From contig CASFQA010000007.1 in assembly GCA_949296775.1 (NCBI GenBank), forward strand, positions 1 through 53,675: a DNA stretch of 53,675 nucleotides, written 5' to 3'. Of this stretch, positions 1-53,675 are shown in pieces. How positions within the stretch are numbered: the stretch's first letter is position 1; each line of letters opens with the position of its first letter. The stretch comes from an uncultured bacterium (GTDB lineage Bacteria; Bacillota_I; Bacilli_A; RFN20; CAG-826). Below the pieces are notes generated by a model. That model saw only the letters and a list, made by a program, of their open reading frames with translations. It made no database searches and had not been told where the DNA came from. The position numbers and the translations under genes are program-made.

Positions 1-95
1 CCCACTTTCTTGAAGATGGAAAGGAAGCCGCAGTCGGGCTTAAGCACGTCCATCGGCTTCTCGCCGGGACGCAGTTTGAATTGATTGATATCCAT
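1..95 (-). CDS. N-terminal fragment of an unidentified protein, possibly SGNH/GDSL hydrolase
   Basis: The first 31 codons of a gene that runs off the left edge, starting at the ATG at 95. The peptide begins MDINQFKLRPGEK and continues through CGFLSIFKKVG. The Cys-Gly-Phe...Ile-Phe-x-x-Val-Gly stretch resembles what precedes the GDS motif in a Firmicutes family of SGNH/GDSL hydrolases, but the catalytic block itself lies outside the window. The function is therefore a guess. A good promoter sits directly upstream and implies a leaderless start. Confidence 0.45.
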   Translation of the reverse strand, partial: MDINQFKLRPGEKPMDVLKPDCGFLSIFKKV

Positions 96-101
96 GCAAC
101 A

Positions 102-130
102 ATTTTTGCCCAGCGGAAATAAGAAGTCAA
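102..130 (-). promoter_or_regulatory. Promoter of the edge gene, leaderless type
   Basis: Reading the minus strand, TTGACT (130-125), a 17-base spacer, AAAAAT (107-102), then only six bases to the ATG at 95. No Shine-Dalgarno can fit, so the mRNA would start at or next to the start codon. Confidence 0.5.
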
Positions 131-135
131 GGCGA

Positions 136-141
136 TATAAT
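136..141 (+). promoter_or_regulatory. -10 element TATAAT of the XRE regulator gene, leaderless type
   Basis: A perfect TATAAT lies eight bases before the ATG at 150. No convincing -35 is seen at 16-18 bases upstream and no purine-rich ribosome site is present, so a leaderless transcript is likely. Confidence 0.5.
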
Positions 142-149
142 TATTTAAG

Positions 150-479
150 ATGAGCGAATTGGAGCAGTCGGTCCTAACCCGGATAAAGGAAGCGATCGAA
201 GGTCAAAAACTAACCCAAGCCGAATTGGCGCGGAAAATGGGTTGGCCCCAATATCGGGTTTGCCGCTTGCTTAACGGCCATCCTTTCCCTAATTTGGATG
301 AGCTTGTTCTTTTCGCATCCGTCCTCAACCTCTCCTTGCCCTACCTATTGGGGATAAGCGAAAGGCAAGCCTCCGATTTGACGCCAAGGCAACAAGAACT
401 GCTTAAAAAATATCAATCATCCGATACGGGTACCCGGATGATCGTCGACAAAATCCTCGACATGAATCCGAATAAATAA
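150..479 (+). CDS. XRE-family helix-turn-helix transcriptional regulator
   Basis: A 109-residue cytoplasmic DNA-binding protein. Residues about 10-66 form a Cro/C1-type helix-turn-helix: KLTQAELARKMGW gives the first helices, PQYRVCRLLNG the recognition helix, followed by the usual LDELVLFASVLNLSLPYLLGI tail. The remaining 40 residues are a short charged helical tail without a recognised sensor domain. It is divergent from the truncated gene at the left edge, with both promoters packed into about 55 bases, so it may control that gene. The target is unknown. The start is fixed by a TATAAT eight bases upstream. Confidence 0.85.
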   Translation: MSELEQSVLTRIKEAIEGQKLTQAELARKMGWPQYRVCRLLNGHPFPNLDELVLFASVLNLSLPYLLGISERQASDLTPRQQELLKKYQSSDTGTRMIVDKILDMNPNK

Positions 480-504
480 ACGCGGTTTTGCGCTACTAAA
501 GCGA

Positions 505-2406
505 TTAAGCCTGCAAACATGGGCCGGATAAGGACCGGTATTTGTCTTCGATCTCCTGCCTTACCTGCCGACACAAAGATTGCGGCAAGCCCAGGTCAAG
601 CAGAATGGCGAGGGTGTGGGTGAGGTAGCGTTTAAACGCCTCCATGGCCGTGGGGTCGGGGAAGGAATAATCGACATAGGGCTGGTCAAAGGAACGGGAG
701 CTGACCTCAAAGGAGAAAACCGAATTCCCCTTCTCATCATAAGAAGAGTAGAAGGAAAACTCCCCGGTCGAATTGGCGTAGCTTTGCGTCATGTCGATCG
801 ATAAGTCGCCAAATTGCTCCACCGCCTCGTGTTCAAAGGCTTCCCTATACCAACGGGTAAGCCGCTCAGGGGCGGAATATTCATCGATCCAGGATTCGGC
901 TTCATCGACCCCATAGGCGGCGTCGGACCCCTCGTTTCCATCATAGGCCAACAGCAACGCCGACTCCAGGTGATAGGCCTGATTCGCTAAGTAAAGGCGG
1001 ACGTCCGACCCCCGGCAATCGAAATAGGCGTAATCGTCATAGTCTTTCTTTAAGGGTTCGCGCAGAGTCAACTGGAAGCAGATTTTTTCGGCTTTGACCA
1101 GCCGGTCGGCCCCTAGGAAAGGGAAATGCATAGACGAAACGCAATCCCGATCGGCTAAGCATAGAATGCAGGTTTGGCTCCCCTTTGGCCCCTTGCATCG
1201 GACCGACAGCCGGGAACTGCCTCGATATTGGGCCCAGAAAGGGCTGAATTCGCCAAAGCACCCGCATAATTCCTCACTGGAAAGTTGGTAAGGCAAATCA
1301 AACGGCCGATTCAAAACGCAGGTGGCGCCGATCCGTTTGACTTCGTAATCGGCTTTCAAGTCCTTATAGACTTTCTCATCGCCGTAGTTGTAACGCTCAG
1401 CCGCCCGCTGCTCATAAACCTTCAATCCGAGGAATAGGTTGCTAAGCGAGCCGTAATTGGTCGCCTGGTCAAGGCGAGAAAGCCGATAGGCGAAAGGGCC
1501 GATTGAAAAGTAATCCTCGCTCGAGAACACCAGCGGGTAGTTCTTGACCAGCAGCAAGGTCGCCATCCACTTGTCTTTGCCGACGAATCTTCCGTCGACG
1601 TAGAAATCCGAAAGCTTATAGGCGGCGTCGGCCACGCCCATGGATAAAGCCTCGGTAAAGGCCTTGTAAGCGTTGACGTAATCGGGTTTGCCGCATCGGC
1701 CATAATAATAAATATAGCCGAGGTTAAGCTTTGCAATCGGGTAATTGAGCTTCGATCCGAGCTTATAGTATTTTTTCGCCATTCTGAAATCCGGCTTAAC
1801 CCCGAGCGGCGAGACCGGGTCTTCCGGGCCGCCGTAATAATTAGCACCAAGCATATTGGCCGCCCAACCGGAACCGAAACTGGCGAGTTTATGCAGGGCG
1901 ATGAGAAAAAGCTCTTTTTCCTCTTGGCTTAGTGACGAAGGGGAAGGACGGGATAAAACATACTCGGTCAGCATCTCGAGCTCGATCTCGCTGAACCGCC
2001 TTTTCTCTGGCTTCTTATGCCGTTCGGTCAATAGCCGCCCCAATTCCCGCTTTAGGCATTTGGCGAAGGCGAGGTAGGCTTTCTTCTCGTGGCTACCCAC
2101 CGGGCAAAGCTTCATCGCGACCAAGCAAGCCACCCGGCAAACGTAGTCAAACCCCGGGGCGGACTTATTCTCGTCCACCAAAGCGTAAAGGAAATAAAGG
2201 AACACCCGAAAATCCCTTTCGCTCACCTTTCCTTGGATATAATCGTCAAGCCACGGCAAAATGATCCGATGGGTCAATAAAGGGGCTTTTGGATCATCGG
2301 TTATCGGCTCGTTCCTTTCGAAAGGGGAGGTTTTCGACAGCCTGACGTAACCGCGGACCTTGCGACGCCTTAAAACATCGTCGGCCTGGAAATAGGAAGG
2401 GTTCAC
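505..2406 (-). CDS. Sel1-repeat protein of unknown function
   Basis: A 633-residue protein with no signal peptide or membrane segment. Residues about 175-310 contain Sel1/TPR-like helical repeats (GSGWAANMLGANYYGG, AKKYYKLGSKLNYPIAKLNLGYIYYYG, AYKAFTEALSMGVADAAYKLSDFY). These are known in other proteins as protein-protein interaction scaffolds. The segment after about 370 is unrecognised and rich in cysteines (CGC, then CKGPKGSQTCILCLADRDC), which could bind metal. It starts inside the stop of the upstream flavin-reductase-like gene (ATGA overlap), so the two are translationally coupled and probably act together. No enzymatic motif is seen. Confidence 0.75.
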   Translation of the reverse strand: MNPSYFQADDVLRRRKVRGYVRLSKTSPFERNEPITDDPKAPLLTHRIILPWLDDYIQGKVSERDFRVFLYFLYALVDENKSAPGFDYVCRVACLVAMKLCPVGSHEKKAYLAFAKCLKRELGRLLTERHKKPEKRRFSEIELEMLTEYVLSRPSPSSLSQEEKELFLIALHKLASFGSGWAANMLGANYYGGPEDPVSPLGVKPDFRMAKKYYKLGSKLNYPIAKLNLGYIYYYGRCGKPDYVNAYKAFTEALSMGVADAAYKLSDFYVDGRFVGKDKWMATLLLVKNYPLVFSSEDYFSIGPFAYRLSRLDQATNYGSLSNLFLGLKVYEQRAAERYNYGDEKVYKDLKADYEVKRIGATCVLNRPFDLPYQLSSEELCGCFGEFSPFWAQYRGSSRLSVRCKGPKGSQTCILCLADRDCVSSMHFPFLGADRLVKAEKICFQLTLREPLKKDYDDYAYFDCRGSDVRLYLANQAYHLESALLLAYDGNEGSDAAYGVDEAESWIDEYSAPERLTRWYREAFEHEAVEQFGDLSIDMTQSYANSTGEFSFYSSYDEKGNSVFSFEVSSRSFDQPYVDYSFPDPTAMEAFKRYLTHTLAILLDLGLPQSLCRQVRQEIEDKYRSLSGPCLQA

Positions 2407-3350
2407 TTTCGTTCCTTCTCCGCCTTCCGCTTGTCGTTTATCTCCTTCATCACCTTCTCGTCGATGATCGAGATATCATGCTCTTTTGCATATTTGACGC
2501 AGCCGTTGAGGACGAGCTTAAGAAAGACCCGTGGCACTTTGACGAGCATCGCGCAGGCCTCGTCGGTGAAATGGACGTTGGGGTCGATCCGGTCGGCGGC
2601 GAAGCGGACCCCGCCGATATTGTTGGTATTGATTTCCGGAATCGGGCATTTCAAAGCCTTCTTGAACTTGGTGTACCAGAAATAGGTCGAATCCCGATAC
2701 CCGAAATCGATCGGGACCTTGGGGAAATCCTTGGCCTTGACCCCGTTGATGATGGCGGAATGGTATTTCTCCTTCATCAAGATTTTGTCGATCTTGAGGA
2801 TGAAATGGCAGCCGAACCTCGAGGTGATGCCGTTGAAGTTGCGGTATGGCCCCTCAACCCCGTCTAACTGCCCGACTTTTCCCTTATCCTCATAAGCGTC
2901 CTCTAAGCTATCGTCCCAAGTGCATTCGAATACCTGATAGGCTTTCTTGATGACCAAGGGGCGGTCGGTCCCTTCGGCCAAGCCTTGCTCAAGCTCAAAT
3001 GGGCAACCCGCCATCTTCTCCTTGGTGGTTTGGCCCGGGAAGCCAAGCTTGACGGTGGCTTGGAAATCCTTGTAGGAATCCTCTAGGAAGTTAAGCGCGC
3101 ATTTCCCCCTTTTGAGGATATTCTGGGCGGTATTCGAGGAATTCCGCACCTCAAGTAACATCGCGTAATAATCCTTCCCGGCGATGTAATAAGGAAAACA
3201 AAGGGAATAAGCGCCGAGATTGGTCTGGCCCTCGTCGTCTAAAGTCGAGATAAGGATGGTCGGCATCGGAAAATAAGCGCTCGATTGATAGAAATTATCG
3301 ACGATGCGCAAATCTTTGAAACTGGACACGGCTAATAACCTCCGCCCCAT
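2403..3350 (-). CDS. Flavin reductase-like protein with C-terminal PCP_red-like domain
   Basis: A 315-residue protein. Residues about 20-230 look like an FMN-binding split barrel of the flavin-reductase family: FPMPTILISTLDDEGQTNLG at the start, then NSSNTAQNILKRGKCALNFL. The last 50 residues (FTDEACAMLVKVPRVFLKLV, then YAKEHDISIIDEKVMKEINDKR) match the pattern of the small helical PCP_red domain otherwise known from the C-terminus of light-independent protochlorophyllide reductase subunit B and scattered proteins. It probably binds FMN and has a redox role, with substrate unknown. A ribosome site AAAGGA precedes the ATG. It is the first gene of a two-gene unit with the Sel1 protein. Confidence 0.75.
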   Translation of the reverse strand: MGRRLLAVSSFKDLRIVDNFYQSSAYFPMPTILISTLDDEGQTNLGAYSLCFPYYIAGKDYYAMLLEVRNSSNTAQNILKRGKCALNFLEDSYKDFQATVKLGFPGQTTKEKMAGCPFELEQGLAEGTDRPLVIKKAYQVFECTWDDSLEDAYEDKGKVGQLDGVEGPYRNFNGITSRFGCHFILKIDKILMKEKYHSAIINGVKAKDFPKVPIDFGYRDSTYFWYTKFKKALKCPIPEINTNNIGGVRFAADRIDPNVHFTDEACAMLVKVPRVFLKLVLNGCVKYAKEHDISIIDEKVMKEINDKRKAEKERK

Positions 3351-3421
3351 ATTGTCCTTTCCCTTTGCCCTTGGGGCAAGAGGAAATATGGGTGTTATTT
3401 AAGCTAGGATCCCGCCAAAGC

Positions 3422-3434
3422 CGCGATAATCGCG
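3422..3434. promoter_or_regulatory. Palindrome CGCGATAATCGCG upstream of the flavin-reductase gene
   Basis: A perfect 6-1-6 inverted repeat in the 152-base gap between the xylulokinase stop and the flavin-reductase start, about 70 bases before the latter. It is a candidate operator. A second small hairpin, TTGCCC-CAA-GGGCAA, lies just before the ribosome site of the same gene. Confidence 0.3.
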
Positions 3435-3502
3435 ACTTCCCCTTCCTCAAGCCGATTCCCTCCACTAGTTAGGGACGAATCGATTGAAAAAGGAAGCGAA
3501 GT

Positions 3503-4951
3503 TTATGACTCAAACTGTTTGGCCAAAGGATACAGCTTCAGATAACGTTGATAACGCTTCCGGTAATAGGAGACGAGGCTATCGATGGGTTTGACGAGGA
3601 CCCGCTCCTTATTCAGCCGTTTCGCGATCGAGGCCACCGCTTCCCCGCTTACGCCAGAAATCGCCAAGACCGCCGCCCCATAGCTGGGCCCCTCGTCGAT
3701 ATCGGGAATGGCCAAGTCATGGTCGAGGACAGTGGCGAGCAGCTTGGCCCATAAAGGCGACTTCGCCCCGCCGCCGGTTAGGATAAAAGGCAGGGAGGAG
3801 GTGAGCTTGCCGGCCTCAATCATTTCCCTGATCCCGAAGCAGACCCCCTCAATCACCGCAAAAGCCATGTCCTTTGCATCGTTTTGCATCCTTAAGCCCA
3901 TAAACATGCCGCTAGCTTCCGGATCGTTATGAGGGCATCTTTCCCCGTTTAGATAAGGCAGGAAATAGACTCCGTTATGGCCTAGCAAAGGCTCAAGGGA
4001 ATCAAGCAAAGCGGCGATATCCTTTTCCTTGGTGAGCTCGGCCCACCATGCTAAGCAAGAGGCAGAGGAAAGCATGCACCCAAGATGGAGATAACTCGGT
4101 GAGGGGAAGGCGAAGACATGCATCGAGTCGTTATGGGTCGGCATCCGGCCAACGGGAGAAAAAACGGTCCCGGAGGTCCCGAGGCTGATCCCGATCACCT
4201 TTTCCTTGACCACCCCGATCCCGATGGCGGCCGCCACGTTGTCCGCCGCCCCCATGATGACCTTGACGTCGTCGTTGAAACCGAACCGGGCGGCGACATC
4301 CTCCTTGACGTAACCTAGGCAATAAGTCGAGGGGTATAAAGGAGGGAAAAGATCGGCGTCGAGCTTGAATAGCTTCATTAATGGACGGGAATAGGTTTTG
4401 GTCCGGGGGTTGAAAACCAACGTCCCCGAGGCATCGGAATACTCGCTCCCCAACCGATGGGTCAATAGGAAGGAGAGGTAATCCTTCGGCAAAAGGATAT
4501 GCCTGACCTGCCCCCACCACTCGGGATCGATTTTCCGGCGATGGATGATCTTAGGCAAGGAAAATCCGGGATAGGAAATGTTGCCCGTTTCCTTGACCAA
4601 GAGATCATGGTCCCGTTCATTGATCTTCGCCGAAACGTCTTTGGCCCGGCCGTCGTTCCAAAGCCAGGCTTTGCCCAGGGGCCGGTATTGCTCATCAAGC
4701 GAGACCACCCCATGCATCTGCCCGGAGAAGGAGACGGCCTTGACTGAGCTCGGGTCTTGGTGGTCCAGCAAGCCTTCCAGCCCGTTCCATAACGCCTCCT
4801 CCCAGTCGGCGGGATCCTGCTCGGAGGCGAAAGGCTCATCCGAATAGACCTCATAGCTTTCCCTCGCCCTAGCCAAAACCCGGCCCCCCTCGTCGATGAG
4901 GAGGAGCTTAAGCGCGCTGGTGCCGAGATCGATGCCGATGTAGGTGTTCAT
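3503..4951 (-). CDS. xylB: Xylulokinase-type FGGY sugar kinase
   Basis: A 482-residue cytoplasmic ATP-dependent pentulose kinase. The FGGY_N domain begins with GIDLGTSALKLLLID. The substrate-side SGQMHG (76-81) is typical of xylulokinases. The catalytic aspartate is in MGAADN (D237). GISLGTSGTVF and FILTGGGAKSPLWAKLLATVLD mark the ATP-binding FGGY_C domain. The length is normal for the family. Its ATG overlaps the stop of the upstream isomerase gene, so ketose made by that enzyme would be phosphorylated here. L-ribulose or another ketopentose is an alternative substrate. Confidence 0.88.
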   Translation of the reverse strand: MNTYIGIDLGTSALKLLLIDEGGRVLARARESYEVYSDEPFASEQDPADWEEALWNGLEGLLDHQDPSSVKAVSFSGQMHGVVSLDEQYRPLGKAWLWNDGRAKDVSAKINERDHDLLVKETGNISYPGFSLPKIIHRRKIDPEWWGQVRHILLPKDYLSFLLTHRLGSEYSDASGTLVFNPRTKTYSRPLMKLFKLDADLFPPLYPSTYCLGYVKEDVAARFGFNDDVKVIMGAADNVAAAIGIGVVKEKVIGISLGTSGTVFSPVGRMPTHNDSMHVFAFPSPSYLHLGCMLSSASCLAWWAELTKEKDIAALLDSLEPLLGHNGVYFLPYLNGERCPHNDPEASGMFMGLRMQNDAKDMAFAVIEGVCFGIREMIEAGKLTSSLPFILTGGGAKSPLWAKLLATVLDHDLAIPDIDEGPSYGAAVLAISGVSGEAVASIAKRLNKERVLVKPIDSLVSYYRKRYQRYLKLYPLAKQFES

Positions 4952-6441
4952 TTAGCGAAAGGGTTTTCCTCCGGATAAGGTTCGTTTATCGAACGATTAT
5001 AGCCGATGGATTTTATTCCTAAATAGGAAAAGACGTCGTAGAGTTCCTTTCCGATATGGGCGAAGGCCACCGCCGCGTGATGGGGGAAATGGTTGGCTAG
5101 CAGTTCATAACGGTAAAACCGCCCCATCTCTTTGACGGCGAAGATGCCGATGGAGCCAAACGACCGGGTGGGTACCGGTAAAACCTCCCCCTCGGCCACA
5201 TAGGAGCCCAAACTCCCGTCGGCATGGCCTTGGAGGCGAAAGATGGTGACGTCTCCGGGAAGGATGTCCCCCTCGATGGTCCCGTTAGTCACGTCCTCAG
5301 GAAGCGTCCGAGCCATGATCCGCTGATTGGCCATATGGGGATGGCAAAGCTTGGCAGAGCAGGTGTTGCCGCAATGGAAGCCCATGAAAAGATCGGAAGG
5401 CTTATAATCGAATTTCCCTTTGATATCCGCCTCAAAAATCCTGGCGGGAACGGTGTTGTTGATGTCTAGCAAAGTCGGGGTATCGGAAGAGAGGGCCATC
5501 CCGATCCATTCGCTAAGCGCCCCATAGAGGTCGACTTCGCAGGATACCGGATATCCCTGGGCGGCCAACCGAGAGTTGACGTAGCAGGGGACGAAGCCGA
5601 ATTCGGTCTGGAAAGCCGGCCAGCATTTAGTCGACAACGCCACGAACTCCCGTTCGCCTTTATGCTCTTTGATCCAATCGAGGAGGGTCAATTCGTATTG
5701 GGCGAGCCGAGGCAGCACCTTTTCGATGTAATGGCCTTCCCCGAGTTCCTTCTTCATCTCCTCCTCAACCGCGGCGATCCGGCCATCGTCAGCATGGGCG
5801 TTGAAGGATTTGTATAAATCGAGCTCGCTGTTCTCCTCAACCTCGACTCCCAAATCGAAGAACCCTTTTATCGGGGCGTTGCAGGCAAGGAAATTGGTCG
5901 GCCGGGGGCCGAAGGAAATGAGCTTAAGATGCTTAAGGCCATAGATAACCTTGGCAAGGCGAGAGAAATACGATAGTTCCCTCGCCCCATCTTCCGGCAA
6001 AACCACCGGGTTAGCCGGGATATAGGCTTTCACACCGCGCAGATTGAGATTGTAGGAGGCGTTAAGCAACCCGCAGAAGGCATCGCCCCGCTGATCGATA
6101 AGGTCGTTGTCCTCTTCCTCGGCCGCCGCCATGACCATAACCGGCCCCGAGGGAAACTCAGCCCAATGCTTGGCAAGCATCGTCTCGGCGATTTCCGGAC
6201 CGAAGTTGCCCAAATACACGCATAAGGCGTTGCAGCCGGCCTTCAGGCATTGGCTATAAGCGGTCATCATGTCGATTTCGCTCTCGACGATGATGGTTGG
6301 GCAGAAATAGACGTCGTTTTCGCCGAGCCGCCCTTGGCAGGCGGCCTTAAGCGACTCCATCCGACGCCGGGAAAGCGACTCGGGAAAACAATCCCTGGAG
6401 ACGCCGACCACGCCGATTTTGATTTGGGGGATATTGTTCAT
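4948..6441 (-). CDS. L-fucose/L-arabinose isomerase-family protein
   Basis: A 497-residue cytoplasmic enzyme of the L-fucose isomerase-like superfamily, which interconverts aldoses and ketoses with a divalent metal. Visible family features: the N-terminal KIGVVGVSRDCFPESLS, ALCVYLGNFGPE, the metal-site regions CEVDLYGAL, TLLDINN and GFHCGNTC, and a C-terminal FPHHAAVAFAHIGKELYDVF. With the coupled xylulokinase gene it forms an isomerase-kinase pair feeding a pentose or deoxyhexose into central metabolism. L-arabinose would fit the neighbouring arabinofuranosidases but is not proven. Its start overlaps the end of a broken upstream reading frame (ATGA). Confidence 0.82.
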   Translation of the reverse strand: MNNIPQIKIGVVGVSRDCFPESLSRRRMESLKAACQGRLGENDVYFCPTIIVESEIDMMTAYSQCLKAGCNALCVYLGNFGPEIAETMLAKHWAEFPSGPVMVMAAAEEEDNDLIDQRGDAFCGLLNASYNLNLRGVKAYIPANPVVLPEDGARELSYFSRLAKVIYGLKHLKLISFGPRPTNFLACNAPIKGFFDLGVEVEENSELDLYKSFNAHADDGRIAAVEEEMKKELGEGHYIEKVLPRLAQYELTLLDWIKEHKGEREFVALSTKCWPAFQTEFGFVPCYVNSRLAAQGYPVSCEVDLYGALSEWIGMALSSDTPTLLDINNTVPARIFEADIKGKFDYKPSDLFMGFHCGNTCSAKLCHPHMANQRIMARTLPEDVTNGTIEGDILPGDVTIFRLQGHADGSLGSYVAEGEVLPVPTRSFGSIGIFAVKEMGRFYRYELLANHFPHHAAVAFAHIGKELYDVFSYLGIKSIGYNRSINEPYPEENPFAK

Positions 6442-7030
6442 TGGGGAACCTCTTTTCTAAGTATAGCAAGAATGCGACCAACCGTTTTGCTTAAATAGGC
6501 CTTATCCGATCTTAAGATGTCGCCGCTCTTGATGACGGGATTTAGGATTGGATCCTCTTCTTTAAGCGTCGAGGCGTCTAGACAACGGGCTTCTTCGTCA
6601 TAATCCCAATAGAAGACCTCGGTTGAGAAGGATAAGCCTCATCGACGATGGCAATGTAACGGGAAGAGCCGACTTTCAGAAAATAACGATCACCAAGCGA
6701 ATATAGCCCTACCTGAAGGCCTTGACGTAATTGGCGGTCGCCTCCAAACCATCGCGATAAACCTCCTCACCCAAATAGTAACCGAGCCCGGTCGAGGGAT
6801 CGCGGTAGCCGAACCGGTCACATTAGCGTCAAAGTCAGACTATGCCCGACCTCGATTTCGCTGACCGCGGCATTAATGCTCAAGTTGATGACCGGCAAAG
6901 TAACCGGGGTCGACTCCTCGCTGGGAGTGGTTTCGCTGATATCCGATGAAGAAAGAGAAGAAGAGGTGACTTTATTGCAAGAAAAGGCGAATAAGGCCGA
7001 TATAAGCAAGAAGAGTAAGGGTTTGCACAT
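6438..7030 (-). pseudogene. Decayed lipoprotein gene heading the isomerase-kinase operon
   Basis: Reading from a good start (GGAG ribosome site, ATG at 7030), the first 71 codons give a lipoprotein: MCKPLLFLLISALFAFSC with a Cys lipobox, a Ser/Thr/Glu-rich linker, then VINLSINAAVSEIEVGHS. The frame stops at 6818. Further coding-like pieces follow in shifted frames: FGYRDPSTGLGYYLGEEVYR, then VGLYSLGDRYFLKVGSSRYI, then EVFYWDYDEEARCLDAST continuing to a TGA that overlaps the isomerase ATG. At least three frameshifts or deletions are needed to join them. The surviving ATGA coupling shows it was once a full gene in this operon. Sequencing error is an alternative for one shift but not easily for all. 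Confidence 0.65.
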
Positions 7031-7210
7031 AATATTTCTCCAAAAGAATTGTATTCCTGACCAAACCGGACCGGAAACCGGATTTGTTGGCAAAGAATGT
7101 AAAAAGTAGGTAATCAGCCGATTAACGGAGGCAATGAATAAGCAAAATCGGCCATCCATCGAATAAAAAGTATTCGTATATACAATTTTATGCTTTCCGC
7201 TGACAATGCC

Positions 7211-7226
7211 TTGTAAGCGCTTACAA
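7211..7226. promoter_or_regulatory. Perfect palindromic operator TTGTAAGCGCTTACAA (cre/LacI type)
   Basis: A 16-base perfect palindrome directly upstream of a TATAAT (7229-7234) that serves the secreted-protein gene at 7264. Its core TGTAAGCGCTTACA matches the CcpA catabolite-response consensus TGWAARCGYTWNCW at every position, and it equally fits an operator of another LacI-family repressor. Its place in the -35/spacer region predicts repression. The divergent lipoprotein/isomerase side could also be affected. Confidence 0.7.
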
Positions 7227-7228
7227 CG

Positions 7229-7234
7229 TATAAT
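7229..7234 (+). promoter_or_regulatory. -10 element TATAAT of the secreted module protein gene
   Basis: TATAAT beginning two bases after the palindromic operator. The transcript would start near 7241 and carry an AGGGAG ribosome site 11 bases before the ATG at 7264. No strong -35 is visible where expected. Confidence 0.55.
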
Positions 7235-7263
7235 TTTCGAACATAGAGGGAGATCCAAGATAC

Positions 7264-8712
7264 ATGAAACATCAAATGAAGTTCGTCGTTGGAGCCTTGG
7301 GGATCGTCGCCTTGGGTTTGGCCGCCGGATTAAACGTCAATACCGCCGAGGCATCCGCCATCGAAGCTCCGATCGCGGCGAAAATGGCCGAGGGCGAAAC
7401 GACCAAGACCATCTACTACGAAGGCAACTATGACCACGTCATCGTCGATGAAGGCGAACCGATGGTCATGACCAAGCTGGAAAGGCATTACGATGCTGAA
7501 CCGACCAGTTACAAAACCAAAGGGGATAAGGAAGAGGTTTTCTCTGAAATTCCGGTTTCAGCCACCCTAAACGCAAACAATCTTCGCGGAGGACTGTATA
7601 GCCTTGGGGACAACAGCAACGCTATGCCGAATCCTTCGGTCTTGAAATTCAAAATGAAAGCGACCGAAGCGAAATACACCGACGAATCTGGAAGCCACGG
7701 AAGCATCAGCGAAAACGGCGTTCGTTTCGGCGTTCGCCTCTACAATAGGACAGGGGTATCCGCCGGAAACAGTTTGGGGCCGGACGTCTCTTTGGTGACG
7801 GAAACGGCAAATAATATCAAAGGTTCCTTCTGTTTGGATATCGGCTATGCAATAACCAACGAAGGCGTCACCCCCGCCAAGACCTATCCGCTAAACAACG
7901 GGCAACTAAAAGCTCTCGCCGCCGGCGATTTCGACGTGGCCGTCGTTCAAAGGGCCAACAAATACACTCTGTACGCCGAAAACGGGAACGGGTACGACAA
8001 AGTAAAAGAATATACGGCAGGCGAAGGAACTTACTCCATTTCGGCCATTGATGCCGTCGTCAACACCAACCAAACGAACCTCAGCCGTTCCAAAGGATCC
8101 TACGGGATACTCGATATGTCCTATTACGGGGACTTCATCGGCGAGGCAACCGACATGGAGATGATCCGGGCGGGCGAAACCAACGTCTACTCCGTCGACA
8201 TCCCGACCACCGCCACCACTGTCACCTTCTGCAACGAAGATGGGACCGACAAAACCACCGCTATCGCTTTAGACGCCAGCAAGAACGTCTACACCAACGA
8301 AGGCGTCGCGACCTTGGCGGAGGAAAAAGGCAAGGCCATGGCTTTCCTCAACTACTTCGACGCGCTCCGCGACGATAAAGGCGATATCTGCGGCATCTTC
8401 GAAGACGAACGGGTCAACGAAGTCGTAGCCTACTATAATGACCTCGGCGAGTACACTTACCTAGTCGACGAGCTTAAGGACGTCAACGCCAAAGACAAGT
8501 TCACCACTCCGGGAGAATACGTTGATATCGACATCACCGTCGGCGAGACGATGGAATACATGATCGCCAACATGCCGACCAGCGTCTCGTCCGCCAATGT
8601 CATCGGCGGCAGCGAGAACGCTCCGGTCTATATCGCCCTGCTTTCATTGCTCGGGGTCGGGCTCGCCGGAACAGCCCTGCTCTTGATAAAACGCAAGAAA
8701 GCCCGTAGATAA
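7264..8712 (+). CDS. Secreted, membrane-anchored protein with one copy of an unrecognised module
   Basis: A 482-residue protein. Residues 1-30 are a signal peptide (FVVGALGIVALGLAAGLNVNTAEA). Residues about 92-290 form a module that also occurs three times in the 1213-aa lipoprotein encoded at 24024-27665: the landmarks GLYSLGDNSNAMPNPS, ENGVRFGVRLYNR, LDIGYAI, YTLYAENGNGYDKVK and ALD/IDAVVNT-SRSKGSYGI recur there in the same order. A further 150 residues are unrecognised. A C-terminal membrane helix (about 455-475) followed by KRKKARR anchors it with the bulk outside. Shared module and neighbouring locus suggest a surface role in glycan capture. The gene is controlled by a perfect LacI/CcpA-type operator and ends in a bidirectional terminator. 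Confidence 0.8.
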   Translation: MKHQMKFVVGALGIVALGLAAGLNVNTAEASAIEAPIAAKMAEGETTKTIYYEGNYDHVIVDEGEPMVMTKLERHYDAEPTSYKTKGDKEEVFSEIPVSATLNANNLRGGLYSLGDNSNAMPNPSVLKFKMKATEAKYTDESGSHGSISENGVRFGVRLYNRTGVSAGNSLGPDVSLVTETANNIKGSFCLDIGYAITNEGVTPAKTYPLNNGQLKALAAGDFDVAVVQRANKYTLYAENGNGYDKVKEYTAGEGTYSISAIDAVVNTNQTNLSRSKGSYGILDMSYYGDFIGEATDMEMIRAGETNVYSVDIPTTATTVTFCNEDGTDKTTAIALDASKNVYTNEGVATLAEEKGKAMAFLNYFDALRDDKGDICGIFEDERVNEVVAYYNDLGEYTYLVDELKDVNAKDKFTTPGEYVDIDITVGETMEYMIANMPTSVSSANVIGGSENAPVYIALLSLLGVGLAGTALLLIKRKKARR

Positions 8713-8730
8713 ATAACCCGCCTCCCTTTC

Positions 8731-8762
8731 ACCGGCCGTCAAAAAAACGCGGCCGGTTTTTA
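8731..8762. terminator. Bidirectional terminator between the secreted protein gene and the glycan operon
   Basis: Stem ACCGGCCG (8731-8738) with CGGCCGGT (8750-8757), loop TCAAAAAAACG, followed by a run of T. It separates two convergent genes and ends the 12-gene minus-strand operon on the other strand, although the A-run that would give minus-strand T is in the loop. Confidence 0.75.
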
Positions 8763-8783
8763 ATTCGAATGTCGGTGGCTTGG

Positions 8784-9455
8784 TTAGATAATAGGCCAAA
8801 GGGCGGCGAATATTCGTTCGGCGATCATCCTCATCCCTAAATCGCCCGGGTGCAGCCCAACCCCGGGATTATCGAATAAGGAGCCGGCTTTCATCCGCGG
8901 ATCGTCGCCTAAGTCATGAAGGATCGCCAAAGGATACCCTCTCTTTTCGGAGAGCCGGAGAAGGAAATCGTCAAAAGGGGCATATTCCCAAAATAGGTCG
9001 GTAAGGAGGATTTTGGATTTCGGGAACAGGCCGACGAGGCGAAGATAGGCCTCCTCAAACTCCTTTTCCCTCCCCCGGTGGTCGGCGTTTTCCCCTAGCC
9101 GCAGGATAAGGACATCGGGATCGAAACCAAACAAGGTTGGATAATGGGCAAGCAGCCACTCCTCGTCTAAATTCCTTTCCCACTCGGCTAAGTTGGCGAT
9201 CAAGCAATCGGCCGGCTTCCCCATTTCCATCAGCTTGCCAAGCAATAGATGGACATAGTCATTGTCGGCAGAAGAAGCCGCCATCCCATATTGGCCATGC
9301 CAGCCCAAAGACGGATTCGGTTCATGGTAAGTGATGGAGTTGCCTAAGATGGCCAACTTAAAGAACGCTTTTCCCGAGGAAAGGAGGAAGGAAGGTTCCC
9401 CCGAACTCACTTGGCCATAGGCCGGGACGTCGTTGGTGAAAATATCCTTATTCAT
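8784..9455 (-). CDS. SGNH/GDSL-type esterase
   Basis: A 223-residue protein, last gene of the glycan operon, with no signal peptide, so probably cytoplasmic. SGNH blocks: block I LAILGNSITYH with the nucleophile serine, the region LIANLAEWERN, ILRLGENAD as block III, and the C-terminal GVGLHPGDLGM giving the catalytic His and nearby acid. The family removes acetyl or other acyl groups, and here it probably deacylates imported oligosaccharides. Its start overlaps the end of the upstream glycosidase gene by eight bases. Confidence 0.82.
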   Translation of the reverse strand: MNKDIFTNDVPAYGQVSSGEPSFLLSSGKAFFKLAILGNSITYHEPNPSLGWHGQYGMAASSADNDYVHLLLGKLMEMGKPADCLIANLAEWERNLDEEWLLAHYPTLFGFDPDVLILRLGENADHRGREKEFEEAYLRLVGLFPKSKILLTDLFWEYAPFDDFLLRLSEKRGYPLAILHDLGDDPRMKAGSLFDNPGVGLHPGDLGMRMIAERIFAALWPII

Positions 9456-10698
9456 CGGCGATCATCTCCAAAGCCAAGGCGTTGAAACTCAGGAATCCCG
9501 GATGGCGGAACGGGTGGCCATCGTCAGGATCATAGGATTCGTAAAGCGCCCCGCCGTTTTCCAAACCGCCCCCCAATAGATCGATGGTCTTTTCCAATAG
9601 GCGGTCGGCCAAATCGTCTTCCCGGTAATTCCGCAGCCCATTATAGACGAGGTAAGTCGCGACCGTCCAGCTTGGCCCCAGCCAATTGGAAGGATTGCCG
9701 GGCGAGTCGAAAAGAGAGTACATCCGCTCGGTTTTCGCCAAAGTCCGTAGGCCGTATCGAGCAAGGAAATCATCCCCCTCGAGATGGGAGACCATCCGCT
9801 TGACCCGGTCAACGGGGACAAGACGGCAATAAAGGGGCAGGAAGCAACCGAAAAAACGGATTTTGATCGGCAAGCACCCCCAAGATGGAGCAAACGCTGA
9901 ATGGAAGGCGATCCCGCCGATTTCCTTGGGGGAGGGATCGACTAGGAGGTCTTGGGAGAAATAGAGCCCTTCGCGCTCATCATACATCACCCTGTTGATG
10001 GCATCGGAAAGGCTCGATGCCCTTTGCTTATACGTCTTCGCCCGCTCATCGCCAAGCTTCCCTAAGATACGGGAAAGGCTTTCCAATTCCCGATAAAGGA
10101 AACAATTCAGGAAAATGTCGGCGCTCGAATCATCGGGTCGCCCAAAGACGGTCGGATTGTTATCGACGCCGATCAGCAAATCGTTATGCCAATAGTAAAG
10201 CCCGGTCGGCTTATGGAGCTGCGTCTGCTCATATTTGTCCAAATAAGCCACCAGCCGATTGAGGTCGAACCAGCGGTAATCGTCCAAGAAAAGGCTGCAT
10301 TCCTCGGTTAATTGGGCTAAAAACGGGGAATGTTGATTCATCCGTAACCCCGCGGCGGAAAGTTTGGCGAAAAACCCAGCAAAAAGCCCTTTATCCGACA
10401 AAACCGGGGGAATATAACCCTGCCGATCCTCGGCGTTTAGGAAGTTGTTGACCGTCCCTTGGATATGGGCGATTACCTCCTTTCGGCTTAATCCGCAACC
10501 CTCTAAAACCGAGGGTTCGTAAAAAGACAAAGCAAAGAGCAAAACATGCCCCACCCAATAGGCGTCCCACCCCCATAGCTCATCGGGATATCCCGCCCCC
10601 GGGACTAAAAAGGGGTTGGATAAACTTCCAACCGGATCATGGAAAGTCTCCTTAAGATGGCGAAGGAGGTAATCTTCGATAGTATCGCGCTTATCCAT
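9448..10698 (-). CDS. Trehalase-like (alpha/alpha)6-barrel glycoside hydrolase, GH37/GH63 type
   Basis: A 416-residue cytoplasmic enzyme. LWGWDAYW (41-48) is the hallmark substrate-site motif of trehalase-like barrels, and PSNWLGPSWTVATYLVYNGL near residue 340 matches the conserved Pro-x-x-Trp-x-Gly-Pro-x-Trp block of GH63 and GH37. It has only the catalytic barrel, with no carbohydrate-binding domain. Exact bond specificity (alpha-glucoside, mannosylglycerate or other) cannot be read from sequence. It overlaps both neighbours in the operon. Confidence 0.75.
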   Translation of the reverse strand: MDKRDTIEDYLLRHLKETFHDPVGSLSNPFLVPGAGYPDELWGWDAYWVGHVLLFALSFYEPSVLEGCGLSRKEVIAHIQGTVNNFLNAEDRQGYIPPVLSDKGLFAGFFAKLSAAGLRMNQHSPFLAQLTEECSLFLDDYRWFDLNRLVAYLDKYEQTQLHKPTGLYYWHNDLLIGVDNNPTVFGRPDDSSADIFLNCFLYRELESLSRILGKLGDERAKTYKQRASSLSDAINRVMYDEREGLYFSQDLLVDPSPKEIGGIAFHSAFAPSWGCLPIKIRFFGCFLPLYCRLVPVDRVKRMVSHLEGDDFLARYGLRTLAKTERMYSLFDSPGNPSNWLGPSWTVATYLVYNGLRNYREDDLADRLLEKTIDLLGGGLENGGALYESYDPDDGHPFRHPGFLSFNALALEMIADE

Positions 10699-12949
10699 GG
10701 CTGCATTTAATGAACCGGACGATGTTCATCCCCGGGTTCAAAACCTCCTTATCCGCCGAATAGCCTTTCGGGGCAACGACCTTCCCTTTCATACCGACAG
10801 GGAATAAGACCATGGCCGTCGCCTCCTTCCGGTCATGTTCGATCCTAACTTCCATCCGGCCGAGCGGGAAATCGTGATAAGCGGTGAGGGAATGGACATC
10901 GGAGGCGAAGTCCGGGGAGAAGACGACTTCAAGCGGGCCTTCGACCCGAATGCCGGCAAGATAACGGTAAAAGACGCTCGAGACGTCGCCTAGGAAATGA
11001 TGGTTGAACGACCAAGAACCGTTAACCATGTGCTCGGGGACATTAGCCATATCGCCATCAAAATACATAAAGCCTTCCCAAAGGGTGGTCGCCCCATTGC
11101 TTAGCATCCGTTTATAGGATGGGTATTGGTCGCCGATCATCGCCTTCAAGGCATAATCGATGCCGAAGCAATCGGCGGCGGCACGGAAGAAATACCGGTT
11201 TCCGATGGCCCCGAAATCCAGCCGATCCCCCACTTGGCGGAGCCGGTCGCGGAAGCGATACCTCCCCAGGGCCAATTCGTCTTCCTCATACATCCCAAGG
11301 GCTAAAGCCATGGCGTGGGTGGTGACGGTGTTGTAACTCCCCCAAGGGCCGTCGTCATTGTCCGGCCGGAGCACGACTCGGCGGAAAGCATCACGGATTT
11401 CCTTGGCTAGTTCAAACGCCTTCCGGGCATCCTCGCGCTCCCCAATGGCCCGGAAGCAATAAGCGGCCGTCTTGGCGAGCTGAAAGCAAAGCAACGTATC
11501 GGTCACTTCCAACGGGGTATGGGTATTGATCGGGAGCCAATCCTCAAGCCCGTAGGCAAACATCCCCCGCTCATCCCGCTTGCTTGCCATATAGGCGAGG
11601 TATTTCCTCATCGCGGAAAGGCATATCCCGATGGCCTTGGTCTCGCCGGTATACAGGTAAATCCGATATGGGAGCTCAAAAAGAGATAGGTCCCAACCCG
11701 GGCCATTTCCCCATTCATACCCCCATTTCTCGGTCGGGACGATCCCCGGCAGGGCGCCGTTTTCCTTTTGGGCTTTGACGAGGTTCTCCAGCCACGTAAG
11801 GAGGTTGGGGGCGCAATCGAGGTTAAGCAGGAACTGCTCGGCGGAGAGGGCGGCATCCCCGGTCCAGCCGTTTTTCTCCCGCTGGGGGCAATCAAGCGGG
11901 TAAAAGATGAAATTCGACCGATCGCTTTGGATCACGCAATCCTGAAGGGCGTTGATGACCTCGTTATCGGTCGTGATCGAGCCGGTGATAGAGGCTGAGG
12001 AGAACATGACGAAAACCAATTCCAAAGAAGCGGATTGCTCATCGGTTAGGCCGACGATCTCGATGAAGCGGAAGCCCTTGAACGTGAAAACCGGCTCGAC
12101 CTCATCGACTTCCCCATCGAGGATCAAGACGTCATGTTGGGCTTGCTTGGCCATATCGTCATCCAAAGACCAACAGTAGAGATTCTTATTGCTTATCCGC
12201 TTCCCCTCGATGACGCAGTCGTTGAAATAAAGGTCGAGCCGCTGCCCGGCCTCCCCTTTTATCTTCAGCCGGTAAGTGCCGGCCCCCGAAAGCGCGAAAT
12301 CGTAAATATAACCCCGTTCCCCTTTCCAATGCCTTTGGGGCCGAACTTCCTTGTAGGGCTTAACCGGATTGGCGGAGCAAAGTTTCTTCTCCCCCGAAAA
12401 TCCAGAGGCCGGCTGAACTTTAGCCCAGCTTGAGTCGTCGAAATCGACATCCTTCCACCCCTTTTGCCTCAGCCGGAGGTCGATATGCTCGCTGCAATGC
12501 CAATCATTGAAGATCACTTCCGACCTCGAGCCGACGAAAGCGGAGCCATCGAAAGCGACCGTCCCTTCGATTTCGGCGGATAAGGCGAATCGGGGCGCCC
12601 CTCGCCAGGAATAGCCGTTCCCTCCCCAAACCGGGGATTCGGTGCTCAATATCCCGTTTCCGAGCGCCAAAGCGACCACGTTTTTCCCTTTTCGGAGTTT
12701 CGCGGCCAATTGGTAATGGTCGTAATAGAGGAAATGGTCAGGGTTATTCCGATAAGGGGAGAGATAACCTTTGCTGACCCGCTCGCCATTGAGGTAAAGC
12801 TCGTAGACCCCTAAGCCACAGACGGTGAGCTCAAAAGAGGAGGGGATGTCCTCCAAGGCGAAAACATGGCGGAAGATAGGCGATCCAAGGGGCTTTTGCA
12901 AAGTGCAGTAACGCTCATCCAAGCAAAAGAAGCGATCGGAAATCACCAT
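10691..12949 (-). CDS. Alpha-L-rhamnosidase, GH78
   Basis: A 752-residue cytoplasmic enzyme that should release terminal L-rhamnose. The N-terminal beta-sandwich contains VCGLGVYELYLNGERVSKGY and FNDWHC (the rhamnosidase N domain). The (alpha/alpha)6 catalytic domain is marked by LDCPQREKNGWTGDAALSAE (352-371), the best signature of GH78, with the acidic residues expected of the active site. Late in the barrel are GATTLWEGF and SFNHHFLGDVSSVFYRYLAGI. A C-terminal beta domain closes the protein. There is no signal peptide, so the substrate must be imported. Translationally coupled to GH3 upstream and the GH37/63-like gene downstream. Confidence 0.93.
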   Translation of the reverse strand: MVISDRFFCLDERYCTLQKPLGSPIFRHVFALEDIPSSFELTVCGLGVYELYLNGERVSKGYLSPYRNNPDHFLYYDHYQLAAKLRKGKNVVALALGNGILSTESPVWGGNGYSWRGAPRFALSAEIEGTVAFDGSAFVGSRSEVIFNDWHCSEHIDLRLRQKGWKDVDFDDSSWAKVQPASGFSGEKKLCSANPVKPYKEVRPQRHWKGERGYIYDFALSGAGTYRLKIKGEAGQRLDLYFNDCVIEGKRISNKNLYCWSLDDDMAKQAQHDVLILDGEVDEVEPVFTFKGFRFIEIVGLTDEQSASLELVFVMFSSASITGSITTDNEVINALQDCVIQSDRSNFIFYPLDCPQREKNGWTGDAALSAEQFLLNLDCAPNLLTWLENLVKAQKENGALPGIVPTEKWGYEWGNGPGWDLSLFELPYRIYLYTGETKAIGICLSAMRKYLAYMASKRDERGMFAYGLEDWLPINTHTPLEVTDTLLCFQLAKTAAYCFRAIGEREDARKAFELAKEIRDAFRRVVLRPDNDDGPWGSYNTVTTHAMALALGMYEEDELALGRYRFRDRLRQVGDRLDFGAIGNRYFFRAAADCFGIDYALKAMIGDQYPSYKRMLSNGATTLWEGFMYFDGDMANVPEHMVNGSWSFNHHFLGDVSSVFYRYLAGIRVEGPLEVVFSPDFASDVHSLTAYHDFPLGRMEVRIEHDRKEATAMVLFPVGMKGKVVAPKGYSADKEVLNPGMNIVRFIKCSHG

Positions 12950-14898
12950 GTTTGCTCCCCTTCCTCGAAATTACCCGTCAAAGCCATATCATCAACATGC
13001 GACCCCACATAAAGTCTATAGGTTCCCGCTTCCTTCATCCAAGCCCCGTCGCGATAAGCGGTGAGGTAACGCCAGGGAATGGCGATCCCGACCGCCTTCT
13101 CCTCGCCTCCTTCCAATTCGACGCGGGCAAACCCTTTCAATTCATATGCCTCGCCTTTCGGGGATAAAACGTAAACTTGAGGAACGGCCACCCCCTTAAC
13201 GCCCGAGATATTGGCAATACGGAAAGCGACCTGGACGGCATCGATCCGGCTTTGGATGGTTAAGTCGGCATAGGAGAACTCGGAATAGGACAAACCGTAT
13301 CCAAAAGGAAAAAGAACCCTCCGACCGCCTTGGAAATAACGGTAACCGACCATTTCCTTCTCCGCGTAGCGAATGGCAAAGGAATCCCGGGGGCTTTGAT
13401 AGGCCGGGACATCGGATAGCTTCAAAGGGAAGGTCTCGCTCAAATGCCCACTCGGATTGACTTGGCCGAGCAAGATCCTCGCCGCCGCCTCATTGGCCCG
13501 CTCCCCGGCAAAGCCGACGAAGAGGACGGCATCGACGGCGTCGATCCACCCGCTCATGTCGATGGCTGAACCGGCATAAACGAGCACCACCGTCTTTTTG
13601 GCGTGGCGGGCCACATCGAGGATCATCTGCTCTTGGCAAGACGAAAGCTTGATCGATTCCCGATCATAGAACTCGCTCTCGACCCCCGGCTCATCCCCAA
13701 CGGCGATGACGGTCGCCTCATAGCCTTCGCTGCTTTTCGCGACCTCCGACGCATTAGGGCAGGAAAGCCGGTTCATCCACGGGCTCATCAGCTCGAAATA
13801 GGTGGAGCGTAGGTAATCCCCCGTCCCCCCGAATTTCGCGTAAGCCTCATCTAAGGAAAGGAAGGGGCGAGCGGTTTCGACCCGGCTCGATCCCTCGCCT
13901 CGATAATAGTCGCGGCAAGGGGAACCGGTGAAGAGGACTTTACCTTTCGGATCAAGCGGCAAAACCCCATCGTTTTTCAGCAATACCATCCCTTCTTCGG
14001 CGATTTGCAGCGCCACTTCCGATCGCTTTTCCTTCGAATAAGCGACCTTTTGCAATGATTTATTGCTTTCGCAGGCTCGGGCTAAGCTCAAGACCCGGTC
14101 CGAATTTTCCTTAACGAGCCCTTCGGGGACCAAAGAGAAAGCGGCGATATCCTCAATCTCCTTTTTCCGCTCGGGGTTGAAGGGGAAAATCATGTCGGTC
14201 CCGGACTCAATGGTTTTCTTCGCGTCCTTGCAGGCTTCCCAATCGGTCACGACGACCCCTTCGAAGCCCTGCTGCCGCAGTTCTTTGATCAAGGCCCCGT
14301 TTTCCGACATCCGGACCCCGTTGACCAGGTTATAGGAGGTCATGACCATCGCCGGATGGGCTTCTAAGGCGATGAAGAAACCCCGGAGATAAAGCTCATG
14401 CAGCGTCTTGTCATCAATCTCCGACGAGGCAAAATGCCGACAATACTCGAGGTTATTCGCGCAGTAATGCTTAATCGCCGCGCCGACATGCCCCGCTTGA
14501 ACGCCAATGACATAATGCTTGGCGAAAAGCCCTGAAAGCAACGGGTCCTCAGAGAAATACTCGAAGTTCCGCCCGGCGATGGGGAGCCGTTTGAGGTTGA
14601 GGCCCGGCCCTAAAAGGATATCGACCCCTTTCTCGATTGCGTCGTCGGCCAAGCAGCGGCCCATTTCCTCGGCCAAGCCCAAATCGAAGGTCGAGGACAA
14701 AAGGGCAGAGCAAGGGTAGGCGACGCTCGGATAAACCCCGGCCGCCCCGCCGTCGTCTTTGCTTCTGGCGGTCCGCAGCCCCAGCGGACCATCGGAGACG
14801 GAAAAGGAATAGACCCGGCCATCCAAATCGTTGTTGCCCCAGTAAGAGCCGGATAGCAAAAGCCGAACCCGGTCAGCGTAGGTTAGTTCTTCCATCAA
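12943..14898 (-). CDS. GH3 beta-glycosidase (glucosidase/xylosidase type)
   Basis: A 651-residue cytoplasmic enzyme. The TIM barrel has SDGPLGLR (35-42), GPGLNLKRLPIAGRNFEYFSED, the Lys-His pair AIKHY (K143, H144) and the catalytic nucleophile D219 in GVVVTDWEA. The second alpha/beta domain carries AEEGMVLLKNDGVLPL and VLVYAGSAIDMSGW. The tail from about 565 is a fibronectin-III-like domain (VPQVYVLSPKGEAYELKGFARVELEGGE was the guide region; sequence abbreviated here as VPQVYV...LKGFARVEL). It should hydrolyse beta-linked glucose, xylose or alpha-arabinose from the non-reducing end. No signal peptide; coupled to both neighbours. Confidence 0.92.
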   Translation of the reverse strand: MMEELTYADRVRLLLSGSYWGNNDLDGRVYSFSVSDGPLGLRTARSKDDGGAAGVYPSVAYPCSALLSSTFDLGLAEEMGRCLADDAIEKGVDILLGPGLNLKRLPIAGRNFEYFSEDPLLSGLFAKHYVIGVQAGHVGAAIKHYCANNLEYCRHFASSEIDDKTLHELYLRGFFIALEAHPAMVMTSYNLVNGVRMSENGALIKELRQQGFEGVVVTDWEACKDAKKTIESGTDMIFPFNPERKKEIEDIAAFSLVPEGLVKENSDRVLSLARACESNKSLQKVAYSKEKRSEVALQIAEEGMVLLKNDGVLPLDPKGKVLFTGSPCRDYYRGEGSSRVETARPFLSLDEAYAKFGGTGDYLRSTYFELMSPWMNRLSCPNASEVAKSSEGYEATVIAVGDEPGVESEFYDRESIKLSSCQEQMILDVARHAKKTVVLVYAGSAIDMSGWIDAVDAVLFVGFAGERANEAAARILLGQVNPSGHLSETFPLKLSDVPAYQSPRDSFAIRYAEKEMVGYRYFQGGRRVLFPFGYGLSYSEFSYADLTIQSRIDAVQVAFRIANISGVKGVAVPQVYVLSPKGEAYELKGFARVELEGGEEKAVGIAIPWRYLTAYRDGAWMKEAGTYRLYVGSHVDDMALTGNFEEGEQTW

Positions 14899-17282
14899 TG
14901 GTCGACCTCATTATGCCAAACGGTGATGATGGCGTTCTTTTCCAGCCACTTCTTCCCCGCCGATTGATAATCGGTGAGCAGGAAATCCCCATCGACGCTA
15001 TGGAGCAGAAGCCTAATCTGCTCGCCCTTTTCCGGCGGCAATAAGGTAAGGTCCGGCTTCTTGATGGCGGAAAGGGGGATCGGCTTGCTTATCGGGTAAT
15101 CGGCCTTCAACTGATCGGAAGCCAAAACCAATGGCCCGAAGGAGAAGGCCAGCTTATTGTTCAATTCGTAATGGCGGAAACCGGCGATGTATTCGACCTC
15201 GAGCCCGTCCTCGGCGAGGAAATCAACATAACCAGCCTGGGTGAATTCCTTTCCGTTCAGCCGCAAGCCAGAGCTCCATTCCGGGTTTCGGAACCGGAAT
15301 CTTTGCCTCCCCCGGAACTCGATCCGCCCTTTTAAAACCCGCGGGAACTCGGTAACGACCTTGAATTCGCTCTCGCCGATCTTGAACTCGCCGGGGGCGA
15401 AATAATTGACTACGCATACCCCATCGTCATCCAAATAGGAAAGCAAGGGCATCAAAGCCAACCCAGCCGCCCCGATGGCGATGCAGCAGCCATAATGGCC
15501 GCCGGAAGCGAAGGTCTTGAATCCCCCGATGCCGCGGCCCCGCGAGTTCATGTACAAGGGCGAATAGGAATCAAAAGCCATGCCCGGCATGTATTTCTGC
15601 AACTCGAAGCTATATTGCTCATTGCCTTCGAGGTTCAGCGCCCCCAGCAGGTCGTTATAGCCGGTCAATTCGACCCGATCGAGGTAAAGCGGGTCCTTGC
15701 ATAAGCCATAAAGCCGGGCGTTGAGTCTCATCCAGGTGACCCCGACGCAGGTCTCCTGCATGATGACCGAGCTGTATTCGGTCTGCTTATTCCGCGAGCC
15801 ATCGAATAGCTCATTGGTGCAGCCGGCGCAGCCGATTAGGGTAATGTCGGTCTTCATGATGGCGTCGGTGAAGTTTTTGACCGCCTGGAGATAACGCTTT
15901 TCCCCGCTCAATTCGTAATAGGCGAGCACCCCTTCGAAAAACGACATGACCTCATAGGCTTTGACCACCGGATATTGATAAGGGCATTCCTTGTCGCTTA
16001 GGGCCAACTCAATCAGGTTCGCCCCATTCACGCCGCCGCTATTGATGATATAGGTGGCGAAATCCCAATAACGGCTTTCCCCCGTCCGGCGGTAGAGCTC
16101 GACGATCGCTTCGAGGATCGAACAGCTATTGACCCCTTTCCACCAATCGGAAGTCCTGGCGATGGGCTTTTTCCCTTCCCCCTCGCCGATTGAGCGCATC
16201 ATCTCATCGACATGGCGGCAGCAGGCCTCTAAGACTTTCTTCCGGAGTTCGCCGTCTTGGCAAATGTCGTAATAATGGAGCAGTCCGGTCAGGACGTATT
16301 TCCGCCCCCAGACATCCCAGCCTTTTAAGTCCTCGCCTTCGACGTAGGAGGAAATCCGCCCCGACTCCTCTTGTCGGGATAAAAGATCAAGGACCGCTTC
16401 GGTCAGGATATCGTAAAGCTCTAGGTCGTGCCGATAGGCGTAGATCAAGCAGGCGCCGCGCATCAATTTGCCAAAATACTCGCATCGCCATCCCTCGTCC
16501 TCTTGGTCCTCTTTGGTTGAAAAAACCTCGCAGAACTTATGCCAATGCTCGCGATTTTTCAATTGATTGCCCAAAACGAAAGAAACGGAATCGTCGAGTA
16601 TCCCTTTTAACGCCAACCCGCTTACCCGGCAATCGGGCCGGAAAAGCAGCCGGGTCAAGTCAGCGAATTCTTTCAAGTCATAGTCAGCGGAACGAAGGGT
16701 CGCGGCATAACCGATCGCCGCCGTCCCCATCCTAGCCGCCTTAGCCGCCATAAGCCCCGCCTCGGCGTCCTCCACCACCAAGCAGCGTTCCGGTCTCGCA
16801 TCGATCCGTTTCGCCGCAAGCAAGAAAACCTCTGGGTCGGGTTTGCTCTTGCTTAGGTCGTTCCCATCGACCACCGCGTCGAAAAAGGTCGACAACCCGA
16901 GGCGTTCTAGGATATAGCGAGTGTTTTTCGAAGAGGAGCCGATCGCTAGTTTGAATCCCCGTTTCCGGAGGGTGAGCATTGTCTTCATTACCGCCGGGTC
17001 GAGGTCTTTTGGGGTCAGTTCCTCCAGATAGCTTCGATAAAGGTTGTTTTTCTCCTCGGCCAAGGCCTTTTTCTCGTCTTCGGAATAGGAAACCTCTGAT
17101 TTCTCCAAGACGATATCGAGGCTTTCCATCCGCGAGACCCCGCGCAAGCGCTCATTGATATGCTCGTCGAAATATATCCCCAGATGATCGGCCAAGGTTT
17201 TCCAAGCCCGGTAATGAAAACGGTCGGTCGAGACGATGACCCCGTCCAAATCGAAGATAATTGCTTGATAATTCATATTCAA
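14895..17282 (-). CDS. Fusion of a HAD beta-phosphoglucomutase-like domain with a GH127 beta-L-arabinofuranosidase-like domain
   Basis: A 795-residue cytoplasmic protein. Residues 1-210 are a complete HAD-IA domain: FDLDGVI (nucleophile D11, D13), GSSS (115-118), SKSKPDP (K147), VVEDAEAG (E171, D172). The cap region and the Arg/Ser pattern fit the beta-phosphoglucomutase/sugar-phosphatase branch. Residues about 260-795 resemble GH127 (DUF1680): all four zinc/nucleophile positions are present as E510 and C512 in QETC and C599-C600 in GGHYGCC, with YLDRVELTGYNDLLGALNLEG between them. GH127 enzymes release beta-L-arabinofuranose using a cysteine nucleophile. No frameshift or internal start suggests two genes. 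The fusion is unusual. Confidence 0.85.
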   Translation of the reverse strand: MNMNYQAIIFDLDGVIVSTDRFHYRAWKTLADHLGIYFDEHINERLRGVSRMESLDIVLEKSEVSYSEDEKKALAEEKNNLYRSYLEELTPKDLDPAVMKTMLTLRKRGFKLAIGSSSKNTRYILERLGLSTFFDAVVDGNDLSKSKPDPEVFLLAAKRIDARPERCLVVEDAEAGLMAAKAARMGTAAIGYAATLRSADYDLKEFADLTRLLFRPDCRVSGLALKGILDDSVSFVLGNQLKNREHWHKFCEVFSTKEDQEDEGWRCEYFGKLMRGACLIYAYRHDLELYDILTEAVLDLLSRQEESGRISSYVEGEDLKGWDVWGRKYVLTGLLHYYDICQDGELRKKVLEACCRHVDEMMRSIGEGEGKKPIARTSDWWKGVNSCSILEAIVELYRRTGESRYWDFATYIINSGGVNGANLIELALSDKECPYQYPVVKAYEVMSFFEGVLAYYELSGEKRYLQAVKNFTDAIMKTDITLIGCAGCTNELFDGSRNKQTEYSSVIMQETCVGVTWMRLNARLYGLCKDPLYLDRVELTGYNDLLGALNLEGNEQYSFELQKYMPGMAFDSYSPLYMNSRGRGIGGFKTFASGGHYGCCIAIGAAGLALMPLLSYLDDDGVCVVNYFAPGEFKIGESEFKVVTEFPRVLKGRIEFRGRQRFRFRNPEWSSGLRLNGKEFTQAGYVDFLAEDGLEVEYIAGFRHYELNNKLAFSFGPLVLASDQLKADYPISKPIPLSAIKKPDLTLLPPEKGEQIRLLLHSVDGDFLLTDYQSAGKKWLEKNAIITVWHNEVDH

Positions 17283-18412
17283 TCAACCCCTTTTTCCTTG
17301 ATGGTGGTATAAGTGCATAAATCAGATAAGGCGCGCCGCTTAGGCTTATCGAAGCAAAGCAGCAGCAATGAACAAAGCGGGATCAGCAAGGCGAAGATAT
17401 CAACCATGTAGAAGCTGACGCCGCCGAAAAGCGGGACCTGGAGGAAGTAACTGGCGTATTGCCCATAGAGCAAAAGGATGAGCAAGGCCAAATTGGCGAA
17501 TCCGCAAAAGAAGAGGAAGACCGAGCGAGCGAGCAGCTGATACCACCTGGCTTTGGTACCCGCTCCGCTTAAGCAGACCCCGGAAAGCAAAAGCAAAGAG
17601 ATCGTCCGTCCATGGCAAAGCAAAGGCAGAACGAAGTAATAGGCAAGGCAGGCGAAAGCAAAGCTCAAGGTCAATTCAGCGATTTTTATTCGGACCAAAC
17701 TAGCCCGGGTATCCTCAAAGGAAGAATATAGCTCGATCAATGGGCCGTAATGTTCCGTCAGGTCCTCCCGCGCCTCCCGTAGACATGATAAGAAAGCGGA
17801 ATGGAGCGAGGAATAGATCGCGTTGACCCCCTCGCCTTCATATTCCCCTTTCGAATCGTGATGGGAGATCAAATCGTCGAGGAGCAAGGCGACTTCCCGC
17901 TTCAATAACGGGAACTCCGCGAACTTTTCTTGCTGACCGAAGCGCTCGGCGAGGTAGGATAAACCGGAAGAAGCGGAGTCGAAATCCTCGGCATGCTGAG
18001 GCTTGAAGACGGAGTAATAATAGAGGATCGAACGGGGATTATCGTCGAGGTCGGGATAAATATACTCGCCCTCATACTCGCTTATATCCCCCACTTCGCC
18101 CTCTAAGGAAGTGAGGACTAAGGAATAGACGAAGTCCTCCCCGACCTTGGCGTCGTCTTCGACCTCCCCATCTTCATATTGGAGGAGAGAAGCCTCGACG
18201 AAGGTCTGCTCGATCTGCTTTGAATAAGAGGAAAGCCGTCCGCTGACCGCGCCGACCGAACCGCTTTTGGCAAACAAGGGATCGAGGCAAAGGAAAAGCA
18301 GAAGGCTAAGCAGAAGCGTAACCAAACCGTCGATCAAATAGGCGACGATCCGTTTACTGATCGAGAAAGCGGGATTGAATTGATAGACGCTGTCAAGAAC
18401 GGGCTGTTTCAT
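17279..18412 (-). CDS. RDD-family membrane protein with a large extracytoplasmic insertion
   Basis: A 377-residue membrane protein. ISKRIVAYLIDGLVTLLLSLLLFL is a typical first RDD segment (Arg and Asp in the first helix), and the C-terminal KPKRRALSDLCTYTTI matches the end of the RDD fold. Between the first helix and the next (about 245) lies a roughly 200-residue hydrophilic, acidic segment likely to be outside the cell. Four membrane helices are likely in total. RDD proteins are poorly understood, and some are linked to ion or solute transport. It sits inside the sugar operon directly between the permease and the HAD-GH127 gene, so a role in uptake or in handling the substrate is an inference. 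Confidence 0.7.
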   Translation of the reverse strand: MKQPVLDSVYQFNPAFSISKRIVAYLIDGLVTLLLSLLLFLCLDPLFAKSGSVGAVSGRLSSYSKQIEQTFVEASLLQYEDGEVEDDAKVGEDFVYSLVLTSLEGEVGDISEYEGEYIYPDLDDNPRSILYYYSVFKPQHAEDFDSASSGLSYLAERFGQQEKFAEFPLLKREVALLLDDLISHHDSKGEYEGEGVNAIYSSLHSAFLSCLREAREDLTEHYGPLIELYSSFEDTRASLVRIKIAELTLSFAFACLAYYFVLPLLCHGRTISLLLLSGVCLSGAGTKARWYQLLARSVFLFFCGFANLALLILLLYGQYASYFLQVPLFGGVSFYMVDIFALLIPLCSLLLLCFDKPKRRALSDLCTYTTIKEKGVD

Positions 18413-18415
18413 AAG

Positions 18416-19366
18416 CTATTCCTTCCCGCCGCCGACCGAGATGCCCTCGATGAAGAATCGCTGGAAAATGACGTAGACGATGATCAAGGGTATCAAGGCG
18501 ATTAGACAGGAAGCGCAGACTTGGCCTTGCTGGCCATAGAAAATGCGGAGCTCGGTGACGACGAGCTGGAGGGTATAGTTCTTCGGATCGTCGCTTAAAT
18601 AAAGCAACGGACCCATATAGTTGTTGTAGCCGCCGACGAAACCGAAGATGAATTGGGCGATGAAGGCCGGGAAGGCCTGAGGCAAAACGATCTGGAGGAA
18701 GATTCTCATTGGCCCAAGGCGGTCGATCTTCGCCGCCTCGATGGTCTCATCGGGAATCGAGGCCATGTAGGAACGGAGGAAGAAGATGGTCGTCGCCCCG
18801 CCGAAGAGGCCGGGGATGATGATCGGGAGCCAGGAATGGGTCCAACCCAACGATTCGTAATAAAGAAGGGAGGGGATGGTCATAGTCGTCATCGGGATCA
18901 TCATGGTGGCTAACTCGAGCATGAAGATGGCTTCCTTCCCCTTGAAGCGGATCTTCGAATAGCAATAAGCGGCGAGCCCCGAGACGAATAGCGACACCGT
19001 GGTCGTCAAAAGGGTCGACCATAAGGTATTGAAGAAACCATGGAGGATCGGGATGCCGATATCATCCGATAACAAGTTGTCGGTGGTGACGAAGGGGAGG
19101 AAAGATTCAAAGGTGATTTCCTCCGGCCACCAGATGAAAGTCATCGACCCCATCAATTCCTGGTATGGGGTGATGGCGGTCACGAAGAGGACGTAGAAAG
19201 GCAAGAGCAGGCAGACGGCGTAGAAAAGCAAGATCGCGAAGACGATGATTTTGCCCACCAAATTCGTGGTCTTGCGCCGCCGCCTTTCCCGGACTTCCTC
19301 AAAAGTCGGGACCCGGGCGGAGACGGAATGGATCGAACGGTCGATCGTCGAGATGAATGGCTTCAT
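18416..19366 (-). CDS. ABC sugar transporter permease, MalG/CUT1 type
   Basis: A 316-residue inner-membrane subunit. Six membrane segments are expected, the first at about 35-60 (IIVFAILLFYAVCLLLPFYVLF). The cytoplasmic EAA loop that contacts the ATPase is ETIEAAKIDRLGPMRIFLQI followed by VLPQAFPA. It pairs with the MalF-type permease encoded just upstream (4-base overlap), with the binding protein and the MsmK-like ATPase of the same operon. Sequence does not reveal the sugar imported; operon context suggests arabinose/rhamnose-containing oligosaccharides. Confidence 0.92.
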   Translation of the reverse strand: MKPFISTIDRSIHSVSARVPTFEEVRERRRRKTTNLVGKIIVFAILLFYAVCLLLPFYVLFVTAITPYQELMGSMTFIWWPEEITFESFLPFVTTDNLLSDDIGIPILHGFFNTLWSTLLTTTVSLFVSGLAAYCYSKIRFKGKEAIFMLELATMMIPMTTMTIPSLLYYESLGWTHSWLPIIIPGLFGGATTIFFLRSYMASIPDETIEAAKIDRLGPMRIFLQIVLPQAFPAFIAQFIFGFVGGYNNYMGPLLYLSDDPKNYTLQLVVTELRIFYGQQGQVCASCLIALIPLIIVYVIFQRFFIEGISVGGGKE

Positions 19367-20316
19367 ACGTTAACCCACTTCTTTCGTAACCGGTAATTGA
19401 TTAGCGAGAGCGCTAAGATGATGATGAAGAGGACCCAGGAGGCGACCGAGGCGGCCGGGATGTTGAAGTAGAGGGTGCCTTCTTTGTAGATATAGAAGAC
19501 GGTGGTCAAGCCGATGTCGCTCGGCCCAGCGGTCCCCGTCCAGGCCGAACTCGACCACGAGGCGAAGAGCTTGGCGATGTCGAAGGTCTGAAGCCCAGCG
19601 ATGATCCCGGCCATAAGGAGGAAGAAGGTGGTCGGGGCGATCGAGGGGAAGGAGATATGCCAGAATTTCTTCCAGGCCGACGCCCCATCGATGTCGCTGG
19701 CTTCGTATAAGGAGGGGTTGACCGCGTCGAAGGCGGCTTTGTACATGACGATCCCATAACCCGGGGCTTGCCAGATGGTGGTGATCATGATGGCCGCCAC
19801 GTAGGCCACTGGGTCGCTGGTCCAAGAGACCCGGGCCGATTCCCCGAATAGGGAGACGAGGAAGGAATTGATGATCCCGTAATTCGGGTCGAACATCGTC
19901 ATCCACATGTAGGCGGTGGCGACGCTAGAGCAGATATAGGGGATGAAGAAGATGATTTGGAAGATCTTCCGCCCCTTCGGCTTCTTCGAGAGAAGGAAGG
20001 AGATGAACAGGGCGATGAAGAGGGATATGAATTGGCTCGATGCCAATAGCAAGGTCACGGCGATGGATTTGTAGAAGGTGGCGTCGCTTAGGACCACTTT
20101 GAAGTTCTCGAAGCTGTTCCAACTCATCGACTCGAGGTCGTAATACTCCATGCTGTTGAACATCGAGATGAAGGAGATGGCCAAAGGGACGAGGGAGAAG
20201 AGCAGGAACCCGATAAGGGGGATGGCGACACAGGTATAGGCGAAGGCCTTCTCGTAGCTGAACTTCTTTTTCCGCGGCAAATCCAAGGAGACGGCGGAGG
20301 CGAAGCGTTTCATCAT
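19363..20316 (-). CDS. ABC sugar transporter permease, MalF/UgpA type
   Basis: A 317-residue inner-membrane subunit. The first helix is AYTCVAIPLIGFLLFSLVPLAISF. The EAA motif is NPSLYEASDIDGASAWKKFW followed by HISFPSIAP. It should form the heterodimeric channel with the following permease. Its start overlaps the stop of the binding-protein gene by four bases, which fits coupled production of the transporter. Confidence 0.92.
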   Translation of the reverse strand: MMKRFASAVSLDLPRKKKFSYEKAFAYTCVAIPLIGFLLFSLVPLAISFISMFNSMEYYDLESMSWNSFENFKVVLSDATFYKSIAVTLLLASSQFISLFIALFISFLLSKKPKGRKIFQIIFFIPYICSSVATAYMWMTMFDPNYGIINSFLVSLFGESARVSWTSDPVAYVAAIMITTIWQAPGYGIVMYKAAFDAVNPSLYEASDIDGASAWKKFWHISFPSIAPTTFFLLMAGIIAGLQTFDIAKLFASWSSSAWTGTAGPSDIGLTTVFYIYKEGTLYFNIPAASVASWVLFIIILALSLINYRLRKKWVNV

Positions 20317-22151
20317 TCTTTCCCGTGAAGCTTGAAGTCATACCCGGAAAGGATCGAATCGGTCCGTTCCTGCTGGTTGGCGAAGAACTGCTCGAGGGTG
20401 ATTTCCCCGTTACGGACGTCGGTATTGAGCTCATCGGCCCAAACGTTGATCCATTCCCCGTCTTCGAAGTAGGACCAGTCGCCGATTTCGCATTCCTCCG
20501 ACATGATGGAAATGGCCTCGTAATTGGCGCATTTCTTGTTTTCCTTGCCGGTGAATTCCGCGCTTAAGGCGAATTCGCTGTCGGTCGGGATGCCGGCATC
20601 GACGCCGGCGAAATAGGATTGCCCTTCCTTCGAGGTTAGGAACTGAAGGAACTTCCAAGCCGCTTCCTTATGGGAGGAATTGCCCGGGATGGCCCAGCCG
20701 ATGTTGATCGAGGAGGCCCCAAGCTTCCCGACGATCGGGGTGTCGTTGACTTTCTTTACCTCCCCGGAGAAGACGCCGCCGTCTTGATAGTTCTTCCCGA
20801 TGACCTTCATCGTCTTGGTCGGGTCGGGGTCTTCGCCCTCGAACTCGCGATAGGTGTACATCACCGCGGCGTCCCACTTGGTCTTGTTGACCAAGGAGGT
20901 GTAGATCGTATCCATCGCGTTGGCCCCTTCGACTAGCATCGCCACCTCACCCGAGGTGAAGTAGGTGATTTTCGAATTGTTGTTGAGGGTCGCCGGGGAT
21001 GGGGAGATGCCATAGCCGACGAAATCGGCGTCGACCGGGACGTCTTTGGTCTGCGAAAGGGCGCAGAACTCGCGGAACTGCTCGTATTGGGAGGGCAATT
21101 CGTAGAGGCGGCCCATGATGTCGCTAGTCGGATTATCGATAACGTAGTTCCGATCGCGGTAAGTCAAGATATCGCCGGCTTTATAGGCGTGGTTATTGAC
21201 CGTCACGTCATTGACGACGAGGTAATTCGGCTCCTTGTCGCCAAGGGTGAACTTGTATTGGCCGAGGGCCTCATCGTATTTGACGCAGTCGCCGCCGACG
21301 GCCCAGCCGTGGGAGAACCACCACTCATTGAGCACCCCGTATAAAGAGGGGGAGGCGGCGTTATAGGAACGGGTGAAGTACTTGCTTAGGGTGTTGAGCT
21401 CAAGGAAGCTCATCGGGATAAGGTTGTTGAACACCTTGACCACATCCTCGCCTTGGAGGTTCTTCGAGCTCTTAAGCCCGGACTTCGGGGCGGCTTCCAC
21501 GGTGTATTCGGCATAGCCACGGGGGGCGAAGCTGGTTCCGTTCGTCGCGTTATAAGCCTCGAGCTTATCCTCCGCGACCGAGATGATGTTGATGTTATTG
21601 GCCTCAAAATAGCTTTGGTTGTAATAAAGGACCGAGGCATTGCTCAACAAAGGCAAAGCATATAGGTCCTCACCCGCCCCCGCCTCTTTGGTCGCGGCGT
21701 TGAAGCGGAACCGGTCGATGTTCCCGCTGGAGTAATTGGCTTCATCGAAATAAGGGTTGCCGTTTTCGTCCTTGGTATAGGTCGATGGGTCGTCGACGTA
21801 ATCTTGGAGGTTGGTGTAGAACCCTTGGGCGGCGTTATTGAACATGTACCGGTCGTTGACCCCGAGGACGTCGACGGTCCCGACCGAGGATTTGCAGAAG
21901 CTGATATGGTTGTTGGAGAGGTCGCTTTTTGGCGAGAACTTGACGTAGACCCCGTCTTTTAAACCCTGCCCGGCGTTATAGGCGTTGACCGCCGCTTCAT
22001 AGCCTTCGGAGTTGTATTGGTCGACGGTTCCCCAGAAAGTGATGCGTTCCGCTCCCTCGGGGATCGAGTCGTCGCTCGGCCCGCAGGAGGCTAAGCCCCC
22101 GATGCCTCCGACGATGGCCAGCAATCCGGGGAGGATGATTGATTTCTTCAT
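20313..22151 (-). CDS. Extracellular sugar-binding lipoprotein of the ABC importer
   Basis: A 612-residue solute-binding protein, longer than the usual 420-450 residues of this family. The signal peptide ends in a lipobox (GGLASC, C23). The mature part starts ITFWGTVDQYNSEGYEAAVNAYN, as in family-1 binding proteins. DLYALPLLSNASVLYYN and INIGWAIPGNSSHKEAAWKFLQFLTSKEGQ are typical ligand-cleft and C-terminal blocks. The extra length lies in the middle (about 230-380) and could enlarge the site for a big oligosaccharide (inference). Ribosome site AGAAGG precedes the ATG. Confidence 0.9.
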   Translation of the reverse strand: MKKSIILPGLLAIVGGIGGLASCGPSDDSIPEGAERITFWGTVDQYNSEGYEAAVNAYNAGQGLKDGVYVKFSPKSDLSNNHISFCKSSVGTVDVLGVNDRYMFNNAAQGFYTNLQDYVDDPSTYTKDENGNPYFDEANYSSGNIDRFRFNAATKEAGAGEDLYALPLLSNASVLYYNQSYFEANNINIISVAEDKLEAYNATNGTSFAPRGYAEYTVEAAPKSGLKSSKNLQGEDVVKVFNNLIPMSFLELNTLSKYFTRSYNAASPSLYGVLNEWWFSHGWAVGGDCVKYDEALGQYKFTLGDKEPNYLVVNDVTVNNHAYKAGDILTYRDRNYVIDNPTSDIMGRLYELPSQYEQFREFCALSQTKDVPVDADFVGYGISPSPATLNNNSKITYFTSGEVAMLVEGANAMDTIYTSLVNKTKWDAAVMYTYREFEGEDPDPTKTMKVIGKNYQDGGVFSGEVKKVNDTPIVGKLGASSINIGWAIPGNSSHKEAAWKFLQFLTSKEGQSYFAGVDAGIPTDSEFALSAEFTGKENKKCANYEAISIMSEECEIGDWSYFEDGEWINVWADELNTDVRNGEITLEQFFANQQERTDSILSGYDFKLHGKE

Positions 22152-22163
22152 AATGTTTTCCTT

Positions 22164-24011
22164 CTATTCATTGATCGTTTGGGTCGACTCGGCGTCGAAG
22201 AGGTAGATCTTGGCCTCATCGAGCCCGATGGCGATGGAATCGCCGACTTTGATGTCGGGGCGATAGCCCAGCTTGAGGATGATGTCCTCCCCGGAAGGGG
22301 AAGTGGCGTAGACGTTGGTCTCGTTGCCGAGCAGCTCGAGGTTATTGACCGCGCAGGGGATCCCCTTCCCATCCTCGGACAGCAAGAGGTTCTCGGCCCT
22401 TATCCCGACCTTGACGGCGTGCTCTTTCCCATCGGCGTATTCCTTCTTTATCTTCTTAAGCGCGGACAAGGGGTAGGTTTGGGCGGCGCCGCTTCGGAAA
22501 AGGAGGGTCGCTTTGTTGGCCTTGATGGTGAGCTTGGCGTCGAAGATGTTCATCCGCGGAGTGCCGATGAAGCCGGCGACGAAGAGGTTGGATGGATGGT
22601 CGAAGAGGTTGACCGGGGTGTCGATCTGTTGGACGACCCCGTCTTTCATGACGACGATCCGGGTCCCCATGGTCATGGCCTCGGTCTGATCGTGGGTGAC
22701 GTAGATGAAGGTGGTCTTCAGCCGTTTATGGAGCTTGACGATCTCCGACCGCATCGAGGTCCGGAGTTTGGCGTCGAGGTTGGAGAGAGGCTCGTCGAGG
22801 AGGAAGACCTTCGGCTCCCGGACGATGGCCCGCCCGAGGGCGACCCGTTGACGCTGGCCGCCGGACATCTCCCGCGGCTTGCGGTAGAGGATCTTCTTGA
22901 TATCGAGGATCTCGGCCGCCTGCATGACCCGGGAATTGATCTCGGCCTTGCTGTAACGCCGGGTATGGAACACCGGCTGAGGCTCTTTCTCCAGATAAGC
23001 GATCCGCTCGGCGATTCGGGTTAGGTTCGATTCGATCGATTCCTTCCGCTTGGCGAGGATTTCAAGCTCGGATTGGTAACGGGCGATCATCTCCTCGGTC
23101 CATTCCTTCTGCGAGGCCAAGGCTAGATTCCCCGCGGGATCAGCAAGCTTACTAAGCTCAGCCTTCAGTTTGGCGAGCTCGGCCTCATCCTGGGTTTTGA
23201 TCTTCTCGTCCCCGGAGGCCAATTTCTGATAATAGAGCTGGCTTTGGCGGAGTTTTTTGATCTGCTTGAGGTCAATCGCCTTCTTTTGGTAAGGCCGCAG
23301 CGTCTCCTCGGTCTTGGCGATTTTCTCAGCCAAGGTGGCGATGCATCGTTTGTCGGAGGCGATGTCGGTTTGGAGTTTGCCAATCTCGAGGGAATTCCGC
23401 TCGATGGCCTGGCGGAGGGCGACCGCCCTCCCTTCGAGCTTCGCCGTCTTCTCCCTTAAGGAATTAAGGTCGGTGGCGGTGTCCTTGACGTGCTGGAGCT
23501 TGTCGGCGATTTCCTCCAACGCTTTGCCATAGGCCCCATTTTGCCGATCGAGCGCTTCGACCCTTTTTTCGGCGCTGACGATCTTTTTGTTGAGGGTATC
23601 CATCGAACGGCGGTCGCCTTTTATTTGCTCAAGGCCGATTTGCACTTCCTGACAATCCTCGTAGGTCGGGGCCTCGAGCCGTTGCAAAGATAGGCCGAAC
23701 GAGATGTTCTTATAAGCCGTCATATGCGGATAGAGGGCATAGTTTTGGAACACCATGGCGATGTTCCGGTCCTTCGCCGGGACGTCATTGACGTAGACCC
23801 CGTCGATGTAGAGGTCGCCCGAGGAGATGTCCTCGAGGCCGGCGACCATCCGAAGGGTCGTCGATTTCCCGCATCCAGAGGGCCCAACGAAGACGATGAA
23901 TTCCTCGTCGCGGATGTCGATTGAGAGGTCTTTGACCGCCAGAAATCCCCGTTTCCTCTTCTCTTGGCCTTCGTAGACCTTGCAGATGTTCTTCAGCGTT
24001 ACTTCTGCCAC
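22164..24011 (-). CDS. MsmK/UgpC-type sugar ABC transporter ATPase with a coiled-coil insertion
   Basis: A 615-residue cytoplasmic ATPase that powers the neighbouring permeases. Walker A GPSGCGKST (43-51), Q-loop Q89 (VFQNYALYPHMT), signature MSGGQRQR (382-389), Walker B FLLDEP (403-408), H-loop H440, and a C-terminal TOBE/OB regulatory domain (MNIFDAKLT, VKVGIRAENLLL). Family members are about 370 residues. Here about 240 residues (about 112-350), rich in Lys/Glu/Ala heptads, are inserted between the Q-loop helix and the KAEINSRVMQAAEILDI helix, predicting a long antiparallel coiled coil. Comparable large insertions are known in mycoplasma UgpC homologues. The start is GTG with a GGAG ribosome site. 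Confidence 0.93.
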   Translation of the reverse strand: MAEVTLKNICKVYEGQEKRKRGFLAVKDLSIDIRDEEFIVFVGPSGCGKSTTLRMVAGLEDISSGDLYIDGVYVNDVPAKDRNIAMVFQNYALYPHMTAYKNISFGLSLQRLEAPTYEDCQEVQIGLEQIKGDRRSMDTLNKKIVSAEKRVEALDRQNGAYGKALEEIADKLQHVKDTATDLNSLREKTAKLEGRAVALRQAIERNSLEIGKLQTDIASDKRCIATLAEKIAKTEETLRPYQKKAIDLKQIKKLRQSQLYYQKLASGDEKIKTQDEAELAKLKAELSKLADPAGNLALASQKEWTEEMIARYQSELEILAKRKESIESNLTRIAERIAYLEKEPQPVFHTRRYSKAEINSRVMQAAEILDIKKILYRKPREMSGGQRQRVALGRAIVREPKVFLLDEPLSNLDAKLRTSMRSEIVKLHKRLKTTFIYVTHDQTEAMTMGTRIVVMKDGVVQQIDTPVNLFDHPSNLFVAGFIGTPRMNIFDAKLTIKANKATLLFRSGAAQTYPLSALKKIKKEYADGKEHAVKVGIRAENLLLSEDGKGIPCAVNNLELLGNETNVYATSPSGEDIILKLGYRPDIKVGDSIAIGLDEAKIYLFDAESTQTINE

Positions 24012-24023
24012 CTTTGTTCTCCT

Positions 24024-27000
24024 TTATTGATTATCGATGATATGTTGAATCGCCTGCTCGGGCGTAAGGCTGGGGTCGAAATCGGCATAGGCCGTAAGCC
24101 CGACGATGGCGAAGTTGCCTTTCGATCGCCCTAAGGCCGTCGCGCCGGTGTTGACGACGCAATCGAGGGCGCTAAGCGATGAGCCGGTGCTCGCGGTGAG
24201 GGTTTTGACCAGCTCAAGGCTCTCTCCGTCGAAAGCGTAAAGCGAATACGCTTGGCCGTCATTGACGATGTAGACGCTAAGGGTCCCGGCCTTGAGCGCG
24301 CTCATTTGCCCTTCGGAAAGCTGATAAGCGGTCGAAGGCGTGTATTGGTTGTCGATCGAGGCGGCGGGGGCCATGTCGAGGACCCAGACTCCGCCTTGCC
24401 GGGCAACGATCGCGTCATATAGGTAGGTATTGGAAGTCGATCCTTCTTCCCGGTTATACATCCTTAACCCCATCCGGGTCCCGTTCTCGGTGATCGAATC
24501 AAGCCCATCTAAGCCAAGCTCGGCCTCGACGATCATCGGGGAGGGGAGGTAATTGGCGTGGGAGCCGCAGGAATAGAGAGATCCTTGGACGTTGTTTTGC
24601 CCCATGTTGGTCGAAGGCGAGGCGGTGACTTCGGCGAAGGATTTCCTTATATCCCCAAGCCCGGCATAGACGTTCATGCTTGCGGTGCCGGCGACCGAGA
24701 GCTCAATCGGGCCTTCGTTGGACGAGGGGACGGAATAACGGTATCCGTCCTCGCCTTGGGTAAGCACCGTATCGCCGATTTTGACTTCGGTGACAGTCGC
24801 GAAGCGATTGGGGGTGAGGGTGAAGTGGATTTCCTCCCCCGGGGCATACCCATCTTCATCGAGCCCGTTGATCGTGGCGACTTGGGAATCGATGCGGACG
24901 GGATAATAGACGGCGACCTGGCTTTCCTCGACAAGATGAAGCAACGCCGAATCGGAAAGCGATTGGTCGAAGTCGGAATAGACGTTGAACCCTTTAATGG
25001 CGAAGCTTCCTTTCCCTCGGCTGGCGGCGGTCACCGGGTTGGTGATTAAGTCGATGGTCGCGTAGCTGGTCCGCTTGAGGTCGGAATCAAGGTAGCTTTC
25101 GACGAATTGGAATTCCCCGGCCGCATTCTCCGCGTAGAGGCGATACTCATTGCCCTCGTGGGATAGGTAAACCTTCAGCCCTTCCCCGGCGATGGAAGCG
25201 ACCTGCTCCGCGGTTAATTCGTAGTTAGTCTCGGGTTTGAGCTTGTCGTTTACTAGGTCGAGCCCGATATCGAGATACCATTTGTCGTTCTCGTTGGCCA
25301 CCACGACGTCGATGAAGCCGGTATTGCTCAGATCGTCGACCTGCTTGGAGTATAGGCGCATCCCGAACCGGACCCCGTTCTCACTGATTTCCTCGATTTC
25401 AGGGGCGAGGAAACGGGCTTCGATAAGCGAGGGGTCGGCGAAAGTCGAGGCGGCGTCGGTATCGTAGTTATAAACGACGCCGTGGCTGGTCACCCCATTA
25501 GCGACCGAGGCGAAATCCTTGCTTAGGTCATGGCCTGGGTGGATGACGGCTTGGGCCGAAGAGACGACCTTGATCGCGATTTCGTTGGCGGAAGCCGGCA
25601 ATTGATATGAATACTGCCCGTTTTGCGGGGAAACCGGGGTTCCGTTGATGGTAACCGAGGTGATTTCCGATAAACGGTCGGGAGTCAAGGCGAAGACGAT
25701 GGTCTCGCCTGGCTGGTAGGACTTGGCTAAGCCGGAGATAGTGGCTAAGGGGCAATCGACGCTCGGGCGGAGATGGATGGCCTTGTTGGTCAAAGCTTTG
25801 ACCAAGGGCCCATCACCCTCCCCGATCCCTTCGGCGTATTGGCAATAGACCTTAGTCCCCTTCATCCCGAATTCGCCGATGGCGTTAGGCGCGGTGGTAT
25901 GGAGAGCCAATAAGTCGATGGTCGAGAAGGAAACCAGGCTCGGATCGTCGTCGGCGTAGACCGCGGCTGACTCGAAGCCGTCCGCGGTTTCGGCGTAAAG
26001 CCGATGGGTCGCCCCCTCCTTGACGAGCAAGACGGTGAATTCGCCCTTGCTCACGAGGTCGAGCTGGTAATCGCTAAGCTTGTAGGCTCGGATGGCGTTG
26101 CTCGCTAGGTCATAACCGGCGTCAAGATACCAGGAATCGCCGGTTTTCCCGATGGCGACGTCGGCGACCGAGAAGTCCCCCGTCCCCATGGCGTTCTTCA
26201 AATAAACCCGGAATCCGAACTTGATGTTGTCGGCATTTATCTCCTTGATTTTCGGAGCGTAGAAGGAGCTCTCGATGACCGAATGGTCGGGATAAAGGCT
26301 CCCGTTGTCCTTGTTATCGTAAATCATCCCGTTGGTCTGGCCGGTCACCGAAGCGAAGTCCTTGGTGAAATCGGGCTTGCCGAGGAAGATGGAGGCGTCA
26401 AGAGTGGACTCGATGTTGAGGTCGAAGGTCGAATCGGCGGCCAAATTCCCCTGGGCGGAAACCAAGGTTCCGGCCCCGACCCGCGACAAGATCAGGAAAT
26501 AAGTCCCTTCCGGCAAGGAGGCGGAATAGGTCCCGTCGGATTGGATGGCGATGTCGTAGAAGGCCCCGCCGCAGCAGGCGGAAAGGCCAAGCTCCGCGAT
26601 CCGATCGGTTGGGACGGCCTCGCCGAAATAATTGACCTGGCCGGAGATTTCATGGGTGGTTTGGCTTAGCTCGACGAAGCTGGCCTTCACTTCCAAATCG
26701 GAGGTGATGGAGGGGATGGTGACTTTGAGCTTCCCATCCTCGACGTAGGTCTGCGAAGTATAATCGGTTTCGCCTGAACTGATAGATAAGAGCCGATATC
26801 CGGCGTTCGGGACCAAGGAGATTTCGACCGAATCCCCGTCCTCGGCGTAGTTTCGATCGCTTTCGATCCGCCCGTGCCCGTCGTCGACGAAGCTAAGGAG
26901 GTGGGCTTCCATCCCGTTCCCGTCGAAAGACCACCAGGTCGAGGGGTTGGAAAAGGAATAGCCGGTTTTGCATTCCTGCCCGAAGTTATACCAAAGCCGG

Positions 27001-27665
27001 ACGTTCTCCTCGTCGTTATAGGTCCTTAGCAAGGTCGGGCAAAGCTCAAGGGAATCGATCTTCCCTTCCCCGAAGAACCCATAAGGGAAGAAGGCCTCGA
27101 TGGTATAGCCGGTCGCCCCCGCTTCGCCGACTTGGCCGTTTTTGCCTTTTGAGCGCATAAAAGGGGTGTCTTCCTTGGCTTGGAGCATCGGGGAGAACAA
27201 ACCGCCGCGGCGCAGCCGGGTGGTGACGAGGTCGAGGCCGGGGGTGAAATCGATTTCCCAGCCCTCCCCTTCGATGTCGGTCGAATCCTCGGGGGCCAAA
27301 TACAGTTCGATGCCCGAGTTCCAGGAGCCGCTTCGATCGGGATTGACGAAGACGGCCGGGTCATCGACGTCGAAGAGGAAATAGACCCCCTCGGCGCCGA
27401 AATGGGTGCCCATCTTGACCGTCACCTCCTCATTGGCGTTGGAGTATTTGTTGACCAAGTAACGGGTGCTCGAATAAGCCGAATCGCTTAAGTCGCCGTC
27501 GATGTCGATTCCCGCGTCGACCGTGGGGAGGAAAGGCGTCGGGTTGGTGAAGGTATAGTCCTTGGTATCGTCTTCATAGACGTAGCTGGAGCAGCTAAAT
27601 AGCAAGGCCCCCGCCGATAGAAGCGGCAGGAACCCCCATGGGCCGAAACGTTTGAGATTAGCCAT
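24024..27665 (-). CDS. Large surface lipoprotein: CBM9-like domain plus three copies of an unrecognised module
   Basis: 1213 residues. Lipobox LLFSC (C25). Residues about 45-262 resemble a CBM9/DOMON-type carbohydrate-binding domain (GIDIDGDLSDSAY, VYFLFDVDDPAVF, GIELYLAP, GYTIEAFFPYGFFG). About 265-332, 625-702 and 917-992 are InlB-like bacterial repeats (LVPNAGYRLLSI, FALTPDRLSEITSVTING, FTLTPNRFATVTEVKIG). About 336-418 looks like a carboxypeptidase-regulatory fold. Three modules, about 432-610, 713-898 and 1005-1197, share SLY/NY-pattern starts, ENG/DNxxFGxRxY, WYLD, RLYAE and a closing G-F-x-hydrophobic-K/V-G block, and also match the secreted protein at 7264. No catalytic motif is visible, so glycan binding at the cell surface is the likely role. 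Second gene of the operon. Confidence 0.8.
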   Translation of the reverse strand: MANLKRFGPWGFLPLLSAGALLFSCSSYVYEDDTKDYTFTNPTPFLPTVDAGIDIDGDLSDSAYSSTRYLVNKYSNANEEVTVKMGTHFGAEGVYFLFDVDDPAVFVNPDRSGSWNSGIELYLAPEDSTDIEGEGWEIDFTPGLDLVTTRLRRGGLFSPMLQAKEDTPFMRSKGKNGQVGEAGATGYTIEAFFPYGFFGEGKIDSLELCPTLLRTYNDEENVRLWYNFGQECKTGYSFSNPSTWWSFDGNGMEAHLLSFVDDGHGRIESDRNYAEDGDSVEISLVPNAGYRLLSISSGETDYTSQTYVEDGKLKVTIPSITSDLEVKASFVELSQTTHEISGQVNYFGEAVPTDRIAELGLSACCGGAFYDIAIQSDGTYSASLPEGTYFLILSRVGAGTLVSAQGNLAADSTFDLNIESTLDASIFLGKPDFTKDFASVTGQTNGMIYDNKDNGSLYPDHSVIESSFYAPKIKEINADNIKFGFRVYLKNAMGTGDFSVADVAIGKTGDSWYLDAGYDLASNAIRAYKLSDYQLDLVSKGEFTVLLVKEGATHRLYAETADGFESAAVYADDDPSLVSFSTIDLLALHTTAPNAIGEFGMKGTKVYCQYAEGIGEGDGPLVKALTNKAIHLRPSVDCPLATISGLAKSYQPGETIVFALTPDRLSEITSVTINGTPVSPQNGQYSYQLPASANEIAIKVVSSAQAVIHPGHDLSKDFASVANGVTSHGVVYNYDTDAASTFADPSLIEARFLAPEIEEISENGVRFGMRLYSKQVDDLSNTGFIDVVVANENDKWYLDIGLDLVNDKLKPETNYELTAEQVASIAGEGLKVYLSHEGNEYRLYAENAAGEFQFVESYLDSDLKRTSYATIDLITNPVTAASRGKGSFAIKGFNVYSDFDQSLSDSALLHLVEESQVAVYYPVRIDSQVATINGLDEDGYAPGEEIHFTLTPNRFATVTEVKIGDTVLTQGEDGYRYSVPSSNEGPIELSVAGTASMNVYAGLGDIRKSFAEVTASPSTNMGQNNVQGSLYSCGSHANYLPSPMIVEAELGLDGLDSITENGTRMGLRMYNREEGSTSNTYLYDAIVARQGGVWVLDMAPAASIDNQYTPSTAYQLSEGQMSALKAGTLSVYIVNDGQAYSLYAFDGESLELVKTLTASTGSSLSALDCVVNTGATALGRSKGNFAIVGLTAYADFDPSLTPEQAIQHIIDNQ

Positions 27666-27677
27666 TGTCTTTGCCTC

Positions 27678-29498
27678 CTATTTGCCTAAGACCCGGATTT
27701 CCGAAACGGAGAGCTCCGGCATATCGTTGAGCCCGTGGACCGCGATCTGATCGAGGGTGGCCGGGGCGATGGTGAGACGGATGTTCTGGCATCGGATGTC
27801 GTCGAATTCGGCGATGGCCGAACCCGTGGGCCGGATGACGTCGATATCGTCGGCCGAGGTATAGGCTTGCCAATCGAATTTCAGGTTGTCGATGTATTTG
27901 GTGTAAGTCGAGCCGTCGTCTTCCTCCACATCGAATTCGATCCGCTTGACGTCATAGAAAGCCGATTCCATGTTCTTGGAGTTGTAAACCATGATGGCCT
28001 TGACCGCATGGGGTTCGCCCAAGTCGATCTCGATGGTGGTCTGATCGATGAAGGCCGCTTCTTTGACGTGATTCTGATTGAATTCGTAATTGGCGAACCG
28101 ATTGACGGAAAGCAATCCATCGTTAAGGGCGCCGATGTCGCTTCCGGATTGGAGGTTGGTGGCGCTGAAGGTCGCCTCTTCGGCGAGGTTAGCGTAACCC
28201 GAAACCTTTTCCGGCAATGGCTCGATCGAGGTGGTCGGACCGTTGGCGTACATCACCTCAAGCGGCCCCGCGGTCGAGTTGACGTCGACCCACTTGACCT
28301 CATCGATGGCGAGGTGGCGGGAATTGCCGCCGTTTTCCACCGAGTTATGGGCGTGGTAGATGATGTAATCCTTCCCGTCCATATTGACTAAGCAATGGTG
28401 GCCGGTCCCCGAGACGTCATCGCGCATCGAGGAGTCGGCGGACAGCAAGATGGCCCCTTCGGCCTCGGTCAGCTTCCGGTAGGGTCCAAGCGGCTCGTCG
28501 GCGATGGCTTGAACGACCGAGTAGGATTTGTCGGAGGAGGAATTGATCGAGAAGGTCAAATAGTATTTCCCGTTATGCTCATTGACGTATCCCCCTTCGT
28601 TGATCCGGTTGGAAGTCGGCTCATAGGCCACGTCTTTATCGCCGGATGAGGGGGAGGCATAGCCGGGCCGGGCTAAGACGGTTAAGGAAGAATAGTCCGG
28701 ATCGAGCCAGCCGTTCATCTTCATCCCGACGATATAGGAATTATGGAGGACGGTGAAATAAAGGTATTTATCGCCTTTGGAAGAGACGAAAGGATGGAAG
28801 TCCAAGACCCGAAGGAGGTCGCTGCCTTCCTCGGACAGCCCGAGTTCGGCGGCTTTGGCGCTCAACTTGCTCGGATCGAAGGCCAAGAAGCGCTGGAAGA
28901 AGAGGTCGTTGTCGCTATCGAGGTCGGCGATGTCTTTCAAAGCCGTCCCCTCGACGGTCGAGTATCGGTCAAGGCTATCGACGAGCTGGAATGGGCCGCG
29001 CGGGGAGGTGGCTTCGGCGACATACCCCATATTGGCGTACTCGCTTCCCCTCGGGGTGGCTGAGAAGAACATATAGTATTTTCCCGCTTCCCCGTCATAG
29101 ACGACTTCCGGGGCCCAGCAGTCCTGCTGCAGCGCCCGCCCCTCAAGCGATTCAGCGTCCTGGTAAAGCAAGGCGTAGCCGAGGGCGTCCCAATGGAAAA
29201 GATCAGTGCTCTTGTAGGTGAAGAAACCGAAGTTGGAATTGGTCCCATATAGGAAATAGGACCCATAATCCGGGTCTTCGGGATCGGAGACATAGAGGAC
29301 GCTTGGATCGGCGATGTCGATTTCCCGCTCATTCCGATAGAACAGGTTCTCGTTATATAGGCTCCCTTCGCCCTCCTTTTCATACGTGGTCTCATCGTAA
29401 TAAGACATCTTGATCATCCGCGTGGACGAGCAGCTGGGCGATGTAAGCGCTACCAGAAGCGATCCGGCGATAATGATCGGCAACCTTTTCTTTGGCAT
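27678..29498 (-). CDS. GH43-family surface lipoprotein with C-terminal galactose-binding-like domain
   Basis: 606 residues, first gene of the 12-gene operon. Lipobox TSPSC (C23) puts it on the outside of the membrane. Five-bladed propeller features: catalytic base D64 in DIADPSV, CWAPEVVYDGEAGKYYMFFS, probable pKa-modulating D233 in VLDFHPFV, and the acid E301 in NEGGYV. Residues about 440-606 look like an F5/8-type-C/galactose-binding sandwich (TTIEIDLGEPHAVKAIMVYN). GH43 members are mainly alpha-L-arabinofuranosidases and beta-xylosidases, so it would trim side chains before import. AGGAGG ribosome site before the ATG. Confidence 0.9.
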   Translation of the reverse strand: MPKKRLPIIIAGSLLVALTSPSCSSTRMIKMSYYDETTYEKEGEGSLYNENLFYRNEREIDIADPSVLYVSDPEDPDYGSYFLYGTNSNFGFFTYKSTDLFHWDALGYALLYQDAESLEGRALQQDCWAPEVVYDGEAGKYYMFFSATPRGSEYANMGYVAEATSPRGPFQLVDSLDRYSTVEGTALKDIADLDSDNDLFFQRFLAFDPSKLSAKAAELGLSEEGSDLLRVLDFHPFVSSKGDKYLYFTVLHNSYIVGMKMNGWLDPDYSSLTVLARPGYASPSSGDKDVAYEPTSNRINEGGYVNEHNGKYYLTFSINSSSDKSYSVVQAIADEPLGPYRKLTEAEGAILLSADSSMRDDVSGTGHHCLVNMDGKDYIIYHAHNSVENGGNSRHLAIDEVKWVDVNSTAGPLEVMYANGPTTSIEPLPEKVSGYANLAEEATFSATNLQSGSDIGALNDGLLSVNRFANYEFNQNHVKEAAFIDQTTIEIDLGEPHAVKAIMVYNSKNMESAFYDVKRIEFDVEEDDGSTYTKYIDNLKFDWQAYTSADDIDVIRPTGSAIAEFDDIRCQNIRLTIAPATLDQIAVHGLNDMPELSVSEIRVLGK

Positions 29499-29532
29499 AG
29501 CGTCCTCCTGTTATGGTTTTATCGACGGGAAA

Positions 29533-29538
29533 ATTATA
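29533..29538 (-). promoter_or_regulatory. -10 element of the 12-gene glycan operon
   Basis: On the minus strand this reads TATAAT, 34 bases before the GH43 lipoprotein ATG, which leaves room for a leader with the AGGAGG site. The expected -35 position is poor (A-rich), consistent with a need for an activator such as the divergent AraC protein. Confidence 0.5.
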
Positions 29539-29584
29539 CTTTGAGTGAAATATAACTTTTTCCCATCGTTATTGTATTTCCGGT

Positions 29585-29598
29585 TGGAAACGTTGACT
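29585..29598. promoter_or_regulatory. cre-like site TGGAAACGTTGACT in the divergent regulator/operon region
   Basis: Matches the catabolite-response/LacI-family pattern TGWAARCGYTWNCW at 12 of 14 positions, with the AACGTT core intact. It lies between the operon promoter and the AraC gene, suggesting catabolite or LacI-type control of the locus, like the perfect palindrome at 7211. Confidence 0.4.
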
Positions 29599-29618
29599 TT
29601 AATACAATAGAATTGCCG

Positions 29619-29624
29619 TAAAAT
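29619..29624 (+). promoter_or_regulatory. -10-like TAAAAT of the AraC gene, leaderless type
   Basis: TAAAAT nine bases before the ATG at 29634. A TTGACT lies upstream at 29593-29598 but at 20 bases, longer than usual. No Shine-Dalgarno sequence is present. Confidence 0.4.
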
Positions 29625-29633
29625 ATTGTCGCG

Positions 29634-30632
29634 ATGGAAAGCTATCCCACGAAATTGGAGAAGCACCCCAAGGTCTCCCAATTCAACCTCGACGATCCCC
29701 GCTTCAACTTGCGGAGCCGGCTTTCCTATTTCCATGACGACGAGTTCCCGCTGCTCATGCACTCCCACGACTTCTACGAGCTCAACATCGTCTGCGAGGG
29801 CAGCGGCCGCCATTACATCGCCGACAATTCTTTCCCCTTCTCCGCCGGCGCGGTCTTCGTCATCCCACCCCACGTCGCCCACGGGTATTGGGCCGTCGAT
29901 AACAAAGCCCGGATTTTCCATCTTCTTATTGAGGAGAAGTTCCTAACCAAGAACCTATATAAGCTGAATTCCTTCCCCGGTTACCGCCTCCTATTCGAGA
30001 CCGAGCCGGAGCTAAGGACGAGGACTGACCTCGCTTCATTTTTCTTAGAGTTAACTCCAAGTCAATTAAGCGAGAAAATGCCGATTTTCCGCCGGTTGGT
30101 CCATTTGGCGAAAGGCAACCGCAGCCCCGTCTTATTTGAAGAATACGCCTTGGTGCTCTTGTGCGACCTCTCCTATTTATATGAGAGGATTTATCGGAGC
30201 ACCGACCACTTCTCCGCCAAAAGAGGGTACGCCAATATCGTCCGATCGGTCAACTACCTGCTCGAGCACATCGGGGAGCCGCTGGGCTTAGATGATTTAT
30301 CGGCGGTCGCCATCGAATCGCGGACCAGTTATATCAACAAATTCAAATTGCTGTTCAAAACCACCCCATTCGAATACCTCCGCCAAGCCCGGATCACCAA
30401 AGCCAGCGAGATGCTTTCGACCACCAATGAGCCGATTTACGTCATCGCCAAGGTGTGCGGATTCACCGATTCGGCCCACTTCGTCAAAGTATTCAAGGAA
30501 AAGACCGGGTTGACCCCGTTGAAATACCGGGCGGAGAAGATGACCGACGAAAACTACCACATGATCAAAAGGAAAAACAAAAACGGCAAAGAGAACCGCA
30601 TGTTCTATGGCGAGGAGGAGGAGAATATATGA
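29634..30632 (+). CDS. AraC-family transcriptional regulator of the glycan locus
   Basis: 332 residues. N-terminal cupin sensor (about 25-100) with LLMHSHDFYELNIVCEGSGRHY and FSAGAVFVIPPHVAHGY. C-terminal pair of helix-turn-helices at 203-300: LGLDDLSAVAIESRTSYINK and PIYVIAKVCGFTDSAHFVKV followed by FKEKTGLTPLKYR. Such proteins usually bind a sugar and activate adjacent transport and hydrolase genes, and this one is divergent from the 12-gene operon. Its last codons overlap the start of the DUF3604 gene, so the two are co-produced. Confidence 0.9.
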   Translation: MESYPTKLEKHPKVSQFNLDDPRFNLRSRLSYFHDDEFPLLMHSHDFYELNIVCEGSGRHYIADNSFPFSAGAVFVIPPHVAHGYWAVDNKARIFHLLIEEKFLTKNLYKLNSFPGYRLLFETEPELRTRTDLASFFLELTPSQLSEKMPIFRRLVHLAKGNRSPVLFEEYALVLLCDLSYLYERIYRSTDHFSAKRGYANIVRSVNYLLEHIGEPLGLDDLSAVAIESRTSYINKFKLLFKTTPFEYLRQARITKASEMLSTTNEPIYVIAKVCGFTDSAHFVKVFKEKTGLTPLKYRAEKMTDENYHMIKRKNKNGKENRMFYGEEEENI

Positions 30633-31813
30633 ACCATCCCGACAAAAAGAAAGCCCGGGGCATCGACACTCCGGGGCGTTGCCGCCGCTTTACCGACGCC
30701 GTCTACTCCGGGGAAGGGGACGCCAAGGCCCTCTATCAGGAATTAATCGATGCCGAAAGATCGTTTTACCCCAACAAGCCGGAATACAACGTTTATTTCG
30801 GGGAGATGCACGGCCATACCAACCTAAGCGACGGCAATCCCGACATCGATTCCTATTTCCGCCACCTCCGCGATGAGGCCAAAGTCGATTTCGCCGCCAT
30901 CTCCGATCATGACCACGGCGGGGTCGGCCGGAAAGAGCTTTGGGTCGGCTCGCCATCGAAATGGGACATCATCAAAAGCAAATGCCGCGAATACGACGAG
31001 CCAGGCAAATTCACCACCCTGCTGGCCTACGAACGCGATTCCTACCCCTACTACAACAACATGATCCTTTACTATAAAGGGTACGATGGGGAGATGTATC
31101 GGGGAGCCCACGACGGGGAGATAACCGAAGCCGAACTGCGCTCGTTGCTGCAAAAAGAGGATATCATCGTCATCCCTCACGACACCTACTATCTTTCGGC
31201 GGGGGCCGACTTCAACGCCATCCCCCTCGATTTGATACCCCCTTTGATTGAGATATATTCCCGCGGGGACGCGACCGAGTATTTCGGGAATCCCGCCAAC
31301 GACCTCGACGCGCTGATCGAGGGAGGGTATTGGCAAGACGCCCTCCGAAAAGGGGCGCACATGGGCTGCATCGCCGGATCGGATGACCACTTCTGCCAAA
31401 ACGGGACCATCACCGACGCCCCCTACCCCCATAATTACCCGGGCTTAACCGGGGTCTACGCCAAGGAAAACACCAACGCGGCCATCTTCGAGGCCATCAA
31501 GGCCAAACGGACTTTCGCCTTCATGGGCGGAAGGATGAAAATCGACTTCCGGATCAATGGCCATTATATGGGCGAGCAGTTCGCTTTGAAGCCCGGCGAG
31601 GACCGGTCCATTTATTTCCATATCGAAGCCGATTCGCCGATAAAACAGGTGGCGATAGTCAAAAATCTCCGCAATTACTGCCTATTCAGAAAGAACGAGC
31701 TGCTGTTCTTCGATTATCGGGTCGAGAAAGATGAGGACTGCTATTACCTCCGGGTCGAGCTTGAAGACGGACGGTTCGGCTGGACCAGCCCGATTTGGAT
31801 CAAAACAAACTAA
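30629..31813 (+). CDS. DUF3604/PHP-type metal-dependent hydrolase
   Basis: 394 residues. The start at 30629 is chosen because ATGA overlaps the AraC stop and a GAGGAGGAGGAG run precedes it. Metal-site motifs of the PHP fold: GEMHGHTNLSDG (H61, H63) and AISDHDHGG (D93, H94, D95, H96), later IAGSDDHF. The C-terminal part (LKPGEDRSIYFHIEADSPIK) is a beta sandwich as in DUF3604 proteins. PHP enzymes cleave phosphoesters, but members of DUF3604 are poorly characterised and often lie in polysaccharide loci. No signal peptide. The gene ends at a strong hairpin. Confidence 0.82.
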   Translation: MNHPDKKKARGIDTPGRCRRFTDAVYSGEGDAKALYQELIDAERSFYPNKPEYNVYFGEMHGHTNLSDGNPDIDSYFRHLRDEAKVDFAAISDHDHGGVGRKELWVGSPSKWDIIKSKCREYDEPGKFTTLLAYERDSYPYYNNMILYYKGYDGEMYRGAHDGEITEAELRSLLQKEDIIVIPHDTYYLSAGADFNAIPLDLIPPLIEIYSRGDATEYFGNPANDLDALIEGGYWQDALRKGAHMGCIAGSDDHFCQNGTITDAPYPHNYPGLTGVYAKENTNAAIFEAIKAKRTFAFMGGRMKIDFRINGHYMGEQFALKPGEDRSIYFHIEADSPIKQVAIVKNLRNYCLFRKNELLFFDYRVEKDEDCYYLRVELEDGRFGWTSPIWIKTN

Positions 31814-32697
31814 GCCTCGGGAAACCGAGGTTTTTTCTTAAGGAAAAGAATAAGCCCAATCAGCATCAAGGCAATCGATAACGCCAAAAACGCCAAGGAT
31901 GAATAGCCAAGCCCCAACGGAACCTCTTTTCCCTCGATGGCTTGGATCAAAGGATAAACCCCGAGGCCAATCGAGAATAGCAAGGAAGGAAGAGCGAGCC
32001 AAAAGAAGGCTTTTAGGGGGCGGAGCCTAATGAAGGAAAGGAAAATCAACCCCAATACTTTCGCTCCGTCGGAATAGGTATTGAGCTTAGAAGGCGAATC
32101 GAGCGGACGATCTCGGTAATGGGCTTTGACCGAGGCAATCTTAAAGCCGTGGGATAAAGCGAAGATATCCATCTCGGTCTCGATCTGAAAACCGGGCGAG
32201 CGGGGGACGAAGGCTTTCATGAATGAGGCGGAGAAGGCCCGGAGGCCGGTCATGGCGTCATCGATATGGGCTTTGAAAAGCTTATTGATCAGGAAACGGA
32301 CCAAACTATTGCCAAGATTATGGAACGGGCGCTTGTTCTCTTGGAAGTAAGCCCCGGATAAACGGTCCCCCAAGACCATGTCGGCTTGGCCTTTTAAGAC
32401 TAGGTCAGCCATCTTTTGGGCATCGAAAAGATCATAGGTCGCGTCGGCATCGACCATGATGGCGCAGTCGCAGTCGATGCAGGCGAACATATGCTTAACC
32501 ACATTGCCTTTGCCCTGCTCCTTCACCGGGATAAGAAAAGCCCCATGTTCGCGGGCGATGGCCGCGCTTGCGTCGGTCGAGTTGTTGTCGAAGACGTAAA
32601 CCGAAGCCTCGGGAAAAGCCTTCTTGGCGTTAAGCAAGACCTGAGCGAGGGTCTTCTCCTCGTTATAGCAAGGGATCAGGATAGCGATGTTTTTCAT
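31810..32697 (-). CDS. GT2 glycosyltransferase with two C-terminal membrane helices
   Basis: 295 residues from the ATG at 32697, which overlaps the upstream stop as ATGA (a longer in-frame start at 32796 lies inside the upstream gene and is not used). GT-A fold: IAILIPCYNEEKTLAQVL, VYVFDNNSTDASA, the DxD-like MVDADATYD, MVLGDRLSG, and DDAMTGLRAFS. Residues about 225-285 hold two or more membrane helices (AFFWLALPSLLFSIGLGVYP, FLALSIALMLIGLILFLKKK). This layout fits polyprenyl-phosphate sugar transferases (dolichol-phosphate-mannose synthase or GtrB type) that charge a lipid carrier. Partner of the large membrane protein upstream. Confidence 0.88.
   Translation of the reverse strand: MKNIAILIPCYNEEKTLAQVLLNAKKAFPEASVYVFDNNSTDASAAIAREHGAFLIPVKEQGKGNVVKHMFACIDCDCAIMVDADATYDLFDAQKMADLVLKGQADMVLGDRLSGAYFQENKRPFHNLGNSLVRFLINKLFKAHIDDAMTGLRAFSASFMKAFVPRSPGFQIETEMDIFALSHGFKIASVKAHYRDRPLDSPSKLNTYSDGAKVLGLIFLSFIRLRPLKAFFWLALPSLLFSIGLGVYPLIQAIEGKEVPLGLGYSSLAFLALSIALMLIGLILFLKKKPRFPEA
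31815..31836 (+). terminator. Rho-independent terminator after the DUF3604 gene
   Basis: CCTCGG-GAAA-CCGAGG followed by six T. It lies inside the last codons of the convergent glycosyltransferase gene, whose stop overlaps the DUF3604 stop. Confidence 0.85.
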
Positions 32698-35147
32698 AAG
32701 ACGCAGTTGAGGTTGAAGAAGGCCTCCTTGACATAGCCCGGCAGACCATAGGCATCGCCTAACAGCCAACCATCGAAGACGTCGAAGAGCAGGCAAACGC
32801 CAATAAAGGAGGAGGCGTAGAGGGTCAGGAAGCCAATCGAGGAGATATAGGGCTGAGCCTGGCTATCCTTCGAACGATCCATCAGCTTAAGCCAGGTGGC
32901 GGAGGAGCCGATGGTCGCTAAGTAATAAAACTCGATGAGATAACGGGCGCAGACTCCGGCCTTCGAATAGGTGGTGAAGGCAAGGATGACCAGCAGCAAA
33001 GGGAAAGCGAAGAGGAAAAGCCGTTTATCCCATCCATCGCCTTTCCCTCCCGCGAAGCCCGAGATAAGAAGGAAAAGGAAGAAAGGGACCATAAACACCC
33101 CGTAATATCCTTGGACGTAAGGACAATCGTCGAAGGAATAACGGACGACCGAACAGGAGACGAAGGGGAATTCGTCATAGAACTTGCCCGGCTGAAGCAG
33201 GAAATGGAGGATCGAAGGGAAAAACTTGTTCGCGGCGTAGTCGAGCTCGGTCTGATCGTAATTCATCTGATACGATTGCCCGAACTCGAGGATCGAGTCG
33301 AAGCGGATGTAGTTGTAGTAAGCCAATAGCGACCCCCCGATGGCGAGTATGGCCAATCCGGGAATAAAAGACAGCCAGAGACGGCCCTCCTTTTTCCGCT
33401 CCCTGACCATCAAGGAAACGTATATAGGGGCGGCCAAAAGAAAAGCAAACACCAAACTCGGGCGGGAGGCCATCATGCCGACGAAGCAAAAGCAAGCAAA
33501 AGCGAAATAAAGCATCCGAAGATGGGATTTCCGATAGGCCAGCAAGGTAAATAGGAGGAAGAGGGAAAGGAAGGAGAGCCCGAAGACGATCGGGGTATGG
33601 TAGATGCCCTCGTGGTAATTCCCTTCCTTGTAGGTCACGTTCGCCAAGCTCATGGAAGCAAAGAGCCCGAAGACGAAGAGAACCCCCACCATCAAATAAT
33701 TGACTTTGCCGTTGAGGAAAATCGAGATTTCGACGAGCAAGAGGAAGAAGGCGCCAAGCAAAACCAAAGTCGGTACGATCTGCATGAACAAAAGCCCTGG
33801 GACATAGCGGCCCCCGCTTAGCCAATAGACCGGGAACATAACGAGCATCACCGGCGCCGCCCCATAGTAGGCATAATACTTCCCTTCGAAATAGGCGTGG
33901 TCCCAATGGACGCTGGCCCCGACTTTGTGCCACTCGGTCGGGGAATAAGGGTTATCGAGGGTGGCGAGCAAGGGATCGGCTTTGATGTCGAGGCTGACCC
34001 GGCCTTTCCGGAAGGCGTCGAAAAGCCGGAAATAAATATTGGTCAATTTGTCGTCGTTGAGGGTCGCTTGATCGATAGGGTATTTCAAGAAGAAATAATC
34101 GACGTTGGATAGGCTGATGGCGAGGAAGGCAAGCAAAGCGGCTAGCGTGACGGCGAAGGCCCCGACGTAAACCGAGCGGACCCGATTCCCTTGAAAGGCC
34201 CCATAATGACGGCAGATGGGGAAAGAGTAGAAAACAAAGGCGATTAAGGTGGCGAAGGCCCCGAACCGGACTAAGTTGAAATCGGCTTGGACCGAGCGGT
34301 TAAGGTAAATCCCACCAAGATGCAGACTCTCCTCTGGATGAGCCCGGGTGAGATCGGCCTCAACCTCGACTTTGATATAAGGCGAATCGCCGGATAAACC
34401 AAGGATGGAGGAATCCGCATCAGCCGGGTTGACCTGGAAGGTCCACTCATTGACGAATTCCTTCCCATCGTCGGAATAGGTCAGGTGAAGGTAATAGGTG
34501 GTATTGGGCGCATCAATGAACTCGAAGGCGATATTCTGATCCCAGCCCTCCAGCTTGGAGACGACGAAGTAATCGCCGTCCTCGACATAGAAACCGTCCT
34601 CGCTCTCTCCGAGTTCCCCGTGATAATCGATAGCCATCGCGACCTCTTCCCCTTGCCCAAGGGTCACCTCGCCTTTGCGATAGCTTTCGGCATGGAAGGC
34701 AAAAAGCTCCAGCAGCGACAATCCCAGTAGAGCCAGGGAAAGATAACGGGAACGCGCCCGTCCCTTCTCCCATCCTCGCTTCCTGATGAGCCGATGGGGC
34801 GAAAAGAGCATGACCAAGAGGGCAAGGACGAGATAGAAGAACGAATAGCCCCATAGGCTGATACGGGGGAAGAGGCAAAAAGAGAGGATGGTCGGGATAA
34901 GCCCAAGCCCCAAAACAATCAGATAATCGAGAAGAAAATTAAACCAATCCGCCTTCCCGTAAAAGAGCTGTTTCTTCCTATAACGCCAAATAGAACCAAC
35001 CCCGGCACGCAGGAGGAAGGCCAGTAAGGGGATGGCGAACAGCAGGAGGAAAAGCATGCGAAAAGCATTATAGATGGCAGTAAAGCTAAAGGGAACGGAA
35101 AACCGGAGTCCGCCTTCTCCAATATTGGAGAAGAGGAGGGCACGCAT
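32694..35147 (-). CDS. Large polytopic membrane protein, probable GT-C-like glycosyltransferase
   Basis: 817 residues. Four to five membrane helices at the N-terminus, a soluble extracellular beta-rich segment (about 155-290), then about nine more helices from 300 on. An extracytoplasmic loop with acidic and aromatic residues (PTEWHKVGASVHWDHAYFEG, then KYYAYYGAAPV) resembles acceptor loops of GT-C membrane transferases. The following gene is a GT2 polyprenyl-phosphate glycosyltransferase coupled by ATGA, so this protein probably moves the lipid-linked sugar onto a cell-wall polymer (inference). The start is uncertain: no ribosome site is seen, and an internal start at Met31 (FRMLFLLLF) is possible. 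Confidence 0.65.
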   Translation of the reverse strand: MRALLFSNIGEGGLRFSVPFSFTAIYNAFRMLFLLLFAIPLLAFLLRAGVGSIWRYRKKQLFYGKADWFNFLLDYLIVLGLGLIPTILSFCLFPRISLWGYSFFYLVLALLVMLFSPHRLIRKRGWEKGRARSRYLSLALLGLSLLELFAFHAESYRKGEVTLGQGEEVAMAIDYHGELGESEDGFYVEDGDYFVVSKLEGWDQNIAFEFIDAPNTTYYLHLTYSDDGKEFVNEWTFQVNPADADSSILGLSGDSPYIKVEVEADLTRAHPEESLHLGGIYLNRSVQADFNLVRFGAFATLIAFVFYSFPICRHYGAFQGNRVRSVYVGAFAVTLAALLAFLAISLSNVDYFFLKYPIDQATLNDDKLTNIYFRLFDAFRKGRVSLDIKADPLLATLDNPYSPTEWHKVGASVHWDHAYFEGKYYAYYGAAPVMLVMFPVYWLSGGRYVPGLLFMQIVPTLVLLGAFFLLLVEISIFLNGKVNYLMVGVLFVFGLFASMSLANVTYKEGNYHEGIYHTPIVFGLSFLSLFLLFTLLAYRKSHLRMLYFAFACFCFVGMMASRPSLVFAFLLAAPIYVSLMVRERKKEGRLWLSFIPGLAILAIGGSLLAYYNYIRFDSILEFGQSYQMNYDQTELDYAANKFFPSILHFLLQPGKFYDEFPFVSCSVVRYSFDDCPYVQGYYGVFMVPFFLFLLISGFAGGKGDGWDKRLFLFAFPLLLVILAFTTYSKAGVCARYLIEFYYLATIGSSATWLKLMDRSKDSQAQPYISSIGFLTLYASSFIGVCLLFDVFDGWLLGDAYGLPGYVKEAFFNLNCVL

Positions 35148-35199
35148 TGGCCATTTACGGCGATTCGAAAAGTTAAAATCCTTGCAAAAAGCCTTTTAT

Positions 35200-35394
35200 T
35201 TACTTGGATTTCAGTTCCTTTAGGGCCGATAGGCAGTCGCGGGCGAATTCATCCTGCTCATTCGAGATGGCCGCGGATAATAAGCAGGTCACCTCCAAAG
35301 CCTGAATGACCTCATCAAGAGGGGAATCGGGGCTCATTCGGAAGAGGTTTCTGATTTCCTTAACCGTCTTTTCAATTGATTGGGAATAGCTCAT
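35200..35394 (-). CDS. Small helical protein, unknown
   Basis: 64 residues, all predicted helical (SIEKTVKEIRNLF, DEVIQALEVTCLLSAAISN, FARDCLSALKELKSK). It is not recognised. A TATACT six bases before the ATG supports it as a real, leaderless first gene. It could be followed by the large membrane protein gene 52 bases downstream on the same strand. Confidence 0.5.
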   Translation of the reverse strand: MSYSQSIEKTVKEIRNLFRMSPDSPLDEVIQALEVTCLLSAAISNEQDEFARDCLSALKELKSK

Positions 35395-35400
35395 GACGGC

Positions 35401-35406
35401 AGTATA
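35401..35406 (-). promoter_or_regulatory. -10 element TATACT of the small helical protein gene, leaderless type
   Basis: On the minus strand TATACT ends six bases before the ATG at 35394. The -35 region is weak. Confidence 0.4.
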
Positions 35407-35454
35407 AACGCCAAGATGAGGGAGAAAACGAAAAGATGACGGCTATCCAAATGA

Positions 35455-35482
35455 TTGCCCAGCTAGAGGAATGGCTTAAAAT
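35455..35482 (+). promoter_or_regulatory. Promoter of the HAD hydrolase gene, leaderless type
   Basis: TTGCCC (35455-35460), 16-base spacer, TAAAAT (35477-35482), then five bases to the GTG at 35488. Confidence 0.45.
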
Positions 35483-35487
35483 AAGGC

Positions 35488-36057
35488 GTGGCCACCCTAC
35501 TGATATTCGATTCCTTCGGCGTCTTAGCCGGGGAGATCGCGCCCCGCTTCTTCCGAAACCATTTCGAGGAAGAGGAGGCGATGAAGCTTAAAAACCGTTA
35601 CTTCCAGCCCGGCGATGCCGGAGTATATAGCTATGAGGAAATCCTTTCATTGATCGCCCAGGACTTTAAGATGGATCCAAGGCTCGTTGAAAGCGAATTC
35701 TGTTCTTACTACCGCCTTAACCTTCCATTGCTTGATTGGATCAGGGAACGGAAAGGAAAAGGGGATTACTTGTTCTGCCTGCTCAGCAATTGCTGCCGAG
35801 GCTTAATCGAGGAAGTCTATGCTTCGATCAAGCTGGAGGATTACTTCGATGAGATCATCTTCTCCTATCAAGAAAAAATGATTAAGCCCGATCCTGCTAT
35901 CTACCGTCTGGCTTTAAAACGTTGCCGAGAAAAAGGAGGAATCGAGGAAGCCTATATGATCGATGATCAGCGAAACAATATCGAGGGAGCAAAGCGCGCG
36001 GGGCTCGAAGCCATCTTATTCACCGGGAACGAATCCGTCATCGCCAAATTCCGTTAA
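35488..36057 (+). CDS. HAD-family hydrolase (subfamily IA, YihX-like)
   Basis: 189 residues starting at a GTG. Motif I is LLIFDSFGVLAG: the nucleophile aspartate D8 is present, but the second acidic residue of the usual DxD is replaced by Phe, as happens in haloacid dehalogenase and FDxGNV-type members. Motif II LLSNC, motif III EKMIKPDPAIY and motif IV MIDDQRNNIEGAKRAGLEAILF are intact. It probably removes phosphate from a small metabolite; the loss of the second Asp leaves dehalogenase-like or inactive roles open. A stand-alone gene convergent with the HTH gene at 36146. Confidence 0.82.
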   Translation: MATLLIFDSFGVLAGEIAPRFFRNHFEEEEAMKLKNRYFQPGDAGVYSYEEILSLIAQDFKMDPRLVESEFCSYYRLNLPLLDWIRERKGKGDYLFCLLSNCCRGLIEEVYASIKLEDYFDEIIFSYQEKMIKPDPAIYRLALKRCREKGGIEEAYMIDDQRNNIEGAKRAGLEAILFTGNESVIAKFR

Positions 36058-36145
36058 CCCGGTTCGGCTGGCACCATTTGGATTATCGCCATTCCCATCA
36101 ATAACAAGTTGGCGAAAAAACATCAACCATGGGCGCAGCGATCAA

Positions 36146-36532
36146 TCAATAAATCAATCGATCTTCGTACCCATAGGCGAGCAGGTATTCGTTTAGCTGC
36201 CTTAAATCGTAAATCCTGTTTTCGATGCAATAACGGATAATAAGCGAAAACGTCGAGGAAGACGATAAAGTGTAAGAGGCCTTTTTCAGCAGCAATTTGC
36301 ATTCATGGTTATTCAGCTGAAGGGCAAAGGCGATTTTTATAAGCACATTCAGGCTGGGTTTGGATTTGCCGGATATTATGCTTGAGTAAAGCTGCCGGCT
36401 GAGGTTGGCTTTTTGGTAAAGGGAGGGGGCATCGAGCCCGCTTCGGTCCATAAGGTAATACAAATAGGTGACCAGGTCGCAGGACCTCTCCTTATTTTGC
36501 CTATGGAATTCAATATATTGCTTTAAGTCCAC
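36146..36532 (-). CDS. HTH-containing putative regulator facing the MoxR-vWA operon
   Basis: 128 residues, GTG start at 36532. The middle (about 38-75; LYQKANLSRQLYSSIISGKS, then LNVLIKIAFALQLN) looks like a Cro-type helix-turn-helix. The C-terminal part (SSSTFSLIIRYCIENRIYDL, then NEYLLAYG) matches the tail of a widespread Firmicutes family often annotated as an RNA polymerase sigma-like or macro-domain-associated HTH protein. It is divergent from the five-gene operon and separated by 82 bases containing an inverted repeat, so it is its likely regulator. It does not look like a true sigma factor. Confidence 0.68.
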   Translation of the reverse strand: MDLKQYIEFHRQNKERSCDLVTYLYYLMDRSGLDAPSLYQKANLSRQLYSSIISGKSKPSLNVLIKIAFALQLNNHECKLLLKKASYTLSSSSTFSLIIRYCIENRIYDLRQLNEYLLAYGYEDRLIY

Positions 36533-36538
36533 GTCAGT

Positions 36539-36544
36539 ACTTTA
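36539..36544 (-). promoter_or_regulatory. -10-like TAAAGT of the HTH gene, leaderless type
   Basis: Minus-strand TAAAGT six bases before the GTG at 36532. Alternatively the TTGACA at 36556-36551 belongs to this promoter, but its -10 would then fall on the start codon. Confidence 0.3.
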
Positions 36545-36551
36545 TCACAAT

Positions 36552-36568
36552 GTCAAACGCGATTTGAC
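36552..36568. promoter_or_regulatory. Inverted repeat GTCAAA-CGCGA-TTTGAC between divergent genes
   Basis: Perfect six-base arms with a five-base centre. The arms contain TTGACC (plus strand, 36564-36569) and TTGACA (minus strand, 36556-36551), i.e. two divergent -35-like hexamers. A dimeric repressor bound here would block both directions; the HTH protein at 36146 is the obvious candidate. Confidence 0.45.
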
Positions 36569-36614
36569 CTCTTTGCCAAGACAATCCACTATCATTGGGG
36601 GCGGAGGAAGAAAC

Positions 36615-37238
36615 ATGAGTCAGCTACTTGAGGACATCCGAACCTATTGCCGCCAAATAAATGAAAAAATCGATATAGCAAGCGACGAGCAATCCTTAGC
36701 CAAAGGGATCGCGAGATACGCGCACCGGAACCAAAAAAGAGAGAATGGAGAGCCGTATTGGCTCCATCCTTATCGATGCGCGGAGACATTTAGATCATTG
36801 CTGCGGGGACAAGATCCAGCCGTTGCCGAAAGCTGCGGGATCCCGGTCAAGGGGGTAGAATGCCTTTGCCTCCTTCACGATGTGGCCGAGGATACCCCTA
36901 TTACCGCAAGCCAAATAAAAAGCCTATTCGCAGAAGCGGGATACCTCGATTATTTTCTCGCCTTTATCGAAACCCCATTGGATTTATTGACCCACCGAAA
37001 GGGCGAAAGATATCAAGAATACATCGATCGCTTAAAAGGCGACCCGCGGGCGAGTTTGGTCAAAATAATCGATATGCATAACAATCTCCTGGTTTTGACC
37101 TCGGGACGAAGGCTTGACTACTTTCAAAGCAAGATGAATGACTATTTGAGCTTTAGCTTCGCCCTATCCAAAGCCCAGGGATTCCATTTGGCCTTCGCCT
37201 CATTCAACGAAAAAGCGGAAAGGAGCCTACCTCGATGA
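36615..37238 (+). CDS. HD-domain hydrolase of SpoT/MESH1 type
   Basis: 207 residues from the ATG at 36615 (GGAGGAAG ribosome site; an upstream in-frame ATG at 36468 lies in the divergent gene and is rejected). Metal and substrate motifs: RYAHRNQKRENGEPYWLHP (H37, H51), CLLHDVAEDT (H88, D89, E92, D93), SLVKIIDMHNN (D153, N156). This pattern is that of (p)ppGpp hydrolases; no synthetase or TGS/ACT domain is present, so it is a single-domain hydrolase. The likely substrate is an alarmone or related nucleotide (inference). First gene of a five-gene coupled operon with a MoxR ATPase and a vWA protein. Confidence 0.8.
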   Translation: MSQLLEDIRTYCRQINEKIDIASDEQSLAKGIARYAHRNQKRENGEPYWLHPYRCAETFRSLLRGQDPAVAESCGIPVKGVECLCLLHDVAEDTPITASQIKSLFAEAGYLDYFLAFIETPLDLLTHRKGERYQEYIDRLKGDPRASLVKIIDMHNNLLVLTSGRRLDYFQSKMNDYLSFSFALSKAQGFHLAFASFNEKAERSLPR

Positions 37239-37438
37239 ATAAGGCTCCGCCTTTGGAAAAATCTATTGTCAAAACAGGCGTTGCCACCTATCATGGAAAA
37301 TGCGCCATAAAGAGTGTAAGTAGGGACAAGCCCATTGACTTACCAGCAACTTACCTGCCTAGCAGGCAAAGTGCTAAAGCTTGGATGATGGCCGAAAGCG
37401 TATTCATCCCTCTTTATGGCCTAAGGAGGGATTTTTAA
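37235..37438 (+). CDS. Possible small coupled ORF between the HD hydrolase and the MoxR ATPase
   Basis: 67 codons. It starts as ATGA over the HD stop with AAGGAG ten bases upstream, and ends in TAATG over the MoxR start. The exact fit at both ends is the main evidence; the composition is ordinary and no domain is seen (MNKAPPLEKSIVKTG... ends GLRRDF). The alternative is a 200-base leader for the MoxR gene, which has its own AAGGAGG. Confidence 0.45.
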   Translation: MNKAPPLEKSIVKTGVATYHGKCAIKSVSRDKPIDLPATYLPSRQSAKAWMMAESVFIPLYGLRRDF

Positions 37439-38892
37439 TGGAATCAAACAACTTTTTATCGAGGCTCGGAATATATGGCTGGGATGATTTGGCCATTGTC
37501 GTCCTGGCCGCCTTATCCTTTGAAGAAACGATCTTGCTGAAAGGGGAAACCGGCACGGCTAAATCGTTAGTATTCGACAAAATAATGGATAAGCTGTGGA
37601 TAAAAAAGCGAAAATACAACGCCTCGATGGTCAATTTAGACGACCTGATCGGAATACCGATGCCGAATTGGCGACGAACGAAAATCAACTATATCCAAGG
37701 AAACGCGTCGGTTTGGGACGCCGGGGCCATATTCATCGACGAGATAAACCGCTGCAAGCCGGAATTGCAAAACAAGCTTTTCCCGCTTATCTACGACAAG
37801 GAAATCCAAGGGGTCAAATTAAGGTCTTTGAGGTTTCGCTGGGCCGCGATGAATGAGGTCGAAGAAGGCGATGGCGATTATCTAGGGGCCGAGCCCCTCG
37901 ATAAAGCCCTTGAGGACCGATTCGTCTATGCGATAAAGGTTCCGACCTATAGAGAGCTTTCGCTTGAGGATAGGCAATATGCGGTCAGCAAATCCTTGGA
38001 AGGAGTCGAATGGCAAAATCGAAATTGGGGCTCATATGCCGTTGAGCGCAAGAAAAAGAAATACTCGTTTCATAGTTGTTTCGACTACCACGTCGAGACC
38101 ATTGCTAGATGCAAGCTAAAATTCCAATCCATTTGCGAAAAACTAAAGCCATTTGCCACCTCTTACGCTATGACGTTGGCGAGTTTCCTGCTCGAAGCCG
38201 ACATCGAAATAAGCACCCGACGGGTCAATTACCTAGCGAAAACGATTTTAGAACTCTACGCTGCCGCAATGGCGATGGACGAAGATGGGGAGGAGACCAC
38301 GTTTGAGACGGCGGCTAGGCTACAAGCTTACCATTGTTTTCCAGGGCTGCCGGGAGACATCAAACTAAGAGAAAAAATCGCCTCATTCGCGGTCGAGGCC
38401 GTGAAAAGCGTCCTCGCCAGGCAAGATAAGCAGATTCGTCGGTTTCTTTCCATAACCGACCCGGCGGAAAAGATAATCTACGCCATCGCAAAACGCGACA
38501 ACCTAACGAGAACCGATATTTACCAAACGATCTTGCAAAACCTGAGTTTCGTCAATCGATATCAAAGGCGGGTCCTCTCCTACCTTGCTTATCGCGCCCT
38601 AAGAACTCGGCCAAATGCCACCTTAAATTTCTTTGAAGCCCTGAGGCCAGACCTCCAATTCTGCCTGCCGATCCAAAGCAAAATCTGCGGCGGGGGCTGC
38701 ATTCCGCTGGGATATCGGGAAAGCCGGGAAATACTCAAATCGCTCAATCCGAAAACCGATTTTTCCAAAGCGGCCAACGATCTAATTAACTCCTTCTTTT
38801 TCGATGGAAAAGGGTTCGCCGTAGCCAACGACGTTTACTACGTCTTCGACTTGTTGAAAAAGTACTACCCCCAGGTTATAGGAGGCAATTGA
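37438..38892 (+). CDS. MoxR-like AAA+ ATPase
   Basis: 484 residues from the ATG at 37438 (AAGGAGG seven bases upstream). Walker A GETGTAKS (36-43), Walker B IFIDEINR (98-105), sensor 1 in RWAAMNE (135-140), and LDKALEDRF with the arginine finger R161. This is the MoxR clade, which acts as chaperone or remodelling engine together with vWA proteins. Residues from about 190 on are helical and unrecognised, and replace the usual lid with a long C-terminal region. The fourth gene downstream encodes the expected vWA partner. Confidence 0.88.
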   Translation: MESNNFLSRLGIYGWDDLAIVVLAALSFEETILLKGETGTAKSLVFDKIMDKLWIKKRKYNASMVNLDDLIGIPMPNWRRTKINYIQGNASVWDAGAIFIDEINRCKPELQNKLFPLIYDKEIQGVKLRSLRFRWAAMNEVEEGDGDYLGAEPLDKALEDRFVYAIKVPTYRELSLEDRQYAVSKSLEGVEWQNRNWGSYAVERKKKKYSFHSCFDYHVETIARCKLKFQSICEKLKPFATSYAMTLASFLLEADIEISTRRVNYLAKTILELYAAAMAMDEDGEETTFETAARLQAYHCFPGLPGDIKLREKIASFAVEAVKSVLARQDKQIRRFLSITDPAEKIIYAIAKRDNLTRTDIYQTILQNLSFVNRYQRRVLSYLAYRALRTRPNATLNFFEALRPDLQFCLPIQSKICGGGCIPLGYRESREILKSLNPKTDFSKAANDLINSFFFDGKGFAVANDVYYVFDLLKKYYPQVIGGN

Positions 38893-38894
38893 AT

Positions 38895-39299
38895 ATGTGG
38901 CAGAATTGGATGACCGATAAAATGGATGATCTCGCTTACATCGATATAGGCGAGATCTCTGACTGCCTAGTCGTCGATCCGCGGGAATTGGCGAGACAGC
39001 TGAACACGGATCTTTCCGGATTGGCGGATGCCGGAAGGGAAGCCTATGATTCGATTTGGAGAAGCGAAAGCGCCCCAAGGGGATATTGCTTCGTTCGAAA
39101 GACCCTCGGTTTTTCTGACTTTGACGCTTTGCTCATCGAGAAGAATAAGCCGAAAATGAAAATGGCCGACCTCTATACCGGCTTATTCCTTCTAGGAAAG
39201 CTGATGGGCGATATCTACAGCCCGAAACGGGTTTTCTCAATTGAGAACTCCGCTGTTCGAAGCGTGTATTTCTTCGATGCCAAAGAGGTTTCGAAATGA
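38895..39299 (+). CDS. Conserved-looking small protein of the MoxR-vWA operon
   Basis: 134 residues. The ATG at 38895 is nine bases after GGAGG; an in-frame TTG at 38889 is too close to it. It begins MWQNWMTDKMDDLAYIDIGE and is a soluble mixed alpha/beta protein of unrecognised fold. It lies three bases after the ATPase stop and overlaps the next start (ATGA), so its product is probably a partner or adaptor of the ATPase-metallopeptidase pair. Confidence 0.7.
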   Translation: MWQNWMTDKMDDLAYIDIGEISDCLVVDPRELARQLNTDLSGLADAGREAYDSIWRSESAPRGYCFVRKTLGFSDFDALLIEKNKPKMKMADLYTGLFLLGKLMGDIYSPKRVFSIENSAVRSVYFFDAKEVSK

Positions 39300-40666
39300 C
39301 CGAGGAAGAAGTCATAAGGGCGATTTACGGCCTCGATTACCCACCCGAAGTCCGTTCGGTCATCCACAGCTTAGAGGATATTGTCTTTACTTCGGAATGC
39401 CAAAGCTCAGCTTTGCTAATCAAAAAGCACCCGATCCTTTACTTGAACATGGAAGATATCGAAACCCATTGCAAAAGCAAAGAACATCTTTTCATGTTAG
39501 TGATGCACGAAGCGTACCACCTGCTTCTTGGGCATAAGCTGATGACGAAAGGCGTCTTGACGAAAATCGACAACATCTGCTTTGACGCGATGATAAACGC
39601 AAGGCTTTGTCGGGAATACCCGAAAAGAAAATACCGGTCGTTCTTCACCGGCCTTTATGAAGACTACCGCTTCCCGGAATTGCTGCTGCGACCAGTCGGC
39701 AAACGAACGCCGAAAAGATTTCGCGACATATTGCATCGTTTGTATTCGACCGACCAAATCAGTTACACGGAATTGCGCAAAATCGTCGAAGATGAGCTTA
39801 ATAAGACGGACACCCCCAACAAAATTCATCGGGAAAAAGGCCAAGGAAAAGCGGAAAATCCCCCATCGAAGCAAGGGCCGGAAACCCCGATGGAAAAGAC
39901 GGGAGAAACAAACAAAGAAGAAAAAGGAAAAAGCGAAGAGGCAAAGGACCACGATGCGTCTCGATCGAAACATAACGATGCGAAGCCTGGCTATAGCCTA
40001 ACCGGTCACGATGACCAACTTTATCGTTTGGATGACAAAGAGCCGTTAAATATTAGCGAAGAAGCGTTTATCGAGATGTTCATCAAAAATTTCGCGGCAA
40101 TTTCAAAACCAAAGGAACCGAAATGGAAATCCGGCTCGATCCAAACATATTCCTATTCCCCCGAGGATCGACGGGCCGCCGCCAAGCTCGCGCTTAGCAA
40201 AAGAAGCTTGCCGCTTTTCAACAAGGAAATCAGCTTCTATCGAAAAACCAAGCAAAGAGAGAAACGGACATTGGTTTATCTCGATGTTTCGGGAAGTAAC
40301 GTTGATTACCTGAAACTGATATTTCCCACGCTTAATCGATTGTTTCAGGGTGGGGTTATTGCCCTTTATGCATTCTCGACGAAGATTAGGCGAATTACGA
40401 GCTACGAAGCAAAAACCGGTCAATTCCCGGTTGGCGGCGGGACGGATATAAACAAGGTTTTCAACCATTTTCATAACAATCCCCGTTTGCACAAGCTAAA
40501 AAAGCTCGTGATAGTATCCGATGGTTGTTTCGGGGAAATAAGCGAGGAAAACAAAACGCGGAATATCGAATCCAAGCTTCAAATCGGAATAATCCTTACC
40601 TCGTCGAAGGAAGAACCTCCGACCTTGGGAGTGCCTTATAAATCGAAAATGTATTTGGAGTTTTAG
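39296..40666 (+). CDS. DUF2201-type zinc metallopeptidase-vWA protein
   Basis: 456 residues. The N-terminal domain has HEAYHLLLGH (71-80; HExxH with a further His) and DNICFDAMINARL, as in the putative metallopeptidase domain of DUF2201/VWA-like proteins. Residues about 175-235 are a charged, low-complexity linker. The C-terminal vWA domain has the MIDAS LDVSGS (329-334), GGGTDI and IVSDG. This architecture is the standard partner of MoxR ATPases. The likely action is ATP-dependent remodelling or proteolysis of an unknown target. Last gene of the operon. Confidence 0.85.
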   Translation: MTEEEVIRAIYGLDYPPEVRSVIHSLEDIVFTSECQSSALLIKKHPILYLNMEDIETHCKSKEHLFMLVMHEAYHLLLGHKLMTKGVLTKIDNICFDAMINARLCREYPKRKYRSFFTGLYEDYRFPELLLRPVGKRTPKRFRDILHRLYSTDQISYTELRKIVEDELNKTDTPNKIHREKGQGKAENPPSKQGPETPMEKTGETNKEEKGKSEEAKDHDASRSKHNDAKPGYSLTGHDDQLYRLDDKEPLNISEEAFIEMFIKNFAAISKPKEPKWKSGSIQTYSYSPEDRRAAAKLALSKRSLPLFNKEISFYRKTKQREKRTLVYLDVSGSNVDYLKLIFPTLNRLFQGGVIALYAFSTKIRRITSYEAKTGQFPVGGGTDINKVFNHFHNNPRLHKLKKLVIVSDGCFGEISEENKTRNIESKLQIGIILTSSKEEPPTLGVPYKSKMYLEF

Positions 40667-41028
40667 CCTCTGAGATCCAAGTCGACGAAAAGGTTGCCCA
40701 CAACATAAATGGCGTTCTCGGATATAGACAAACCCTCATCTTCTCGCCTAATAGGATGGCAATGGTTGAGACAAAATACGGTTCTACGGGCTCTGATGGG
40801 GTCTGTGTGGTCCCGGACCACAGCCGATCCCGTAGCTTTCGGCCTTGATTGATAAAAGAAAACGGTTTTTCCTGCAATTGGAATCGGTTAAACATACCAA
40901 GGAGGAAAAACCAGATGGATTTTACCATTTTAGCAGGCTCGGCCAAGCGTCTGGCCGGGACGCCGAGCAGGACGGGGAGCCGGCAATACGAAAAAATCCG
41001 ATGCTCGCGCACCGGATGGAATTTCGTT
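40667..41028. other. Gene-poor stretch between the MoxR-vWA operon and tRNA-Trp
   Basis: No convincing gene. It holds a compact palindrome TGTGGTCC-C-GGACCACA (40806-40822), a 10-base inverted repeat GGTTTTTCCT/AGGAAAAACC (40864-40873 and 40903-40912), and a 48-codon ORF from 40915 preceded by AAGGAGG whose end overlaps the tRNA on the other strand. The ORF peptide resembles nothing and is probably not real. Confidence 0.5.
40864..40912 (+). repeat. Long hairpin with 10-base perfect stem
   Basis: Arms GGTTTTTCCT (40864-40873) and AGGAAAAACC (40903-40912), loop 29 bases. The right arm overlaps an AAGGAGG that could serve the small ORF at 40915. It could be an RNA structure or a remnant of a mobile-element end. 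Confidence 0.4.
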
Positions 41029-41102
41029 TGGCAGGGGCTGAAGGAATCGAACCCTCATTAAAGGTTTTGGAGACCTCTGTTCTACCATTGAACCAAGCCC
41101 CT
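41029..41102 (-). tRNA. trnW: tRNA-Trp (anticodon CCA)
   Basis: 74 bases with the 3' CCA encoded. Acceptor AGGGGCT pairs with AGCCCCT, discriminator G. D arm GGTTCAATGGTAGAAC; anticodon stem GAGGT/ACCTT with loop CTCCAAA (anticodon CCA); T arm AGGGTTCGATTCCTT-type. Only the CCA anticodon is needed because TGA is used as stop in this genome. Confidence 0.95.
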
Positions 41103-41106
41103 ATGT

Positions 41107-41131
41107 CGCCTGGCAGCCGTGGCTGCAGGCG
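41107..41131. repeat. Inverted repeat immediately upstream of tRNA-Trp
   Basis: CGCCTGGCAGCC (41107-41118) and GGCTGCAGGCG (41121-41131) pair over 11 bases with one bulge and a two-base centre. On the tRNA strand it lies in the leader between yqeY and the tRNA. It is not followed by a T-run, so an RNA-processing or operator role is as likely as termination. Confidence 0.5.
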
Positions 41132-41170
41132 GTATCTTAGCAAACTAGTTCAAAGAAATAAAGTTTTTCC

Positions 41171-41587
41171 TTAAAGCGAACGGGCGATCTTGTTGACCAA
41201 GCCCATGTCGACTTGACCATCGTAATTGGCTTTGAAGTGCTTCATGACCGAAGGAATCGACTTATCGCCGAGCTTGGCGATAATGCCCCGAATCTCCTCT
41301 TCGGATAGCATCTTCGGCAAGAAGACGGAGATAGCTTCCTTTTGCTTGGCGATTTTCTCGGCGTCTTCAAGCCGGTTGGCCTGAACATATCCTTCCCTTT
41401 CCTCATCGAGCTCTTTGCCGAACTTCATGATGAGGCGGATCACGTCGGCGTCCCCCACTTCCTTGTTGGAGCCGGAAGTCAGCAACGCCTGATAAGCCGA
41501 AATGACCATCGAATAGGCCGTCCGGGCGTTTTGGTCGTGGGCCTTCATGGCCGCGACATTGGCTTTGCGGATTTCGTCGATCAGCAT
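41171..41587 (-). CDS. yqeY: GatB/YqeY domain-containing protein
   Basis: 138 residues, close to the usual 147. It matches the YqeY family along its length: LIDEIRKANVAAMKAHDQNA, RLIMKFGKELDEEREGY, AEKIAKQKEAISVFLPKML and SIPSVMKHFKANYDGQVDMG. The helical domain is related to the tail of GatB, suggesting tRNA or amidotransferase-linked work, but its exact function is unknown. It follows trkH by 11 bases with a GGAGG-type site and is upstream of tRNA-Trp on the same strand. Confidence 0.9.
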   Translation of the reverse strand: MLIDEIRKANVAAMKAHDQNARTAYSMVISAYQALLTSGSNKEVGDADVIRLIMKFGKELDEEREGYVQANRLEDAEKIAKQKEAISVFLPKMLSEEEIRGIIAKLGDKSIPSVMKHFKANYDGQVDMGLVNKIARSL

Positions 41588-41598
41588 AACGAACCTCC

Positions 41599-43251
41599 TT
41601 ATACGGTTTCCTGGTGGAGCACGTCCTTCCCGACCCGAACGATGGCGTAGTACATCGGCATGATCTCAAGTCGCCCTAAGAACATCGAGAGGGACATGAA
41701 CCAGAGGAGCCAATTATACGCCCAAAGCGGGTTCGACGCGCCATAGGCGAGGAAATCGACGACGGTATTCCCGGTTCCCGATAAGCCGGAAGCCACCAGA
41801 TACAAAGAGTTTTCGGCGCTCATGTTGGGCACTAGGAGGGTGAAGAAGGTGATGAGGACCAAAGTAATCAGATATATAAGCAGATAGATGGAATTCTCTT
41901 TGTAAAGTTCCGGGGTGACCTCGACCGTCTTCCCAGCCCGGACAATGTTATGGGGGCGAACTTGGCGGGAGGGGGACAATTTGAACTTAATCGACCACCA
42001 AACCTGCTTTAAGGCAACCACGACCCGCAGCTGCTTCGAGGCCCCGGCCGTTGAGCCCGAGCCCCCGCCGATGACCATGGCCAATATCGACAAGGCGATG
42101 ATGCCCGGTCCCAGTATGTTGATGCTCGGGGCATTGCCGAAGCCGGTCGTGGTCAAGCAGGATATGATCTGGAAGCCGGCGTAGCGGAAAGCGGTGAACC
42201 CGTCGATCCCCGCCCCATTATCGTATTGAAGGGTGCAGAAGAGGGTTCCGACCCCGATGGCCATGATCAGGAAAATGGCCATGAAACGGACTTCGCAGTC
42301 CCGGACGAAGTTCTTGACCTTCCCGGTGATGAGGTTGTAGATAAGCAGGAACGAGGTCGCGCCCAGCAGCATGATGATGCACATCGTGGTCTCGGCCCCG
42401 ATATAGTTGTAGGTGAATAATCCATTGCCTGGATAAGCTTCGGTGAAATAGTAATAGAATCCGCTATAACGAGTGGCGAAACCCCCGGTCGCCATGGCGC
42501 AGGCGCTTTGGCAGATGGCCTCGAAGTAATCGACACCGAATAGCCAAAGGACGAACGAGCCGAGAAGAATGATCCCGCAGTAGATGGAGAAGGTGATCTT
42601 GGCCGTTTTCGCCAAGTTAGGGAGCAGCCGATCGTTATGCCCCTCGGCGAAGAAAAGCTTCAATCCGTAACGGTCGGAAATGGCGCTGGTGACGATGAGC
42701 ACCAAGCCAACCCCGCCGAAGAATTGGGTCAGAGCCCGGTAGAAAAGGAAGACGTGGGCGCAGCTTTTGGCATAATACTCATCGGTTAATGGGACGTCGA
42801 TGTCCGCTAAGAAATTGAGCTCCCGGGTAACCGAATAACCGGTGGCCGAGTAGCCGGAAACCGACTCGAAGACCGCTTCGGAGAAGCTCATGGTCAATTG
42901 GTTGGGGTCGGCTGGACCAGTCACTAAATAACGGGCGAGGAAGAAGGGCAAAGCCCCGATGAAAACGGTGAAAAGCCAAATCAGGACCAGCAATACCGAA
43001 TCCTGATGCTTGCCTAGCCGCGACTTATTGTCCCTCTTCAAAAGGATCAGCCCCATCACGACCCCGATGACGACCGCCGCCCCGCCGGGAATTAAAAATG
43101 CCGGGTAGGCACCCCATTCGGTTGGATAAATGGCAATCATCAATAACGGCAAAAGGCAGATGACGCCGGCTAACCCGATGAAAATCGACAAATAGCCGAT
43201 GATCAGCCGATAAGGGGCATTATTGCCGCGCGAAGAAAGCAAAGGGCTCAT
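41599..43251 (-). CDS. trkH: Trk-type potassium uptake channel subunit TrkH/KtrB
   Basis: 550-residue membrane protein with the fourfold membrane-pore-membrane plan. Selectivity-filter-like loops can be seen: SVSGYSATGYS, ACAMATGGFATRYSG, CLTTTGFGNAP and GLSGTGNTVV. IGGGSGSTAGASKQLRVV is the conserved cytoplasmic/pore block of TrkH. It takes up K+ (or Na+/K+) gated by the TrkA-type proteins encoded just upstream. The start lies two bases after the TrkA stop. Confidence 0.92.
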   Translation of the reverse strand: MSPLLSSRGNNAPYRLIIGYLSIFIGLAGVICLLPLLMIAIYPTEWGAYPAFLIPGGAAVVIGVVMGLILLKRDNKSRLGKHQDSVLLVLIWLFTVFIGALPFFLARYLVTGPADPNQLTMSFSEAVFESVSGYSATGYSVTRELNFLADIDVPLTDEYYAKSCAHVFLFYRALTQFFGGVGLVLIVTSAISDRYGLKLFFAEGHNDRLLPNLAKTAKITFSIYCGIILLGSFVLWLFGVDYFEAICQSACAMATGGFATRYSGFYYYFTEAYPGNGLFTYNYIGAETTMCIIMLLGATSFLLIYNLITGKVKNFVRDCEVRFMAIFLIMAIGVGTLFCTLQYDNGAGIDGFTAFRYAGFQIISCLTTTGFGNAPSINILGPGIIALSILAMVIGGGSGSTAGASKQLRVVVALKQVWWSIKFKLSPSRQVRPHNIVRAGKTVEVTPELYKENSIYLLIYLITLVLITFFTLLVPNMSAENSLYLVASGLSGTGNTVVDFLAYGASNPLWAYNWLLWFMSLSMFLGRLEIMPMYYAIVRVGKDVLHQETV

Positions 43252-43253
43252 CC

Positions 43254-43916
43254 TTAGTCCTCCTGACGGATGAAGGCCATGACCTTTTTCTGATCTTGAC
43301 TTCGGCAGATAACCATCAGTTTATCCTTCGGTTGGATATAGGTATCGCCCTTGGGGATGATGATATCAGGGAAACGCTCGATGCAGGCGATGGAGGCATA
43401 GGAAGGGAAATGGATATCCTTGAGCATCTTATTGGCCATTTTGAACTTGGATAGAACCACGGCCTCGATCATGACGATCTTCCCGTTTTCCAACGATAAG
43501 GTCTTGAAGAGGTCCTCGACGGAGGATTCGTTTTTGATCGATTGGCCCAGCAAGTAAGAGGAGGAGATGACCGAATCGATGCCAAGCGATTGATAAATCG
43601 CGACATTTTGCGGATTGGAGACGACGCAGACGCATTTCTTGGCATTGAAGACGGTTTTCGCCAAATAGCAAGAGGCGTAATTGTCGGTATCCGAGGAGGA
43701 CAAAGCAATGAAGGCGTCGGCATCGTAGGCATTGGCCTCCTCCAAAGCATAACGCCGCCACGGGCTGCCGACGTAGACGGGGACTTTCTGGCGTTTGACG
43801 ATTTTATTGGCCACATCTTTGGAACCGTTGATGACGACCAATTCGGTTCCTTTGCCTTTCAGCATCGAGATGATGTATTCGGCTTCGGCGCTACCGCCGG
43901 CGACGACGATCTTCAT
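43254..43916 (-). CDS. trkA: TrkA-type potassium channel regulator (RCK_N + RCK_C)
   Basis: 220 residues. The N-terminal Rossmann domain starts VVAGGSAEAEYIISML, where the nucleotide-binding glycine pattern is reduced (GGSAEA rather than GxGxxG), followed by FIALSSSDTDNYASCYLAKTVF. The C-terminal RCK_C/TrkA_C domain covers about 145-220 (DIHFPSYASIACIERFPDII, then KGDTYIQPKDKLMVICR). The regulatory ring of the TrkH channel is probably a mixed assembly with the 141-aa TrkA_N protein upstream. AGGAGA ribosome site, 4-base overlap with the preceding gene. Confidence 0.88.
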   Translation of the reverse strand: MKIVVAGGSAEAEYIISMLKGKGTELVVINGSKDVANKIVKRQKVPVYVGSPWRRYALEEANAYDADAFIALSSSDTDNYASCYLAKTVFNAKKCVCVVSNPQNVAIYQSLGIDSVISSSYLLGQSIKNESSVEDLFKTLSLENGKIVMIEAVVLSKFKMANKMLKDIHFPSYASIACIERFPDIIIPKGDTYIQPKDKLMVICRSQDQKKVMAFIRQED

Positions 43917-44338
43917 TTGTCTTCTCCTGGAATGGTCCCATCGCGGAGCAATGAGAAGCGGTCACGCGAGAGTTGGAACGGATAGATGGCTTTAACGTTG
44001 AGCCCTTGGATAAGCAATCCCTTATCCGGGTCGTCAAAGCGGACGTAAATATAGGGGATTTGGAATTTTTTGGCGCAAAGGTGGGCTAAAAAGAGGTTGA
44101 CGTTGTCATTCCCGGTCGTGATGACCGCCTCCCGGGCCGAAGCGAGCCCCGCGTCGATCAAAGCATCGACGTCGGTGGCGTCCGCTACCTTGGAATAGCC
44201 GGAAAAAAGCTCATCGAGCCGGTCGAAGCTGGAATCATCGCTATCGATGATAATCACGTCATCGCCCGATTGGGAGGCGTAATTAGCGATGGAGGATCCG
44301 AGCCGCCCACAGCCGATGACGACAAGAGTGTTCTTCAT
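43913..44338 (-). CDS. Short TrkA_N-only potassium channel regulator
   Basis: 141 residues, only the NAD(H)-binding RCK_N half: VIGCGRLGSSIANYASQSGDDVIIIDSD with an intact GxGxxG and acidic ribose ligand, then EAVITTGNDNVNLFLAHLCAKKF and VRFDDPDKG. It lacks TrkA_C. The complementary defect in the next protein (weak glycine loop but with TrkA_C) suggests the two make one heteromeric gate. First gene of the potassium operon, with a leaderless promoter. Confidence 0.88.
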   Translation of the reverse strand: MKNTLVVIGCGRLGSSIANYASQSGDDVIIIDSDDSSFDRLDELFSGYSKVADATDVDALIDAGLASAREAVITTGNDNVNLFLAHLCAKKFQIPYIYVRFDDPDKGLLIQGLNVKAIYPFQLSRDRFSLLRDGTIPGEDK

Positions 44339-44346
44339 ACGGGGCG

Positions 44347-44374
44347 ATTATACGCGTTAAAAGTTAAAAGACAA
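44347..44374 (-). promoter_or_regulatory. Promoter of the potassium-uptake operon, leaderless type
   Basis: Minus strand TTGTCT (44374-44369), 16-base spacer, TATAAT (44352-44347), eight bases to the ATG at 44338. No ribosome site. Confidence 0.65.
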
Positions 44375-44380
44375 CCCCGC

Positions 44381-45004
44381 CTACATCTTCCGATGAGGGG
44401 CGTTGAGGGCAAAGTCGGGAAGATTCACGTTTTCTGGGAGATTATCGATGATTTCAACCTTCGGATAAAGGGCGGTGATTTCGGCGTATTTGGCTTTGGT
44501 GTCCTTTTTCTTCAGCCCTTTAAACCCCAAGTCACGATACCTTTCCAAACACCAACGGACGTATTCCTTGGTGGCGGTGGTCATGAAATAACGGTCGCAA
44601 CGGGCATTGAAGTAATCAAGGGTCGTCTCCGGCGTAAAATGCTCGGGGTCATAGGTCTTGGAGGCCGAAAGCATATCGCAGACGTATTCGGTGGCATAAA
44701 CCCAGCTCATGGTATGGGCGATGACTCGACCCATGAAGAAATCGGTCCAATATTCCCAGTGGTGTTTGTTCCGCCTAGTATGGTGCTGACAAATATAAGA
44801 GAAACAATCGTTGGTCTTCCTTTCCTCGTAGACCGGGGAATGGTGACCGTTGAAGTTTCGGGCCGATATCCGAAATTCGGTCGGAGACAATTTGCTTAGG
44901 TCGTGCTTAAGGCAATGAAGGAAGATGCCGCAATGAAAGCCGTTCCGAATCACCTGATGCCGGTGCTTGGTGATGGTTTTCAAATGCCCTAACCACTTAA
45001 TCAT
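44381..45004 (-). CDS. DUF5662-family protein
   Basis: 207 residues, soluble. The His/Asp-rich motifs resemble those of DUF5662 proteins common in Firmicutes: HRHQVIRNGFHCGIFLHCLK, then HDLSKLSPTEF, CQHHTRRNKHHWEYW and a later HTMSWVYATEY. These could form a metal site of an HD-like hydrolase, but no activity is established. It overlaps the sir2 stop by eight bases. Confidence 0.75.
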   Translation of the reverse strand: MIKWLGHLKTITKHRHQVIRNGFHCGIFLHCLKHDLSKLSPTEFRISARNFNGHHSPVYEERKTNDCFSYICQHHTRRNKHHWEYWTDFFMGRVIAHTMSWVYATEYVCDMLSASKTYDPEHFTPETTLDYFNARCDRYFMTTATKEYVRWCLERYRDLGFKGLKKKDTKAKYAEITALYPKVEIIDNLPENVNLPDFALNAPHRKM

Positions 45005-45734
45005 CGTTCACTCCCAAGATTGCTTCCAGCGCCATTCCGATATCCTCGTGGATAACGTAATCGCATTCTTTATCATAAGGGGTTGGTTCCGCGTTGATCA
45101 TTATTTTCTTTCCGGAAAGCATGTATTCGGGGAAAGCGGCGACCGGATAGACCCGCATCGAGGTGCCGCCGATAATAAGCAAGTCGCAATAACGGATCTC
45201 GGTTAGGCAATCGTCGATCACCGCTTCGTCTAAAGGCTCCTCGTATAGAACGACATTCGGCTTAATGACGCCCCCGCATTCGCAACGGGGGATTCCCTGG
45301 TGGGGGATTTCCGAAAGCGAGTAAGTTCGCCCGCATTCTTGGCAATGGTAATGGCTGATCGAGCCATGGGGTTCGTAAACGATGTCCGACCCGGCCGCCT
45401 GATGCAAGCCATCGATGTTTTGGGTGATGATGGCGATTCTTTTCCTTTGCCCGAACCGCGCCAAAACCCGGTGGGCCTTATTTGGCTTAGCCGAATCATG
45501 GACCATCGTCTTCCAATAGAAATCGTAAAACTCCCGCGGATGGGAAAGGAAATAGGAATGGCTTAGCATCGTCTCATAGGCGACGCCATATTCGCTTTCG
45601 ATATTGTAAATCCCCTGAGGGGAACGGAAATCCGGTATGCCGGAGGCGGTCGATACCCCAGCCCCGCCGATGAAAACGATCCGCCGGGCTTGGCGGACCG
45701 CTTCTTTTATTTCCTCAAGCTTCGTCTTCTCCAT
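44997..45734 (-). CDS. cobB: NAD-dependent protein deacylase, sirtuin
   Basis: 245 residues, the normal size of bacterial sirtuins. GGAGVSTASGIPDFRSPQGIY binds NAD, ITQNIDGLHQAAG holds the catalytic region, followed by EPHGS with the catalytic His. The zinc site is CQECGR with CECGG (three of the four cysteines are in Cx2C and CxC form as usual). VVLYEEPL and IIGGTSMRVYPVAAFPEY complete the fold. It removes acyl groups from lysines. Its start overlaps the end of the phosphodiesterase gene. Confidence 0.92.
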   Translation of the reverse strand: MEKTKLEEIKEAVRQARRIVFIGGAGVSTASGIPDFRSPQGIYNIESEYGVAYETMLSHSYFLSHPREFYDFYWKTMVHDSAKPNKAHRVLARFGQRKRIAIITQNIDGLHQAAGSDIVYEPHGSISHYHCQECGRTYSLSEIPHQGIPRCECGGVIKPNVVLYEEPLDEAVIDDCLTEIRYCDLLIIGGTSMRVYPVAAFPEYMLSGKKIMINAEPTPYDKECDYVIHEDIGMALEAILGVNDD

Positions 45735-46470
45735 CGGAGCTGATCTTCGGCCTTACCCGCTCGATGGCCTCATCGGAAAGGAATTGGAAAGTGAGGATGT
45801 CGGCATAGTTTTTGGCGTTCTGCACTTCCTCTTCGCTTTCAAGCGTCCAAACGTTGACGATTCCGCCCTTCTTCCGATAGCCCATGACCTTGCGATTGGT
45901 CAGAAGGTCTTTGCCCGGGCAAAGGAATTCGAAGAACCCGCGGAGGTTGAGGATCGAGGGTCTGCCGCTGCTGACGAGCAAGCCGCGCATATAACCCGAC
46001 TTCTTCAACGGGAACAAAGCCCGCGGATCGAAGGAGATGACGACGATGTTCTTTTTCTCCTTGATAAAGGAAAGCTCGTTAAGCAAGGCCTTGGCCAGCA
46101 ATTTGGCGTTCCCTTTGTACGGCTTAAGCTCAACGACGATCGGCACCTGCTCGTTGGTTTGCGAGAGAACCTCGAGGAAACTCGGGACCTCTTCCCCATC
46201 AAGCAGCCGGTAATTCTTTTTCAGATAACCGAGGTCCATCTCCTCGATGATCCCCTCTTTCCCAGTGGTCCGTTTCAAATCGGAATCGTGGCTCACCACC
46301 AGGTGCCCGTCTTTGGAAAGATGGACGTCGAGTTCAAACGGCAGATTCTTTTCCTTGGCTTTGGCGAAGGCGCGCAACCCATTCTCGGTGGTATTGGCGT
46401 CGTGGAGTCCACGGTGACAAAGCAAAGTGAAGACCCGTGGATCGAATTGTTCCCTTGATGCTCTTTTCAT
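45715..46470 (-). CDS. glpQ: Glycerophosphodiester phosphodiesterase
   Basis: 251 residues from the ATG at 46470 (MKRASREQ), preferred because TAATAT sits seven bases upstream and the alternative start at 46500 lies in the end of the upstream gene. TIM-barrel GDPD motifs: CHRGLHDANTTENGLRAF (His, Arg, Glu metal and substrate sites), LPFELDVHLSKDGHLVVSHD (Glu, Asp, His), VELKPYKG. It lacks a signal peptide, so it likely acts on cytoplasmic glycerophosphodiesters. Upstream member of the sirtuin-DUF5662 group. Confidence 0.87.
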   Translation of the reverse strand: MKRASREQFDPRVFTLLCHRGLHDANTTENGLRAFAKAKEKNLPFELDVHLSKDGHLVVSHDSDLKRTTGKEGIIEEMDLGYLKKNYRLLDGEEVPSFLEVLSQTNEQVPIVVELKPYKGNAKLLAKALLNELSFIKEKKNIVVISFDPRALFPLKKSGYMRGLLVSSGRPSILNLRGFFEFLCPGKDLLTNRKVMGYRKKGGIVNVWTLESEEEVQNAKNYADILTFQFLSDEAIERVRPKISSDGEDEA

Positions 46471-46477
46471 AGCACAC

Positions 46478-46483
46478 ATATTA
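46478..46483 (-). promoter_or_regulatory. -10 element TAATAT of the phosphodiesterase gene, leaderless type
   Basis: Minus-strand TAATAT seven bases before the ATG at 46470; a TTATCA lies 16 bases further up. Overlaps the end of the ClC-type gene. Confidence 0.4.
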
Positions 46484-47899
46484 CACCTTTGGTTGAACAT
46501 GATAAGAGCGAGTTATCAACTTCGCTTTGTCGGCGATATCGGAAAATGGATAAAGGCGGAACCTAGAGGTGGCGAAAGCGTGATGACGGGAGTCAGCCAT
46601 CGATAAAGCCCGGGAGAGCGTAGGGAAGCCGCCAACCCGGGAAGAAAGCAAGATGGCGGCGATAGAAGAGGGCAGGAGCAAGACGAACAAGGCCGGGGAA
46701 AGGCCAAAAGAGAAGACCAAAGCCAGAGGCAATAAGCCGTTGCCGGTCAAAAAGCCGAAGAAGGATAAAGCGAAGGCATAGACGAATAGGGTTTCATAGC
46801 CCTCCGCCAAGAAAGGGGACAAGCGGAGCAAGAAGGCCGCGAATAAAGCCCCGAACCCCAAACTGGGGATGATGTTGCCGCCGGAAAAATGAGAGGAAAA
46901 GGAAAATAAAGTAAAGGCGAAACGAATAAGAAGCAGCAAAAACAAAGCGGCGATCGAATAGTCCAAAAGCGATTCGCTCAATTCGAAATAGGCGGCCCCG
47001 GTGCCTAAGGCCTCCGGCATAAAGAAAGCCAGGGCAAAGCAAATCGCAACTCCGCAAAAAAGGGATAACTGATAGGAGACGCCGTTATCCTGCCATAAGG
47101 TTTTTCGCGCCAAAGAGCCAAGTTTTACGTAGATATAGGATAACGGCAACGTGATTAACGGCAAGAAAGCCATCCAAATGACGTTGGCTAGACTGGCGAA
47201 GCCGAATTGCTGCAACGACAGGCTGTAATCATGGAAAACGAAGCAGCGCCACCATTCAAGGCCGAAGTCCTCCCGATAGGCTAAATAACGGAACCCACTG
47301 TAAAGAAGATGGGTAAGGATGACCGTGAGGCAGCTGGAAACAACCACCCGCCACTCCCCTTTTCGGCGTTGACGGAAAAAGGCAAAGGCAAAGGAATTCG
47401 CCAAACCGGCCAAAGGGTTATGGAAAGCCAATGAGAAGCCAATGGCCCCGCCGATGCGAACCCCTTCCTTCGACATGGCGGAGCTTTTATGCAATTTGGA
47501 AAACACCGCCCCGAAAACCAAGCTGGTCATGAAAACCGAAGGAGCCTCGGCCCCTAAGGCCAATCCAGCGGCGAAGGAGCATAGGCAGCAAAGGAAAATA
47601 AGGACGATATCCTTAACATATTCAACGTGGAGCCCAATCCCAACAAAAGTCGATAAGACCTCGTTCGATTCGTTTCGATCGCGCAGCAGCAAAATGGCCG
47701 AAAGCTGAAAATGGCCAAGCAAGAATAAGATAAGCAGGAACAGCAACGCCGAATCCCAAGAAACGAAATGATCGAAGGAATAGAAAAGGGCGACTTTCCG
47801 CATCAGGTAATGGAATGGGAAAACGACGGCGACCGCGATAACTCCCGCCAATAGGCTCCGCCAGAATAAAGGGGCAAATTCGATTTGGTCCGTTTTCAT
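46481..47899 (-). CDS. Divergent ClC-type chloride channel/antiporter
   Basis: 472-residue membrane protein with about 11 helices. ALGAEAPSVFMTSLVFGAVF corresponds to the GREGP ion-gate block with the glutamate kept; IGGAIGFSLAFHNPLAGL and SGGNIIPSLGFGALFAAF (the GxFxP-like block) follow in the right order, as does GNGLLPLAL. The signatures are degenerate compared with classical ClC proteins. No CBS domains. It is divergent from cysK and has its own strong promoter. Confidence 0.75.
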   Translation of the reverse strand: MKTDQIEFAPLFWRSLLAGVIAVAVVFPFHYLMRKVALFYSFDHFVSWDSALLFLLILFLLGHFQLSAILLLRDRNESNEVLSTFVGIGLHVEYVKDIVLIFLCCLCSFAAGLALGAEAPSVFMTSLVFGAVFSKLHKSSAMSKEGVRIGGAIGFSLAFHNPLAGLANSFAFAFFRQRRKGEWRVVVSSCLTVILTHLLYSGFRYLAYREDFGLEWWRCFVFHDYSLSLQQFGFASLANVIWMAFLPLITLPLSYIYVKLGSLARKTLWQDNGVSYQLSLFCGVAICFALAFFMPEALGTGAAYFELSESLLDYSIAALFLLLLIRFAFTLFSFSSHFSGGNIIPSLGFGALFAAFLLRLSPFLAEGYETLFVYAFALSFFGFLTGNGLLPLALVFSFGLSPALFVLLLPSSIAAILLSSRVGGFPTLSRALSMADSRHHAFATSRFRLYPFSDIADKAKLITRSYHVQPKV

Positions 47900-47912
47900 G
47901 GTCCGGCGCGAA

Positions 47913-47940
47913 ATTATAGATGGTAAATCGGCAATGTCAA
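47913..47940 (-). promoter_or_regulatory. Promoter of the ClC-type gene
   Basis: Minus strand TTGACA (47940-47935), 16-base spacer, TATAAT (47918-47913): both hexamers perfect. Only 13 bases separate TATAAT from the ATG at 47899, so the leader is very short and lacks a ribosome site. Confidence 0.75.
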
Positions 47941-47962
47941 AATATGGCTTTCATTTGCCATT

Positions 47963-47980
47963 GGCTATATATTTATAGCC
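47963..47980. promoter_or_regulatory. Palindrome GGCTATA-TATT-TATAGCC abutting the cysK start codon
   Basis: Seven-base perfect arms with a four-base centre, ending at the base before the cysK ATG. The centre includes TATATT (47968-47973), which as a -10 would give a leaderless mRNA. A protein bound here would cover the -10, so this is a likely operator for cysteine-dependent control. Confidence 0.5.
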
Positions 47981-48901
47981 ATGCGAAACATCAACGCCTC
48001 CTCAATACTCGAGGCCATCGGCCATACCCCCCTAGTCCGGCTAGAAAACATCGAGAGGGAATACGGCTTGCCCTATTCCCTTTACGCGAAGCTCGAACGT
48101 TTCAATCCAAGCGGTTCCATCAAAGACCGGACGGCTTATTACCTAATCAAGGAAGCCAAACGCAAACGAGATTTGCCTGAAGGGGGATTGGTGATCGAAC
48201 CGACCTCCGGCAACACCGGCATCGGCTTAGCCATGGTCTGCGCCGTCTTGGGCCACCCCCTCCACATCTACATGCCTTCCTCCGCCTCGAAGGAACGAAT
48301 CCAAATGATGGAGGCTTATGGGGCCAAGGTCATCCTGACCCCCGGCCAAGAAGGGATGAAAGGGGCAGTTGAGGCGGCGAAGAAGGAATTGGCTTCCACT
48401 CCAGGCTCTTTCTTAGCCGGCCAATTCGACAATCCCGACAACGCCCTTGCCCATTACGAGACGACCGGGCCGGAGATCGTAGAGCAATTAGACGGAAAGA
48501 TCGATGCCCTAATCGCCAGCATCGGCACCGGCGGGACCATCACCGGCATCGCCCGTTATTTCAAGGAAAAGGCCATCATCGCCAAGATCATCGGCGTCGA
48601 GCCAACCGAATCGCCTTTATTGTCCAAAGGCTATGCCGGCCCCCATCTTATCCAAGGAATCGGAGCCAATTTCATCCCGAAGGTATTAGACCGCTCCTTA
48701 CTCGACGAAGTCATCGACATCGCTTCCGCCGATGCCTATGAAGGAACGCGGATCCTTGCCAAAAAGGAAGGCATATTAGCCGGCATTTCCTCGGGATCGG
48801 CTTTAATGGCCGCGCTTAAATCCGACTTAAAAGGCAACGTCGTCATCATCTTACCCGACAACGGGGAACGCTACTTATCGGTAAAAGGATTATATGAATA
48901 A
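47981..48901 (+). CDS. cysK: Cysteine synthase A (O-acetylserine sulfhydrylase)
   Basis: 306 residues, PLP-dependent fold-type II. The PLP lysine is in FNPSGSIKDRTAYYLI. The phosphate-binding TSGNTGIGLAMVCA, the substrate loop, and GTGGTITGIARYF and GISSGSALMA blocks are all present. It makes cysteine from O-acetylserine and sulfide. The following serine acetyltransferase gene overlaps it by eight bases, giving a complete two-step pathway. No ribosome site; a palindrome with a -10 abuts the ATG. Confidence 0.95.
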   Translation: MRNINASSILEAIGHTPLVRLENIEREYGLPYSLYAKLERFNPSGSIKDRTAYYLIKEAKRKRDLPEGGLVIEPTSGNTGIGLAMVCAVLGHPLHIYMPSSASKERIQMMEAYGAKVILTPGQEGMKGAVEAAKKELASTPGSFLAGQFDNPDNALAHYETTGPEIVEQLDGKIDALIASIGTGGTITGIARYFKEKAIIAKIIGVEPTESPLLSKGYAGPHLIQGIGANFIPKVLDRSLLDEVIDIASADAYEGTRILAKKEGILAGISSGSALMAALKSDLKGNVVIILPDNGERYLSVKGLYE

Positions 48902-49694
48902 ATACCTAGAGCAAATCAAAGCCCTCAACAAACCCAGCAATACCCCACGGAGCACCGGGATATGTTCCTTGCGCATTTCCGCTTTCTTCGAGCAGATGAA
49001 GGAATTGCTTTTCTATTCCTGGATTCACTCGACCCTCAACGAGGAAAGGATGAACACCTTGCTCCACGAGGCCGAGACCAATTTCAACGCGGCGTTGAAA
49101 GACTATAAAGATTGCCCCTATTCCTTTGATAACCTGGTTGAATTTCTGCCAAATCTAAAGGAGATGCTGCTGCTGGATATCGATGCCATCTACGAAGGGG
49201 ATCCGGCTTGCGAATCGAAAGAGGAAGTGGTTTTGACCTATCCAGGCTTCTTCGCCATCGCCGCCTACCGATTCGCCCACGAACTGTATATAAACGGCCT
49301 GAAATACCCCGCTCGGGCTTTAGCCGAATACGCCCATTCCAAAACCGGGATCGACATCAATCCGGGAGCCAAGATCGGAAAATCGTTTTTCATCGACCAC
49401 GGGACCGGAATCGTCATCGGCGAAACCTGCGAGATCGGCGATAACGTCAAACTTTACCAAGGGGTAACCCTCGGCGCCTTATCCCTAAGGAAAGGGAGGC
49501 AGCTTAAGAACGAGAAACGCCATCCGACCATCGAGGATCGGGTCACCATCTACTCCGGGGCCTCGATATTCGGCGGCTTGACCGTCATCGGCCACGATTC
49601 GACGATCGGATCAAACGCCTTCATCACCGAATCGATCCCGCCCAATAGCCTCGTCCGGGTCAAACCATACGATCTTGAAATCGCCAAGCATTAA
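48894..49694 (+). CDS. cysE: Serine O-acetyltransferase
   Basis: 266 residues. An N-terminal helical region of SAT type (YPGFFAIAAYRFAHELYING) is followed by the left-handed beta-helix of hexapeptide repeats: GIDINPGAKIGKSFFIDHGT with the catalytic Asp-His, GIVIGETCEIGDNVKLYQGV, TLGALSLRKGRQ, RHPTIEDRVTIYSGASIFGG. The C-terminal tail is short (LEIAKH). It acetylates serine for CysK. A hairpin terminator follows immediately. Confidence 0.94.
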   Translation: MNKYLEQIKALNKPSNTPRSTGICSLRISAFFEQMKELLFYSWIHSTLNEERMNTLLHEAETNFNAALKDYKDCPYSFDNLVEFLPNLKEMLLLDIDAIYEGDPACESKEEVVLTYPGFFAIAAYRFAHELYINGLKYPARALAEYAHSKTGIDINPGAKIGKSFFIDHGTGIVIGETCEIGDNVKLYQGVTLGALSLRKGRQLKNEKRHPTIEDRVTIYSGASIFGGLTVIGHDSTIGSNAFITESIPPNSLVRVKPYDLEIAKH

Positions 49695-49698
49695 GAAA

Positions 49699-49731
49699 AG
49701 CCAGCCCCATCGCGAGGCTGGCTCAATTTTT
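49699..49731. terminator. Terminator between cysE and the NmrA-like gene
   Basis: Stem AGCCAGCC (49699-49706) with GGCTGGCT (49716-49723), then CAATTTTT. Lies between two convergent genes; A-run AAAA on the left side makes it usable in both directions. Confidence 0.8.
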
Positions 49732-49738
49732 GATTTAC

Positions 49739-50689
49739 TCAGTCTTCGGTCGAAGTCCTCGAACCGATCAAATGCTCGTCCATATGCTCGAAGATCTCTT
49801 TGACGGTCAAGGGTTTCCGCCCGACCAATTTCTCGAAATCATCGGTGAAGGTCGACATCTGACCTAGGCGAACCGCCCGGCCGAAAGTTACCATCCCGTC
49901 GCTGCAGAACGGGAAGTTCGTGGCGGTCTGCGCCCACATCTGCTCGGTGGTCCGGGGGACGCCGATCGAATCGAAGAAGGCGTACTGCTCCTCGTCGTTG
50001 ATCTCGACGTATTTGACCTTATGGCCGGTGACCTGATTGGCGATCTCGATGAATTCGCCGATGGTCAAAGGCTCGGCCCCATTGACGTCGACCACCCGAT
50101 CGGCCCAATCGCTCATCGCGGCATAGGCGGCGGCGATGGCGCAGTCGTCACGCGAGATGTAGGCCATCTTGCCCTGCCCCATGTTGTTGGCCAAAACGTT
50201 ATCCGTGTTGGTGTAGGCGTTGATGTAATAGGAAACCATCGCCTCGGCATATTGGGAATCACGCATGAACAGGTAATGGAGCCCGCTTTCCTTGATATAA
50301 GCTTCGGTATAGACGTGGTCGTTGACCTCGTAGGTATCGATGTCTTTTTCCCCGGCCCCGACGATGGAAGTGTAGACCAGTCGGTTGACGCCGGCGGCTT
50401 TGGCGGCATCGATCGCGGCCTTTTGGACTTTGCGGCGGCGCGGTCCGACGAAAGGCATCGAGATGAGGATCATGGTGTCGGCTCCTTCGAAAGCCTTTGC
50501 CAAGGTATCGGGGTTGTTGAAATCCGCCACCCGGGTATCGACTCCTAAGCCTTTGAAAGGCTGAAGCCCCTTTTCGGTCGGGGCGGTGAAGATAAGAAGG
50601 GAATGGTCGTAGTTGGCTAACAAAGTCTCAGCGCATTTACGGCCGAAATTCCCATTGACTCCGTTTAGAAGAATGGTTTTATTCGACAT
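49739..50689 (-). CDS. NmrA-like NAD(P)-binding oxidoreductase
   Basis: 316 residues. Rossmann start TILLNGVNGNFGRKCAETLL (GxxGxxG), VADFNNPDTLAKAFEGADTMILIS, and AAGVNRLVYTSIVGAG match the NmrA/quinone-reductase type-2 (QOR2) branch of extended short-chain dehydrogenases. C-terminal blocks YISRDDCAIAAAYA and VVDVNGAEPLTIGEFIEIAN bind the substrate side. It is a likely NADPH-sensing or quinone-reducing enzyme; the substrate cannot be told. AAGGAG site upstream. Confidence 0.88.
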   Translation of the reverse strand: MSNKTILLNGVNGNFGRKCAETLLANYDHSLLIFTAPTEKGLQPFKGLGVDTRVADFNNPDTLAKAFEGADTMILISMPFVGPRRRKVQKAAIDAAKAAGVNRLVYTSIVGAGEKDIDTYEVNDHVYTEAYIKESGLHYLFMRDSQYAEAMVSYYINAYTNTDNVLANNMGQGKMAYISRDDCAIAAAYAAMSDWADRVVDVNGAEPLTIGEFIEIANQVTGHKVKYVEINDEEQYAFFDSIGVPRTTEQMWAQTATNFPFCSDGMVTFGRAVRLGQMSTFTDDFEKLVGRKPLTVKEIFEHMDEHLIGSRTSTED

Positions 50690-50749
50690 GTAGACGTTGC
50701 TCCTTACGGAAGAATTTTAAGACAGACGGAGGGGAAAATGAATATTCCG

Positions 50750-52720
50750 TCAGCTCTGTTTGCGGCGAATCGCGACGCAAAGAACGATTGCCCCGATAAG
50801 GGCAATGGCGAAAGCGGTTAAGAATAACCCGGGTCCCGAGGCGAAAGGATCAACCGTCCGGCTTCCGTAGATTCCTTCGATGCCGCGATTAAGAAAATCG
50901 GGGTATTGGGCCGTCCCGTACTTTCGGATTATGTAGTCATAACGCTCGACGGCCAACCCGATCGCCCCATCTTGATAATCGGCTGATTGCAGGATCGATA
51001 AAGAAGCTAACGATAAACCTTCTGCTTGAGCGGCCATCTCATCCCAAGCTGATACCGAAGGCGGGGTCACCCCGTTGTCGCATTGAATCGAAGAGAGAAA
51101 AGAGGCGGCGAAAGATTTGGCCGAGGCCACGTTCTCATCCTCGCTTAGCTTGTAGATGGTGATCGGTTGTTGGCCCGGATCTTTACCTCCCTGGGTGTTG
51201 TAGTAACGGAAACGCATTTGATTGCTCGCGGAGTTAAAGCGGAGAACGGCACCGGCGGAGGAAACGATTCCCACCCCGCCGTATTCCGTCGAAAATTTAT
51301 TGGTCGCCGAGGGCTGAGCCAATGAGCATTTCAGTGTATTGTCGTTATTGGAGGTCGCGTAAATGTGATAGCCTCCCGGAGTGAGGATGTCGAATCCCTC
51401 GTCGCGAGCTTTGAACTCCAGTTCGCAATTGGCGGCATCGCCGATGACGTAATCGCCTTCAAGTTCGATTTCCACCGTATTGAAAGTTTTGTCCATTTCA
51501 TCGCCAATCAAACTCGAATCCAAGGCGAGATTGCCGTAGGCGATGATGTATTTTCCGTCAATATCCTCGGGTATTGCGGCCAATTTTCTATAACGCCCTT
51601 CAATCGAGGCGGGATTGACGGAGATTTTGGTCGAGGCGCTATATTCCCGTCCCTCAATCCTCGCCAAGCTAGTAATGACCGCTTCCCCAACGCCAAGACC
51701 GGTAACCACGCCCGTGGAGGAAACCGAGGCGATTGATTCATCGGAAGAGATGTATTCGAGCACAGCGTCCCCGCCATAGACTTTGGCCCCGAGTTGTTTG
51801 CTCTCGCCAATAGTTAAGCTAAAGGATGCGGGGGCCTGGACGGAAGGCTCAACCTCCGCTCCCCAAATGCTCTCCGCGTATTCCGGATGATCGATGAAGG
51901 GATTCCGATTGCCTTGATATTGAGCGACCGCCTCATTCCGCGCCATCTCATACTCGGAGACGGGATCTAACTCATGCCAGGAAAGCAATAAGCCGATGGC
52001 CTCTTCTTCCGATCCATAGATGACATCGGAAAAATCCAACTTCCCGAACTTAACTTGGCGGTTATCGCCATTCGTCGTCCCGCCGACGTGCTCGTAGGAG
52101 TTGTAATGGGTATAGACATAGAAGATGATCCGAGCCACGTCGCCTTTGGAGTCGTCGATCGGCTCAAATACCTCCTGTCCTCTGGCATAACCGCCTAGAG
52201 CGACGGGCTGGTTGTTGGCGTCTTCATAGTATTTTTCGTTCGCGGAAGTGTGCTCGACCTCTCCGTACTTGGCGTTGTTGCGTGCGCTATTGAGCCCCGA
52301 CTCGACCGGACGAATATGATGGAGATCGGAGCCGCCATAGGATTCGCCCCATAATCCATTCGAAAGCGATTGGCACCAGACATGCTCCCGATTCCAAGTC
52401 CCTTGCTTCCCTTCACCCCAGGATTTCGCGATGGTCGTCTGGGAATAAAACTCCAAGACGTTCCCCGCAAAGTCGGAATCGGTTTCGACGATATAAGTCG
52501 GGTTTTTGCAATCGTCATAACTAGTATAGGTCTCGTGGGTGCTGACCAACAAATCATGAAGCTCACCCAATAGGGAAATTCCCCCGCTATCTCCAATCCC
52601 GGAATAGTAGGTGACCGGATCGGGATGATAATCCCCGACGGCGGCGGAAACCGAAACGGGCTCAACGGCTAATCCAAAGAGCAAAGGCAAGGAGAATAGG
52701 AGGCCCAGGCGCTTTTTCAT
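50750..52720 (-). CDS. Cell-surface endonuclease I with Ig-like domain and C-terminal membrane anchor
   Basis: 656 residues. Signal peptide 1-26 (LLFSLPLLFGLAVEPVSVSA). The nuclease of the EndA/BsnI family (PF04231 type) covers about 45-280, with WNREHVW (109-115) and GSDLHHIRPVESGLNSARNN (catalytic His/Arg block). About 302-378 is a BIG2-type Ig-like domain (TIGESKQLGAKVYGG, ISSDESIASVSSTGVVTGLG). Residues 385-530 are a further beta-rich region. A membrane helix (about 630-650) ending AIRRKQS anchors it outside. It probably degrades external DNA/RNA for nutrition. Leaderless-type -10 upstream. Confidence 0.88.
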   Translation of the reverse strand: MKKRLGLLFSLPLLFGLAVEPVSVSAAVGDYHPDPVTYYSGIGDSGGISLLGELHDLLVSTHETYTSYDDCKNPTYIVETDSDFAGNVLEFYSQTTIAKSWGEGKQGTWNREHVWCQSLSNGLWGESYGGSDLHHIRPVESGLNSARNNAKYGEVEHTSANEKYYEDANNQPVALGGYARGQEVFEPIDDSKGDVARIIFYVYTHYNSYEHVGGTTNGDNRQVKFGKLDFSDVIYGSEEEAIGLLLSWHELDPVSEYEMARNEAVAQYQGNRNPFIDHPEYAESIWGAEVEPSVQAPASFSLTIGESKQLGAKVYGGDAVLEYISSDESIASVSSTGVVTGLGVGEAVITSLARIEGREYSASTKISVNPASIEGRYRKLAAIPEDIDGKYIIAYGNLALDSSLIGDEMDKTFNTVEIELEGDYVIGDAANCELEFKARDEGFDILTPGGYHIYATSNNDNTLKCSLAQPSATNKFSTEYGGVGIVSSAGAVLRFNSASNQMRFRYYNTQGGKDPGQQPITIYKLSEDENVASAKSFAASFLSSIQCDNGVTPPSVSAWDEMAAQAEGLSLASLSILQSADYQDGAIGLAVERYDYIIRKYGTAQYPDFLNRGIEGIYGSRTVDPFASGPGLFLTAFAIALIGAIVLCVAIRRKQS

Positions 52721-52727
52721 ACGCTTT

Positions 52728-52733
52728 TTTATA
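52728..52733 (-). promoter_or_regulatory. -10 element TATAAA of the endonuclease gene, leaderless type
   Basis: Minus-strand TATAAA seven bases before the ATG at 52720; no ribosome site. Confidence 0.4.
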
Positions 52734-52816
52734 TCATGAGATCAGCCTTTTGGAAAGCGAAGAAACGGATGGCTGACCATCCCGGCTAGGCAAGCCCGTC
52801 TTCCGCAACAAAATAA

Positions 52817-53056
52817 GCGTTTAGCCTGACCTTTATACTGCCTAAATCCCAGAGACCCGGCCTGTCGTCAGGCGAGAACCTCGCCGAGATACTGAGGGGC
52901 GGGGACGGGTTCATAGTAGGGAAGAGCATCGGGGACAGGGACCTGGCCTGGGCCGAGGCCCGGAGCGAATGGAGGGATTGGCCGGACGAATGCGCCAACG
53001 CCCGCCTCGAGGTCCAGACCCTTTCCGCGATAAAGAAGCTGTTCAGGGGTTACTGA
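52817..53056 (+). pseudogene. C-terminal remnant of an IS1634-type transposase
   Basis: The frame is open from 52817 and reads RPGLSSGENLAEILRGGDGF then IVGKSIGDRDLAWAEARSEW, to a TGA at 53054-53056. The Leu-Ser-Ser-x-Glu-Asn-Leu...Gly-Phe-Ile-Val-Gly pattern is that of the segment around the middle catalytic Asp of IS1634/IS4-like DDE transposases (normally D-R-G-x-x-S). Start and most of the protein are missing, and the catalytic Asp position reads R-P-G. The codon use (AGG, CTG, GAC) is unlike the neighbours. A terminator hairpin follows. Confidence 0.55.
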
Positions 53057-53089
53057 TTTTATAACACGCGCACAAAGCGCATAAAAAAC

Positions 53090-53119
53090 GGCAAGATGCC
53101 GACGGCGTCTTGCCTTTTT
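53090..53119. terminator. Hairpin terminator after the transposase remnant
   Basis: GGCAAGA (53090-53096) pairs with TCTTGCC (53108-53114), an inner GCCG/CGGC extends it, and TTTTT follows; an A-run on the other side makes it bidirectional. Confidence 0.75.
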
Positions 53120-53124
53120 CGTTC

Positions 53125-53319
53125 TCATCGTCGATTTTGCTGCGAAAGTCCGGTAATTTGGGTTAAAAAATAGAAACAATATTGATAAATCACATATTGG
53201 TTCACGGTTGTACCATCATAAGTTACAAAAGAGGAAGGTAAAACGATATCAGTTTCTAAACCTACATAGCCAATTAAATGAGAGCGTGCGGAATCTTGCG
53301 TAAACGATTCCCGTAAGAC
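53125..53319 (-). pseudogene. Fragment of a BspA-like leucine-rich-repeat surface protein
   Basis: In one minus-strand frame it reads RSHLIGYVGLETDIVLPSSF then VTYDGTTVNQYVIYQYCFY, ending in a TGA at 53125. The I-G-Y-x-G...D-I-V-L-P-x-S-F...Y-x-I-Y-x-Y-x-F pattern is that of bacterial BspA-type LRR proteins. No start codon or complete repeat array is present, so it is a broken piece. Confidence 0.45.
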
Positions 53320-53477
53320 GTTATTTTGATTTGTAGCTTGTTATCAATGAAGATTGCTTCGGTGCTTCCACCCATACGCTCAATCAGCAACTTAGCAATG
53401 AATAATCCAAGCAAGCTAATTCTCATTCCTGTGTCTGTTATCCTGTGACCGCCGGACAGTCTGCTGCCGTCAGCCAA
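53274..53477 (-). pseudogene. Possible histidine-kinase C-terminal fragment
   Basis: The frame GMRISLLGLFIAKLLIERMG followed by GSTEAIFIDNKLQIKI resembles the last part of a HATPase domain (G-x-G-x-x-L-x-I-x-x-x-L-I-E-x-x-G-G). It overlaps the LRR fragment's frame at the left end and has no proper start. Similarity is short and the call is weak. Confidence 0.3.
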
Positions 53478-53530
53478 CGAAGATTATATTAAAGAAACAG
53501 GGATGTTTTTTACCCATTCGCCTGTGGCGG

Positions 53531-53675
53531 TCACTTCATAATCATCTCTTTGTCAGACGGCAGCGGTTTCAGTGGCGCGGATGGCAGCGTCTGATACCAG
53601 TATGCGCAGGAAGTATAGTCATCGTATCGCGGCCCGGTCCATCCCAGATTGTCCAGCGTCATGCGGAATTTGGTC
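53531..53675 (-). CDS. C-terminal fragment of a GH172 (DUF2961) glycoside hydrolase
   Basis: The last 47 codons of a gene entering from the right edge: MTLDNLGWTGPRYDDYTSCA then YWYQTLPSAPLKPLPSDKEM and a TGA at 53531-53533. D-D-Y-x-S-x-A-Y-W-Y-Q is the typical end of DUF2961/GH172 proteins (alpha-fructofuranosidase and related arabinofuranosidase activities are known). The codon use differs from the left part of the window, and such genes are common in Bacteroidota, so transfer or a chimeric contig end are possible. Confidence 0.6.
   Translation of the reverse strand, partial: TKFRMTLDNLGWTGPRYDDYTSCAYWYQTLPSAPLKPLPSDKEMIMK

Follow-up and report, generated by a model that had tools for sequence, protein, structure and literature searches.

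In the window, by which we mean the whole 53,675-nucleotide stretch of DNA analysed here, a block of accessory genes beside a tRNA-Trp gene appears to consist of two modules: a divergent HTH regulator with an HD hydrolase, and a unit of moxR, mid and metallopeptidase/vWA genes placed under the control of a predicted SAM-I riboswitch. The explanation which on balance we hold, with modest confidence, is that both modules are cargo of a tRNA-Trp hotspot, and that the second encodes a MoxR machine which would be induced by SAM depletion and which probably takes part in conflict with phages. The original prediction had proposed that the block is a candidate new system; this holds for an accessory MoxR-vWA island that is likely unreported, but not for the five-gene alarmone operon in which the prediction had cast it.

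Table 1. Features of the block and its border, in window positions
Feature	Position	Strand	Evidence or remark
Variable cargo segment (accessory island at hotspot)	36058..41028	.	between HAD-hydrolase gene and tRNA-Trp 3' end
Cro/C1-type HTH regulator (GTG start), reading away from HD gene	36146..36532	-	Pfam HTH_3 1.4e-5
Probable HTH operator, inverted repeat GTCAAA-N5-TTTGAC	36552..36568	.	kept in L007, L127, L129
Small SpoT/MESH1-type HD hydrolase, 207 aa	36615..37238	+	NCBIfam spoT_relA 8.8e-11 (local)
Sigma-70-like promoter TTGTCA-17-TATCAT	37266..37294	+	10/12 matches
SAM-I (S-box) riboswitch aptamer	37302..37394	+	RF00162 41.6 bits, E 3.7e-7, full-length match
Intrinsic terminator, SD AAGGAGG in 3' arm	37406..37432	+	SD is the MoxR Shine-Dalgarno
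MoxR-type AAA+ ATPase, 484 aa	37438..38892 (ATG 37438)	+	Pfam AAA_5 1.4e-8; family alignment
Mid protein of 134 aa, outside known families	38895..39299 (ATG 38895)	+	alignment; homologues in most related loci
N-terminal HExxH..GH metallopeptidase, C-terminal vWA (MIDAS DxSGS)	39296..40666	+	Pfam VWA_CoxE 8.6e-7
tRNA-Trp (CCA)	41029..41102	-	hotspot anchor

The riboswitch upstream of moxR

The identification of the RNA upstream of moxR as a SAM-I (S-box) riboswitch, with a predicted response to SAM, is well supported. The score of the window aptamer (43.4 bits in the whole-genome search) lies slightly below the curated RF00162 cut-off of 44.4, while five orthologous loci score between 45.6 and 59.8 bits, and matches over the cut-off lie directly 5' of moxR in relatives from Bacilli and a spirochaete (genomes G028, G044, G099 and G332, and the spirochaete G571). 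Helices P1 to P3 are conserved with covariation, compensatory changes being found in 14 of the 28 pairs, and 92% of cells are paired as compared to at most 47% in slid controls; the pseudoknot (CAAG:CUUG) is invariant, and the core SAM-I positions are retained. No S-box was detected in the planctomycete loci or in G199 and G259.

The aptamer, pseudoknot, terminator and complementary antiterminator can all be read directly from the nucleotides, and the expression platform is coupled to P1: the 5' arm and loop of the terminator (CTCTTTATGGC) complement the 5' strand of P1 (GCCATAAAGAG, 37304-37314) perfectly over 11 nt, which makes that strand the putative antiterminator. G571 has a different platform: there P1 leads, at its 3' side, directly into GGAGG, which stands eight nt ahead of the ATG, and the same logic is predicted. 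The promoter sequence ahead of the aptamer was found once, compared to 0.5 occurrences expected from shuffles, and its -35 element is conserved in locus L007.

Control of methionine metabolism is the textbook role of SAM-I riboswitches. The window element resembles them (RF00162) in its full-length aptamer, kink-turn region, pseudoknot and terminator-type off switch, but it precedes an accessory MoxR-metallopeptidase-vWA unit rather than methionine genes, its antiterminator is formed with the 5' strand of P1, and the Shine-Dalgarno sequence too is masked by the switch.

Operon structure and the HTH-HD module

The DNA between the HD and moxR genes had been read as a 67-aa ORF (37235-37438) within a five-gene coupled operon. 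The ORF was rejected as a gene: its DNA is occupied by the riboswitch and terminator, its frame is stopped in the closest relative, G028, and the DNA is better conserved than the flanking proteins. Because the ORF is no gene and 199 nt containing promoter, aptamer and terminator intervene, HD and MoxR are not translationally coupled. The remaining genes are real, and moxR, mid and the vWA gene are truly coupled (a 2-base gap followed by an ATGA overlap).

That all of these parts nevertheless act jointly, as one alarmone-coupled operon HD-67aa-MoxR-134aa-vWA, is very improbable. The genes share a strand, their gaps are small on paper, and HD does adjoin MoxR in two genomes, the window genome and G028, but in no others; against this, what had been taken for the small protein is a riboswitch that has a promoter and a terminator to itself, G009 and G014 carry HTH-HD without MoxR, G022 carries HD by itself, and most relatives have MoxR-mid-vWA without HD. 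A conserved HD-MoxR operon was therefore rejected, each part occurring without the other. This is largely the outcome that the original prediction had named as its refutation, namely that HD and MoxR-vWA genes do not co-occur in a conserved way. The predicted coupling of a MoxR-vWA pair to a small protein and an alarmone hydrolase gives way to an HTH-HD module which, judged by these gene neighbourhoods, is separate from the MoxR unit. A looser link of HD through a common S-box neighbourhood remains, since HD adjoins an S-box in G012 and G014.

Within the HTH-HD module, the HD protein has intact HD motif residues (HDVAEDT, KIIDMHN) and no synthetase domain, and its best PDB relatives are RelA/SpoT hydrolase domains, with (p)ppApp hydrolase and MESH1-type HD proteins also matched; motif residues and domain similarity together mark it as a putative RelA/SpoT-type HD hydrolase. 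Homologues of the HTH regulator are present in G028, G009, G014 and G012. The perfect inverted repeat over which the regulator had been said to face the operon is indeed present and kept in relatives, with a spacer that differs between the window and L007, and the regulator probably acts on this repeat between the HTH and HD genes.

The MoxR, mid and metallopeptidase/vWA proteins

The unit predicted to be under riboswitch control comprises MoxR, a protein of about 134 aa and an HExxH-metallopeptidase/vWA protein. The motifs GETGTAKS and FIDEIN of MoxR and DVSGS..T..D of its partner are conserved, as expected for a MoxR-vWA system, in which a Walker A/B ATPase adjoins a vWA protein with an intact MIDAS. 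In the latter protein HExxH..GH is invariant in eight sequences, as are the MIDAS residues, and the combination of HExxH with a third-ligand region points to a zincin-type metallopeptidase. Its structure model has a pLDDT of 55, and only the vWA part was matched by Foldseek (MDN1 MIDAS, NorD vWA). The mid protein has no Pfam match and a low-confidence model (pLDDT 58).

Several known systems share parts of this arrangement. Group 2.2 jumbo phages carry a MoxR AAA+/metallopeptidase-vWA pair with a proposed role in virion assembly (PMC7824862), in which MoxR likewise adjoins a vWA protein whose N-terminal part is a metallopeptidase; the window unit is by comparison chromosomal and predicted to be riboswitch-controlled, and has a mid protein and, in sister loci, the SAM-synthetase paralogue MetK2. 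The pair matched phrog_1297 (3.8e-10) and phrog_1314 (3.8e-17), and when MoxR and vWA were searched for in viral contigs, plasmids and phages, only distant MoxR matches turned up. The vWA-MoxR ternary conflict systems (PMC7159879) also combine a MoxR ring, a vWA partner and a third protein with an accessory distribution; neither a riboswitch nor a SAM synthetase is mentioned in the passages found on them, and no VMAP, iSTAND or beta-propeller partner was recognised in the window unit. Membership in the VMAP/iSTAND/bpMoxR systems was rejected (bpMoxR 16.3 bits against a cut-off of 27; mid without a Pfam match), as was membership in any PADLOC system, PADLOC-DB 2.0 having no model for these proteins and giving only weak AAA/HTH matches. 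NorQ/NorD and RavA/ViaA share the ATPase-vWA logic, and Foldseek groups the window vWA with NorD, but those systems lack a peptidase domain and have housekeeping clients. No SAM riboswitch associated with MoxR, with Macro or ADP-ribosylglycohydrolase genes, or with anti-phage loci was found in the open-access literature, nor was a description of a SAM-riboswitch-controlled MoxR-peptidase stress or anti-phage system, for which the unit is a candidate.

The tRNA-Trp hotspot

The assignment of the block as accessory cargo at a tRNA-Trp hotspot is well supported. This site, a patchy distribution and neighbouring defence genes speak for an accessory island with a MoxR-vWA machine. Synteny with all of the genus relatives examined is lost at 41026-41029, the 3' end of tRNA-Trp, which bears out the suspected island border; G028 has a different 4.07-kb insert between the HAD flank (36057) and the tRNA, and restriction-modification genes occupy the hotspot in other relatives. 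At its left border the segment showed no direct repeat, of the att type, of the 3' end of the tRNA. The cassette occurs in one of 30 genus relatives, and homologous loci have as neighbours DndD/DndE, an HEC-01A-like ATPase, a type II MTase and a serine recombinase. The block is AT-rich, as had been judged by eye (GC 0.469, against 0.540 +/- 0.016 in equal-length stretches elsewhere in the window), and the tRNA starts 362 bases from its last gene, close to the predicted 360.

MetK2 and other cargo in relatives

A divergent SAM-synthetase paralogue, MetK2, lies directly 3' of the vWA gene in G044, G199, G259 and four planctomycetes. It was always accompanied by this MoxR in the planctomycete and spirochaete surveys, being present in exactly the four of 246 planctomycetes, and the one of 247 spirochaetes, that have it. 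The genome of the window itself lacks MetK2, which leaves the riboswitch as the only link to SAM there. MetK2 has the same three MAT domains as MetK (PF00438, PF02772, PF02773) but forms a separate group with changed methionine-contact residues: all seven aligned sequences have Arg in the column of E. coli E55 and lack the segment of Q98, residues that bind methionine in E. coli MetK. Ordinary use of methionine by MetK2 is for this reason doubtful, and it departs from a true SAM synthetase at these sites, while keeping most residues aligned with the ATP/phosphate site.

In the genus, look-alike S-boxes precede accessory genes, not metK: an FtsH-like peptidase with Macro, or N-formylglutamate amidohydrolase with ADP-ribosylglycohydrolase and Macro.

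Proposed function and alternatives

When SAM is plentiful, P1 would form, allowing the terminator to form and transcription to halt before moxR; when SAM is low, the 5' strand of P1 would pair with the 5' arm of the terminator, giving read-through and freeing the Shine-Dalgarno sequence. The MoxR ring and its vWA/peptidase partner would then be produced, and may unfold, remodel or cleave a target. The purpose would be a response to SAM depletion, of which phage SAM lyases and MetK inhibitors are likely triggers, and therefore the module would take part in conflict with phages; the SAMase of T3 both breaks down SAM and inhibits host MetK (PMC8406200). MetK2 and the ADP-ribose erasers (Macro, ADP-ribosylglycohydrolase) of sister loci would be further cargo, fitting a programme to restore SAM and ADP-ribose metabolism after its take-over. 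Gene context is the basis for the proposed anti-phage function, and a defence-type context may equally indicate general accessory or stress genes.

A bolder and more tentative proposal is that these loci form a new class of conflict system, in which the riboswitch is the infection sensor and a drop in SAM, from a phage SAM lyase or MetK inhibition, would release mobile cargo of an exchangeable kind. This cargo (the MoxR-vWA peptidase machines, HD hydrolase, MetK2, the FtsH-like peptidase and the erasers Macro and ADP-ribosylglycohydrolase) would either reverse the take-over or kill the cell. Should this be confirmed, a bacterial conflict programme would have a metabolite-sensing RNA as its trigger, which would explain how a cell might notice phages that escape restriction by destroying SAM. 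SAM-I riboswitches here head horizontally moving, defence-neighbouring cargo, unlike in their textbook role, and an undescribed SAM-synthetase paralogue is tied to a MoxR-vWA-peptidase machine in three phyla; the substrate of MetK2 and the client of the machine are now directly testable.

It is possible, though we think it the lesser prospect beside phage conflict, that the unit serves methionine/SAM homeostasis and has no conflict role, the MoxR-vWA chaperone/peptidase maturing or recycling, when SAM or methionine is limiting, an enzyme that depends on SAM or a metal, in the manner of NorQ/NorD and RavA/ViaA, with MetK2 adding SAM synthesis. S-boxes normally govern SAM and methionine genes, and a further S-box stands before canonical metK in G044 and G017; the ATP/phosphate site of MetK2 is largely retained, and known MoxR-vWA pairs work on metalloenzymes (PMC9976466, PMC13036017). 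Such a role is harder to reconcile with the patchy distribution, hotspot site and defence-gene neighbours, with units that lack methionine genes, with related cargo such as Macro, ADP-ribosylglycohydrolase and FtsH-like peptidase, and with the Arg and the missing segment in MetK2. Another reading is that the RNA is an S-box derivative with a changed ligand, such as an adenosyl or ADP-ribosyl compound or an analogue of SAM produced by MetK2, or that it serves mainly as a common end for swapping cassettes. In its favour, a single genus S-box subfamily, 80% alike, heads unrelated cargos, the pseudoknot is invariant, and the methionine contacts of MetK2 are altered. Both ideas are unlikely: the window genome has no MetK2, the core SAM-I positions are kept and relatives give full-length RF00162 matches over the cut-off, and terminators, SD-sequestering hairpins and antiterminator complements, needless for a mere recombination end, persist among these S-boxes.

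The riboswitch upstream of the MoxR gene

The DNA between the HD and MoxR genes, which the original prediction had read as a 67-aa ORF within a tightly coupled five-gene operon, is a SAM-I (S-box) riboswitch. About 90 nt of this gap are far more conserved than the flanking proteins in an alignment with two relatives, and the window aptamer matches Rfam family RF00162 with 41.6 bits (E 3.7e-7; slightly under the cut-off of 44.4); matches of 45.6-59.8 bits, against the same cut-off, lie immediately 5' of MoxR in G571, G028, G044, G099 and G332. When seven sequences are aligned, 92% of cells in the aptamer pairing are paired, compared to at most 47% in slid controls, and 14 of 28 pairs show compensatory changes. 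In four genomes (G000, G028, G099, G332) the S-box at MoxR is the sole RF00162 match genome-wide. The ORF was rejected as a protein on the basis of the Rfam match and of a stop in its frame in the closest relative.

The other named proteins are all present (see table), and tight coupling holds for MoxR, the 134-aa protein (mid) and the metallopeptidase-vWA protein (vWA), which are separated by a gap of 2 bases and then joined by an ATGA overlap. The AT-richness of the block noted by eye is borne out by a GC content of 0.469, versus 0.540 (sd 0.016) for equal-length stretches elsewhere in the window.

Features of the MoxR block and its surroundings (window coordinates)
Feature	Position	Strand	Remark
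HTH protein	36532-36146	-	
Inverted repeat	36552-36568		GTCAAA-N5-TTTGAC
HD protein	36615-37238		
Sigma-70-like promoter	37266-37294		TTGTCA-17-TATCAT, 5' of aptamer
Intrinsic terminator	37406-37432		3' of aptamer
MoxR	37438-38892		
134-aa protein (mid)	38895-39299		
Metallopeptidase-vWA protein	39296-40666		
tRNA-Trp	41029-41102		

The aptamer is accompanied by an expression platform in which the 5' arm and loop of the terminator form a perfect 11-nt complement of the P1 5' strand and J1/2, and the Shine-Dalgarno sequence of MoxR is embedded in the opposite, 3' arm. Such a switch is predicted to be off when SAM is present and on when it is absent, and we infer that SAM depletion would induce the MoxR unit. 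The platform of G571, a spirochaete, differs: a GGAGG just 5' of the ATG directly continues the 3' side of P1.

Linkage to a divergent SAM-synthetase paralogue

The MoxR-mid-vWA unit occurs in one of 30 genus relatives, in a small number of genomes from the class and phylum, and in planctomycetes and one spirochaete. A divergent SAM-synthetase paralogue, MetK2, lies immediately 3' of vWA in G044, G199, G259 and the planctomycetes G572, G644, G610 and G715; the same adjacency is likely in G571, because vWA and MetK2 sit there at facing contig ends. Among 246 planctomycetes, MetK2 is found in exactly the four that have this MoxR; the query alignment already held those four sequences, so the informative part of the count is the absence of additional MetK2 in planctomycetes lacking this MoxR. 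Among 247 spirochaetes G571 alone stands out (1e-166, versus about 1e-55 for canonical MetK). The ATP/phosphate-site residues of MetK2 line up in the alignment, Arg occupies the column of E. coli E55 in 7/7 sequences, and the segment containing Q98 is missing in 7/7; E55 and Q98 are presumably methionine-contact residues of E. coli MetK. The spirochaete G1110 (locus L078, 6001-7647) has one ORF in which an N-terminal section of MoxR continues into a C-terminal section of MetK2, probably left behind by a deletion in the operon.

Genes behind related riboswitches

S-boxes occur in 14 of 31 genus genomes, and the majority fall into a single subfamily (80% mean identity, CCAUAAAGAG, GACAAGC:GCUUG), most members of which stand 5' of accessory genes. 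The cargo is an FtsH-like AAA-M41 peptidase followed by Macro in G023, N-formylglutamate amidohydrolase, ADP-ribosylglycohydrolase and Macro in G012, and a 282-aa unknown protein, ADP-ribosylglycohydrolase and Macro in G005; elsewhere it consists of small unknown proteins, in one case ahead of a gene related to the window HTH. Most of these S-boxes have a terminator and, downstream, an 8-12-nt complement of the P1 5' strand near the Shine-Dalgarno sequence, an arrangement absent in three S-boxes taken as methionine-gene comparisons.

Locus by locus, the subfamily precedes varied accessory genes, not methionine genes, at L130, L156, L157, L159, L162, L163, L165 and others, with FGase, ADP-ribosylglycohydrolase, Macro, FtsH-like AAA-M41 and unknown 282-aa and 122-aa proteins among the cargo. 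At L156 (6087-8367) the order is S-box, FtsH-like AAA and M41 metallopeptidase protein, Macro-domain protein, which parallels in theme the pairing of MoxR with a metallopeptidase. ADP-ribosylglycohydrolase or Macro genes recur near an S-box, MetK2 or HD (L023/L024; L007, 17252-18157; L130; L162; L008, 13569-14123).

Possible role of the unit

The sequence comparisons establish the riboswitch and its platform, the hotspot, the gene order and the linkage to MetK2. It makes biological sense for a low-SAM sensor to be linked to a MetK variant, to a remodelling ATPase/peptidase and to ADP-ribose erasers, because the SAMase of phage T3 degrades SAM and inhibits MetK (PMC8406200). Phage interference with SAM may be the trigger, although this is more tentative than induction by SAM depletion, and the main rival is a role in SAM homeostasis without any part in conflict. 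MoxR adjoining metallopeptidase-vWA is already known in jumbo phages (PMC7824862), as are vWA-MoxR ternary conflict systems (PMC7159879); for SAM-riboswitch control of this unit, MetK2 and the S-box cargo theme, no report was found in the open-access literature searched. If the conflict reading holds, the system would be categorically new.

The HD-HTH module and the tRNA-Trp site

The proposed coupling of HD to MoxR-vWA is contradicted by G009 and G014, where HTH-HD pairs occur without MoxR, and by G022, where HD stands alone; HD and HTH are a module separate from the MoxR unit. The predicted inverted repeat is present, and its conservation in L007, L127 and L129 (the last two being the G009 and G014 HD loci), with an altered spacer in L007, is consistent with an operator. 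Both HDVAEDT and KIIDMHN are intact in the HD protein, and the solved structures most closely related to it are RelA/SpoT hydrolase domains. An S-box adjoins HD in G012 and G014, and HD and the S-box cargo may therefore share one theme. The HD loci L129, L127 and L128 (G022) are accessory neighbourhoods, with AAA plus second-gene pairs near HD in G014 and G022, a transposase in G014 and an MTase-like gene in G009. The window HTH matches the C-terminal end (504-623) of the 626-aa phage family phrog_4031 (4.3e-8).

Synteny with genus relatives at the DNA level ends at the tRNA-Trp 3' end (41026-41029), which is an integration hotspot in the genus: R-M genes occupy the site in G009 and G005, and in G028, whose MoxR unit is elsewhere in the genome, a 4.07-kb insert with transposase-like genes is bounded by tRNA-Trp and by the HAD gene that also flanks the site in the window (where it ends at 36057). 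R-M systems or IS elements here replace the MoxR block (window 36058-41028; loci L109, L110, L115). Other copies of the MoxR unit adjoin DndE and a DndD fragment (G099), a type II methyltransferase and ADP-ribosylglycohydrolase (G199, G259), a resolvase (G332) or a HEC-01A-like ATPase (G644); in the planctomycete locus L066 (7536-9163) a HEC-01A-like AAA ATPase gene lies directly 3' of MetK2.
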